The translations under genes were made by a program, and so were the position numbers. A DNA stretch of 36,842 nt from Acidimicrobiales bacterium. GTDB taxonomy: Bacteria > Actinomycetota > Acidimicrobiia > Acidimicrobiales > VFJN01. Below, piece by piece: positions 1 to 36,842 of the stretch (position 1 is the first letter of the stretch; each line of letters starts with the position of its first letter). The stretch covers positions 1-36,842 of the forward strand of contig JAUXRW010000094.1 in the NCBI GenBank assembly GCA_030681555.1, given 5' to 3'. The notes under the pieces are model-generated. The model was not told the origin of the DNA. It did not search any database and saw nothing but the letters and a program-made list of their open reading frames with translations.

Positions 1-2
1 CG

Positions 3-653
3 AACGGCGGCGGCGGCACCATCGCCGACGGCGACACCCAGTGGATGACCGCCGGCGGCGGCATCCTCCACATCGAGGCCCCGCCCGAGGAGGTGGTGGC
101 GCGCGGCGGCACCTTCCACGGCGTCCAGCTGTGGGTGAACCTCCCGTCCCGACTCAAGTTGACGGCGCCCCGCTACCAGGACATCCGTGGGGGCGAGGTG
201 GCCCTGCTCGCCTCGCACGACGGCGGCGCCCTCCTCCGGGTGATCGCCGGCGAGGTGGCCGGCCACGAGGGCCCGGGCATCACCCACACACCCATCGCCG
301 TCCTCCACGCCACGGTGTCGCCGGGTGCCCAGCTGCGGCTGCCCTGGCCCGCCGACTACAACGCGCTCGTCTACGCCCTCTCCGGCAGCGGCACGGTCGG
401 TCCGGAGCGGGCCGCCCTGCGCTCCGGCCAGCTGGCCGTCCTGCAGGCGGGAGACGTCATCACGGTCGGCGCCGACGTCGCACAGGACGGCCACACGCCG
501 GCCCTCGACCTCCTCGTCCTCGGCGGGCTCCCCATCCGCGAGCCGGTAGCGGCCTACGGCCCGTTCGTGATGAACACCCGGGCCGAGCTGCAACAGGCGT
601 ACGACGACTTCAACGCCGGTCGCCTGGGCCGGCGCCCCGCCTCCCCGCGCTGA
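3..653 (+). CDS. Pirin family protein, 5'-truncated by the window edge
   Basis: The reading frame is open from base 3 and stops at TGA 651-653. It therefore runs off the left edge and only about 216 residues are present. Just inside the edge the translation reads GTIADGDTQWMTAGGGILHIE-like sequence, which is the conserved pirin N-domain motif (GxxxxGDxQWMTAGxGIxH). Its terminal Glu and His/Gln positions form the metal site in this bicupin family. Further on come the bridge between the two cupin barrels and a second barrel ending FVMNT near the C terminus, also typical of pirins. The missing part should be roughly the first 80-90 residues. Pirins are cytoplasmic metal-binding proteins; some are quercetinases, others modulate regulators, and the exact role here cannot be read. 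No downstream gene is closely coupled. Family assignment is secure, function is not. Confidence 0.9.
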   Translation, partial: NGGGGTIADGDTQWMTAGGGILHIEAPPEEVVARGGTFHGVQLWVNLPSRLKLTAPRYQDIRGGEVALLASHDGGALLRVIAGEVAGHEGPGITHTPIAVLHATVSPGAQLRLPWPADYNALVYALSGSGTVGPERAALRSGQLAVLQAGDVITVGADVAQDGHTPALDLLVLGGLPIREPVAAYGPFVMNTRAELQQAYDDFNAGRLGRRPASPR

Positions 654-937
654 CCGCTCGGCTCGGCAGGATGCGGCACGCGGGCGACCGGCCGGTGGCG
701 ACCTCCTCCTGCAGACGCCGGGTAGGCGCGGCTCGCCGACGAGCTCGAGGTGTCGGAGCGACGGCCCGGCGTGACCGCGCGGGCGCCGTCGACGAGGGGC
801 CACTGCCAGTCCCGGTGCAGGCGCTCGGCGACCCCCGCCGCGCGTTCTCGCCCGGATGGTGTTCGGTATGGCGAACGTCACAGTCGGGAAGGAAGGGGCT
901 ACGCACCTCAGCGTGTCCACAGGAGGACGGGGTTCAC
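654..937. other. Intergenic stretch with no recognised gene
   Basis: About 280 bases separate the pirin stop from the next start. Open frames exist on both strands, as expected at this GC content, but their translations are Arg/Pro/Ala-rich and match no family I know. No good terminator with a T-run is visible. A ribosome binding site, AGGAGG at 921-926, belongs to the downstream gene. Confidence 0.5.
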
Positions 938-1171
938 ATGGGCATCGGTACCAGCATCGTGATCATGGCGGTCGGCGCACTGCTGACCTTCGCGATCGAG
1001 GCAGACAGCGCCGAAGGCTTCAACGTCAACAACGCCGGGGTGATCCTCATGATCATCGGCGCCATCGGGCTGCTCGCCAGCCTGTTCATCTGGGGCCCGC
1101 GCTCGCGGCGTACCCGCACGGTCGTCGACCGCGACGCCGGCACTCGCACCGTCTACGACGACCGGGTCTGA
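938..1171 (+). CDS. DUF6458 small membrane protein
   Basis: This 77-residue protein starts MGIGTSIVIMAVGALLTFAIE, the typical N terminus of the actinobacterial DUF6458 family. It has two predicted membrane helices, at about residues 5-21 and 31-51. The short segment between them contains the conserved VNNAGVILMIIGAIGL region. The tail is basic then polar (RSRRTRTVVDRD) and probably cytoplasmic. The start is fixed by AGGAGG at 921-926, 11 bases upstream. A much longer in-frame extension upstream is low-complexity Arg/Pro sequence and is not believed. Function is unknown; the family is common as a stand-alone inner-membrane protein in actinobacteria. It is followed by a gene-free stretch carrying a large hairpin, and the next gene is convergent. 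Confidence 0.85.
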   Translation: MGIGTSIVIMAVGALLTFAIEADSAEGFNVNNAGVILMIIGAIGLLASLFIWGPRSRRTRTVVDRDAGTRTVYDDRV

Positions 1172-1293
1172 CCTACGCACGGCGGCCGCACACGATCGGA
1201 CCCACCCGAGCCGGCTGGTCGGGGCACTGCAGGACATGATCCGGCAGCGCTCTGGCCAGCGGTCGTTGTGCACCGAAACCGGACAATCCCCCA

Positions 1294-1345
1294 CCAACTG
1301 GTCGAAGAACTACAGCGTTGCCGCTGGTCTTCTTCGACCAGTTGG
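1294..1345. terminator. Large perfect hairpin between convergent genes
   Basis: Bases 1294-1309 and 1330-1345 form a perfect 16-bp inverted repeat. Inside the 20-base loop a second 5-bp stem (1313-1317 with 1322-1326) closes on a TTGC tetraloop, with a symmetric 3x3 internal loop between the two stems. It lies between the stop of the DUF6458 gene and the stop of the minus-strand hydrolase, so a bidirectional transcription end is the likeliest role. No T-tract follows on either strand, so it is not a textbook Rho-independent terminator. A small mobile inverted repeat or an RNA-processing hairpin is also possible. The rest of 1172-1469 shows no gene. Confidence 0.5.
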
Positions 1346-1469
1346 GCCGTCAGTGACGAGAGCAATACGGCTCGGAGCGGTCCCGGACGGCCAGCGGGTG
1401 TTGCGATGGTGACGGAGGCGCCCAACGGGCCGCGCACGGCCCCCTCGAACCACTCGGGCGCGTTTCCGG

Positions 1470-1889
1470 TCATGGATTCCGGCCGATGACCGCCCGCACG
1501 GCGCCCTTGACGAACGCGACGGCGACGTCGACATAGTCGAAGTAGTCGCGCCAGAGAATGATCTTCCCGTCCTGCACCTCAAAGGTGCCGCAGACCCAGA
1601 ACGAGGCGCGCATTCGGCCGAGACCGAGGACGTCGGTGCGCTCGGTGAGCACGACGCCATGGGCGGCGGCAATGTTGTGGATGCGGGCCTCGAAGGCGCT
1701 GCCGTAGCGGCCCATCCACTGCAGCTGCTTCTCGACCATCGGGCGCCCGCGGGCGGGCCGGAGCGGCACGTTCTGGTAGACGACGGCGTCGTGGAGGTGG
1801 TGTGCCGCGGCGTCGATGTCCAGCCGGCCCAGCGCACCGAGGAACGCGCGCACGACGTCCATGTCCGTCTGCACGGTGGTGTCGGCCAT
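1470..1889 (-). CDS. Limonene-1,2-epoxide hydrolase-like protein (SnoaL/NTF2 fold)
   Basis: This 139-residue protein belongs to the limonene-1,2-epoxide hydrolase branch of the NTF2/SnoaL superfamily. The known active-site set of the Rhodococcus enzyme can all be matched: Tyr38 and Asn40 in VVYQNVPL, Arg84 and Asp86 in TERTDVL, and Asp115 in WRDYFD. In that family the two Asp and the Arg activate water for a one-step epoxide opening, positioned by Tyr and Asn. Hydrolysis of some small epoxide is therefore plausible, but the substrate is not readable. Many actinobacterial relatives have unknown roles. The ATG at 1889 lies 6 bases after a TAGGGT -10 box (1896-1901, minus strand), implying a leaderless message. 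The neighbours suggest no pathway. Confidence 0.85.
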   Translation of the reverse strand: MADTTVQTDMDVVRAFLGALGRLDIDAAAHHLHDAVVYQNVPLRPARGRPMVEKQLQWMGRYGSAFEARIHNIAAAHGVVLTERTDVLGLGRMRASFWVCGTFEVQDGKIILWRDYFDYVDVAVAFVKGAVRAVIGRNP

Positions 1890-1895
1890 GTGCTG

Positions 1896-1901
1896 ACCCT
1901 A
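1896..1901 (-). promoter_or_regulatory. -10 box of leaderless promoter for the epoxide-hydrolase-like gene
   Basis: On the minus strand TAGGGT lies 6 bases before the ATG at 1889. Transcription would start at or within a base or two of the start codon, and no Shine-Dalgarno sequence fits between. Confidence 0.55.
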
Positions 1902-1922
1902 CCGATGCGCGGGGGGGCTCGC

Positions 1923-2629
1923 TCACGATCGGTGCCCCGGCGTCCGCCGGTTGACGACGTCGTCGGCGACCTCGACGAGGGTGATGTTCAGCCGCTGGGA
2001 GACACGCCGCAGGATGTCGAACGCGGCGTCCTCGTTGATGTCCGACTGGGCCATGAGCATGCCCTTGGCCTGGCCGATGACGTCCCTGCTCTCGACCTGG
2101 TGCTCGAGCGACGTCTCTCGGCGCGCGGACTGGATGGCGACGGCGGCGTGGGCGGCGAAGACCGCGGCCAGCGCCATGTCGTGCTCGTCGAAGGCGTCCG
2201 GCTGCGTCGAGTACAGGTTGAGCGCGTCGATCGTGTCCGCCTCGACGAAGAGGCGCACCGCCAGGACGCTGGTGATGCCGGTCGCTGCGTGCGCCCGGTG
2301 CGAGAAGGCGGGCCAGCGCGCTCACCCGCCAGATCGCCCGTGCGGAAGACCTCCTGCTCCCGGATCGCGTCGAGGCACGGCCCCTCGCCCACCTCCTCCT
2401 GGATGCGGTCGACGATCCTGGGGACCTCGCCCGTGGACCCCGGCGAGGTGATCTGCCGTTTGTGGGTCTCGGAGATGCCCGCGTGCTCGCACTGCTCGAG
2501 GTGATCGACGGCGAGGTGGGCGATACGATCGAGGATCGCGGTCACATCGTCGTGGTGAGCGAGGGTCCGGGCGATGCCGGCGGACATCTCGGCCACCTTC
2601 AGGACCTCGGGGTCCGCCGGTTCGGCCAT
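1923..2629 (-). pseudogene. GAF-ANTAR domain regulator, interrupted by a frameshift
   Basis: The reading frame starts at ATG 2629 (MAEPADPEVLKVAEMSAGIA) and encodes the first half of a GAF sensor domain up to FRTGDLAGE. The match then moves to another frame (WPAFSHRAHAATGITSVLAVRLFVEADT) and runs to a TGA at 1923-1925. The break falls in the GCGCG run at 2316-2320, where one base appears to be missing. The C-terminal part is a well-formed ANTAR domain (VIGQAKGMLMAQ, then NEDAAFDILRRVSQRLN). ANTAR domains bind paired hexaloop hairpins in RNA to prevent transcription termination, and the GAF part normally senses a ligand. Both halves are well conserved apart from the one shift. A sequencing or assembly error is therefore as likely as a true pseudogene. 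A TACGGT -10 box lies 7 bases before the start. Confidence 0.8.
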
Positions 2630-2636
2630 CGCGCCC

Positions 2637-2642
2637 ACCGTA
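2637..2642 (-). promoter_or_regulatory. -10 box of leaderless promoter for the GAF-ANTAR gene
   Basis: On the minus strand TACGGT lies 7 bases before the ATG at 2629 and just beyond the 3' end of tRNA-Cys. The regulator may therefore have its own promoter in addition to any read-through from the tRNA gene. Confidence 0.5.
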
Positions 2643-2660
2643 GGACACGGCTGGTCGGCA

Positions 2661-2735
2661 TGGAGGTGGCGGCGGGAATCGAACCCGCGTACAGGGCTTT
2701 GCAGGCCCTTGCCTAAGCCACTCGGCCACGCCACC
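2661..2735 (-). tRNA. tRNA-Cys (anticodon GCA)
   Basis: On the minus strand a full cloverleaf folds. The acceptor stem pairs GGTGGCG with CGCCACC. The D stem is GCC/GGC, the anticodon stem AGGGC/GCCCT carries loop CTGCAAA (anticodon GCA), and the T stem is GCGGG/CCCGC around TTCGATT. The discriminator base is U, as expected for tRNA-Cys. CCA (2661-2663) is encoded in the DNA. A TAAGGT -10 box lies 11 bases upstream of the 5' end. No terminator is visible before the following gene. Confidence 0.97.
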
Positions 2736-2746
2736 AGGGAGCGGTC

Positions 2747-2752
2747 ACCTTA
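2747..2752 (-). promoter_or_regulatory. -10 box for tRNA-Cys
   Basis: On the minus strand TAAGGT stands 11 bases before the mature 5' end of tRNA-Cys. The same 11-base spacing is seen for tRNA-Gly at 8201-8206, which supports both calls. I could not place a convincing -35 box at 16-18 bases. Confidence 0.5.
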
Positions 2753-3155
2753 CCCGTCGGCCTGTCTCCGGCCCGCACCCATCCGTCGGGCATGGTCCTC
2801 CGTCACCATGGCTGGTCGCGGGCGGCGCGGCTACGCTGACCGGCACGACCGACTCGAGGCGGTGGGCTGGCTCGTCCTGGCCAACGCCGTCATCTGCCTG
2901 CCCAGTCGCTGCCGATCCTCCCCGGTCGAGCGTCGAGGTGACGGCCGCCCTCGTGATCGAGCACATGGCCCTCGGAGCGGTGACCTCCGCCATGGCCGGC
3001 CAGCGGGCCCCCGAGCCCGCGGCCGTCGTCTTCCCCCGGCCCTCATCTCTCGGTCGGCACCCGACGGGACCCCCCGGGCGCGGCGCACGCCGGCCCGGTA
3101 GGGTTCGCGGGCAGCGCCGGCGGGTGCGCCGACGACCACGCTGCGGAGGTCGACC
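2753..3155. other. Intergenic stretch with the likely promoter of the fatty-acid methyltransferase
   Basis: About 400 bases without a gene I can support. Several short open frames cover it, but none keeps a recognisable protein pattern. A plus-strand TAGGGT at 3099-3104 is a good -10 box for the downstream gene. It would give a leader of about 45 bases that ends with GGAGG at 3145-3149. Unlike most promoters in this window, this one is not leaderless. Confidence 0.45.
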
Positions 3156-4505
3156 ATGGCCCTCTCCTCCCCGTCGCTCAACGAGCCGGATCCGGTCCGA
3201 CTGCCCCCCGGTGCCGCTTCGGACGGCACCGTCGTCGCGGCCCTGCGCCCGGTCCTCAAGGCGCTGACCGGCGACGAGCCACCGGTTCGCATCGAGCTCT
3301 GGGACGGCAGTGCCATCGGCCCGAGCACCGCCCCGGGCACGATCCGCGTCCGGTCCGCGGCCGCGCTCCGGCGCATCGTCTGGGCGCCCGGGGGGCTTGG
3401 CCTCGCCCGGGCCCACGTGGCCGGCGAGCTCGACGTGGACGGCGACCTCGTCGGCTTGCTCGACGCGCTCAAGGGGCACAGCCGGCCGGACCAGCGCGTC
3501 GGCCTCCGCGGCTGGCTCGCCGCGCTGGTCGCCGCCGCGCGCGTGCACGCGCTGGGCCCGCCCCCCGCCCCTCCGCAGGAGGAGGTCCGCCCCCGCGGCT
3601 TGCTGCACTCGAAGGCCCGCGACGCCCGAGCGGTCAGCCACCACTACGACGTCGGCAACGAGTTCTACGACATCGTGCTGGGCCAGGCGATGACCTACTC
3701 GTGCGCCTACTTCGACGACCCGGGCCGCACCCTCGCAGAGGCCCAGGCGGCCAAGCACGAGCTGGTGAGCCGGAAGCTGGGACTGCACGAGCGATCCGGT
3801 GCCCGGCTGCTCGACGTCGGGTGCGGTTGGGGCTCGATGGCGATCCACGCCGCCCTCCACCACGGCGCGTCGGTGGTCGGCGTCACGATCAGCGCGGAGC
3901 AGGCGCACCGTGCCCGCGAACGGGTGGAGGCGGCCGGCCTCGGCGATCAGGTGGAGGTCCGCCTCCAGGACTACCGCGACGTCCGGGGCGAGACGTTCGA
4001 CGCGATCTCCTCGATCGGGATGTTCGAGCACGTCGGCCAGCGCCGGACGGCCGAGTACTTCGGGCGGCTCTCCGAGCTGCTCCGCCCGACGGGGCGGCTC
4101 CTGAACGACGCCATCTCCAGCGTCACGGGGTCGCGCCTCCGCCGCCGCTCGTTCACCGGCCGCTACGTGTTCCCCGACGGCGAGCTGCTCGACGTGGGCG
4201 AGGTGGTGCTGGCCATGGAGTCCGCCGGGTTGGAGGTGCGGGACCTGGAGTCGCTGCGCGAGCACTACGCCCGCACGCTGCGCGCGTGGAGCGGCAACCT
4301 CGAGGCGGGCTGGGAGGAGGCCGTCCGCCTGGTGGGCGAGGCACGAGCCCGGGTGTGGCGTCTGTACATGGCGGGGTCCGCGGTGGGCTTCGACGACGGC
4401 GGGATCAGCATCCACCAGGTGCTCGGCGTCCGACCGGCGGCCGATGGCCGGTCGGGCATGCCGAGCACGCGCGAGAGCTGGCTCGCCGGTACGTTGCGAC
4501 CATGA
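3156..4505 (+). CDS. Cyclopropane-fatty-acid synthase family SAM methyltransferase
   Basis: A 449-residue enzyme of the cyclopropane-fatty-acid/mycolic-acid cyclopropane synthase family, which adds a SAM-derived methylene or methyl group to unsaturated acyl chains of membrane phospholipids. The first ~140 residues form the variable N-terminal domain. Then come the family hallmark HHYDVGNEFYDIVLG, followed by MTYSCAYF, the SAM-binding glycine motif LDVGCGWG at residues 219-226, and the SIGMFEHVG motif. YVFPDGEL and a C-terminal acyl-binding region complete the fold, so it is full length. The start is set by GGAGG at 3145-3149, 6 bases from the ATG. The stop overlaps the next gene's start as ATGA, so the cupin downstream is translationally coupled. 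Cyclopropanation is the default guess, but 10-methyl fatty acid synthesis is possible because actinobacteria often make tuberculostearate-type lipids. No BfaA-type partner is seen. Confidence 0.9.
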   Translation: MALSSPSLNEPDPVRLPPGAASDGTVVAALRPVLKALTGDEPPVRIELWDGSAIGPSTAPGTIRVRSAAALRRIVWAPGGLGLARAHVAGELDVDGDLVGLLDALKGHSRPDQRVGLRGWLAALVAAARVHALGPPPAPPQEEVRPRGLLHSKARDARAVSHHYDVGNEFYDIVLGQAMTYSCAYFDDPGRTLAEAQAAKHELVSRKLGLHERSGARLLDVGCGWGSMAIHAALHHGASVVGVTISAEQAHRARERVEAAGLGDQVEVRLQDYRDVRGETFDAISSIGMFEHVGQRRTAEYFGRLSELLRPTGRLLNDAISSVTGSRLRRRSFTGRYVFPDGELLDVGEVVLAMESAGLEVRDLESLREHYARTLRAWSGNLEAGWEEAVRLVGEARARVWRLYMAGSAVGFDDGGISIHQVLGVRPAADGRSGMPSTRESWLAGTLRP

Positions 4506-4969
4506 CCACCATCGACATCCCGACCGCCGTGCTCCGTCGCGAAGCCGACCTCCCCTTCGTCGACCTCGGTGACGGCTCCACGCTCCAGCTGCTCCAGGTG
4601 GACGTCGACGCAGGGCTCTGGGTGATACGCACGAAGTTCCGGCCCGGAATGACCGTGGACACCCACAAGCACACCGGGGTGGTCCACGCGTTCACGCTCT
4701 CCGGCTCGTGGAAGTACCTGGAGTACCCCGACGACGTGAACGTGGCCGGGAGCTACCTGTTCGAGCCGGCCGGCTCGGTGCACACGCTCCACGTGCCGGA
4801 GTCGAACACCGAGATCACCGACGTCTACTTCGCCATCCACGGGGCGAACCTCAACCTCGACGGCGAGGGCAACGTGACGAGCGTGATCGACGCCGGAGGG
4901 GTGCGTGACTTCTACTTCGCCATGTGCGAGGCGGGCGGCCTCGGACGCCCGCCGGTCATCGGGGCGTAG
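4502..4969 (+). CDS. Cupin protein, 2,4'-dihydroxyacetophenone dioxygenase-like
   Basis: This 155-residue protein is a single-domain cupin. Residues around GMTVDTHKHTGVVHAFTLSG give the first cupin motif with HxH and a further His as metal ligands. The second motif is AGSVHTLHVPES. The pattern resembles the 2,4'-dihydroxyacetophenone dioxygenase/ChrR-type cupin group. Members of that group bind iron or zinc and may cleave aromatic ketones, but many have unknown substrates. Its ATG overlaps the stop of the fatty-acid methyltransferase by four bases, so the two are made together. That suggests a role linked to lipid modification rather than aromatic breakdown. The 3' end overlaps bioD on the other strand by 14 bases. 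The substrate is not inferable. Confidence 0.75.
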   Translation: MTTIDIPTAVLRREADLPFVDLGDGSTLQLLQVDVDAGLWVIRTKFRPGMTVDTHKHTGVVHAFTLSGSWKYLEYPDDVNVAGSYLFEPAGSVHTLHVPESNTEITDVYFAIHGANLNLDGEGNVTSVIDAGGVRDFYFAMCEAGGLGRPPVIGA

Positions 4970-5594
4970 GCGCGAGGGCGTCGGCGAGCGCCACCGCGTC
5001 GGTCACCACCGGCGCACCGCAGCGGTCGGTTAGCCAGGTCCAGTTGCGGCGGTGCAGGTCGACGGCCGGGTCGTAACGGTTGAGCAGCACGACGGGGCGG
5101 TGGCCCATGGCTACGAACGGCTCGAGCGAGAGGGCGACGGCGTTGATGGTGCCCAGGCCGGCGTCGGCCACGAGCACCACGTGATCGGGGCCCAGGCGCG
5201 CCGTGAGGTCGACCCCGTCGCCGTCGACCGCCATCGGTGAGCGGGGGCCGCCTACCAGCTCCACCCAGGCGACCTCCGGGGGCGGGTCCGGCCAGAGCAG
5301 CTCGGCCACGAGCCCGGTGAGCGTCGGCTCCGGCTGCCCGAGCGCGGCGGCCGCCATCGGCGGGGCCATCGGCAGCGGGTAGGTGCGCTTCGGCAAGCAG
5401 ACGTCGTCCGCTCGCTCCCCCGTCGCCGCTGCCAGCACCGCCGCGTCGAGCGGTCCCGCGGCGGCCGGGTCGTAGGACTGGGCGGGCTTGCGCGCCGACA
5501 CCGTGTGGCCCCGGCGGCGCAGCTCGGCCAGCGTCGCGGCGCCCACCCAGGTCTTGCCGACGTCGGTCGCCGTGCCGGCGCAGACGACGAGCAT
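4956..5594 (-). CDS. bioD: ATP-dependent dethiobiotin synthetase BioD
   Basis: A 212-residue cytoplasmic enzyme that closes the ureido ring of dethiobiotin from 7,8-diaminopelargonate, CO2 and ATP. The N terminus MLVVCAGTATDVGKT contains the Walker A loop (G7-T15) in its usual dethiobiotin synthetase form. The KPAQSYDP segment, with its conserved Lys, follows. ELVGGPRSPM and LVADAGLGTINA match later conserved blocks; the first replaces the commoner EGAGG. It is the third gene of a bioA-bioF-bioD run and its ATG overlaps the bioF stop by one base (TGATG on the minus strand). Its 3' end overlaps the convergent cupin gene by 14 bases, leaving no room for a simple terminator. Slightly short, but complete. 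Confidence 0.9.
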   Translation of the reverse strand: MLVVCAGTATDVGKTWVGAATLAELRRRGHTVSARKPAQSYDPAAAGPLDAAVLAAATGERADDVCLPKRTYPLPMAPPMAAAALGQPEPTLTGLVAELLWPDPPPEVAWVELVGGPRSPMAVDGDGVDLTARLGPDHVVLVADAGLGTINAVALSLEPFVAMGHRPVVLLNRYDPAVDLHRRNWTWLTDRCGAPVVTDAVALADALAPTPR

Positions 5595-6721
5595 CAGGCG
5601 GCCCCGGGCGCGGGGAGGTCGGCGAGGGTCTTCACGAGGCGCTCGACGTCGCCCTCGGTGTGAGCGGCGGACAGCGTGATCCGCAGCCGGCTCGTGCCCG
5701 CCGGCACGGTCGGCGGTCTGATCGCGGGGACCAGCAGGCCCTGGCGGAGCAGCGAGGCGGCCGCTTCGAGGGCCGCATGCTCCGCGCCGAGCACGACGGG
5801 CACGATGGGTGACGGGTGCCCCGGCGCGATGGCGTCGACGTGGCCCCGGAGCCGCTGCGTGAGCGCCCTGCCCTCCTCGGAGCGGACGAGCCGCACGGCG
5901 GCGAGCGCAGCCGCGGTGTCCGCCGGGGCCGGGGCCGTGGTGAAGATGAACGGGCGGGCGGCGTTGACGAGCAGATCGACGACGTCCTGGCTCGCCGCCA
6001 CGAAGCCGCCGACGGATCCCAGCGCCTTGGACAGCGTCCCGATCCGCACGAGGGCGAGCTCGTCGCCCGCAGGCGGGACGGGCAGGGCCGGGCCGAGCAC
6101 GGCGTGGGCCTCGTCGAGCACGAGCAGAGCTCCCCGGCGCCGACACACGTCGGCCAGCGCTGTCAGCGGGGCCTCGTCACCGTCCATGGAGAAGACGGTG
6201 TCGGTCACGACGACGGCCGGCCCGGCGTGGCCCTGCAGCAGCGCCTCGACGTGGGCGACGTCGGCGTGGCGGGCGATGGCGACCTGCCCCCGGGCCAGGC
6301 GGCAGCCGTCGACGATCGATGCGTGGTTGAGCGCGTCGCTGACGATCAGCACCTCGGGCGACGCCGCCAGCGTGGCCAGGACGCCGAGGTTGGCCATGTA
6401 GCCGGTGGGCAGGAGGAGGGCGGCCTCCTGTCCCCTCCAGTCGGCCAGCTCCCGCTCGAGCTCGTCGTGCACAGGCCGGCCGCCCACGACGAGCCGAGAG
6501 GCACCCGACCCGGCGCCCCACCGGTCGAGGGCCTGGTGCGCGGCGGCGACGACGGTCGGGTGCGACGCCAGCCCGAGGTAGTCGTTCGACGCGAACGAGA
6601 CGACGGGATCTCCGTCCCGCGTGACCGAAGGCAGGTGCCCGTCGAGGGGCTGGACGGTTCGCCACTGGTCCGCCTGACGGATGTCGGCGAGCCGGGAGGC
6701 CACCCGGTCCGACCAGCTCAT
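5594..6721 (-). CDS. bioF: 8-amino-7-oxononanoate synthase BioF
   Basis: A 375-residue PLP enzyme of the alpha-oxoamine synthase family, which condenses pimeloyl-ACP or pimeloyl-CoA with L-alanine. Visible marks are FASNDYLGLASHP near residue 45, GSGASRLVVGG (71-81), the LNHASIVDG block (131-139), the DEAHAVLG motif (203-210, PLP-binding Asp) and the PLP lysine K232 in GTLSKALGSVGG. Length is normal for the family. The ATG at 6721 overlaps the bioA stop by four bases (ATGA), so the pair is translationally coupled, and bioD follows with a one-base overlap. An alternative is a closely related 2-amino-3-ketobutyrate ligase, but the bio neighbours settle the role. Confidence 0.95.
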   Translation of the reverse strand: MSWSDRVASRLADIRQADQWRTVQPLDGHLPSVTRDGDPVVSFASNDYLGLASHPTVVAAAHQALDRWGAGSGASRLVVGGRPVHDELERELADWRGQEAALLLPTGYMANLGVLATLAASPEVLIVSDALNHASIVDGCRLARGQVAIARHADVAHVEALLQGHAGPAVVVTDTVFSMDGDEAPLTALADVCRRRGALLVLDEAHAVLGPALPVPPAGDELALVRIGTLSKALGSVGGFVAASQDVVDLLVNAARPFIFTTAPAPADTAAALAAVRLVRSEEGRALTQRLRGHVDAIAPGHPSPIVPVVLGAEHAALEAAASLLRQGLLVPAIRPPTVPAGTSRLRITLSAAHTEGDVERLVKTLADLPAPGAA

Positions 6722-8031
6722 CTGAACGCTCCGGCGGGCCCGGGCGCTCCCCCGCACACCTCGGCGATGCTCGCCGCAACCACGGTGACGATGCGCTCGA
6801 TCTCCGCCGCCGTGCTCGTGAGGATCGGCATGAGGACGACGACGTCGCCGAGTGGCCGGATCAGGACCCCCCGCTCGACGCATGCCGCCGAGACCCGCCT
6901 GCCCCAGCGCAGGGTTTCGGCCGGTGGGGCCAGCTCGATCCCCACCATCAGGCCTCGCTGCCGGACGGCGGCCACGCCGTGAAGGGGCGCGACGAGTTCG
7001 GCCAGCAGCGCCTCCAGCTCCCCGGCCCGCGCGGCCACCCCGGCGAGGACATCGAGCTCGTCGAAGAGCTCCAAGTGGCGGAGCGCCACCGCCGCGGCCA
7101 GCGCGTTCCCACTGTAGGAGTGCCCGTGGTAGAGCGTGCGCTCGGAGAGGTCGGGGCCCAGGAAGGAACTGAACACGCGGTCGCTCACGACCGTGGCCGA
7201 CAGGGGCAGGTACCCACCGGTGATCCCCTTGCCGAGGCACAGGATGTCCGCCCGTACCCCGCACTGGTCGAGGGCGAAGAGGGTCCCCGTGCGCCCGAAC
7301 CCCGTGGCCACCTCGTCGCAGACGAGGAGCACGTCGTGGCGGCGGCACGTCCCGGCCAGGCCGGCCACGAAGGCCGGGTCGCACATCGCCATCCCGGCGG
7401 CACCCTGCACGAGGGGCTCGACGACGACGGCGGCGAGCGTGGGGGCGTGCTCCTCGAGGAGCGCCTCCGCCGCCGCGAGGTCGCCGTAGGGCGCGCGGCG
7501 AACCGGGAACCGCAGGGGGTCGAAGACGTCGGTGCCGAAGCCGCCGTCCCCCAGCGAGAGCGACCCGATCGTGTCGCCGTGGTACGCCCCGGTGAAGGCC
7601 AGGTAGTGGGTGCGCTTCGTCGGCCCCTGGTTCGTCCAGTGCTGGAAGGCGATCTTCAGGGCCTGTTCCACCGCGGCGGCACCGTCGCTGGCGAACAGGA
7701 TGTGCGGGCCGTCGACCGGCACCCGGGCGGCCAGAGCCTCGGCCAGCTCGACGACCACCCGGTTGCCGTTCCCGAGCATCGTCGAGTGCGCCACCCGGTC
7801 GATCTGGCCCCGCAGGGCGGCATCGAGCTCGGGCACGCGGTGGCCCAGCGTGGTGACCCAGAGCGAGGAGATGGCGTCCAGGTAGCGGCGCCCCTCGACG
7901 TCGATGAGCTCGCGGCCGTCGGCCGCCTCCACGACGATCGGTGCGTTCTCGGCATAGGCCGCCATCTGCGTGAACCCGTGCCAGACGACGGCCGCGTCGC
8001 GGGCCACCCAGGCACTGTGGTCGTCGGCCAT
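6718..8031 (-). CDS. bioA: Adenosylmethionine-8-amino-7-oxononanoate aminotransferase BioA
   Basis: A 437-residue class III aminotransferase that uses S-adenosylmethionine as amino donor to make 7,8-diaminopelargonate. The sequence shows the substrate-binding SSLWV segment (55-59), FTGAYHGDTIGS (PLP phosphate region, 146-157), CDEVATGFGRTG (238-249) and the PLP lysine K268 in CLGKGITGGYLP. YHGHSYSGN follows later in the chain. The start codon ATG 8031 lies 7 bases after a TAGCGT -10 box, so the operon message is probably leaderless. Longer in-frame extensions upstream would run through the tRNA-Gly gene and are rejected. bioB and pimelate-forming genes are not in this window. The order bioA-F-D with overlapping ends is the common actinobacterial arrangement. 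Confidence 0.95.
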   Translation of the reverse strand: MADDHSAWVARDAAVVWHGFTQMAAYAENAPIVVEAADGRELIDVEGRRYLDAISSLWVTTLGHRVPELDAALRGQIDRVAHSTMLGNGNRVVVELAEALAARVPVDGPHILFASDGAAAVEQALKIAFQHWTNQGPTKRTHYLAFTGAYHGDTIGSLSLGDGGFGTDVFDPLRFPVRRAPYGDLAAAEALLEEHAPTLAAVVVEPLVQGAAGMAMCDPAFVAGLAGTCRRHDVLLVCDEVATGFGRTGTLFALDQCGVRADILCLGKGITGGYLPLSATVVSDRVFSSFLGPDLSERTLYHGHSYSGNALAAAVALRHLELFDELDVLAGVAARAGELEALLAELVAPLHGVAAVRQRGLMVGIELAPPAETLRWGRRVSAACVERGVLIRPLGDVVVLMPILTSTAAEIERIVTVVAASIAEVCGGAPGPAGAFR

Positions 8032-8038
8032 CTGGGTC

Positions 8039-8044
8039 ACGCTA
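8039..8044 (-). promoter_or_regulatory. -10 box of leaderless promoter for bioAFD
   Basis: On the minus strand TAGCGT is followed by 7 bases and then the bioA ATG. There is no room for a Shine-Dalgarno sequence. No inverted repeat suggesting a BioQ-type operator was recognised next to it. Confidence 0.55.
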
Positions 8045-8083
8045 GTGGGCGGCCCCGGACGCTCGGAACGGCCGCCGGACAGC

Positions 8084-8112
8084 AAGAAACCCCCGCCTGA
8101 GCAGGGGCTTCT
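8084..8112 (-). terminator. Rho-independent terminator after tRNA-Gly
   Basis: On the minus strand, just after the tRNA, AAGCCCCTGC pairs with the complementary GCGGGGGTTT across a short TCAG loop. This gives about ten pairs, including two wobbles, and is followed by TTTCTT. It separates tRNA-Gly from the bioA promoter. Confidence 0.75.
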
Positions 8113-8113
8113 C

Positions 8114-8189
8114 TGGAGCGGACGACGGGATTCGAACCCGCGACCCCAACCTTGGCAAGGTTGTGCTCTACCAGCTGAGCCACGTCCGC
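8114..8189 (-). tRNA. tRNA-Gly (anticodon GCC)
   Basis: On the minus strand the cloverleaf is complete. The acceptor stem is GCGGACG/CGTCCGC, the D stem GCTC/GAGC, and the anticodon stem CAACC/GGTTG carries loop TTGCCAA (anticodon GCC). The T stem GCGGG/CCCGT encloses TTCGAAT. The discriminator is U and CCA (8114-8116) is encoded. It has its own promoter and terminator. Confidence 0.97.
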
Positions 8190-8200
8190 GTGAGCCAGCG

Positions 8201-8230
8201 ACGATAGCAGGGGCCCCGATCGGCACCCAA
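8201..8230 (-). promoter_or_regulatory. Promoter of tRNA-Gly
   Basis: On the minus strand a TTGGGT -35-like box (8225-8230), an 18-base spacer and a TATCGT -10 box (8201-8206) precede the tRNA 5' end by 11 bases. Confidence 0.55.
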
Positions 8231-8329
8231 CCATCGCACCACGGCGCGAGGGGGAGATGACGGGTCGGGTGTCGAACAAGTCCGGAGGGTCCGGGGGCGG
8301 GGCGATGCCCGCCACCGCTCCGGATTGGG

Positions 8330-8335
8330 TACGGT
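8330..8335 (+). promoter_or_regulatory. Probable -10 box of the Liv-type transporter locus
   Basis: TACGGT on the plus strand lies about 40 bases before the chosen ATG at 8376. It would give a short leader containing AGGGGG (8360-8365) as ribosome binding site. A nine-codon frame from ATG 8350 ends next to the gene start and is probably chance. Confidence 0.4.
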
Positions 8336-8375
8336 CCGAGACCGCGACGATGGATACTCAGGGGGTCGCAAAGGA

Positions 8376-9788
8376 ATGAGGGTCGCACGACCGGCGTACC
8401 GCCGCACGGCCAAGGTCGCGGTCGGCGTCAGCCTGCTGACGGTCCTGACGTTCCTCGTCAGCGCCCCGGGCTCGGCCGCCCCCACCCAGGAGGCTGCCTT
8501 CAACCCCGGCACGGGCAGCGCCATCGCCGTCGGCTACAAGGTGAACCCCGTCTTCGGGAACCTCAGCTTCGGCGTGACCGCGGCTGAGTCCGTGGCCGGC
8601 CACCAGAACACTGGGTCGAGCGCCCAGAGCAAGGCGATCAACCTCGGCGTCATCGGCGTGACGCTCGGCGGGGAGGGCTGCGACGGCGCCGACCCGACGC
8701 TGCCCGCCGACCAGCAGCCGCAGGCCGTCATCGTCAACGCCGACGACGAGGGCGCCGCCGAAGGCCGGACGGCCACCGAGGCCGGCGGCCTCATCTCCAT
8801 GTCGGCCCGGGCGACCAAGGACCCGATCGCCGAGGCCACCACCACGATCGCGCCCCTCGGTGATATGGCGTCGGTGTACGTGGCCGGGGGCCAGAGCTCC
8901 GTCCAGTCCGGGCTCATCGGCGAGGGCCTCCGTGAAGCCAAGGCGGCGACCGAGCTCGGCGACGTGCACTTGCTGGGTGGCGCCATCACGCTGCGGGGGA
9001 TGCGCTGGGAAGCGGTCCAGCAGACGGGCGCCGCCACCACCAGCACCGGCAGGTTCAGCCTCGGCGCCCTCCTCCTCGGCGGCGTGCCGATTCCGCTGCC
9101 GAACGACGCGCTCGGGCAGATCCAGGTGCTCGGCGACACGCTGAGCTCGCTCGGACTGGCGTTCACCCCGCCCTCCACCCACGTGGAGCAGGGCACCGTG
9201 TTCGTCGACCCCCTCACCATCGGGATCGTCCCGTCCCAGCTACGCGACGGGATCATCGGTCCGATCCTGGGCGGTGCGCAGGACTTCCGGGAAGCGTTGA
9301 CCACGGCGCTCTCCACGATCGGATGTGGCGGCAACCCAGATCTGCTCGGCAACAACGCCTCCACCGCCGTCACGGTGCTCGATCTGGCCCTCGGCACGGT
9401 CAGCGGCGCCGGGCGCCTCACCGTGGAACTCGGCGGCGTGCAGGCCACCACGGCCGACATCGCCGGCTTCAGCGGCCTCGGCGTCACTCCCGCCCTGCCC
9501 GCCCTGCCCGCCCTGCCGAGCCTGCCCTCCGGTGGCCTACCGAGCCTCGGGACCGGCGGCACCCCCGGCTTCAGTGGGTCCACCCCGCCGGTCCTCAACG
9601 ACACCCCGGGCGGAGGCGGCGGCCCCGGCATCGTGCAGCCGGTCGAGCCGATCGCCGACCTCAAGGGCGAGCGTGGAGGGGTCCTGCTCGCCGTCGCGAC
9701 TGCGGGGATCCTCCTGCTGCTCGCGACTGCTGAGCTGGACCGCCGCAAGATGCTGCGGGCCCAGCGAGAGATCCCCCTGGAGGCCTGA
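8376..9788 (+). CDS. Unrecognised secreted, C-terminally membrane-anchored protein at the head of an ABC transporter locus
   Basis: A 470-residue protein I cannot assign to a family. Residues 1-35 form a signal peptide: basic RVARPAYRRTAK, a hydrophobic core, then APGSAA as a likely cleavage site. The body is small-residue-rich and beta-like, with repeated GxxxxTL/GGxx patterns and only two cysteines. Near residues 372-400 a Pro-Ala-Leu run (PALPALPALPSLPS) and a Gly-rich stretch form a wall-spanning linker. Residues 435-452 are a membrane helix followed by a basic tail (LDRRKMLRAQRE). The topology is therefore outside the cell, tethered at the C terminus. It overlaps the substrate-binding-protein gene by one base (TGATG), so it is co-made with the transporter. 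It may be a surface accessory of the uptake system or a scaffold. ATG 8376 is preferred over an upstream in-frame ATG at 8325 because it sits at the signal peptide. Confidence 0.7.
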   Translation: MRVARPAYRRTAKVAVGVSLLTVLTFLVSAPGSAAPTQEAAFNPGTGSAIAVGYKVNPVFGNLSFGVTAAESVAGHQNTGSSAQSKAINLGVIGVTLGGEGCDGADPTLPADQQPQAVIVNADDEGAAEGRTATEAGGLISMSARATKDPIAEATTTIAPLGDMASVYVAGGQSSVQSGLIGEGLREAKAATELGDVHLLGGAITLRGMRWEAVQQTGAATTSTGRFSLGALLLGGVPIPLPNDALGQIQVLGDTLSSLGLAFTPPSTHVEQGTVFVDPLTIGIVPSQLRDGIIGPILGGAQDFREALTTALSTIGCGGNPDLLGNNASTAVTVLDLALGTVSGAGRLTVELGGVQATTADIAGFSGLGVTPALPALPALPSLPSGGLPSLGTGGTPGFSGSTPPVLNDTPGGGGGPGIVQPVEPIADLKGERGGVLLAVATAGILLLLATAELDRRKMLRAQREIPLEA

Positions 9789-11764
9789 TGTCCGCACCCG
9801 TGCTCGACGCCAACCCGCCGCGCGGCCACTTCAGCGTGTGGCAGCGCATCATGCGGGGCTACGGCCCGCTTGCGGTGTTCGCGCTCCTGATCCTGCTGCT
9901 CTCGGTGCTCGTGCCGTCGAAGGTGCAGGACGACGTCGCCACGGGCGCCCTCACCGGCGCCACCACTCCCAACGGGGCGGCCGCCGGCGTCGGCACCACG
10001 GCCACGGCTGCGTACTCGATCGAGATCACCGGAGCGCCCACCGGGGGTGCCTTCACCCTCACGGCCACCGTGGCCGGCGAGACCCAGGAGACCGAACCGA
10101 TCGGGTTCGACGCCACGGCCGACGACATCGACCAGTCCCTCGAGGCGCTCAGCAGCATCGGATCGGGCAAGGTCGTGGCCAGCGGGGCCAACCCCTACTC
10201 CGTCGCCTTCTCCGGCGACGTCGCCACCAAGGACGTGACCCTCGCCCTCGGCGACAACCAGCTCACCGGCGGTACCAACCCCAATGTCACCGTCACCAAG
10301 ATCGCCGCCACCGAGGGCAGCGCCGGGACCGAGGGGACGGCGGGCACTGCGGGCTCCGGCGGCCAGGCCGGCACGGGCGTCGCTGCAGCGGCCATGGCCT
10401 GCCCCGACCGGCAGGACCAGGTGCCGGGCGACCCCTACTCCCCGCCCTGTGCCGCGTTCTCGGGCGACAACGGCGGCGGCACCCACAAGGGCGTCAGCGG
10501 CGACACCATCAAGGTCGCGTTCCGGGTGCTCAACGAGCGTGGCTTCCAGCAGACGCTCGCCGACCTCGCCGGTGCCTCTCTGGTGGACTCGCCGAACACC
10601 ATCACCAAGACGGTCACGGCGCTGGCCGACTACTTCAACCAGCGCTTCCAGTTCTACGGCCGGAAGATGGAGATCGTCTTCTACGACGGCCAGGGCTCGA
10701 ACACGAACGAGCTCCTCGGCGGGGGCCGTGACAAGGCGGAGGCCGATGCCATCCGCGTCGCCGAGGAGATCGGCGCCTTCGCCGACCTCTCCGCCACGTC
10801 GGAGCCCTATGCCGGTGCCCTCGCCAAGCGCGGCGTGATCGCCTTCGGCACGCCGTACCTCTCCCGCGCCTGGCACGAGCAGCGGGCACCGTTCGCCTGG
10901 AGCCTCGCCACCGACGGCTCGATCGTCTCCGAGCTGGCCGCCGAGTACGCCGTGAACCGTCTCTACGACAAGCCCGCGGCCTACGCCGGCGGCAACGGCG
11001 GCGACGGCCGGCCGCTGAAGGACCGGCCGCGAGCCTTCGCCACCCTCGCCCCCGAGAACTCGTGGTACCAGGAGTCGGTCGACAACGCGACGGCGATCAT
11101 CACCAAGGCAGGCAAGGACCCGGGCTTCAACCGCAAGTACGTCCTCGACCTGGCGACGATGTCCGACCAGGCCACCGGGATCATCGCCCAGATGAAGGAC
11201 CGCAACATCACCACGATCGTCTGCGGCTGCGACCCGATCCTGCCGGTCTTCCTGTCCGGCGTGGCCGCTCGCGAGCAGTACTTCCCGGAGTTCATCATCG
11301 TCGGCACCGCCCTCACCGACGCCGACATCGTGGGCCAGCTCTGGAACCAGGACTTCGCCGCCCACGCCTTCGGCGTCAGCTCGCTGAACGGCTTCCAGCG
11401 GCCCACCGACACGATCGCCTACGCGGCGTACAAGTCGGTCCGCCAGGACGAGCCGGCCTTCTCGGTCGACCTCATCTACTACCAGATGTACATGTTGGCG
11501 ATCGGCATCCAGGGCGCCGGGCCGGGCCTCACGCCCGCGTCGTTCGAGGCCGGGATGTTCAACTACCCGGAGAAGTCCGGTCCGGTCGGCCTCTGGAAGT
11601 TCGGCCCGGGCGACCGCACGGCGGCCAACGACGTGCGCGAGATCTACTGGGACCGCAACGCCGTCTCCACCTACAACGGCAAGAACGGCGCCTACGTCGG
11701 CACGAGCAACGAACGCTGGCAGACCGGGCAGATCCCCGCCGGGAACCCGGGCAAGCCGGCGTGA
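9788..11764 (+). CDS. Membrane-anchored Liv-type ABC substrate-binding protein with an extra N-terminal beta domain
   Basis: A 658-residue protein. Residues 25-43 are a hydrophobic helix without a lipobox, so it is anchored by an uncleaved signal-anchor rather than as a lipoprotein. Residues about 75-172 resemble a beta-sandwich repeat of large bacterial surface proteins (GGAFTLTATV, IGFDATADDIDQSLEALSSIG, PYSVAFSG). A Gly/Thr/Ala linker follows. From about residue 225 onward is a type-I periplasmic binding fold of the branched-chain amino acid/amide group, seen in DTIKVAFRVLNERG, VAEEIGAFADL and IAFGTPYLSRAWHEQRAPFAW, with a later TTIVCGCDPILPVFLSGVA block. The ligand is probably an amino acid, amide or similar small molecule, but cannot be named. 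The start overlaps the preceding stop, and the 3' end overlaps the permease GTG by four bases. The usual length is about 400, so the extra ~220 N-terminal residues are unusual. Confidence 0.85.
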   Translation: MSAPVLDANPPRGHFSVWQRIMRGYGPLAVFALLILLLSVLVPSKVQDDVATGALTGATTPNGAAAGVGTTATAAYSIEITGAPTGGAFTLTATVAGETQETEPIGFDATADDIDQSLEALSSIGSGKVVASGANPYSVAFSGDVATKDVTLALGDNQLTGGTNPNVTVTKIAATEGSAGTEGTAGTAGSGGQAGTGVAAAAMACPDRQDQVPGDPYSPPCAAFSGDNGGGTHKGVSGDTIKVAFRVLNERGFQQTLADLAGASLVDSPNTITKTVTALADYFNQRFQFYGRKMEIVFYDGQGSNTNELLGGGRDKAEADAIRVAEEIGAFADLSATSEPYAGALAKRGVIAFGTPYLSRAWHEQRAPFAWSLATDGSIVSELAAEYAVNRLYDKPAAYAGGNGGDGRPLKDRPRAFATLAPENSWYQESVDNATAIITKAGKDPGFNRKYVLDLATMSDQATGIIAQMKDRNITTIVCGCDPILPVFLSGVAAREQYFPEFIIVGTALTDADIVGQLWNQDFAAHAFGVSSLNGFQRPTDTIAYAAYKSVRQDEPAFSVDLIYYQMYMLAIGIQGAGPGLTPASFEAGMFNYPEKSGPVGLWKFGPGDRTAANDVREIYWDRNAVSTYNGKNGAYVGTSNERWQTGQIPAGNPGKPA

Positions 11765-13938
11765 TCGACGATCTCCGGGAGCGTCTCGACGACCTCCCCC
11801 GCCCGGTCCGGATCGGCGGCGCCGTCGTGCTCGTGGCCGTCTTGGTGTGGGCGATCTACAACGCCCCCGGCACCGGTCCATACCTCGACGAGAAGGCGCC
11901 GTGGGGCATCGTCGTCGCCGGCATGATCGTCGGCACGGTGACGGCCCTGCTGGCGATGGGCCTCATCCTCATCTACCGGACAAACCGGTTCATCAACTTC
12001 GCCTACGGCTCGATGGGCAGCTTCGCCGGGGTGATCGCCATCGGCCTCCACCTCGAGAAGGGCATGAACTTCTTCGTCGCCCTCGGGATCGGCGTCGCCA
12101 TCGGCATCGCCACCGGGGCCCTCGTCGATCTCATCGTGCGACGGTTCCGGACGTCCTCGCGCCTCATCCTCACGGTGGCCAGCATCGGCATCGGCCAGAT
12201 GCTCGCCGTGGCCGAGCTCCTCATCGCCACCAAGGCCATCGGCTTCGTGTCCCTGACCGGCGGGTTCACGATCCCCCTCGACATCACCCTGGACATGGGC
12301 GTGAAGACGCTCACCGGCGACGAGATCCTCATCGGCATGGTCATCCCGCCGGTGCTGGCCGGGCTCGCCTGGTTCCTCCTCCGCACCGACGTCGGCATCG
12401 CGGTGCGGGCGGCGGCCGAGAACTCCGACCGGGCCCTCCTGCTCGGCATCCCGATCAAACGTCTCTCCACCATCGTCTGGATGGTCGCCGGCGGCCTGGC
12501 GGCCCTGACCTTCGTCCTCAAGGCCCCCTTCTCCGGTGTCGTGCCGGGCGTCGCGTCGGCCGGTCCCGTGGTGCTGCTGCCGGCCCTCGCCGCTGCCGTC
12601 GTCGCCCGCATGGAGTCGTTGCCGATCGCGTTCGGCGCCGGCGTGGCCCTCGGCATCGTCGAGCAGGTCGTGCGCTGGAACACCAGCGGCTCCCCCACGT
12701 TCCAGAACATGGTGTTCCTCGTCGTGATCCTGGGGGCGCTCCTGCTGCAGCGCGGCAAGCTCTCGAGGGCGGAGGAGTCGGGCACGTCCTCGTGGTCGGC
12801 CACCGCGGTGCTGAAACCGATCCCCGAGGAGCTCCGGCGACTGCCCGAGGTGCTCTGGACGAAGCGCGCCCTCGCCGTGGTGCTCGCCCTCGTCGTGCTG
12901 ATCGTGCCGAACACCTGGGGACCGTCGAACCAGTTCCTCGCCGCCCTCGGGATCGTGTGGGCGATGGTCGCGGTGTCGCTCGTGGTGCTCACCGGCTGGG
13001 GCGGTCACATCAGCCTCGGCCAGTTCGCCATCGTGGGCGTGGGCGCACTGGTGGCTGGCAACCTGATCGCCGACTACAACACCGATCTCCTCCTCGTGCT
13101 CCTGGCCTCGGGCACGGCCGGCGCGATCATCTCGCTCCTCGTCGGGCTCCCCGCGCTCCGCATCAAGGGGCTGTTCCTGGCCGTCACCACGCTCGCCCTC
13201 GCGGTGGCGCTCGACCGCTACGTCATCAACGTCAACAACTTCCCGTCGATCCTCCCGAGTGGCGTCGACCGGCCGCTCTTCCTCGAGCGCATCGAGTTGA
13301 GCGACGGGTACAACATGTACGTCTTCTGCCTGGCGTTCCTGCTGCTGGCGATCCTCGCCGCCCAAGGCGTGCGCAAGGCCCGCGCCGGGCGCGTGATCAT
13401 CGCCACCCGGGACAACGAGCGGGCGGCGGACGCAGCCGCGGTGCCGACCACGCAGGTGAAGCTGGCTGCCTTCCTTCTGGCCGGCGTCGTCGCCGGTGTC
13501 GCCGGCGGACTGCACGTCCTGCTGCTCACCAGCGTCGAGTTCGGCAGCTACCCGCCCTACGACTCCATCAACCTGTTCGCCACAGCGGTGATCGGCGGCC
13601 TCGGCTCGATCGCAGGAGCGGTCACGGGCGTGCTGCTGTTCCGGTACATCGAGACGATCACCGCCCTCGGCGACATCCGGCCACTTCTCACCGGCGGCGT
13701 GCTGCTGATCGTGCTGCTCGTGCTGCCCGGTGGCATCGGCCAGCTGATCTACAACCTGCGGGATCGCATCCTGATCCGGGTCGCCGAGCGGCGCGGCATC
13801 CTCGTGCCCAGCCTCGTGGCCGACAAGCGGGAGGCCGGGGCCAAGCACGCCGAAAACGAGGTGGGGCTGCTGCAGGGCGCCTTGAGCGATGCGCCGTCGC
13901 CGACACCGGTCCGCGAGCCGGCGGGAACGGCGTCGTGA
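11761..13938 (+). CDS. Fused LivH-LivM type branched-chain amino acid ABC permease
   Basis: A 725-residue polytopic membrane protein joining both permeases of a HAAT-family importer. After a first membrane helix (about residues 18-37), residues to about 340 correspond to LivH, with GLILIYRTNRFINFAYGSMG and the AAAENSDRALLLGIPI cytoplasmic coupling loop. A hydrophilic link (RGKLSRAEESGTSSWSATA) follows. Residues from about 365 correspond to LivM, with LTGWGGHISLGQFAIVGVGA, LPALRIKGLFLAVTTLALA and the coupling loop RVIIATRDNERAADAAAV. Normally these are two proteins. The start is GTG at 11761, inside a GTGA overlap with the preceding stop. The stop again overlaps the ATPase gene as GTGA. The last ~60 residues are a soluble, partly charged tail of unknown use. 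Confidence 0.9.
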   Translation: MIDDLRERLDDLPRPVRIGGAVVLVAVLVWAIYNAPGTGPYLDEKAPWGIVVAGMIVGTVTALLAMGLILIYRTNRFINFAYGSMGSFAGVIAIGLHLEKGMNFFVALGIGVAIGIATGALVDLIVRRFRTSSRLILTVASIGIGQMLAVAELLIATKAIGFVSLTGGFTIPLDITLDMGVKTLTGDEILIGMVIPPVLAGLAWFLLRTDVGIAVRAAAENSDRALLLGIPIKRLSTIVWMVAGGLAALTFVLKAPFSGVVPGVASAGPVVLLPALAAAVVARMESLPIAFGAGVALGIVEQVVRWNTSGSPTFQNMVFLVVILGALLLQRGKLSRAEESGTSSWSATAVLKPIPEELRRLPEVLWTKRALAVVLALVVLIVPNTWGPSNQFLAALGIVWAMVAVSLVVLTGWGGHISLGQFAIVGVGALVAGNLIADYNTDLLLVLLASGTAGAIISLLVGLPALRIKGLFLAVTTLALAVALDRYVINVNNFPSILPSGVDRPLFLERIELSDGYNMYVFCLAFLLLAILAAQGVRKARAGRVIIATRDNERAADAAAVPTTQVKLAAFLLAGVVAGVAGGLHVLLLTSVEFGSYPPYDSINLFATAVIGGLGSIAGAVTGVLLFRYIETITALGDIRPLLTGGVLLIVLLVLPGGIGQLIYNLRDRILIRVAERRGILVPSLVADKREAGAKHAENEVGLLQGALSDAPSPTPVREPAGTAS

Positions 13939-15614
13939 CCACCATCGAGCAGACCAACGGCACGAATGGGCGCCGCGTCCCCTTGCAGGCCGAGACGACG
14001 GACGCCCCACTGCTCTCCTGCCGGGGCATCGACATGGCCTACGGTCCGGTCCAGATCCTCTTCGACGTCGACTTCGACGTCGCCCGGGGCGAGATCGTCG
14101 CGCTGCTCGGCACAAACGGCGCCGGCAAGTCGACCTTGCTCAAGGGCATCTGCGGCCTGGTGCGCCCCACCGCCGGCACCGTCGAGTTCGAGGGCGACGA
14201 CATCACGAAGCTCTCCGCCGACGCCACCACCCACCGGGGCGTCTCACTGATGCCGGGCGGCAAGGGCGTGTTCCCCACGCTCAGCGTCACGGAGAACCTG
14301 CGCCTCGCCTCGTGGCTGATCCGCAAGGACCAGGACCGCGTGGAAGCGGCACTGGCGGAGGTGGAGGTGCTCTTCCCGATCCTGCGGTCCCGAGCGGGGC
14401 AGATGGCGGGCAACCTCTCCGGCGGCGAGCAGCAGATGCTGGCCCTCGGCGGGGCCCTCATGACGCAGCCGACGGTGCTCATGATCGACGAGCTCTCGCT
14501 CGGCCTCGCACCCACGATCGTCGGGCAGCTGCTCGAGGTGGTCCGCGAGATCCACCGCCGCGGCACCACCATCGTCATCGTCGAGCAATCCGTGAACGTG
14601 GCGCTCAACCTCGCGCAGCGGGCCGTCTTCATGGAGAAGGGCGAGGTGCGCTTCACCGGACCGACGTCGGAGCTGCTGGAACGTCCCGACATCCTGCGCT
14701 CGGTGTTCATCGCCGGCGCCTCGGTGGGCGCCGACGCCGAGCCGGAGGCGTCCGCTCCGAAGCGCAAGCGGGGGGCGAAGCTCGAGGCCACCAGGGCGGC
14801 CATCCCCGAAGACGCCCCGGTGCTCCTCGAGTGCAGCGGCGTGGTGAAGCGCTTCGGCGGCATCACCGCCGTGAACGATGTCGACCTGCAGCTGCGCGAG
14901 GGTCAGATCCTCGGGCTCATCGGCCACAACGGCGCGGGCAAGACCACCCTGATGGACTGCATCAGCGGCTTCCTGCCCATCGAGTCCGGCCGCATCGGGG
15001 TGCGGGGCCACGACGTCACCGAATGGGCGCCGCACGAGCGGGCCAAGGGGGGGCTCGCCCGCTCCTTCCAGGATGCGCTGCTCTACCCGAGCCTCACCGT
15101 GGCAGAGACGATCGCGGTCGCCCGGGAGCGCCACCTCGCCTCGACTGACATCGTCGCCGCCGCCTTCCGTCTGCCCGCGTCCTACGAGAGCGAGCTGGCC
15201 GTGGCGGCCAAGGTCGACGAGCTCATCGAGCTCATGGGCCTGGGCGCCTTCCGCCAGAAGCTCACCGGCGAGCTCTCCACCGGCACCCGCCGGATCGTCG
15301 ACCTGGCCTGCATCCTGGCCCAGGACCCGAAGGTGCTCATGCTCGACGAGCCCTCCGGCGGCGTGGCCCAGAAGGAGACGGAGGCGCTCGGTCCCCTTCT
15401 CCTGCGGGTACGCGACCAGGTCGGCTGCTCCGTGCTGGTGATCGAGCACGACATGCCGCTGCTCCGTGTGATCTGCGACCACATGATCGCGCTCGAGCTC
15501 GGCGGGATCATCGCCGAGGGCACGCCCGCCGAGGTCCTCGAGCACCCCGCGGTGATCGAGTCCTACCTGGGCACCGACGACACCGCGATCAACCGCTCCG
15601 GCGCCCGCGGCTAG
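13935..15614 (+). CDS. Fused LivF-LivG type ABC transporter ATPase
   Basis: A 559-residue protein with two complete ABC ATPase domains. The first, LivF-like half has Walker A GTNGAGKST, signature LSGGEQQ and Walker B VLMIDELS. A charged linker containing APKRKRGAKLEATRAA joins the halves around residues 265-300. The second, LivG-like half has Walker A GHNGAGKTT, the family's variant signature LSTGTRR and Walker B VLMLDEPS with a following IEHDM H-loop. In standard Liv systems F and G are separate and form a heterodimer, so one fused chain can power the fused permease. It starts with GTG in a four-base overlap with the permease stop. The 3' end overlaps the convergent DUF4202 gene by four bases. 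With three polypeptides doing the work of five, stoichiometry is fixed. Confidence 0.93.
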   Translation: MTTIEQTNGTNGRRVPLQAETTDAPLLSCRGIDMAYGPVQILFDVDFDVARGEIVALLGTNGAGKSTLLKGICGLVRPTAGTVEFEGDDITKLSADATTHRGVSLMPGGKGVFPTLSVTENLRLASWLIRKDQDRVEAALAEVEVLFPILRSRAGQMAGNLSGGEQQMLALGGALMTQPTVLMIDELSLGLAPTIVGQLLEVVREIHRRGTTIVIVEQSVNVALNLAQRAVFMEKGEVRFTGPTSELLERPDILRSVFIAGASVGADAEPEASAPKRKRGAKLEATRAAIPEDAPVLLECSGVVKRFGGITAVNDVDLQLREGQILGLIGHNGAGKTTLMDCISGFLPIESGRIGVRGHDVTEWAPHERAKGGLARSFQDALLYPSLTVAETIAVARERHLASTDIVAAAFRLPASYESELAVAAKVDELIELMGLGAFRQKLTGELSTGTRRIVDLACILAQDPKVLMLDEPSGGVAQKETEALGPLLLRVRDQVGCSVLVIEHDMPLLRVICDHMIALELGGIIAEGTPAEVLEHPAVIESYLGTDDTAINRSGARG

Positions 15615-16210
15615 CGCGGCGGGGCCAGCGCGCGTTCCACGAGCCTCCGGTCGCCGTCGCTCATCGGCACCTCGCCGGCGTGGGCCAGTCCGGCGGGGCT
15701 CATCTTCGCCGCGGTCTTCCGGATGACCTCTACGACGTGGTCGTCGCCCAACCGGTCGGCGAGGTCGGCCAGCTGGGTCTCGAGGAAGACCAGGCACAGC
15801 GCGTCCTCGTGGACCTGCACGACCGGCTCGGCCCCGAGGCCCTCCTTTCGGACGATCCCCTGGACCACGAGGATGGTGTCGGCGTCGTAGCCAGCGTCCG
15901 CCAGGATCTCGGCCACCTCCTCGGCGTGCTGCTTCTTCAGCGCCGTGCGCCAGCGGAGGTAGCCGGCCCGCCCCTCCGGGTAGTCCGACCGGGGAAGGGT
16001 CCATCGCCGCAGGTGGTGGGCCCGGGCGGCGAGGAGCTGGGCTTCGGTCGCCTTCGGATCCAGGCGCCGGACCCACGCGGTCATCAGCTCGGCGTGGGCC
16101 AGCTCCTTGGGACGGTCGTGCCCGTGCAGCTCGATGGTCACCGGATCGTCGGCGTTGGCCGCGTCGATGGCGGCGATGGCCCGTTCGAACCGACCGGTGT
16201 CCGACGTCAT
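15611..16210 (-). CDS. DUF4202 domain-containing protein
   Basis: A 199-residue soluble protein that spans the whole DUF4202 family. Visible family blocks are HAELMTAWV, AARAHHLRRWTLPRSDYPEGR, GYLRWRTALKKQHAEEVAEIL, GIVRKEGLG and EDALCLVFLETQL. The spaced His residues and ED pair recall a degenerate HD-phosphohydrolase-like metal site, but no activity is established. The gene follows the small protein at 16227-16457 after 16 bases and has no -10 box of its own, so the two are probably one transcript. The convergent ATPase gene overlaps its 3' end. Function is unknown. Confidence 0.85.
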   Translation of the reverse strand: MTSDTGRFERAIAAIDAANADDPVTIELHGHDRPKELAHAELMTAWVRRLDPKATEAQLLAARAHHLRRWTLPRSDYPEGRAGYLRWRTALKKQHAEEVAEILADAGYDADTILVVQGIVRKEGLGAEPVVQVHEDALCLVFLETQLADLADRLGDDHVVEVIRKTAAKMSPAGLAHAGEVPMSDGDRRLVERALAPPR

Positions 16211-16226
16211 CTCGAGCCATCCGACA

Positions 16227-16457
16227 TCAGGACGGATCCGCCGGCGGACGGAGGTCTACCCGCAGCACGAGGACGCCGTCCTCGAGGCTGCCGGCGGCGT
16301 CGCCGATGATGGCGAAGTCCTGGAAGTCGCGCTGCGCCTGCTCGATGAAGCGGGCCCGCTCCTCGCCGGCCACCGGGGGGAGCTGGCGGTTCCGCACGGC
16401 GTGGGCGCGGTCGCGGAAGCGTTGGAGCATGGCGTCGATGTCGAGCGGCTCGGCCAT
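16227..16457 (-). CDS. Conserved small hypothetical protein (76 residues)
   Basis: A 76-residue acidic, soluble protein without cysteine, signal or membrane helix. Its pattern is an N-terminal helix (DIDAMLQRFRDRAHAVRNRQLPP) and then EERARFIEQAQRDFQDFAIIGDAAG. It ends with a beta-like LEDGVLVLRVDLRP. The regular helix-helix-strand character, the codon use and a perfect TAGGGT box 6 bases before the ATG all support a real gene. I recall similar short actinobacterial proteins but no function. It precedes the DUF4202 gene by 16 bases, which suggests co-expression and possibly a shared role. Confidence 0.75.
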   Translation of the reverse strand: MAEPLDIDAMLQRFRDRAHAVRNRQLPPVAGEERARFIEQAQRDFQDFAIIGDAAGSLEDGVLVLRVDLRPPADPS

Positions 16458-16463
16458 GGGACG

Positions 16464-16469
16464 ACCCTA
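16464..16469 (-). promoter_or_regulatory. -10 box of leaderless promoter for the small protein-DUF4202 pair
   Basis: On the minus strand TAGGGT is followed by 6 bases and then ATG at 16457. It lies only a few bases beyond the stop of the preceding gene. Confidence 0.55.
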
Positions 16470-16473
16470 CAAG

Positions 16474-17034
16474 TCAGGGGTCGATGTACACGCGCCGGGG
16501 GTCGCGCCGCGGCTCGCGGGCGCGCTGCGGCGGCGGTGCCACCGACGGACCGGTGGCCGCCCAGTAGCGCCAGGTGAGCACCGACACCACGAGCCCGACC
16601 AGCGCGAGCCCGGCGATCATGAGCATGATCAGCGTGTCGTCGCTGATGCCGCCCTCGGAGCTCGTCGCTAGCGTCTCGAGCGTGGTGGTGGTGCTCTCGG
16701 CCCCCTCGGTGCCGTCGCCGGGCACGAGGAGGTCGGCACTCGTGCTCACCGCGAAGGTCGTGGTGGTGACGATCTCCTCGTCGGTTGCCCGCCCGGTCGT
16801 GTCGGGCGACTCGTCCTGGTCCTCGTCCGGGTCCGTCTCCGTGGTGGTGGTCGGGTCCTCCTCTTCCGTGGTGGTGGTGACGATCGAGGTGGTCGTCTCG
16901 CACTCGTCGGGCAGGAGGATGCCGCAGTCGTCCTGCCCGGCCGCGGTCGTGCTGAGCAGCAGGACGCTCAGCAGGGCAGTGGCGACCGCGACGAGGAGCG
17001 CGCGGATCCTGCGTCGTCGTGCTCCGAGTGCCAC
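16474..17034 (-). CDS. Thr-rich, double-membrane-segment surface protein
   Basis: A 186-residue protein starting at GTG 17034, chosen because AGGAG (17043-17047) lies 8 bases upstream. It has an N-terminal basic ARRRRIR followed by a hydrophobic signal segment (residues about 12-32, ending TTAAGQDD). The short extracellular part has a Cys pair (CGILLPDEC). A long low-complexity stalk follows, rich in Thr, Glu, Asp and Ser with several TTTT runs. Near the C terminus is a membrane helix (DTLIMLMIAGLALVGLVVSVLTW, slightly shortened here) and a basic Arg/Pro cytoplasmic tail. The Thr runs resemble mucin-like or O-mannosylated actinobacterial wall proteins. No family is recognised and the role is unknown. 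Upstream TTG 17037 is an alternative start. Confidence 0.7.
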   Translation of the reverse strand: MALGARRRRIRALLVAVATALLSVLLLSTTAAGQDDCGILLPDECETTTSIVTTTTEEEDPTTTTETDPDEDQDESPDTTGRATDEEIVTTTTFAVSTSADLLVPGDGTEGAESTTTTLETLATSSEGGISDDTLIMLMIAGLALVGLVVSVLTWRYWAATGPSVAPPPQRAREPRRDPRRVYIDP

Positions 17035-17068
17035 CAATGCCGCTCCTGGACGTCCGGGGGAACGGGCA

Positions 17069-17074
17069 AGGGTA
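17069..17074 (-). promoter_or_regulatory. Probable -10 box of the Thr-rich protein gene
   Basis: On the minus strand TACCCT lies 34 bases before the GTG start. This leaves a leader that includes the AGGAG ribosome binding site. It is one of the few leadered genes in the window. Confidence 0.4.
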
Positions 17075-17110
17075 CCCGGCGGTCCTGGCGCGACCCAGCC
17101 GCCCGGGGGG

Positions 17111-17890
17111 TCACCGCTGGTGGCGCGGGCACGAGTACGTGGTGCGCCCGCCGATGGTGCGGCGCAGCAGTGGCGCTCCATCGCGCGGACAGCTGGCCCC
17201 ACGCACCCGGGCTTCGTGCAGATCGCCCGTGTGGCTCCCGCCCCGCTCGCTGAGCGTGCCGATGGTGGCCTGCAGATGGTGGTGCAGCCGCCGGACCTCG
17301 GCCGCCTCGAGTGAGCAGGCCGGCCGCAGCGGATCGATGCCCGCTCGCCACAGCATCTCGTCGGCGAGGAGGTTGCCGATGCCGGCGATGCGGTCCTGGG
17401 TGAGAAGCCACGCCTTGAGGGGCGCCCTGCTGGCGGCCAGGGCGTCCCGCAGCTGGGCGGGCTTCACCGAGAGCGCGTCGATCCCGAGACGGTCCTCCAC
17501 GGGGTCGAGCTCCACCCCGCCGAGCCGGCGCGGGTCGACGATCTCGAGGCGCCCGCCGCGGGCGAAGCCGAGGGCGAACCTCACCCAGGCCTCGTCGTAC
17601 CGGTGGGAGGAGTACTCGAGGCGGTCGATCGAGGCGATCCCGTCGACCACCAGGCGACCGGTCATGCCGAAGTGGAGCCCGAGGACCGCCCTCGGGGTGT
17701 CGAGCAGCAGGAGCTTGCCGATGCGGCGGGTGGCGGCGACCGCGGTCCCGAGCAGCGCAGCCTCGAGCGCGGCGGCCGTCGTGCCGCGCTTCAGGTACCA
17801 GTCGTCGGGGGCGTGGACCGCCGCGATCTTCCGGCCGACGATGGCATCAGCCGTCCGGCGGTACTGCTCCACCTCGATCATCTCCGGCAT
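17111..17890 (-). CDS. Fpg/Nei family DNA glycosylase
   Basis: A 259-residue base-excision repair enzyme. The N terminus MPEMIEVEQYRRTAD supplies the catalytic Pro2 and Glu3 and the family Glu6. The conserved Lys is K59 in IGKLLLL, and the HFGMTG void-filling segment follows at 73-78. The helix-two-turn-helix carries GIGNLLADE with its DNA-phosphate-binding Asn. The C-terminal zinc finger keeps the DNA-contacting Arg (R249, GGRTTY), but its ligands read Cys234-x2-Asp237...Cys254-x2-His257 instead of four cysteines. Such proteins remove oxidised purines or pyrimidines and nick the abasic site. Whether it is closer to Fpg or Nei is unclear, so no symbol is given. Only 21 bases separate it from a divergent enoyl-CoA hydratase remnant, so promoters may overlap there. 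Confidence 0.88.
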   Translation of the reverse strand: MPEMIEVEQYRRTADAIVGRKIAAVHAPDDWYLKRGTTAAALEAALLGTAVAATRRIGKLLLLDTPRAVLGLHFGMTGRLVVDGIASIDRLEYSSHRYDEAWVRFALGFARGGRLEIVDPRRLGGVELDPVEDRLGIDALSVKPAQLRDALAASRAPLKAWLLTQDRIAGIGNLLADEMLWRAGIDPLRPACSLEAAEVRRLHHHLQATIGTLSERGGSHTGDLHEARVRGASCPRDGAPLLRRTIGGRTTYSCPRHQR

Positions 17891-17911
17891 CGTCGGCAAT
17901 AGTTCCACCTC

Positions 17912-18140
17912 ATGACCCGCGTCTCGATCGCGGACGCCGACGGCGTGCGCGTCCTCACCTGGGACGGGCCGGAGGTTCTCAACGCCCTGAACGACGAGCT
18001 GTGGGATGCCACCCGCGCTTCGCGGTGCGCAGGCGCATCCGGAGCTGCGCTGCGTGGTCATCACCGACACGGGGCGCGCCTTCACCGGCCGGTCAGCACC
18101 TCGGCGACGACTGGTTGCCGGCTCCCACGGCCACGAGCAG
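17912..18140 (+). pseudogene. Degraded N-terminal fragment of an enoyl-CoA hydratase/isomerase
   Basis: The first frame gives MTRVSIADADGVRVLTWDGP and EVLNALNDELWDAT, the usual N terminus of the crotonase family. After about base 18011 the match moves to another frame (AQAHPELRCVVITDTGRAFTG). After about base 18090 it moves to a third (GQHLGDDW). Each step is explained by one extra base. Beyond that no crotonase sequence follows: the second half, including the rest of the oxyanion-hole and Glu motifs, is absent before the convergent methionine gene. This is a truncated pseudogene of about 70 codons, although one or both small shifts could be sequencing errors. The missing 3' half cannot be. 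Confidence 0.75.
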
Positions 18141-18166
18141 CAGTGAGCGCGCCGGAGGCGCCCCGC

Positions 18167-19378
18167 TCAGCTCGGGCGGGCGAGCGCAGCGAGCGAACCC
18201 GAAAGGTCCGCGATCAGGTCCTCCGGGTGCTCGAGGCCGACGGACATGCGGATGAGGCCGTCAGTGATGCCGAGCTCGGTGCGCTCGGCGGGGGTGTAGC
18301 GGCCGGCGATGGTGGCCGGGTGGGTGAGCAGCGTCTCGGGGCCGCCGAGGGAGAGGGCGATGCGCGCCACGCGGCACCCCTCGATGGCTGCGGTGGCGGC
18401 CTCGCCGCCGCCTGCCACCTCGAAGGCGACGACCGTGCCCCCCGTGGCCATCTGGCGCCGCGCCAGGTCGTGCTGCGGGTGGCTCGGGAGGTGCGGGTAC
18501 GACACCCGGGAGACCGCGGGGTGGCCTTCGAGGAAGGCGGCCAGCTGCAGCGCTGACTCGGACTGCTGCCGGACGCGGGCCGGCAGCGTGCGGATGCCCC
18601 GGATGCCGTTCCACGCGTCGAACGGCGATGCCTGAGCGCCCATCACGGACTGCCAGGCCCACACGGCGTCGATCAGCTCGGCGCTGCCGGCGATGACCCC
18701 GAGCAGGGCGTCGTTGTGGCCGGCGATCCCCTTGGTGGCGGCGTGGAGCACCACGTCGGCGCCGTGCTCGAGCGGACGCTGCACGGTGGGGCCACCGAAC
18801 GTGGAGTCGACCACCTTGATGGGGCCGGTGATGGCACCGAGGGCGGCGAGGTCGACGAGGGACAGGGCGGGGTTGGCGGGCGTCTCGACGAGCACCACCT
18901 GCGTGCGGCCCGGGATGACGGCGGCCGCGATGGCCGCGGCGTCGGTGCCGTCCACGAAGGTCACGTCGATCCCGAAGCGCGGCAGGTGGAAGGCCAGGAG
19001 CGCGTAGGTCACCGAGAACACCTGCCGGGTGGCCACCACGTGGTCGCCGCTCGAGCAGAGCCCGAGGATGACGCCCGTGACGCTCCCCATCCCCGATGCC
19101 GAGGCGAGGGCGGCCTCCGCCCCCTCCAGCTCGGCGACGGCGTCCTCGAACTCCCGCACCGACGGGCTGCCGAACCGCGAGTAGAGCTTGCCCGGGCGGG
19201 CGGACCCCACCATCGACGCGTGCTCGGCGACGGTGTCCACCACGTACGTGGTGGACGGGAACAGCACGGGCGCCAGGGAGTCTCGACTCATCCCCCTCCC
19301 GGCCGTGACGGCCGTGGTCTCGATGCGGGGAGGCGGCCGATCGGCGGGCGTCGCTTCGTCGGCAGGCAGATCAGGCAT
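18167..19378 (-). CDS. Cystathionine gamma-synthase/O-acylhomoserine sulfhydrylase family PLP enzyme
   Basis: A 403-residue member of the Cys/Met metabolism PLP family. Visible marks are LYSRFGSPSVREFE (65-78, active-site Tyr and Arg), SGMGSVTGV (95-103), VETPANP (164-170) and the PLP lysine K216 in HAATKGIAGHNDALLG. GGTVVAFEV and LGGPETLLTHPA follow in the C-terminal domain. It uses O-acylhomoserine with cysteine or sulfide, on the path to methionine. The exact reaction (MetB, MetY/MetZ type, or gamma-lyase) cannot be told from sequence alone. The ATG at 19378, with GGAG 7 bases upstream, overlaps the 3' end of metX by 8 bases, so it is the second gene of a metX operon under the SAM riboswitch. 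An in-frame ATG at 19408 is less likely. The convergent neighbour is a pseudogene. Confidence 0.88.
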   Translation of the reverse strand: MPDLPADEATPADRPPPRIETTAVTAGRGMSRDSLAPVLFPSTTYVVDTVAEHASMVGSARPGKLYSRFGSPSVREFEDAVAELEGAEAALASASGMGSVTGVILGLCSSGDHVVATRQVFSVTYALLAFHLPRFGIDVTFVDGTDAAAIAAAVIPGRTQVVLVETPANPALSLVDLAALGAITGPIKVVDSTFGGPTVQRPLEHGADVVLHAATKGIAGHNDALLGVIAGSAELIDAVWAWQSVMGAQASPFDAWNGIRGIRTLPARVRQQSESALQLAAFLEGHPAVSRVSYPHLPSHPQHDLARRQMATGGTVVAFEVAGGGEAATAAIEGCRVARIALSLGGPETLLTHPATIAGRYTPAERTELGITDGLIRMSVGLEHPEDLIADLSGSLAALARPS

Positions 19379-20612
19379 GGCGGTGCTCCACGTCGTCGAG
19401 GAAGGCACTCAGCGGGGTGCCGACCTGGTCGTGCTCGATGAGGAAGGCATCGTGGCCGTGGGGGCTGTCGAGCTCCACGGATCGGGCCTCGAGGCCGGCC
19501 GCCCGGGCGTGCTCCACGATGGCCTGGCTCTGGTACAGCGGGTACAGGATGTCGCTCTCGACGCCGACGGCGAGCACGGGACAGGTGAGGCGGGCCATCG
19601 CCGCGTCGATGCCGTTGCGGCCGCGTCCGAGGTCGTGCAGGTCCATGGCCTTCGTGAGCAGCAGGTAGGAGTTGGCGTCGAAGCGGCGCACGAGCTTGTC
19701 GCCGTGGTACTCGAGGTAGCGCTCCACCTCGAAGCGCTGCCACATCCGGAAGCCGTCGAGCGGCTCCACGACCTCCCGGCCGAAGCGACGGGTGAACACG
19801 TCGTCGCTGCGGAAGGTGATCTGGCTGACCATGCGGGCGATCGACAGCGACTCGTGGGGGCCCTCGCCGGCGGGTGCGTCGTAGTAGTCGCCGCCCCGCC
19901 AGCGGGGGTCCATCCGGATGACCCGACGGCCAGTCGACCACCACGCGATCTGCTGCGCGCTGGCCGCCACCGCTGTGGCGATCGGCACGATCGACGCCAC
20001 CCGGTCGGGATGCATCACGGCCCACTCGAGGGCCTGCATGCCACCCATCGACCCGCCCACGACGCTGTGCCAGCGGCGCACGCCGAGGTGATCGGCGACG
20101 TGGGCCTGGCTGCGCACCCAGTCCCGCACCGAGACGACAGGGAAGCGGCTCCCCCACGGGCGGCCGTCGTCGGGATGGGGGCTGGCCGGGCCGGTGGTGC
20201 CCTGGCAGCCACCGAGCACGTTGACGCAGACGACGAACCAGCGATCCGTGTCGATGGCCCGACCGGGGCCGATGATGCCCTCCCACCACCCAGCGGTCGG
20301 GTGCCCCGGCAGCAGTGGGCCGGTGGCGTGGCTGTCCCCCGTGAGGGCGTGGCACACGAGGATGGCGTTCGAGGCCGCGGCGTCGAGGGTGCCCCAGGTC
20401 TCGTAGGCGAGGTGCACGCCCCGCAGCACCCCGCCCCCCTCTAGCGCGAAGGGGCGGTCGCCGAGGGACACGTGCTTCCGGGCCCCGGCCGGGTCGCCCT
20501 CGCGCCACGCTCCGGAGGCCGGGAGGAGGGAGGAGTGGGCGCGTCGGAGGCCCGGCGCGTCGTGCGCCGGGGCGTCGTGCGCCGGGGCGTCCTCCGCCGA
20601 CCGTTCCTCCAC
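19371..20612 (-). CDS. metX: Homoserine O-acetyltransferase MetX
   Basis: A 413-residue alpha/beta-hydrolase-fold enzyme that activates homoserine by acylation, the committed step of methionine synthesis. The nucleophile is S188 in VVGGSMGGMQALEW. The catalytic Asp follows in VGVESDILYP, and the His in SPHGHDAFL close to the C terminus. NVLGGCQGTTGP (131-142) and the HALTGDSHATGP block are family hallmarks. The start is GTG 20612 with GGAGG four bases upstream. The first ~40 residues form a low-complexity lead containing a duplicated APAHD unit and precede the conserved core, so the true start might be further in. The first gene after the SAM riboswitch, it overlaps the sulfur-transfer gene by 8 bases. 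Confidence 0.92.
   Translation of the reverse strand: MEERSAEDAPAHDAPAHDAPGLRRAHSSLLPASGAWREGDPAGARKHVSLGDRPFALEGGGVLRGVHLAYETWGTLDAAASNAILVCHALTGDSHATGPLLPGHPTAGWWEGIIGPGRAIDTDRWFVVCVNVLGGCQGTTGPASPHPDDGRPWGSRFPVVSVRDWVRSQAHVADHLGVRRWHSVVGGSMGGMQALEWAVMHPDRVASIVPIATAVAASAQQIAWWSTGRRVIRMDPRWRGGDYYDAPAGEGPHESLSIARMVSQITFRSDDVFTRRFGREVVEPLDGFRMWQRFEVERYLEYHGDKLVRRFDANSYLLLTKAMDLHDLGRGRNGIDAAMARLTCPVLAVGVESDILYPLYQSQAIVEHARAAGLEARSVELDSPHGHDAFLIEHDQVGTPLSAFLDDVEHRHA
20557..20586. repeat. Tandem 15-bp repeat inside the metX N-terminal coding region
   Basis: GCGTCGTGCGCCGGG occurs at 20557-20571 and again at 20572-20586, followed by a partial third copy. Because 15 bp is five codons, the repeat adds APAHD units to the MetX leader without breaking the frame. 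It may vary in copy number between strains. Confidence 0.7.
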
Positions 20613-20705
20613 CTGTCCTCCCTCTTCCAGCGTCTGCGCAGTCGCCGGGAGCGGACACCCTTGGCCGGGTGGAGACCCGGACACTTCGTTGCCCCGTCGC
20701 CGGGA

Positions 20706-20792
20706 CCACATCCCCGCACGAGTGCGGGAGAGCACCTTGGGTGTCCGTCCCAGGTTGCCGGACCCGGTCACCCGGGCCACTCCTGATGTCGG
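20706..20792 (-). ncRNA. S-adenosylmethionine riboswitch (SAM-I/SAM-IV superfamily) upstream of metX
   Basis: On the minus strand the region folds as a four-way SAM aptamer. P1 pairs ACATC with GATGT at the two ends. P2 contains CCCGG-GTGA-CCGGG with a GNRA loop (20763-20776), followed by the hallmark GGCAACCTGGG. P3 pairs ACCTGGG with CCCAAGGT around one bulged A, and GGTGCTC then leads into P4 (CCCGCA-CTCG-TGCGGG). The GGCAACC...GGTGC core is the conserved SAM-binding core of this superfamily. It sits about 90 bases before metX, which fits feedback repression by SAM. The hairpin at 20665-20680 and the segment at 20652-20660, which is complementary to the P3 strand, probably form the expression platform. 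Assignment between SAM-I, SAM-IV and the SAM-I/IV variant is open. Confidence 0.8.
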
Positions 20793-20797
20793 CCGTG

Positions 20798-20803
20798 AGC
20801 CTA
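20798..20803 (-). promoter_or_regulatory. -10 box of the metX riboswitch transcript, overlapping a stop codon
   Basis: On the minus strand TAGGCT lies 5 bases upstream of the aptamer's 5' edge, so transcription would begin at P1. Its first three bases are the TAG stop of the upstream DNA methyltransferase. Confidence 0.5.
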
Positions 20804-22435
20804 CCGAGCAGCCTGCGCAGGGCCAAGCACGCGATTCGCCGGGCGGGCGCCGTGCCACCAGGTCAGGACCGCCGCAGCATCGTCTCGGTCGAGGCGGTAC
20901 ATGGCGGTGGCCCGTTCGGCGAAGCGGTCGAGCTCCCCGGCGACCAAGGCGGCGGACGCGTCCTCCCACGCTCCACGATCGGGCGGGAGCGGAGCCGCGA
21001 GGGCGAGCGCGGTGGACGTGCGGATCGCTGCGGCCGAGAGCCCGGACCCGCCCATGCGGCCCACCGCCCACGCCGCGACGGGGGGCGCGCAGAGCACGGC
21101 GGCCAGGCGATCGACGTCGGCGGGATCGTGGGGGACGACGCTGACCACAGGGGTGCAGGGCACCCACGTGCCCGTGCGGTCGGCCGCCGCCTCGGTGACC
21201 CGGGTCTGGGTGGCCACGAGCACCTTCGGGCGGCGCAGGCGCTCCAGCCACGCCCCCACTGCCGGCGCATCGCGGGCCACGCCGGGGAGGTCGACGGCGG
21301 GGCGCTCCCAGATGGCCCTCGCGAACCGGACGGGCCGGCGGCCCCAGTGGGACGCGCCCACGTCGATCAGGCCGCTGGTCACGAGGGCGGCCACGTCGTC
21401 GCTGCGGGCTTCGTGCACGTGCCCGACCAGTCCGTAGTAGTGCTGGCGGAAGCCGCCCACCGCACCGGCCAGGTCGCCAACGGTGCGGTGGACGGCGACG
21501 ACCACTCGAGGCACGCCGCGTGCGCCGGCCAGCCGGAGCGACCACGACGGATCTGGGTCGGGCTCCCCCACCTCGAGCACCGGGAGGCAGACGTGGACGT
21601 TGGCCGCGAAAGTCGCAGCGTCCGGCACCACGAGGTCGACGAGGCGCGCCCGATCGGCAACCGCTCGCCGGGTCGCGCCGGCGTCGCGCGACGAGGCCGT
21701 CGACGTCGGCTGCACCATCGCCACGCGACCGCCGGGCCGGCACAGCTCGATTCCGAGCAGCAGGAACAGTGCGGCGCTGTCGGCGTAGGCGGACATTGCG
21801 TCCCCGAACCGGGCCCGGAGGGCGGCCTGCTCCGCTGCCGGGCGAGCAGTGGCTGCGGCCAGCTGGCCCTGGAAGGGCGGGTTGGCGACGACCGCACCGA
21901 AGCCCGTAGCGGGCGGGTCGGGCCACGCGGCCGCGCCCGAGCGGAGCGCGTCGGCCGCCACGAGGTGACCGGGGCCCGGCGCCGTGCCGCCGGACCAGAG
22001 GGCGATGGCCGCCTCGGTGGTGGCCGCAGCGATCGGATCGATGTCGCAACCCCAGAGGAGGTCGCGGGCCACGGCGACGGCGGGGACGCCCGCATCCACG
22101 AGCCGGCGCCCCACGGCCAGCAGCAGCGCACCTGCGCCGCACGCCGGATCCACCACCGGCAGGGGCGCCGGTCGAGGCAGGGCGAGGGCGGCGATGCGCT
22201 CGGCCAGCGGCGCCGGTGTGTAATGCGCGCCGCGGCGGCGCTGCCGGTCGGTGAGCGTCCGCTCGAGGGCCGCGCCGAGGTCGGCCGCCGGGTCGGCGCT
22301 GGGCTGCGCTTCGGCACGGGGCCGTCCGCCTGCGAGCCGCCACAGCCAGAGGCCGGCGGGCAGCTCGACCCCCGCGCCGCTGGCCAAGCCGCTGGCCACC
22401 CGGGCCAGCGCAACGGCTCGGTCCTCAGCCCCCAC
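20801..22435 (-). CDS. Orphan N6-adenine DNA methyltransferase (type IIG/Eco57I-like M domain)
   Basis: A 544-residue SAM-dependent methyltransferase. RRGAHYTPAPLAERI (68-82) is motif X. PVVDPACGAGALLLAV (93-108) is motif I, and GCDIDP (129-134) is motif II. VVANPPFQG (182-190) is the catalytic NPPF motif IV for adenine N6 methylation. GRVAMVQPTS lies in the later part of the domain, and the C-terminal ~230 residues probably contain target recognition. No PD-(D/E)xK nuclease part and no restriction gene is adjacent, so it looks solitary, either epigenetic or a remnant of a type IIG system. It could also methylate a non-DNA target, since NPPF enzymes vary. GTG 22435 is chosen because a TACGGT -10 box lies 7 bases upstream. 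The C-terminal stop overlaps the metX promoter. Confidence 0.82.
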   Translation of the reverse strand: MGAEDRAVALARVASGLASGAGVELPAGLWLWRLAGGRPRAEAQPSADPAADLGAALERTLTDRQRRRGAHYTPAPLAERIAALALPRPAPLPVVDPACGAGALLLAVGRRLVDAGVPAVAVARDLLWGCDIDPIAAATTEAAIALWSGGTAPGPGHLVAADALRSGAAAWPDPPATGFGAVVANPPFQGQLAAATARPAAEQAALRARFGDAMSAYADSAALFLLLGIELCRPGGRVAMVQPTSTASSRDAGATRRAVADRARLVDLVVPDAATFAANVHVCLPVLEVGEPDPDPSWSLRLAGARGVPRVVVAVHRTVGDLAGAVGGFRQHYYGLVGHVHEARSDDVAALVTSGLIDVGASHWGRRPVRFARAIWERPAVDLPGVARDAPAVGAWLERLRRPKVLVATQTRVTEAAADRTGTWVPCTPVVSVVPHDPADVDRLAAVLCAPPVAAWAVGRMGGSGLSAAAIRTSTALALAAPLPPDRGAWEDASAALVAGELDRFAERATAMYRLDRDDAAAVLTWWHGARPANRVLGPAQAAR

Positions 22436-22442
22436 CGACCCG

Positions 22443-22448
22443 ACCGTA
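22443..22448 (-). promoter_or_regulatory. -10 box of leaderless promoter for the DNA methyltransferase
   Basis: On the minus strand TACGGT is followed by 7 bases and the GTG at 22435. This is the main reason for that start choice, as no Shine-Dalgarno sequence is near any candidate start. Confidence 0.5.
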
Positions 22449-22645
22449 CCGATCTCGGCGGTAGGTTTCGTGCGATAGGCGTGGACGGCCCCCTCGTCAC
22501 CCGGCCCTGCCCGGAGCGGCTGCGGCCCCTGCCGATCTGGCGTCCGAGAGCTATGACGGCACGTCACCTTCGACGGGCCCCACCACCCGTTCCTGCCGCT
22601 CGTGCTGGCCGCCGACGCGACGGAGCACCCGGGCCCGGAGCCCTG

Positions 22646-23860
22646 CTACCGGCGGGTGGGGGTGCCCGCGCTGTGCGGGTCCCAGGAGGCGAGGTCCTCG
22701 AGCCGGGCGTCGTTCGAGAACATCTCCGCGATCGGCTGCAGCACGCCGATCCGCTTCTGGAGCCGCTTGATCTCCAGCTCCTGGTTCCAGATCGAGAGCG
22801 TGACCGCCATGCCCTTCGAGCCCGCGCGAGCCGTGCGCCCGGAGCGGTGCAGGTAGGTCTTGTGGTCCGGCGCGGGGTCGTAGTGGATGACGACGTCGAT
22901 GTCGTCGATGTGCAGGCCGCGGGCCGCCACGTCGGTGGCGACCATGACCTGGAGCTTGCCCGCGGTGAAGTGCCTGAGCGCGTCCTCGCGCTGGCTCTGG
23001 CGCAGGTCACCGTGAATAGCGGCGGCCCGGACGCCCTCCTCGTTGAGCGCGGACGCCAGGCGATCGGCGACGCGCTTCGTGTTGGTGAACACCAGCACGC
23101 GGCCGCTGTTGCGGGCGATCGTGGCGGCGACCTTCACCTTGTCCATCTCGTGGACGAAGAGGAACCGGTGGAGCATGGCGTCGACCGTGACGGTGCTCGA
23201 CTCGACCTCGTGGTACACGGGATCGTGCTGGTAGCGCTTGATCAGCCCGTCGACCACGCCGTCGAGGGTGGCGGAGAAGAGCAGCGTCTGGTGCTCGCCG
23301 TCCACGTGGCGGAGCAGCCATTCGACCTGGGGTAGGAAGCCCATGTCGGCCATGCGGTCGGCTTCGTCGACGACCACGATCTCGAGGCCGCCGAGCTCCA
23401 CCTCCTTGCGGTCGACGAGGTCGATCAGGCGGCCAGGGGTGGCGATGATCGCTTCCACCCCGTTGCTCAGCGCCTTGATCTGCTTGTTCATGTCGGCGCC
23501 CCCGTAGACGGCCACCACGCGGCTGCCGATGGCCTCGGCCAGCGGCGCGAGCACGTCGTGGACCTGCAGCGCCAGCTCCCGGGTGGGCACGAGCACCAGC
23601 CCGCGGGGACGGCGGGACTCGGCGTGGTCGAGGCGCTCCAGGAGCGGCAGGCCGAAGGCCAGCGTCTTCCCGGAACCGGTCTTGGCCTTGCCGCAGACGT
23701 CGCGCCCGGCGAGGGCATCGGCGATGGAGAGGCGCTGGATGGCGAACGGCTCGGTGATGCCCTGGTCGGCCAGGACCTTCACGAGCCGCTCGGATACGCC
23801 GAGCTGCTCGAAGGTGAGGGGCTCGTCGTTCCGGTTCGGTTGTGCTGTCGGTTCGTCCAT
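22646..23860 (-). CDS. DEAD-box ATP-dependent RNA helicase
   Basis: A 404-residue RNA helicase core with almost no extensions. The Q motif (TFEQLGVSERLVKVLADQGITEP, abridged) is followed by Walker A AKTGSGKT (59-66), PTREL (92-96), TPGR (141-144), DEAD (165-168) and SAT (196-198). In the second RecA domain are VFTNTKR, VATDVAARGLHIDDIDVVIHYD and HRSGRTARAG. It remodels RNA in ribosome assembly, cold adaptation or decay; without the variable tails the exact role is unclear. A long basic C-terminal tail, seen in RhlE or DeaD types, is missing. The ATG at 23860 follows a TAACCT -10 box by 13 bases, giving a leader of a few bases at most. An in-frame ATG 45 bases upstream precedes the -10 box and is rejected. 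Confidence 0.95.
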   Translation of the reverse strand: MDEPTAQPNRNDEPLTFEQLGVSERLVKVLADQGITEPFAIQRLSIADALAGRDVCGKAKTGSGKTLAFGLPLLERLDHAESRRPRGLVLVPTRELALQVHDVLAPLAEAIGSRVVAVYGGADMNKQIKALSNGVEAIIATPGRLIDLVDRKEVELGGLEIVVVDEADRMADMGFLPQVEWLLRHVDGEHQTLLFSATLDGVVDGLIKRYQHDPVYHEVESSTVTVDAMLHRFLFVHEMDKVKVAATIARNSGRVLVFTNTKRVADRLASALNEEGVRAAAIHGDLRQSQREDALRHFTAGKLQVMVATDVAARGLHIDDIDVVIHYDPAPDHKTYLHRSGRTARAGSKGMAVTLSIWNQELEIKRLQKRIGVLQPIAEMFSNDARLEDLASWDPHSAGTPTRR

Positions 23861-23873
23861 GATGTTGCCGCCC

Positions 23874-23879
23874 AGGTTA
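23874..23879 (-). promoter_or_regulatory. -10 box for the RNA helicase
   Basis: On the minus strand TAACCT lies 13 bases before the ATG at 23860, implying a 5' leader of only about five or six bases. Confidence 0.45.
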
Positions 23880-23944
23880 CCGGCGCGGCTTGCGCCAGCC
23901 CGCATCGCCGGCTTCCCCGGAGGCGCCTCGGCGGCGCCGGCCGC

Positions 23945-24430
23945 TCAGGCGGGCAGCGCGGCCTCGATGGCCTCGACCAGGGCGGGGTCCTCGGGCACCA
24001 CCTGGGGGCGGAAGCGGGTGACCGCCCCCCCGGGGGCGACGAGGAACTTCTCGAAGTTCCACGACACGTCGCCGGCGTTGCCCTCGGCGTCGGAGACCTC
24101 GGTGAGCTCGGCGAAGAGACCGTGCCGGCCGTCCCCGTTCACCTCGACCTTCTCCGCGAGCGGGAAGGTGACCCCGTAGGTCGTCGAGCAGAACGTGGCG
24201 ATCTCCTCGGCGGAGCCTGGCTCCTGGCCGAGGAACTGGTTGCAGGGCACGCCGAGCACGGAGAATCCCTTGTCGGCGTACTCCTCGTGGAGCTTCTCGA
24301 GGCCCTCGTACTGCGGCGTCAGGCCGCACTTCGAGGCGACGTTGACGATGAGGACCGCCTTGTCCTCGAAGTCGTGGAGGTCGAGGGGCGTGCCGTCGAG
24401 GCGGTTGAGCTGATGGTCGTAGATCGACAT
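23945..24430 (-). CDS. Glutathione peroxidase family thiol peroxidase
   Basis: A 161-residue cytoplasmic peroxidase of the GPx/BtuE family. The peroxidatic residue is Cys35 (NVASKCGLTPQY) rather than selenocysteine. The other tetrad members are Gln69 (NQFLGQEPG), Trp124 and Asn125 (VSWNFEKF). A second Cys at 81 (FCSTTYG) matches the resolving cysteine of thioredoxin-dependent members, so thioredoxin is the likelier reductant. Actinobacteria generally lack glutathione, which supports this. It reduces hydrogen peroxide and lipid hydroperoxides. ATG 24430 follows a TAGGTT -10 box by 7 bases (leaderless). It is divergent from the dioxygenase gene at 24531, with about 100 bases between them. Confidence 0.95.
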   Translation of the reverse strand: MSIYDHQLNRLDGTPLDLHDFEDKAVLIVNVASKCGLTPQYEGLEKLHEEYADKGFSVLGVPCNQFLGQEPGSAEEIATFCSTTYGVTFPLAEKVEVNGDGRHGLFAELTEVSDAEGNAGDVSWNFEKFLVAPGGAVTRFRPQVVPEDPALVEAIEAALPA

Positions 24431-24437
24431 GCCCTCG

Positions 24438-24443
24438 AACCTA
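24438..24443 (-). promoter_or_regulatory. -10 box of leaderless promoter for the peroxidase
   Basis: On the minus strand TAGGTT is followed by 7 bases and the ATG at 24430. It faces the plus-strand promoter at 24518 about 75 bases away. Confidence 0.5.
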
Positions 24444-24517
24444 TCTGCACGACGGCCGAGCACCCGCACGATGGTGGCCTCGAACTCGGTGGTGCCCCGC
24501 GGCCGGGCCCATCGGAG

Positions 24518-24523
24518 TACCTT
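24518..24523 (+). promoter_or_regulatory. -10 box of leaderless promoter for the PhyH operon
   Basis: TACCTT is followed by 7 bases and the GTG at 24531. It supports GTG 24531 as the start over an in-frame ATG at 24429, which would overlap the divergent peroxidase gene. Confidence 0.5.
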
Positions 24524-24530
24524 GCCCGAC

Positions 24531-25346
24531 GTGCGCACCCTGACGCCCGCCGAGCTGGCCGACCACACCGCCCGGATCGGCGAGCAGGGGTACACCATCG
24601 TCCCCGATGCCATCGAGCCCGACCTCGTCGAGGAGATCGACCGCGAGCTGCACCGGCTGGAGGGGGAGCTCGGGACCCTGCCCGCCACCAACGACTTCGA
24701 GGGCAGCCAGACCGTCCGCATCTACAACCTGCTCGTCCACGGGCGACCCTTCGAGCGCATCCCGACGCACCCCAACGTGCTCCCGGTCGTGGAGTCCGTG
24801 CTCGACGACGGGTGCCTCATCTCATCGCTTTCCTCGATCGCGATCTGCGCGGGCGAGACGCCGCAGCCGATCCATGCCGACGACCAGCTGATGCCGATCC
24901 CCAAGCCGCACCCGCCGACGGTCTGCAACACGATGTGGGCGATCACGGACTTCACCGAGGCGAACGGTGCCACCCGCGTCATCCCGGGGTCACACCTCGC
25001 GGACGCCTCGCCGGACTACGGGACGCACTACGACTCGATCCCCGCCGATATGGAGCGCGGCTCGGTGCTCGTGTGGCACGGCAGCCTCTGGCACGGCGGC
25101 GGGGCCAACACCACCGACCAGCGCCGCATCGGCGTGGCCATGAACTACTGCGCCGGCTACATCCGCCAGCAGGAGAACCAGCAGCTCGGGATCCCGCGGG
25201 AGATCGCCGCGGGTTTCACGGAGCGCCTGCAGCGCCTGTGCGGGTACAGCGTGTACTACGGGCTGATCGGCCACATCGACAAGCGCGATCCCATCGAGCT
25301 GCTGCGGGGCGAGCGCCCGCACGGCATGGTCTGGGACGGCCTCTGA
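24531..25346 (+). CDS. Phytanoyl-CoA dioxygenase (PhyH) family Fe(II)/2-oxoglutarate oxygenase
   Basis: A 271-residue cytoplasmic non-heme iron oxygenase. The iron triad is His115 and Asp117 in IHADDQ and the distal His188 in WHGSLWHGGGAN. Arg199 (TTDQRRIG) is the likely 2-oxoglutarate carboxylate binder. The DFTEANGATRVIPGSH block (140-155) is the PhyH hallmark. These enzymes hydroxylate unactivated carbon in acyl-CoA, fatty, terpenoid or natural-product substrates; the substrate here is unknown. It leads a three-gene operon with a one-base overlap (TGATG) to the lipocalin-like gene and then a serine hydrolase. Together these suggest oxidation and release of a hydrophobic substrate. Confidence 0.9.
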   Translation: MRTLTPAELADHTARIGEQGYTIVPDAIEPDLVEEIDRELHRLEGELGTLPATNDFEGSQTVRIYNLLVHGRPFERIPTHPNVLPVVESVLDDGCLISSLSSIAICAGETPQPIHADDQLMPIPKPHPPTVCNTMWAITDFTEANGATRVIPGSHLADASPDYGTHYDSIPADMERGSVLVWHGSLWHGGGANTTDQRRIGVAMNYCAGYIRQQENQQLGIPREIAAGFTERLQRLCGYSVYYGLIGHIDKRDPIELLRGERPHGMVWDGL

Positions 25347-26251
25347 TGCCCACGGTCGGGATCACCGACGAGTGCGAGGGGCTCCACCCCGTCGAGGACC
25401 CGTCGGAGCACTGGAGCGACTCGCTCTACTTCAACGCCTGGGACCCGGCGACCGACGCCTTCGTCATGACGCGGATCGCCGTCAAGGCCAACGCCTCGCA
25501 GGTCACGGCGGGGATGGTGGTGTGGCTCGCGGGCCAGCCGGTCTACGGCTACGGCGACGAGCTCGACGAGATCCCGCCGACGGACTGGGACGTGATGTCC
25601 GTCGGCGCCATCACCTACCGCATGCTGGAGTCGCGCCAGCGCTGGGTGGTGCAGCTCGCCGGCGCGGACGGGCGAGCCCACCTCGAGTGGGAGGGGCTGA
25701 GCCCGGCCACCGCCTACGACGGCCACCCGGCCGGCGGGCTTCCCCAGGCCGTGGCCTGGGGACACTACGAGCAGAGCTGCCGGGTCACCGGGGACCTGGA
25801 GGTCGGCGGCCGGCGCATCCGCTTCGACGGGTTCGGCCAGCGAGACCACTCCTGGGGTCATCGCCACTGGGCGGGCCTCCACCAGTGGCACTGGGTGACC
25901 GGGTTCCTCCGCGACGGGCGGGCCTTCAACCTGTTCGAGGTCCACGAGCACCACGGCGTGCCGATGATCAACGGGTTCGTACGGGGGCCCGACGGCGACG
26001 AGTACGTCGTGGCCTCGGCTCGCGAGCACGAGCTCTCCGACGACGGCGGCACCGAGCACTACCGGGTGGTGCTGCAGCTGGCGAGCGGCGAGGCTCTCGA
26101 GGTCACCGGCGAGCGGGCCGGCCTCTCCATCCCGGTCCGGCCTGCGGCCGACCAGCCCGTCACCGTCCACGAGACGCCGATGCGGCTGCGGGCGGGTGAC
26201 GGCACGGAGGGCTACGGCATCTACGAGCACCTCGTCACCGAGTTCGAGTGA
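25346..26251 (+). CDS. DUF7065/DUF7064 lipocalin-like (AttH/CrtC-type) protein
   Basis: A 301-residue soluble protein with the two-part pattern of the DUF7065-DUF7064 proteins, which resemble the AttH/CrtC double-lipocalin fold. The N-terminal half has HWSDSLYFNAWDPATDAFV and beta-rich Trp/Gly segments. The second half begins around RIRFDGFGQRDHSWGHRHW, whose RDHSWG motif is the clearest family mark, followed by HQWHWVTGF and RAFNLFEVHEHHG. CrtC hydrates carotenoid double bonds and other relatives bind lipids, so a hydrophobic substrate or hydratase/cyclase-like role is possible but unproven. The ATG overlaps the dioxygenase stop by one base and the stop overlaps the next GTG by four. Its partners make a joint pathway likely. 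Assignment rests on pattern recall, not a search. Confidence 0.72.
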   Translation: MPTVGITDECEGLHPVEDPSEHWSDSLYFNAWDPATDAFVMTRIAVKANASQVTAGMVVWLAGQPVYGYGDELDEIPPTDWDVMSVGAITYRMLESRQRWVVQLAGADGRAHLEWEGLSPATAYDGHPAGGLPQAVAWGHYEQSCRVTGDLEVGGRRIRFDGFGQRDHSWGHRHWAGLHQWHWVTGFLRDGRAFNLFEVHEHHGVPMINGFVRGPDGDEYVVASAREHELSDDGGTEHYRVVLQLASGEALEVTGERAGLSIPVRPAADQPVTVHETPMRLRAGDGTEGYGIYEHLVTEFE

Positions 26252-27078
26252 CCGACGGGCTGAGCGGTCTGGCGGGATGGCCGGGCACACACCGAGCGGC
26301 CGGGTGGTTGGCCGCCGACGGCCGCGCCGCGACCGCCGGTGAGATCGACCGCTCCTTCCGGCTCGCGTCGGTCACCAAGCTTCTGACCGCGACGGCGGTG
26401 CTGGTGGCCGTGCAGGAGGAGATCGTCCACCTCGACGAACCGGCGGGTCCGCCGGACGCCACCGTGCGGCTGCTGCTGTGCCACGCCTCGGGCCTGCCGT
26501 TCGACGGCTCGAAGCCGATCGCCGCCCCCGGCACCCGGCGGGTCTACGGCAACCCGGCGTTCGAGCTGCTCGGCGAGCTCGTGGCGGAGCGGGCCGGGCT
26601 GCCGTTCCACCAGTACACGGCGGCGGCCGTGCTCCAGCCACTTGGCATGGCGGGCACGGACTGCGTCGGGTCACCGGCGCACGGCTCGTCCACCACGCTG
26701 CCCGACCTGCTGCGGTTCGCGGACGAGCTGCTGCACCCGGGGCGTGTGCTGGCGCCGGAGACCCTGGCGTCCGCCATCACGCCGCAGCTCCCCGAGCTGG
26801 CCGGCGTCCTGCCGGGGTTCGGCCGCCAGGACCCCAACCCGTGGGGGCTCGGCTTCGAGCTCCACGGCGAGAAGGCGCCGCACTGGATGCCGCCGGGGTC
26901 GTCCCCGCGGACCTTCGGCCACTTCGGCCAGTCCGGCGCGTTCCTGTGGGTCGACCCGGACGCCGGCGTGGCCTGTGCAGCGCTCACGTACGAGCCGTTC
27001 GGCGACTGGGCGGCCACCGCCTGGCCCGCGCTCGGCGGCGAGGTGCTCGCCGCCGCCAGCCCCACCCCCGATCTGTGA
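26248..27078 (+). CDS. Beta-lactamase-fold serine hydrolase (class C/AmpC-like esterase family)
   Basis: A 276-residue enzyme with the serine beta-lactamase/penicillin-binding-protein triad: S41-x-x-K44 (SVTK), Y100-x-N102 (VYGNPAF) and H225-x-G227 (HFGQSG). The last replaces the KTG of true beta-lactamases, as in many esterases of family VIII. No signal peptide is present, so it is cytoplasmic and not a drug-resistance enzyme. It probably hydrolyses or transfers an ester or amide made in the same operon. At 276 residues it is shorter than the usual 350-400, with a compact all-helical domain. It starts at GTG within a GTGA overlap with the preceding stop. A 9-bp stem hairpin overlaps its stop codon and likely ends transcription. 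Confidence 0.85.
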   Translation: MTDGLSGLAGWPGTHRAAGWLAADGRAATAGEIDRSFRLASVTKLLTATAVLVAVQEEIVHLDEPAGPPDATVRLLLCHASGLPFDGSKPIAAPGTRRVYGNPAFELLGELVAERAGLPFHQYTAAAVLQPLGMAGTDCVGSPAHGSSTTLPDLLRFADELLHPGRVLAPETLASAITPQLPELAGVLPGFGRQDPNPWGLGFELHGEKAPHWMPPGSSPRTFGHFGQSGAFLWVDPDAGVACAALTYEPFGDWAATAWPALGGEVLAAASPTPDL

Positions 27079-27116
27079 ACGGAATCCGGCAGCTGTTGCC
27101 GGTCTCGGTTCACAGA
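27072..27116. terminator. Two-stem hairpin at a convergent gene junction
   Basis: TCTGTGAAC (27072-27080) pairs with GTTCACAGA (27108-27116), and inside it CCGGCA (27086-27091) pairs with TGCCGG (27097-27102). The outer arm contains the stop codon of the serine hydrolase gene. The right arm ends 6 bases before the stop of the acyl-CoA dehydrogenase gene on the other strand. It is placed to act as a bidirectional terminator, though no T-run is present. Confidence 0.55.
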
Positions 27117-27121
27117 ACGGG

Positions 27122-28915
27122 TCAGAAGGTGGCGGCGGCGAGATCGCGGTTGGTGGCGGTGACGGCGGGGACGAGGGCGGCGGCCTGCGGCAGGATCTGC
27201 TCGCAGAAGAACCGGGCGGTCAGCACCTTGCCTTCGTAGAAAACCTTGTCGTCGGGCGACGCGTCGGCGAGTGCCTTCGTTGCGGCGACGGCCTGGAGGG
27301 CCATCGTCCACCCGCCGGTGACGACGCTGAACAGACGCAGGTAGGGCGTGGCGCCGGCCAGTGCGTCGAGCGGCTGGCTCAGGCCGTTGGCCAGGAGCCA
27401 GTCGGTCGCCGTGCGCAGCGCGGCCAGGCCGTCGGCCAACGCCGACCGGATCGACGCCAGGTCCTCACCCGCCTCGGCCAGTTTGGCGTCGGCGGCCTCG
27501 ATGTAGGCGAGGTAGTCGGCGACCGCGCCGCCGGCCCGCATCGGGAGCTTGCGGCCCACGAGATCGATGGCCTGGATGCCGTTCGTGCCCTCATAGATGG
27601 GGGCGATCCGGGCGTCGCGGTAGTGCTGGGCCACCCCCGTCTCCTCGATGTAGCCCATGCCGCCGAACACCTGGACGGCGAGGCTGGTGAGCTCGACCCC
27701 GAGGTCGGTGCCCCACCCCTTCGACACGGGTGTGAGCAGGTCGGCCAGCTCGTCGCACGCCGTGCGCGTCGCCTCGTCGGGCGCGTGCCGGGAGCGGTCT
27801 ATCGCGGCCGCGTTGGCGTAGGTGATGCCCCGCAGCGCCTCGATGCAGGACTTCATGGTCAGCAGCATCCGGCGGATGTCGGGGTGGTCGACGATCGCAC
27901 TCTGCTCGCCGGGTGCGGCGCCGGGGGCCCGTCCCTGCTTGCGCTCCTTGGCGTACTCGACCGCCATCTGGAAGGCTCGCTGGGCCAGGGAGAGCCCCTC
28001 GAGGCCGACGGAGAGGCGGGCGTTGTTCATCATCGTGAACATGTACCGCATGCCCGCGTTCTCGTCGCCGATGAGGTAGCCGAGCGCTCCTTCGCCCCGC
28101 TCGCCGTAGGCCAGCACGCAGGTGGGACTGGCCTTGATCCCCATCTTGTGCTCGATCGACACGCAGGTGACGTCGTTGCGCTCGCCCGGGTTGCCGTCGG
28201 CGTCGAGGCGGAGCTTCGGCACGACGAAGCAGCTGATGCCCTTCGTGCCTGGCGGTGCGCCCGGGGTGCGGGCGAGCACGAGGTGGATGATGTTCTCGGC
28301 CATGTCGTGCTCGCCGAACGAGATGAAGATCTTCGTGCCAGTGATGCGGTAGGTGCCGTCGTCCTGCGGGATCGCTTTGGTGGTGAGGGCCCCCACGTCC
28401 GACCCGGCCTGCGGCTCCGTGAGGTTCATGGTGCCGGTCCACTCGCCCGTCACCATCTTCGGGACGTAGGTCTCCTTCAGCTCCTCGGACGCGTGGTGGA
28501 GGAGCATGTCGATGGCGCCCTGGTTGAGCAGCGGGCACATCGAGAAGGCCATGTTGGCGGAGGTGAGGATCTCCTGCATGGCGACGCCGACGAGCCACGG
28601 GAACCCGCCACCGCCGTACTCCTCCGGGAAGGCGACGCCCCCCCAGCCCGCGTCGACGTAGGCCTTGTACGCCGCCACGAACCCGTCGGGCGTCGTGACC
28701 GACCCGTCGTCGTTTCGCAAGCTCCCCTGCACGTCGCCGACGCGGTTCAGCGGGGCGACGACGTCCTCCACGAACCGGGCGTTCTCCTCGAGGACGCCGT
28801 AGACGGCATCCGCCTCGACGTGGCCGAACGGCGGGAGCGCCGAGATCGACTCCAGGTCGACGAGGTGCTCGAGGACGAAGCGGATCTCACGGAGGGGAGC
28901 GGTGTACTCAGCCAT
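27122..28915 (-). CDS. Long-form acyl-CoA dehydrogenase (DmdC/FadE5-like)
   Basis: A 597-residue FAD enzyme of the long acyl-CoA dehydrogenase group, which has an N-terminal extension and a C-terminal ~130-residue helical domain absent from ordinary 380-residue members. It starts MAEYTAPLREIRFVLEHLVD, typical of this group. TMNLTEPQAGSDVGAL, TGTKIFISFGEHDM and QVFGGMGYIEETGV are the FAD and substrate blocks. The catalytic Glu is in PIYEGTNGIQAIDL, roughly residue 435. Relatives include 3-methylmercaptopropionyl-CoA dehydrogenase DmdC and mycobacterial FadE5, so the chain length of the substrate is open. The ATG at 28915 is 6 bases after a TAGCCT -10 box, which lies within a palindrome (28921-28936). 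It follows the egt operon on the same strand but has its own promoter. Confidence 0.93.
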   Translation of the reverse strand: MAEYTAPLREIRFVLEHLVDLESISALPPFGHVEADAVYGVLEENARFVEDVVAPLNRVGDVQGSLRNDDGSVTTPDGFVAAYKAYVDAGWGGVAFPEEYGGGGFPWLVGVAMQEILTSANMAFSMCPLLNQGAIDMLLHHASEELKETYVPKMVTGEWTGTMNLTEPQAGSDVGALTTKAIPQDDGTYRITGTKIFISFGEHDMAENIIHLVLARTPGAPPGTKGISCFVVPKLRLDADGNPGERNDVTCVSIEHKMGIKASPTCVLAYGERGEGALGYLIGDENAGMRYMFTMMNNARLSVGLEGLSLAQRAFQMAVEYAKERKQGRAPGAAPGEQSAIVDHPDIRRMLLTMKSCIEALRGITYANAAAIDRSRHAPDEATRTACDELADLLTPVSKGWGTDLGVELTSLAVQVFGGMGYIEETGVAQHYRDARIAPIYEGTNGIQAIDLVGRKLPMRAGGAVADYLAYIEAADAKLAEAGEDLASIRSALADGLAALRTATDWLLANGLSQPLDALAGATPYLRLFSVVTGGWTMALQAVAATKALADASPDDKVFYEGKVLTARFFCEQILPQAAALVPAVTATNRDLAAATF

Positions 28916-28920
28916 GCGCT

Positions 28921-28936
28921 CAGGCTACGTAACCTG
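28921..28936 (-). promoter_or_regulatory. Palindromic operator-like site over the -10 box of the acyl-CoA dehydrogenase
   Basis: The minus-strand CAGGTTACGTAGCCTG is symmetric at 14 of 16 positions around TACGTA. Its right half contains the TAGCCT -10 box (28922-28927), 6 bases before the ATG. A dimeric regulator such as a TetR- or GntR-type fatty-acid repressor could block the promoter here; the regulator itself is not in the window. Confidence 0.5.
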
Positions 28937-28968
28937 TGGCCGGCCGCCTGCCGGGTAGGGGACCCTGA

Positions 28969-29958
28969 TCAGGGCTTCCGGGCCAGCGAGAGGGCGAAGT
29001 CGCCGGCCGCGTCGGTGAGCAGCCGGTCGAGCTCGAGGCCGGCCGCCGCCAGCTCGCCCTCGATCCGATGTCGCGTGAACTTCGCGCTGATCTCCGTGTG
29101 GAGCAGCTCGCCCTCCCCGAAGGTGAGGTCGAGGTCGAGCGCCTCGAGGCGGGCGGTCTGCCGCTCCTCGGAGCGCAGGTGCATCTCGATCCACTGCTCG
29201 TCGGCGTCCCACCGGGCGACGTGGGCGAACCGCTCGGGGATCAAGTTGCCGTCGAGCTCGCGGTTGAGCACGTGCAGCACGTTGCGGTTGAACTCGGCGG
29301 TGACGCCGGCGGCGTCGTCGTAGGCCCGGACGAGCCGCTCCGGCGCCTTCACGAGGTCGGTGCCGAGCAGGAGCCAGTCGCCCGGGGCGAGCTGGTCGGC
29401 CAGCTCGCCGAGCAGCTTCACCCGCCCTGCCGGGCCGAAGTTGCCGATCGTGCCCCCGAGGAACGCGACCAGCGTGGTGCCCTCCATCGGCAGCCGGCCG
29501 AGGTGACGGTCGAAGTCCCCGACGACGGCGTCCACGCGAGCCCTCGGGTACCGCTTGGCCAGCTCGGGCCCGGCGGCGCGGAGCACCGGCTCGCACACGT
29601 CGAACGGGACGATCCGCTGGAGGGTGCCCGCAACCGCCAACGCGTCGAGGAGGAGCTTCGTCTTCGTCGACGTGCCCGAGCCCAGCTCCAACAGCGTGGT
29701 CGCCCGGGTGCGCTCGGCGATGGCCTCCGCCTCGCGGCGAAGGATCTCGGTCTCGCAGCGGGTCGGGTAGTACTCCTCGAGGCGGGTGATCTGGTCGAAC
29801 AGCTCGGATCCGCGCTCGTCGTAGAACCACTTCGGCGGCAGGTGCTTGGCCGCCGCGGTGAGCCCGTCGAGGGCGTCCTGGCGCAGCGCCCGGGCGAGGT
29901 CGTCGGCGTCGAGGTGCACCTCGATCGTGCAGCGGGAGTGGATCGGGGTTCGGGTCAC
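28969..29958 (-). CDS. egtD: L-histidine N-alpha-methyltransferase EgtD
   Basis: A 329-residue cytoplasmic SAM methyltransferase that trimethylates histidine to hercynine, the first backbone step of ergothioneine synthesis. It shows the characteristic KWFYDERGSELFDQIT block (43-58), EEYYPTRCE (61-69), SAM loop LLELGSGTSTKT (89-100), DVCEP, GGTIGNF and YDDAAGVTAEFNRN. Length matches the family (about 320). It starts at GTG 29958 in a GTGA overlap with the egtC stop and closes the egtABCD run. The usual egtE, a PLP C-S lyase, does not follow; a stand-alone lyase elsewhere may serve. The acyl-CoA dehydrogenase downstream is separately promoted. Confidence 0.96.
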   Translation of the reverse strand: MTRTPIHSRCTIEVHLDADDLARALRQDALDGLTAAAKHLPPKWFYDERGSELFDQITRLEEYYPTRCETEILRREAEAIAERTRATTLLELGSGTSTKTKLLLDALAVAGTLQRIVPFDVCEPVLRAAGPELAKRYPRARVDAVVGDFDRHLGRLPMEGTTLVAFLGGTIGNFGPAGRVKLLGELADQLAPGDWLLLGTDLVKAPERLVRAYDDAAGVTAEFNRNVLHVLNRELDGNLIPERFAHVARWDADEQWIEMHLRSEERQTARLEALDLDLTFGEGELLHTEISAKFTRHRIEGELAAAGLELDRLLTDAAGDFALSLARKP

Positions 29959-30728
29959 AGCGGATCTCCGATGCTGGGGACGGCGACGACGTCGAGGCGG
30001 TCGCTCGTCGCCACCACCACCGATCCGTCGGCTACGGGCTCCCACGCAGGGTGGTCGTCGAGCGGCTCCGACGCCACTACCACGCCACCGTCGGCCAGGC
30101 CGGCGCCACGCAGGGTGAAGAGCGAGTTGCCGGACGCGGTGGCCGTGAGCGTGTGGCCGTCGCACAACAGGAAGTTCAGCCGCCCCCGGGTGGCGTCGAG
30201 GACGTCGGTGGTGACCTTGGTGAGGGCGGTGGGCGGTGGCACCCCTGCGTCGAGCTGGTCGAGCACGAGCGCGAAGAGCACCTCGGTGTCGGCGCTGCCC
30301 TCGATGCCGACGGACCGCTCCTCGGAGACGGCGCGGCGCAGGTGCTCCCCGATGGGCCCCCGGAAGCCGGTGACGAACCCGTTGAGGGAGAAGAGCCACG
30401 GACCCGAGACGAAGGGCGCGTTTCCCGTGGACACCACCGGCGACGGCGGCGTGGCGCTGCGGGTGGCCGCGACGATAGCGCCGGCGTGCACGAGCTCGGC
30501 CACCGACCGGAACGAGCGGTCCGTCCACATCGGCGCCGCCGTGCGGTAGCGGGCCGGTTCGGCGCGGCGCGCCGGATCCCACCAGCCCACCCCCCATCCA
30601 TCAGCGTTCATGGCCCCCTCGCGCTGGTGCTGCGGGCGCCACGACTGCCGCTCCAGGGAGTGGGGCGGCTCGTAGAGGAGCGAGGAGAGGGAGCGGGGTG
30701 GACCGAGGTAAGCCAGGTGGCGGCACAT
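29955..30728 (-). CDS. egtC: Gamma-glutamyl-hercynylcysteine sulfoxide hydrolase EgtC
   Basis: A 257-residue class II glutamine-amidotransferase-like Ntn hydrolase. It removes the gamma-glutamyl group from gamma-glutamylcysteine-hercynine sulfoxide. After Met removal the nucleophile is Cys2 (MCRHLAYLG). HQREGAMNADGWGVGWW and AGAIVAATRSATPP are conserved EgtC segments, and FSLNGFVTGF and SADTEVLFALVLD match the class II core. The ATG overlaps the egtB stop by one base (TGATG) and the stop overlaps egtD. The complete set of residues and the operon context make the assignment firm. Confidence 0.95.
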   Translation of the reverse strand: MCRHLAYLGPPRSLSSLLYEPPHSLERQSWRPQHQREGAMNADGWGVGWWDPARRAEPARYRTAAPMWTDRSFRSVAELVHAGAIVAATRSATPPSPVVSTGNAPFVSGPWLFSLNGFVTGFRGPIGEHLRRAVSEERSVGIEGSADTEVLFALVLDQLDAGVPPPTALTKVTTDVLDATRGRLNFLLCDGHTLTATASGNSLFTLRGAGLADGGVVVASEPLDDHPAWEPVADGSVVVATSDRLDVVAVPSIGDPL

Positions 30729-32110
30729 CAGGAGCCGATCCTCCGGGGGTCGACGTCGCGGGCACAGCGGAAGCCGGCGAAGATCTGTCGCCGGATGGGG
30801 AGGTCCCAGTTGCGGAAGGTGGTGCGGGCGGCGCTCGGGTGCGTGGCCCAGGAGCCCCCGCGCAGCACCTTGTACCCCGAGCCGTGGAAAACCGCCGAGT
30901 ATTCCTCGTAGGGGAACGCGGCGAAGCCCGGGTGGGGGCCGAACGGCGTGCTCGTCCACTCCCAGACGTCGCCGACCATCTGCTGGCAGCCGACCGCGCT
31001 GGCGCCGGCGGCATACGACCCGACGGCGGCCGGACCGCGGAGCCCGGTGGCGCCGAGCGCAGGGTGGGCCAGGTTGGCCAGCGTGGGGTCGGCGGGCGCG
31101 TCGCCCCACGGCCAGGTGCGGCTCGTGCTCGTGCCGGGGTGGAAGCGGGCGGCCTTCTCCCACTCGGCCTCGGTGGGCAGCCGCTTGCCGGCCCAGCGCG
31201 CGTAGGCACAGGCCTCGTGCCAGCACACGTGCTGCACGGGCTCGTGCGGGTCCAGCGCCTCCAGATGGCCGAACCGCAGTGCGGCCCACCCGTCGCCGTC
31301 GCGCTGCCAGAACTGCGGCGCCACCAGGCCCGCCTCCTGGCGCCACGCCCACCCGTCGGCTCCCCACCAACGTCGGTCGTCGTAGCCACCGGCGGCGACG
31401 AACGCCTGGTACTGCCCGTTCGTCACGGGTGCGACGTCCATCCAGAAGGCCCCCACCTGCACGACGTGGCACGGGCGCTCGTTGTCGTAGGCGAGCGGGT
31501 GGTCGGTCCCCATCTCGAACGGTCCGCCCGGGACGAGCACCGCGCCACTGCCCAGCTCGGCTGCACCGCTGCCCAGCTCCGTCACCGCCGGCGAGCGGGC
31601 GGCGGGCGCAGCGGCCGGGTCGAGGCGATGCCCCTCCCCCGGCGGGAGCAGCTGCACGGCGGCCAGGAGCGTCTCGACGTGCTGGTGCTCGTGCTGCACC
31701 ACCATCTCGTGCACGAACCCGTCGCGCAGGAGCGGTTCCGGTCCGTCGCTCGAAAGGTCAGCCCGGTGGAGCAGATCGAGGGCGCGGGCGCGCACGTCCT
31801 CGCCGTAGGCGCGGGCCTCCGCGAGCGTCATCAGCGGGAGCCGCTCCCGGTCCCGGCGCGGCTGCTTGAAGGCGTCGTAGGTGTCGTCGAGCCCGGTGCG
31901 GGTCGGCGGGCCACCGAGGGCCCGCACGAGCCACAGGTCCTCGTAGTTGGCCACGTGGGCCACGTCCCACACGAGCGGCGACATGAGGGGGTCGTGCTGG
32001 CGGCGCAGGATCGCGTCGTCGTAGGGACCCACGACGGCCAGCGTGCGGGCGCGGGCGCGCTCGAGCGACGAGGCCCGTGCGTCGGCGAGGTCGGCCAGGT
32101 CGATGGTCAC
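30728..32110 (-). CDS. egtB: Ergothioneine sulfoxide synthase EgtB
   Basis: A 460-residue non-heme iron enzyme that joins hercynine to gamma-glutamylcysteine with oxygen. The N-terminal DinB-like helical domain supplies the iron ligands His52 (VWDVAHVANYED), His140 and His144 (the HEHQH segment before VE). The C-terminal formylglycine-generating-enzyme-like domain begins around residue 195 (VPGGPFEMGTD) and contains KRLPTEAEWEKAA, QMVGDVWEWT and GSGYKVLRGGSW. It ends with FRNWDLPIRRQIFAGFRCARD. It starts at GTG 32110 in a four-base overlap with egtA. The use of gamma-glutamylcysteine rather than free cysteine is inferred from egtA and egtC being present. A GSGAAELGSGA duplication lies in the inter-domain linker. 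Confidence 0.95.
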   Translation of the reverse strand: MTIDLADLADARASSLERARARTLAVVGPYDDAILRRQHDPLMSPLVWDVAHVANYEDLWLVRALGGPPTRTGLDDTYDAFKQPRRDRERLPLMTLAEARAYGEDVRARALDLLHRADLSSDGPEPLLRDGFVHEMVVQHEHQHVETLLAAVQLLPPGEGHRLDPAAAPAARSPAVTELGSGAAELGSGAVLVPGGPFEMGTDHPLAYDNERPCHVVQVGAFWMDVAPVTNGQYQAFVAAGGYDDRRWWGADGWAWRQEAGLVAPQFWQRDGDGWAALRFGHLEALDPHEPVQHVCWHEACAYARWAGKRLPTEAEWEKAARFHPGTSTSRTWPWGDAPADPTLANLAHPALGATGLRGPAAVGSYAAGASAVGCQQMVGDVWEWTSTPFGPHPGFAAFPYEEYSAVFHGSGYKVLRGGSWATHPSAARTTFRNWDLPIRRQIFAGFRCARDVDPRRIGS

Positions 32111-33354
32111 GACCACTCCACCGCCTCCCCGGGCGGGTCGGCGAGGTCGGCGACGCCTGCCCCCCGTCGGAGGCGGTCCTCCAGGTCGTCGGCCGGGCAC
32201 CGGCCCCGAGCCGGCCACCGCTGGAGGGCGTCGTCAACGAGCTCGGCGAGGCGCTGGGTCTGCGGAACGCGGTCGAGCGCCTCGGCCGCGGCGCGGAGCG
32301 TGGCGGACGCGGCCTGCGCCAACCCCGGGTGCCTCGGCCCGTGGACGGCCGCATCGGCCCACGCGTCCGACACGGGCCGACACGCGTGCGCGGCGCACTC
32401 GGTGGCGTGGTCGTCGACGAGGACGGCGACGACCGCGGCGATGGCAACCTCCGCCAGCCCGGCGGGTAGGGCGTCGAGCCAGCGCAGCTCGAGCCACCCT
32501 CGGGGGCGCACGGGCGGGAACAGCGTCGTGCAGTGGTAGGTGAGGTCATCGAACGTCGGGCGGCGGCCGGCGATGCCCTCCTCCACCCAGTCGCCGAACC
32601 GGAGCGCGACGTCCATCGGGCGGCAGCGGCCGCGGTCGTCGTGCAGCAGCATGAGGTGGGCATCGAGGACGTAGGCCGGCCAGTCGTCCTGCAGCGAGCC
32701 CGACGCCAGCGCAGGGCCGGCGCGGGTGCGGTCGATGGCCTCCCAGATCCCCAGCCGCGTCCCGCGGTGCTCGCGGTCGGGCGAGCAGGCGAAGGCGGCT
32801 GCGAGCGCAGGCCCGATGTGGTGAGCGAGTTGCCATCGGCGATCCATGGTCGCCACGTCAGGACCGTGGTCGATGTTGACCTGGATGGACGCGCTGCCGG
32901 CCATCATCCGGCGGCCGGCGCCCCCCGTCCGGTCGAAGTACGCCTCCATGGCGTCGTATCTGGGCTGGCGAAGGGTGCGGACCGGGTCGCGGAACAGGTC
33001 GATGCCCGACGCGACGGTGGCTATGCCGGCACGGGCGAGCGCCTCACGGAGGACACCGCCGTCGACGCGCAGCGCCTCCACACCTGTCCACCACGGATCG
33101 AGCGGCGGCGTGGCCAGCTCGACCTGTCCGCCGGGCTCCACCGTGACGGTGCTGCCGAACGGGAGGGAGACCGCTTCCCCGGCGACGGCCAGGACCTCGT
33201 CGGGGTGCACGTGCCGATCGAGGTTGGTGACGCAGTAGGTGTGCCACTCCTGCTCGAGGCCGACGCGAAAAGGCCCTGACGAGGGCGCGGCGTCGACGGC
33301 TCGGAGCTGCTGGACGACGTCGCGCCTGGTCAGGGCGAGGCGGGGATCGGACAC
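32107..33354 (-). CDS. egtA: Glutamate-cysteine ligase EgtA
   Basis: A 415-residue enzyme of the GCS2 glutamate-cysteine ligase family, which makes gamma-glutamylcysteine for EgtB. Visible blocks are VGLEQEWHTY (ATP/Glu binding), VTVEPGGQVELATPP, AGSASIQVNIDHG and a C-terminal GWLELRWLDALPAG. The start GTG 33354 (VSDPRLALTRRDVVQQL) lies only two bases after the stop of a 26-codon ORF, so its translation is probably coupled to that ORF. An in-frame ATG at 33414 would overlap that ORF and lacks a ribosome binding site. Transcription order is small ORF-egtA-egtB-egtC-egtD with all stops and starts overlapping or nearly so. Confidence 0.93.
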   Translation of the reverse strand: MSDPRLALTRRDVVQQLRAVDAAPSSGPFRVGLEQEWHTYCVTNLDRHVHPDEVLAVAGEAVSLPFGSTVTVEPGGQVELATPPLDPWWTGVEALRVDGGVLREALARAGIATVASGIDLFRDPVRTLRQPRYDAMEAYFDRTGGAGRRMMAGSASIQVNIDHGPDVATMDRRWQLAHHIGPALAAAFACSPDREHRGTRLGIWEAIDRTRAGPALASGSLQDDWPAYVLDAHLMLLHDDRGRCRPMDVALRFGDWVEEGIAGRRPTFDDLTYHCTTLFPPVRPRGWLELRWLDALPAGLAEVAIAAVVAVLVDDHATECAAHACRPVSDAWADAAVHGPRHPGLAQAASATLRAAAEALDRVPQTQRLAELVDDALQRWPARGRCPADDLEDRLRRGAGVADLADPPGEAVEWS

Positions 33355-33356
33355 GC

Positions 33357-33437
33357 CTATCGGTGCCCGAACCGGGCCGCGACCCAGACGGCGTTGCGGA
33401 CCGGTGCGGTCCACACGGTGCGGTCGAGATCGACCAT
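33357..33437 (-). CDS. 26-codon small ORF at the head of the egt operon
   Basis: On the minus strand an ATG at 33437 opens MVDLDRTVWTAPVRNAVWV and ends AARFGHR before TAG at 33357-33359. AAGGGGG lies five bases upstream, the strongest ribosome binding site in this window. The stop is two bases from the egtA GTG. A probable TAGCCT -10 box (33484-33489) gives it a leader of about 40 bases. It may be a true small protein (amphipathic, two Trp, net basic), a translation-coupling leader, or a regulatory leader. It has no run of one amino acid that would suggest attenuation, though it contains four Arg. I do not recognise a family. Confidence 0.6.
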   Translation of the reverse strand: MVDLDRTVWTAPVRNAVWVAARFGHR

Positions 33438-33483
33438 GGCGTCCCCCTTGGTGATCGGGCGGTGGTGACGAGCGGTTCGGACG

Positions 33484-33489
33484 AGGCTA
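33484..33489 (-). promoter_or_regulatory. -10 box of the egt operon
   Basis: On the minus strand TAGCCT lies about 46 bases upstream of the small ORF start, within the gap after the helicase stop. A clear -35 box was not found. Confidence 0.4.
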
Positions 33490-33523
33490 GGTGGGGCCGT
33501 CGCCGAACCGGTGCAGGCCGGCA

Positions 33524-36373
33524 TCACGGTTCCACCGCTTCGCCGGTGTCTACGGAGCGGACGGAAGCGAGGATCTCCAGGATCTCCTCGCCGTAGGCCT
33601 CGAGCTTGGCCGGGCCGATGCCGGGACACATGCGCAGCTCTGCGAGGTCGGTCGGATGACGTTCGGCGATCCCGCCCAGGTGCTTGTCGGAGAGCACCAC
33701 GTAGGCCGGCACCTTGTCGGCGTTGGACCGCTCGAGGCGCCAGGCGCGCAGCGCTGCGTCGACCGCAGCCGCGTGGGGTGATGCAGGGCGGGCGAGGGTC
33801 AGTGGTGTGCCGTCCACCTGCACGCGCTCACCGAAGCGGACGAAGAACGACCCGCCGCCCGTGACGGCGAGCCGCACGCCCGTGTCGTCGATCAGGTCGA
33901 CCACTCCCTCGTAGCCCCCGAGCACGCGCAGCTGCTGCCCAACCGCCGCCGAGAGCGACGAGCGCTGCTCGACCGGGCGGCGGGCCGATGCGGGCTCGGA
34001 ACCGCGCGCCGGAAGCGGAGCGGCGGCAAGGTGGCCGTGCGGGGCGCGGCCGTCGAGCTCGGCCAGGAAGGGCGAAGGTCGGCTGCGGTCGCCGAGCACG
34101 AGCACGCTGTGCCGCCCCCGCGTGATGGCGACGTGCAGCACCCGCCGCTCCTCCTCGACGTCGCGGGCGAGGCGGTGCGGCATCAGGCCCTCGCTGGCGC
34201 CGAACACGACGACGCGGTCCCACTCCAGGCCCTTCACCCGGTGCACGGTGGACAGCACCACCCCGCCGGTCTGCCGCTCCCGATGGAAGGCCTTGCGGAG
34301 CCAGGGCTCGAACGAGCCTGCGTCGGGGTGCAGGTCGGCCACCTGCAACAGAGCCTCCAGGTCGTCGAGGTGCGAGCCGGTGGCACCGCCGCTGCTGTCG
34401 AGCAGGGTCATCGCCGAGCCGAGGCCGATGTCGTCGCGCACGGCCGTGAGCAGATCGCGGGCGGAGCCCCCGCGGCGGGCCAGGCCGGCCAAGCGGTCGA
34501 GGTCGGCCGCCAGGTCGTCGAGCTTGGCGCCCACCTTCGGGTCGTCGATGCGGGCGGCAGCCTGCCGGACGGCGTCGATCGACGTGCACCGGTCGAGCCA
34601 CTTGGTGGCCCACTGCGGCAGCCCGCGGCTGGGGCGACGGTGGACCTCGGCGAGGTCGCGCCCGTCGACCCGGTCGGGCGCCACCGCGATCCGTAGGTAG
34701 GCGAGCGCCGCCCGCACGCCGAGGCGGGACAGCACGCCCTCGTCGAGGATCGAGTCGATGGGCACGCCGGCCTCGGCCAGCGCGACGTGCGGCGCCAGCA
34801 GCAGTGACTGCACCCTCGTGAGCACGGCGACGTCGGTGGCGGTGACCTCCGGCTCACCGAGCCAGCCGGTGACCGCCTCCACCAGGGCCGCCGCCCCGGC
34901 GTCGGCGGCGTGGGTGCGCACCTCGAGGGACGCCGCATCGGTGCGCACGTCAGGGCCGGGGCGGATCTCCTTGGTCACCCGCCGCTCGTTGTAGGCGAGG
35001 AGCGTGCCGGCGGCCGCCGTGACCGGCGCGGGGCAGCGGTAGTTGACCTCCAGCGCGTGCTCGCGGGACCCCGGAAAGAACGAGGGGTAGTCGATGAGGA
35101 AGCGTGGGTCGGCCCCGGCGTGGCCGTAGATGCACTGGTCGTCGTCCCCCACGCCGAACACGTCGAACGTCGGGCAGGAGGCCAGGCGGACGAGCAGCAC
35201 GTGTGCGGGCGTGAGGTCCTGCAGCTCGTCGACCAGGAGGTGGCGGTGGTCGGCCTGCACGGCTCGTCGCAGCGCGCCGTCGCGCAACAGGGCCTCGACC
35301 GCGCCGTAGATCTGCTCGTCGAAGTCGATGACCCGTCGCCGCTGCAGCTCCTCGCGGTACGGGCCGTAGGCGGCGGCCAGCCCGGGGACGTCGTCGAGCA
35401 TCCCCTCCACGTCCTCCGGCCGCTGGAGCCCGAGCCGGATCAGGGACAGGCCGTCGAGGTACGGGGCGATCGGGTCGGTGTTCACCCGGCGCTGCTGCTT
35501 CGGTACCAGGCGCTCCACGATCGAGCGGACGTCCCGCTCGTCCAGCAGCTCGGGGCGCCGGCCGGACGCCCGGGCGAGGATCGAGTTGCCCCACGCGTTC
35601 AGCGTCTGGATCCGGGCGCCCAGGCCGGGCAGCCGGCTGGTCATCTCCTCCTGGGCCGCCTTGTTGTACGCCAGCGCCAGGACGGATTCGCGCTCGTAGG
35701 CGCGATCGGCGAGCAGGTGGCGCAGCCGCTCCGTGAGGACGCGCGTCTTTCCCGACCCGGCCGGGGCGACGATCCGAGCCGGGCCGGCGCCGTGCCCGAC
35801 GGCGGCGAGCTGGTCGGGCGCGAGGGGCGCCGTCGGCGGGACCGGCGGCGGCTGGGGGCGGAGCGAGCCGAGCTCCACGCTCTCGCGGTGGACCACGGCG
35901 GCACCGGCCAACGGCGACTCGAGGGGCGCGCGGGGACCACCGTCGATCCAGGCCGCGCCGCCGTCGGGCAGCGTCACGTCTCCCGGTCCGTCCACCGCCT
36001 CCACCGCTCCGAGGCGGGCCGCCTTCCTCGCCCACCACCACACGGGCTCGCCGGGCGCCTGCACGTCGTAGCTGTTGGCCCAGACCAGGAAGTGGAGCCG
36101 GTCGGCCCAGGGGTCGAACCCGGCCCCCAGGACCCACGGCTCGTCGTCGAACGCCGGGGGAGCGCGGAACTGCGCGGCGTCGGCCGCCAGCTCGATCACG
36201 ACGGGCTCCCGGCCGGCCCACGCGTCGTGCAGGCGCCGCACCACCGAGGCCGGGTCGGCAACCGCCGCGTCGTCGACGACCACCCGGGCCGCATCGGCCC
36301 ATGAGGCCGGTGCGGCCGCGCCTGCGGCCACGATCACAGCGCGACCGAGCTCCGGAGGACCAGGTGCGACCAC
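33524..36373 (-). CDS. UvrD/Rep-family DNA helicase with HRDC domain and unassigned N-terminal domain
   Basis: A 949-residue superfamily 1A helicase. After an N-terminal region of about 185 residues that I cannot place (Trp-rich, with WVLGAGFDPWADRLHFLVW and VWWWARKAARLGA) comes the motor. Its motifs are I APAGSGKT, Ia ALAYNKAAQEEM, II DELQD (normally DEFQD), III GVGDDDQCIYG, IV NYRCP, V STVHRVKGLEWD and VI HVAITRGR. A C-terminal HRDC domain (about residues 880-940, VPAYVVLSDKHLGGIAE and MCPGIGPAKLEAYG) binds DNA, as in actinobacterial UvrD2. It likely unwinds 3'-5' in repair or replication restart. The start is GTG 36373, 6 bases after a TACCCT -10 box (leaderless). Confidence 0.9.
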   Translation of the reverse strand: MVAPGPPELGRAVIVAAGAAAPASWADAARVVVDDAAVADPASVVRRLHDAWAGREPVVIELAADAAQFRAPPAFDDEPWVLGAGFDPWADRLHFLVWANSYDVQAPGEPVWWWARKAARLGAVEAVDGPGDVTLPDGGAAWIDGGPRAPLESPLAGAAVVHRESVELGSLRPQPPPVPPTAPLAPDQLAAVGHGAGPARIVAPAGSGKTRVLTERLRHLLADRAYERESVLALAYNKAAQEEMTSRLPGLGARIQTLNAWGNSILARASGRRPELLDERDVRSIVERLVPKQQRRVNTDPIAPYLDGLSLIRLGLQRPEDVEGMLDDVPGLAAAYGPYREELQRRRVIDFDEQIYGAVEALLRDGALRRAVQADHRHLLVDELQDLTPAHVLLVRLASCPTFDVFGVGDDDQCIYGHAGADPRFLIDYPSFFPGSREHALEVNYRCPAPVTAAAGTLLAYNERRVTKEIRPGPDVRTDAASLEVRTHAADAGAAALVEAVTGWLGEPEVTATDVAVLTRVQSLLLAPHVALAEAGVPIDSILDEGVLSRLGVRAALAYLRIAVAPDRVDGRDLAEVHRRPSRGLPQWATKWLDRCTSIDAVRQAAARIDDPKVGAKLDDLAADLDRLAGLARRGGSARDLLTAVRDDIGLGSAMTLLDSSGGATGSHLDDLEALLQVADLHPDAGSFEPWLRKAFHRERQTGGVVLSTVHRVKGLEWDRVVVFGASEGLMPHRLARDVEEERRVLHVAITRGRHSVLVLGDRSRPSPFLAELDGRAPHGHLAAAPLPARGSEPASARRPVEQRSSLSAAVGQQLRVLGGYEGVVDLIDDTGVRLAVTGGGSFFVRFGERVQVDGTPLTLARPASPHAAAVDAALRAWRLERSNADKVPAYVVLSDKHLGGIAERHPTDLAELRMCPGIGPAKLEAYGEEILEILASVRSVDTGEAVEP

Positions 36374-36379
36374 CGCCCC

Positions 36380-36385
36380 AGGGTA
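36380..36385 (-). promoter_or_regulatory. -10 box of leaderless promoter for the helicase
   Basis: On the minus strand TACCCT is followed by 6 bases and the GTG at 36373. It is divergent from the msrA promoter about 65 bases away. Confidence 0.5.
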
Positions 36386-36450
36386 CGCAGAGGTTGTGAC
36401 AGGGCCCGGGTGACCGGTCGACCCACCGATCGGGTCGGGCGCATCCGCCG

Positions 36451-36456
36451 TAGCCT
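36451..36456 (+). promoter_or_regulatory. -10 box of leaderless promoter for msrA
   Basis: TAGCCT is followed by 6 bases (GGCGAC) and the ATG at 36463, identical in box and spacing to the acyl-CoA dehydrogenase promoter. Confidence 0.55.
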
Positions 36457-36462
36457 GGCGAC

Positions 36463-36842
36463 ATGTTCGGACGCGACAAGACCCGCCTCGTGGACGCCTC
36501 GGAGGCCCTGCCGGGCCGGGGCGAGCCGATGTCCGTGCCGGAGCGCCACCACGTGCTCGGCACCTCCCTCACGGGGCCCTTCCCCGAGGGATCCCGGCAG
36601 GCCGTCTTCGGGATGGGCTGCTTCTGGGGCGCCGAGCGGAAGTTCTGGGAGCTCGACGGCGTGATCACCACGGCGGCCGGCTACGCCGGCGGGAGCACGC
36701 CCAACCCCACCTACGAGGAGACGTGCAGCGGGCGCACCGGGCACACCGAGGTCGTCCTCGTCGTCTACGACCCTGAGCGCGTGTCCTACGACACGCTCCT
36801 GGCCACGTTCTGGGAGAACCACGACCCCACCCAGGGCATGCG
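36463..36842 (+). CDS. msrA: Peptide methionine sulfoxide reductase MsrA, 3'-truncated by the window edge
   Basis: The first 126 residues are present and the frame is open at the right edge. The catalytic Cys lies in [53 protein letters not shown] and [11 protein letters not shown] are standard MsrA blocks (quoted here abridged in sense, continuous in the gene). About 50 residues preceding the Cys, including VPERHHVLG, match the longer N terminus of the MsrA type common in actinobacteria. The protein reduces the S-form of methionine sulfoxide in proteins, using thioredoxin. The ATG sits 6 bases after a TAGCCT -10 box. About 80-90 residues should lie beyond the window, including any resolving cysteines. 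Confidence 0.95.

Follow-up and report, generated by a model that had tools for sequence, protein, structure and literature searches.

What does a 26-codon open reading frame (ORF) do that ends immediately ahead of the ergothioneine gene egtA in a bacterium of the Acidimicrobiales? The ORF lies on the minus strand of the window, by which we mean the whole stretch of 36,842 nucleotides that was analysed, and runs from ATG 33437 to TAG 33359-33357 (26 codons plus stop), with the product MVDLDRTVWTAPVRNAVWVAARFGHR; a gap of two bases (GC) separates its stop codon from the GTG of egtA at 33354, just as a preliminary description of this DNA had stated. The gene order after the leader is egtA, egtB, egtC, egtD, and a UvrD/Rep-type helicase gene lies upstream of it on the same strand (see the table). 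The computed duplex with the anti-Shine-Dalgarno (SD) sequence is -10.3 kcal/mol at the ATG of the leader vs -3.4 kcal/mol at the GTG of egtA, and 3.3% of the window's 599 ATGs, counted on both strands, have an SD as strong as that of the leader. Two details of the preliminary description need correction: the SD of the leader is strong but not the strongest, given that GTG 32119, near the start of egtB, reaches -10.8 kcal/mol, and the codon at 33414 that it named as an alternative ATG start of egtA is a GTG, which lies in frame with egtA and has an SD energy of 0.0 kcal/mol.

Features of the leader and of the egt operon in the window
Feature	Position	Strand	Evidence
Leader ORF, MVDLDRTVWTAPVRNAVWVAARFGHR	33357..33437	-	A1 profile match, E 1e-12 (the window peptide is one row of A1)
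Conserved 18-residue C-terminal core WTAPVRNAVWVAARFGHR, abutting the stop codon	33360..33413	-	Sequence comparison
SD-like AAGGGGG, 5-nt spacer to ATG 33437	33443..33449	-	Duplex -10.3 kcal/mol
egtA (GTG 33354), glutamate-cysteine ligase of ergothioneine synthesis	32107..33354	-	TIGR03444, 327.8 bits, E 8e-98 (a TIGR03444 relative, under the cut-off of 370.8); PF04107; weak own SD, -3.4 kcal/mol
egtB (start approximate)	30728..32119	-	TIGR03440, 394 bits, over cut-off
egtC (start approximate)	29955..30740	-	TIGR03442, 254.1 bits, over cut-off
egtD (conserved domain only)	28969..29886	-	TIGR03438, 336.5 bits, over cut-off, residues 238-538 of the ORF starting at 30597

So is the encoded peptide conserved? 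Its absence from relatives had been named in advance as grounds for abandoning the idea, and what we found instead is that many families have kept the peptide together with its SD-led start and with the coupling to the first egt gene. With the window peptide as the query, 148 genomes of the class yielded matches next to egtA homologues in other families. A profile, A1, comprising 18 peptides with the window peptide among them, yielded 28 matches at E <= 2.1e-3 in 395 class genomes, all 28 of which adjoin egtA or egtB, so that none lies away from the head of an egt operon at this threshold; the weaker A1 matches that were examined (E > 2.1e-3; L085 and L086) have no egt gene. In a set of 396 genomes from the phylum, A1 retrieved nothing better than 1.2e-3 beyond the window's own genome, and that best match has no egt gene nearby; the 12 egtA loci of other phylum members for which the start region is covered share no coupled ORF (13 such loci were compared, L300-L312, the match of L312 beginning only at query residue 146). 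The DNA pattern for W..PVRN..WV[AST][AST] matched 24 loci of the named genome collection, with an egt gene following directly in 20; L123, L129 and L136 have neither start nor SD nor egt genes and look like chance, and L140 looks genuine, the available sequence ending 77 bases downstream. Altogether, the peptide is found immediately ahead of the first ergothioneine gene in 31 examined genomes from 18 family codes, and G154 and G210 are carriers beyond this tally.

The 40 distinct versions of the peptide have a C-terminal core with the consensus W-x-A-P-V-R-N-x-x-W-V-A-A-x-F-G-H-R-stop, in which Trp at position 10 is invariant, Arg at position 6 is found in 39 versions, positions 1 (Trp) and 4 (Pro) are each conserved in 35, and position 7 is occupied by Asn in 35 and by Asp in five. 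From the invariant Trp to the stop codon there are exactly nine residues in 38 versions and 11 in two, even as the four at the very end vary (FGHR, FGYR, FGHS, VGTA, IGRG, FGLG and others); the N-terminus is variable and unconserved, and the length ranges from 23 to 49 residues. The SD of the leader is stronger than that of the gene in 38/40 cases, with means of -10.4 and -3.95 kcal/mol, respectively (the SD energies at loci without the peptide are the best of several starts and are not comparable to these one to one), and the distance from the leader stop to the gene start is -4 to +7 nt in 39/40 and +12 in the remaining one. Conserved residues at a fixed distance from the stop codon combined with a free N-terminus are the sequence hallmark of ribosome arrest peptides, and a short ORF that is conserved as a peptide and immediately precedes the first gene of an operon is that of leader peptides or upstream ORFs (uORFs); both are found here. 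The 40 distinct peptides contain no RAPP/RAPG or Pro-Pro at the C-terminal end, nor is any known arrest motif, such as RAPP, present in the leader peptides.

The substitution pattern indicates on what level selection operates. In the frame of the ORF, mean pS is 0.556 and mean pN is 0.273 (averaged over 780 pairs of related, hence non-independent, sequences), and pN exceeds pS when the frame is shifted or the reverse complement is read. Close pairs show the same in miniature, with silent and amino-acid changes numbering 6/0 (L139/L125), 5/0 (L215/L214), 3/0 (L130/L124), 8/4 (L226/L227) and 6/5 (L230/L221). Folded singly against shuffled sequences, the 40 leaders give a mean z of 0.08 (sd 1.04), with no sign of structure, and their joint alignment reveals no RNA structure either, the alignment being gappy and the test accordingly weak. 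Positions 33200-33650 contain no terminator-like site, no promoter match was found, and the sole Rfam match, on the opposite strand within the helicase gene, is nhaA-II, with 18.7 bits against the 70.4 required (E 2.5). It is the peptide, and not a detectable RNA fold, that is under selection.

How, then, is the peptide distributed over the different forms of the operon? We scanned the region from -300 to +60 of the first egt gene at nearly all egtB loci, which come from 101 of the 395 class genomes, and at other egt loci, using a scoring matrix built from 18 of the 40 peptide versions. The scores are bimodal, either 7.7 to 62 or <= 0, the best of 425 control windows reaching 2.5; the 22 versions outside the training set score 7.7 to 55.4, all above that best control. 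Among genomes with egtA first, 22 have the peptide and 19 lack it, the start region lying beyond the available sequence in two more; among the 52 genomes in which a type II egtB comes first (an egtB being called type II solely by its best tblastn query, one of two egtB sequences from egtB-first operons), nine have it and 43 do not; and all 19 genomes with a type I egtB first lack it at that position, some of them (for example G034, G239 and G262) carrying egtA with its leader on a separate contig. The DNA pattern found the peptide ahead of a type I egtB in L121. The long leaders of type II egtB share a further stretch ahead of the core, as seen in L173 (RRPSSICPW), L135 (RRASSIRVW), L053 (SPRPPSSVCPW) and L189 (RPPASQQRW).

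None of the nine type II genomes that carry the peptide has an EgtA detectable at E <= 1e-10 (assembly completeness 80 to 100%). The peptide thus is not a subunit of EgtA, and this candidate function was rejected; occurring before egtA or before an egtB where no EgtA was detected, the peptide is a feature of the ergothioneine operon head rather than of EgtA. No EgtA was detected either in six genomes with a type I egtB (G065, G113, G124, G171, G204 and G175, of family codes f60 and f55; example loci L236, L235, L242, L255, L248 and L245), the EgtB of which may use cysteine directly, unless their EgtA is too divergent for detection.

The closest relatives of the window (G001-G003) have the peptide nowhere in the genome (E above 0.3). 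In the same-genus loci L003 and L004 (G003 and G002), the start of egtA lies within the stop codon (ATGA) of another upstream ORF, and L005 (G001) is similar, so that in these genomes coupling has been retained and the leader peptide is gone. Given that many egt loci, those of G001-G003 included, are missing the peptide, the pathway does not need it. On a tree of EgtA with 45 rows, 26 of them with the peptide, the trait requires at least nine changes scattered over deep branches, and for this reason the leader looks old and repeatedly lost; gains by transfer are also compatible with the tree. Where the peptide is missing, short SD-led ORFs of other sequence terminate close to the gene at a few loci (for example G046 and L007, the latter with the product MSDRLAARRRTRLGTRGSPA); no shared sequence was seen among them. 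In L017 an SD-led 13-codon ORF, MLERSSDYPDFIP, likewise unrelated to the leader peptide, overlaps the ATG of egtA. Judging by the unrelated ORFs at the egtA start in L007 and L017, coupling by short ORFs may extend beyond this peptide.

The interpretation that we favour, and consider fairly probable on the strength of these comparisons, is that the ORF encodes a cis-acting, translationally coupled leader peptide, that is, a regulatory uORF heading ergothioneine operons, the C-terminus of which pauses the terminating ribosome and in this way gates egt translation. Most ribosomes that translate egtA (or egtB) would be ones that have terminated on the leader and restarted. When the stop codon is in the decoding position, the R-N-x-x-W motif, 9 to 13 residues away, would sit in the exit tunnel and might, under some condition, slow or arrest termination. 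A ribosome held at the stop of the leader would cover the egt start codon, and we propose that arrest therefore lowers egt translation and release allows it. A first guess at the signal would be a metabolite of the pathway, such as ergothioneine, hercynine, histidine, cysteine or S-adenosylmethionine. A bolder version, to which we would give a rather small chance, holds that the nascent peptide is itself the direct sensor of ergothioneine or an intermediate, such that, with the metabolite present, a ribosome arrested at the stop codon blocks access to the start of egtA or egtB and the pathway is subject to feedback; if true, a nascent-peptide sensor would be a single device serving two different operon forms.

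Both options of the preliminary description, an unannotated small protein or a leader gating egt expression, draw support from the conservation of the peptide, so what could tell them apart? A tiny trans-acting accessory protein or regulator of EgtB or EgtD, co-produced through translational coupling, would account for selection on the amino acid sequence and for the fact that the matches at E <= 2.1e-3 are always beside egt genes; the enzymes that both operon forms share are EgtB and EgtD (the latter recognised by eye from ORF lists in type II loci), and such a protein, if encoded first in the operon, would give much of the same pattern. Against it, the peptide at that threshold is never found off the operon head in the 395 genomes; moreover, close relatives with intact egtA and egtB have no peptide, and the distance to the stop is kept although the last residues change. 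The leader fits better because the peptide stays at the head of the operon, before egtA or egtB, even where no EgtA is detected, and we regard a trans-acting protein as a doubtful alternative, albeit the main one. The leader might also respond to codon supply, in which case a shortage of charged tRNA for Trp, His, Arg or another amino acid would stall its translation and alter egt expression. All 40 peptides contain Trp (one to three residues each) and 32 contain His, and leader peptides of actinobacteria in which Cys codons form runs provide a precedent (PMC1262725). Yet there is no run of any one codon in the leaders, Cys is present in only 10/40 and makes up 1.1% of the residues, no terminator or alternative hairpin was found, and the conservation of P, V, R and N together with the fixed spacing would be left unexplained, which makes this mechanism improbable.

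It might further be supposed that the ORF merely loads ribosomes, coupling being all that matters and the peptide being irrelevant. The weak SD of egtA next to the strong one of the leader would suit this explanation, as would the overlap of egtA with the end of another upstream ORF in G001-G003 and the coupled small ORFs with non-conserved peptides reported in mycobacteria (PMC4633059, in the sections concerned with such ORFs); the strong conservation of the peptide sequence speaks against it, and we consider it very improbable. Finally, short ORFs are common in the GC-rich DNA here, and the ORF might be fortuitous or the remnant of a broken or frameshifted N-terminus of EgtA. A chance ORF is rejected by the conservation of the peptide, and an N-terminal extension or frameshift of EgtA because the gene occupies all three frames relative to the leader (15, 9 and 16 of the versions); the occurrence of the peptide before egtB, too, leaves these possibilities scarcely credible.

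Does the leader belong to any family already described? Three peptides of the family have no match in NCBIfam, and in Pfam the best match is GvpG, with 13.0 bits against a cut-off of 30.6 (E 0.12, for the window peptide); GvpG was matched by two of the three peptides tested (E 0.12 and 0.19). A true GvpG (gas vesicle protein G; L280) has LLLPFAPVRGSGWVMGQV near its N-terminus and thus APVR-x-x-x-WV in common with the leader peptide, a likeness that is probably due to chance and that we keep as a lead only. Among solved structures, no chain matched at E up to 10. Searches, at the level of search results and mainly of open-access literature, for ergothioneine in combination with leader peptide, small ORF or Acidimicrobiia, and on the words of the peptide, turned up no such leader or description; in the searches made, then, there is neither a leader peptide or uORF for ergothioneine synthesis nor a named family for this peptide. 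Because of their small size, the genes of this family tend to escape standard annotation. The retention of the peptide over 18 family codes, at the head of both EgtA-dependent and EgtA-less operons, suggests that control lies with the translating ribosome, and with a leader of 26 codons, the sensing or limiting of ergothioneine in bacteria becomes directly testable.

Among known systems, tryptophanase control, that of the tna operon, works via transcription termination. TnaC is 24 residues long and needs its Trp12; the segment that is ordered, from the peptidyl transferase centre to the constriction of the tunnel, comprises residues 9-24, and residues 1-8 contribute negligibly (PMC8429421). 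TnaC and the egt leader are alike, as far as that account extends, in being short and located at the head of an operon, in the importance of the C-terminal half, in a key Trp and in an N-terminus that matters little (PMC8429421); the TnaC pattern is C-terminal conservation at a set distance from the codon being decoded, the N-terminus being unimportant, and we count it in favour of arrest. In contrast to TnaC, to which it has no sequence relation, the egt leader is separated from the next gene by a few bases, no terminator was found, and its arrest is a prediction.

Within the actinobacteria, polycysteine leader ORFs of mycobacterial cys operons were reportedly described by Canestrari in 2020. 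Judging from the relevant parts of PMC9031893 and PMC1262725, these are likewise small actinobacterial ORFs controlling the sulfur-metabolism operon that follows, although they read cysteine codons and are leaderless, whereas the egt leader is SD-led and has no Cys run. ApcA and ApdA of actinobacteria carry RAPP/RAPG, and ApcA also transmembrane segments, neither of which the egt leader has; what these arrest peptides share with it, in the portion of PMC7897499 that deals with them, is a conserved C-terminus and a place upstream of the presumed controlled gene. The case for the copper uORF CruR (DUF2946) was argued, in the pertinent section of PMC9426467, from its first-in-operon position and conserved motif spacing. 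With 145 residues, CXXC and RAPP motifs and action through Rho, CruR differs from the egt leader, which has neither motif; the likeness, within the same section, is that of a conserved uORF family that comes first in the operons of one pathway and displays conserved motif spacing (PMC9426467). Unless ligand sensing is shown, we rate the egt leader not as a new principle but as a new uORF family.
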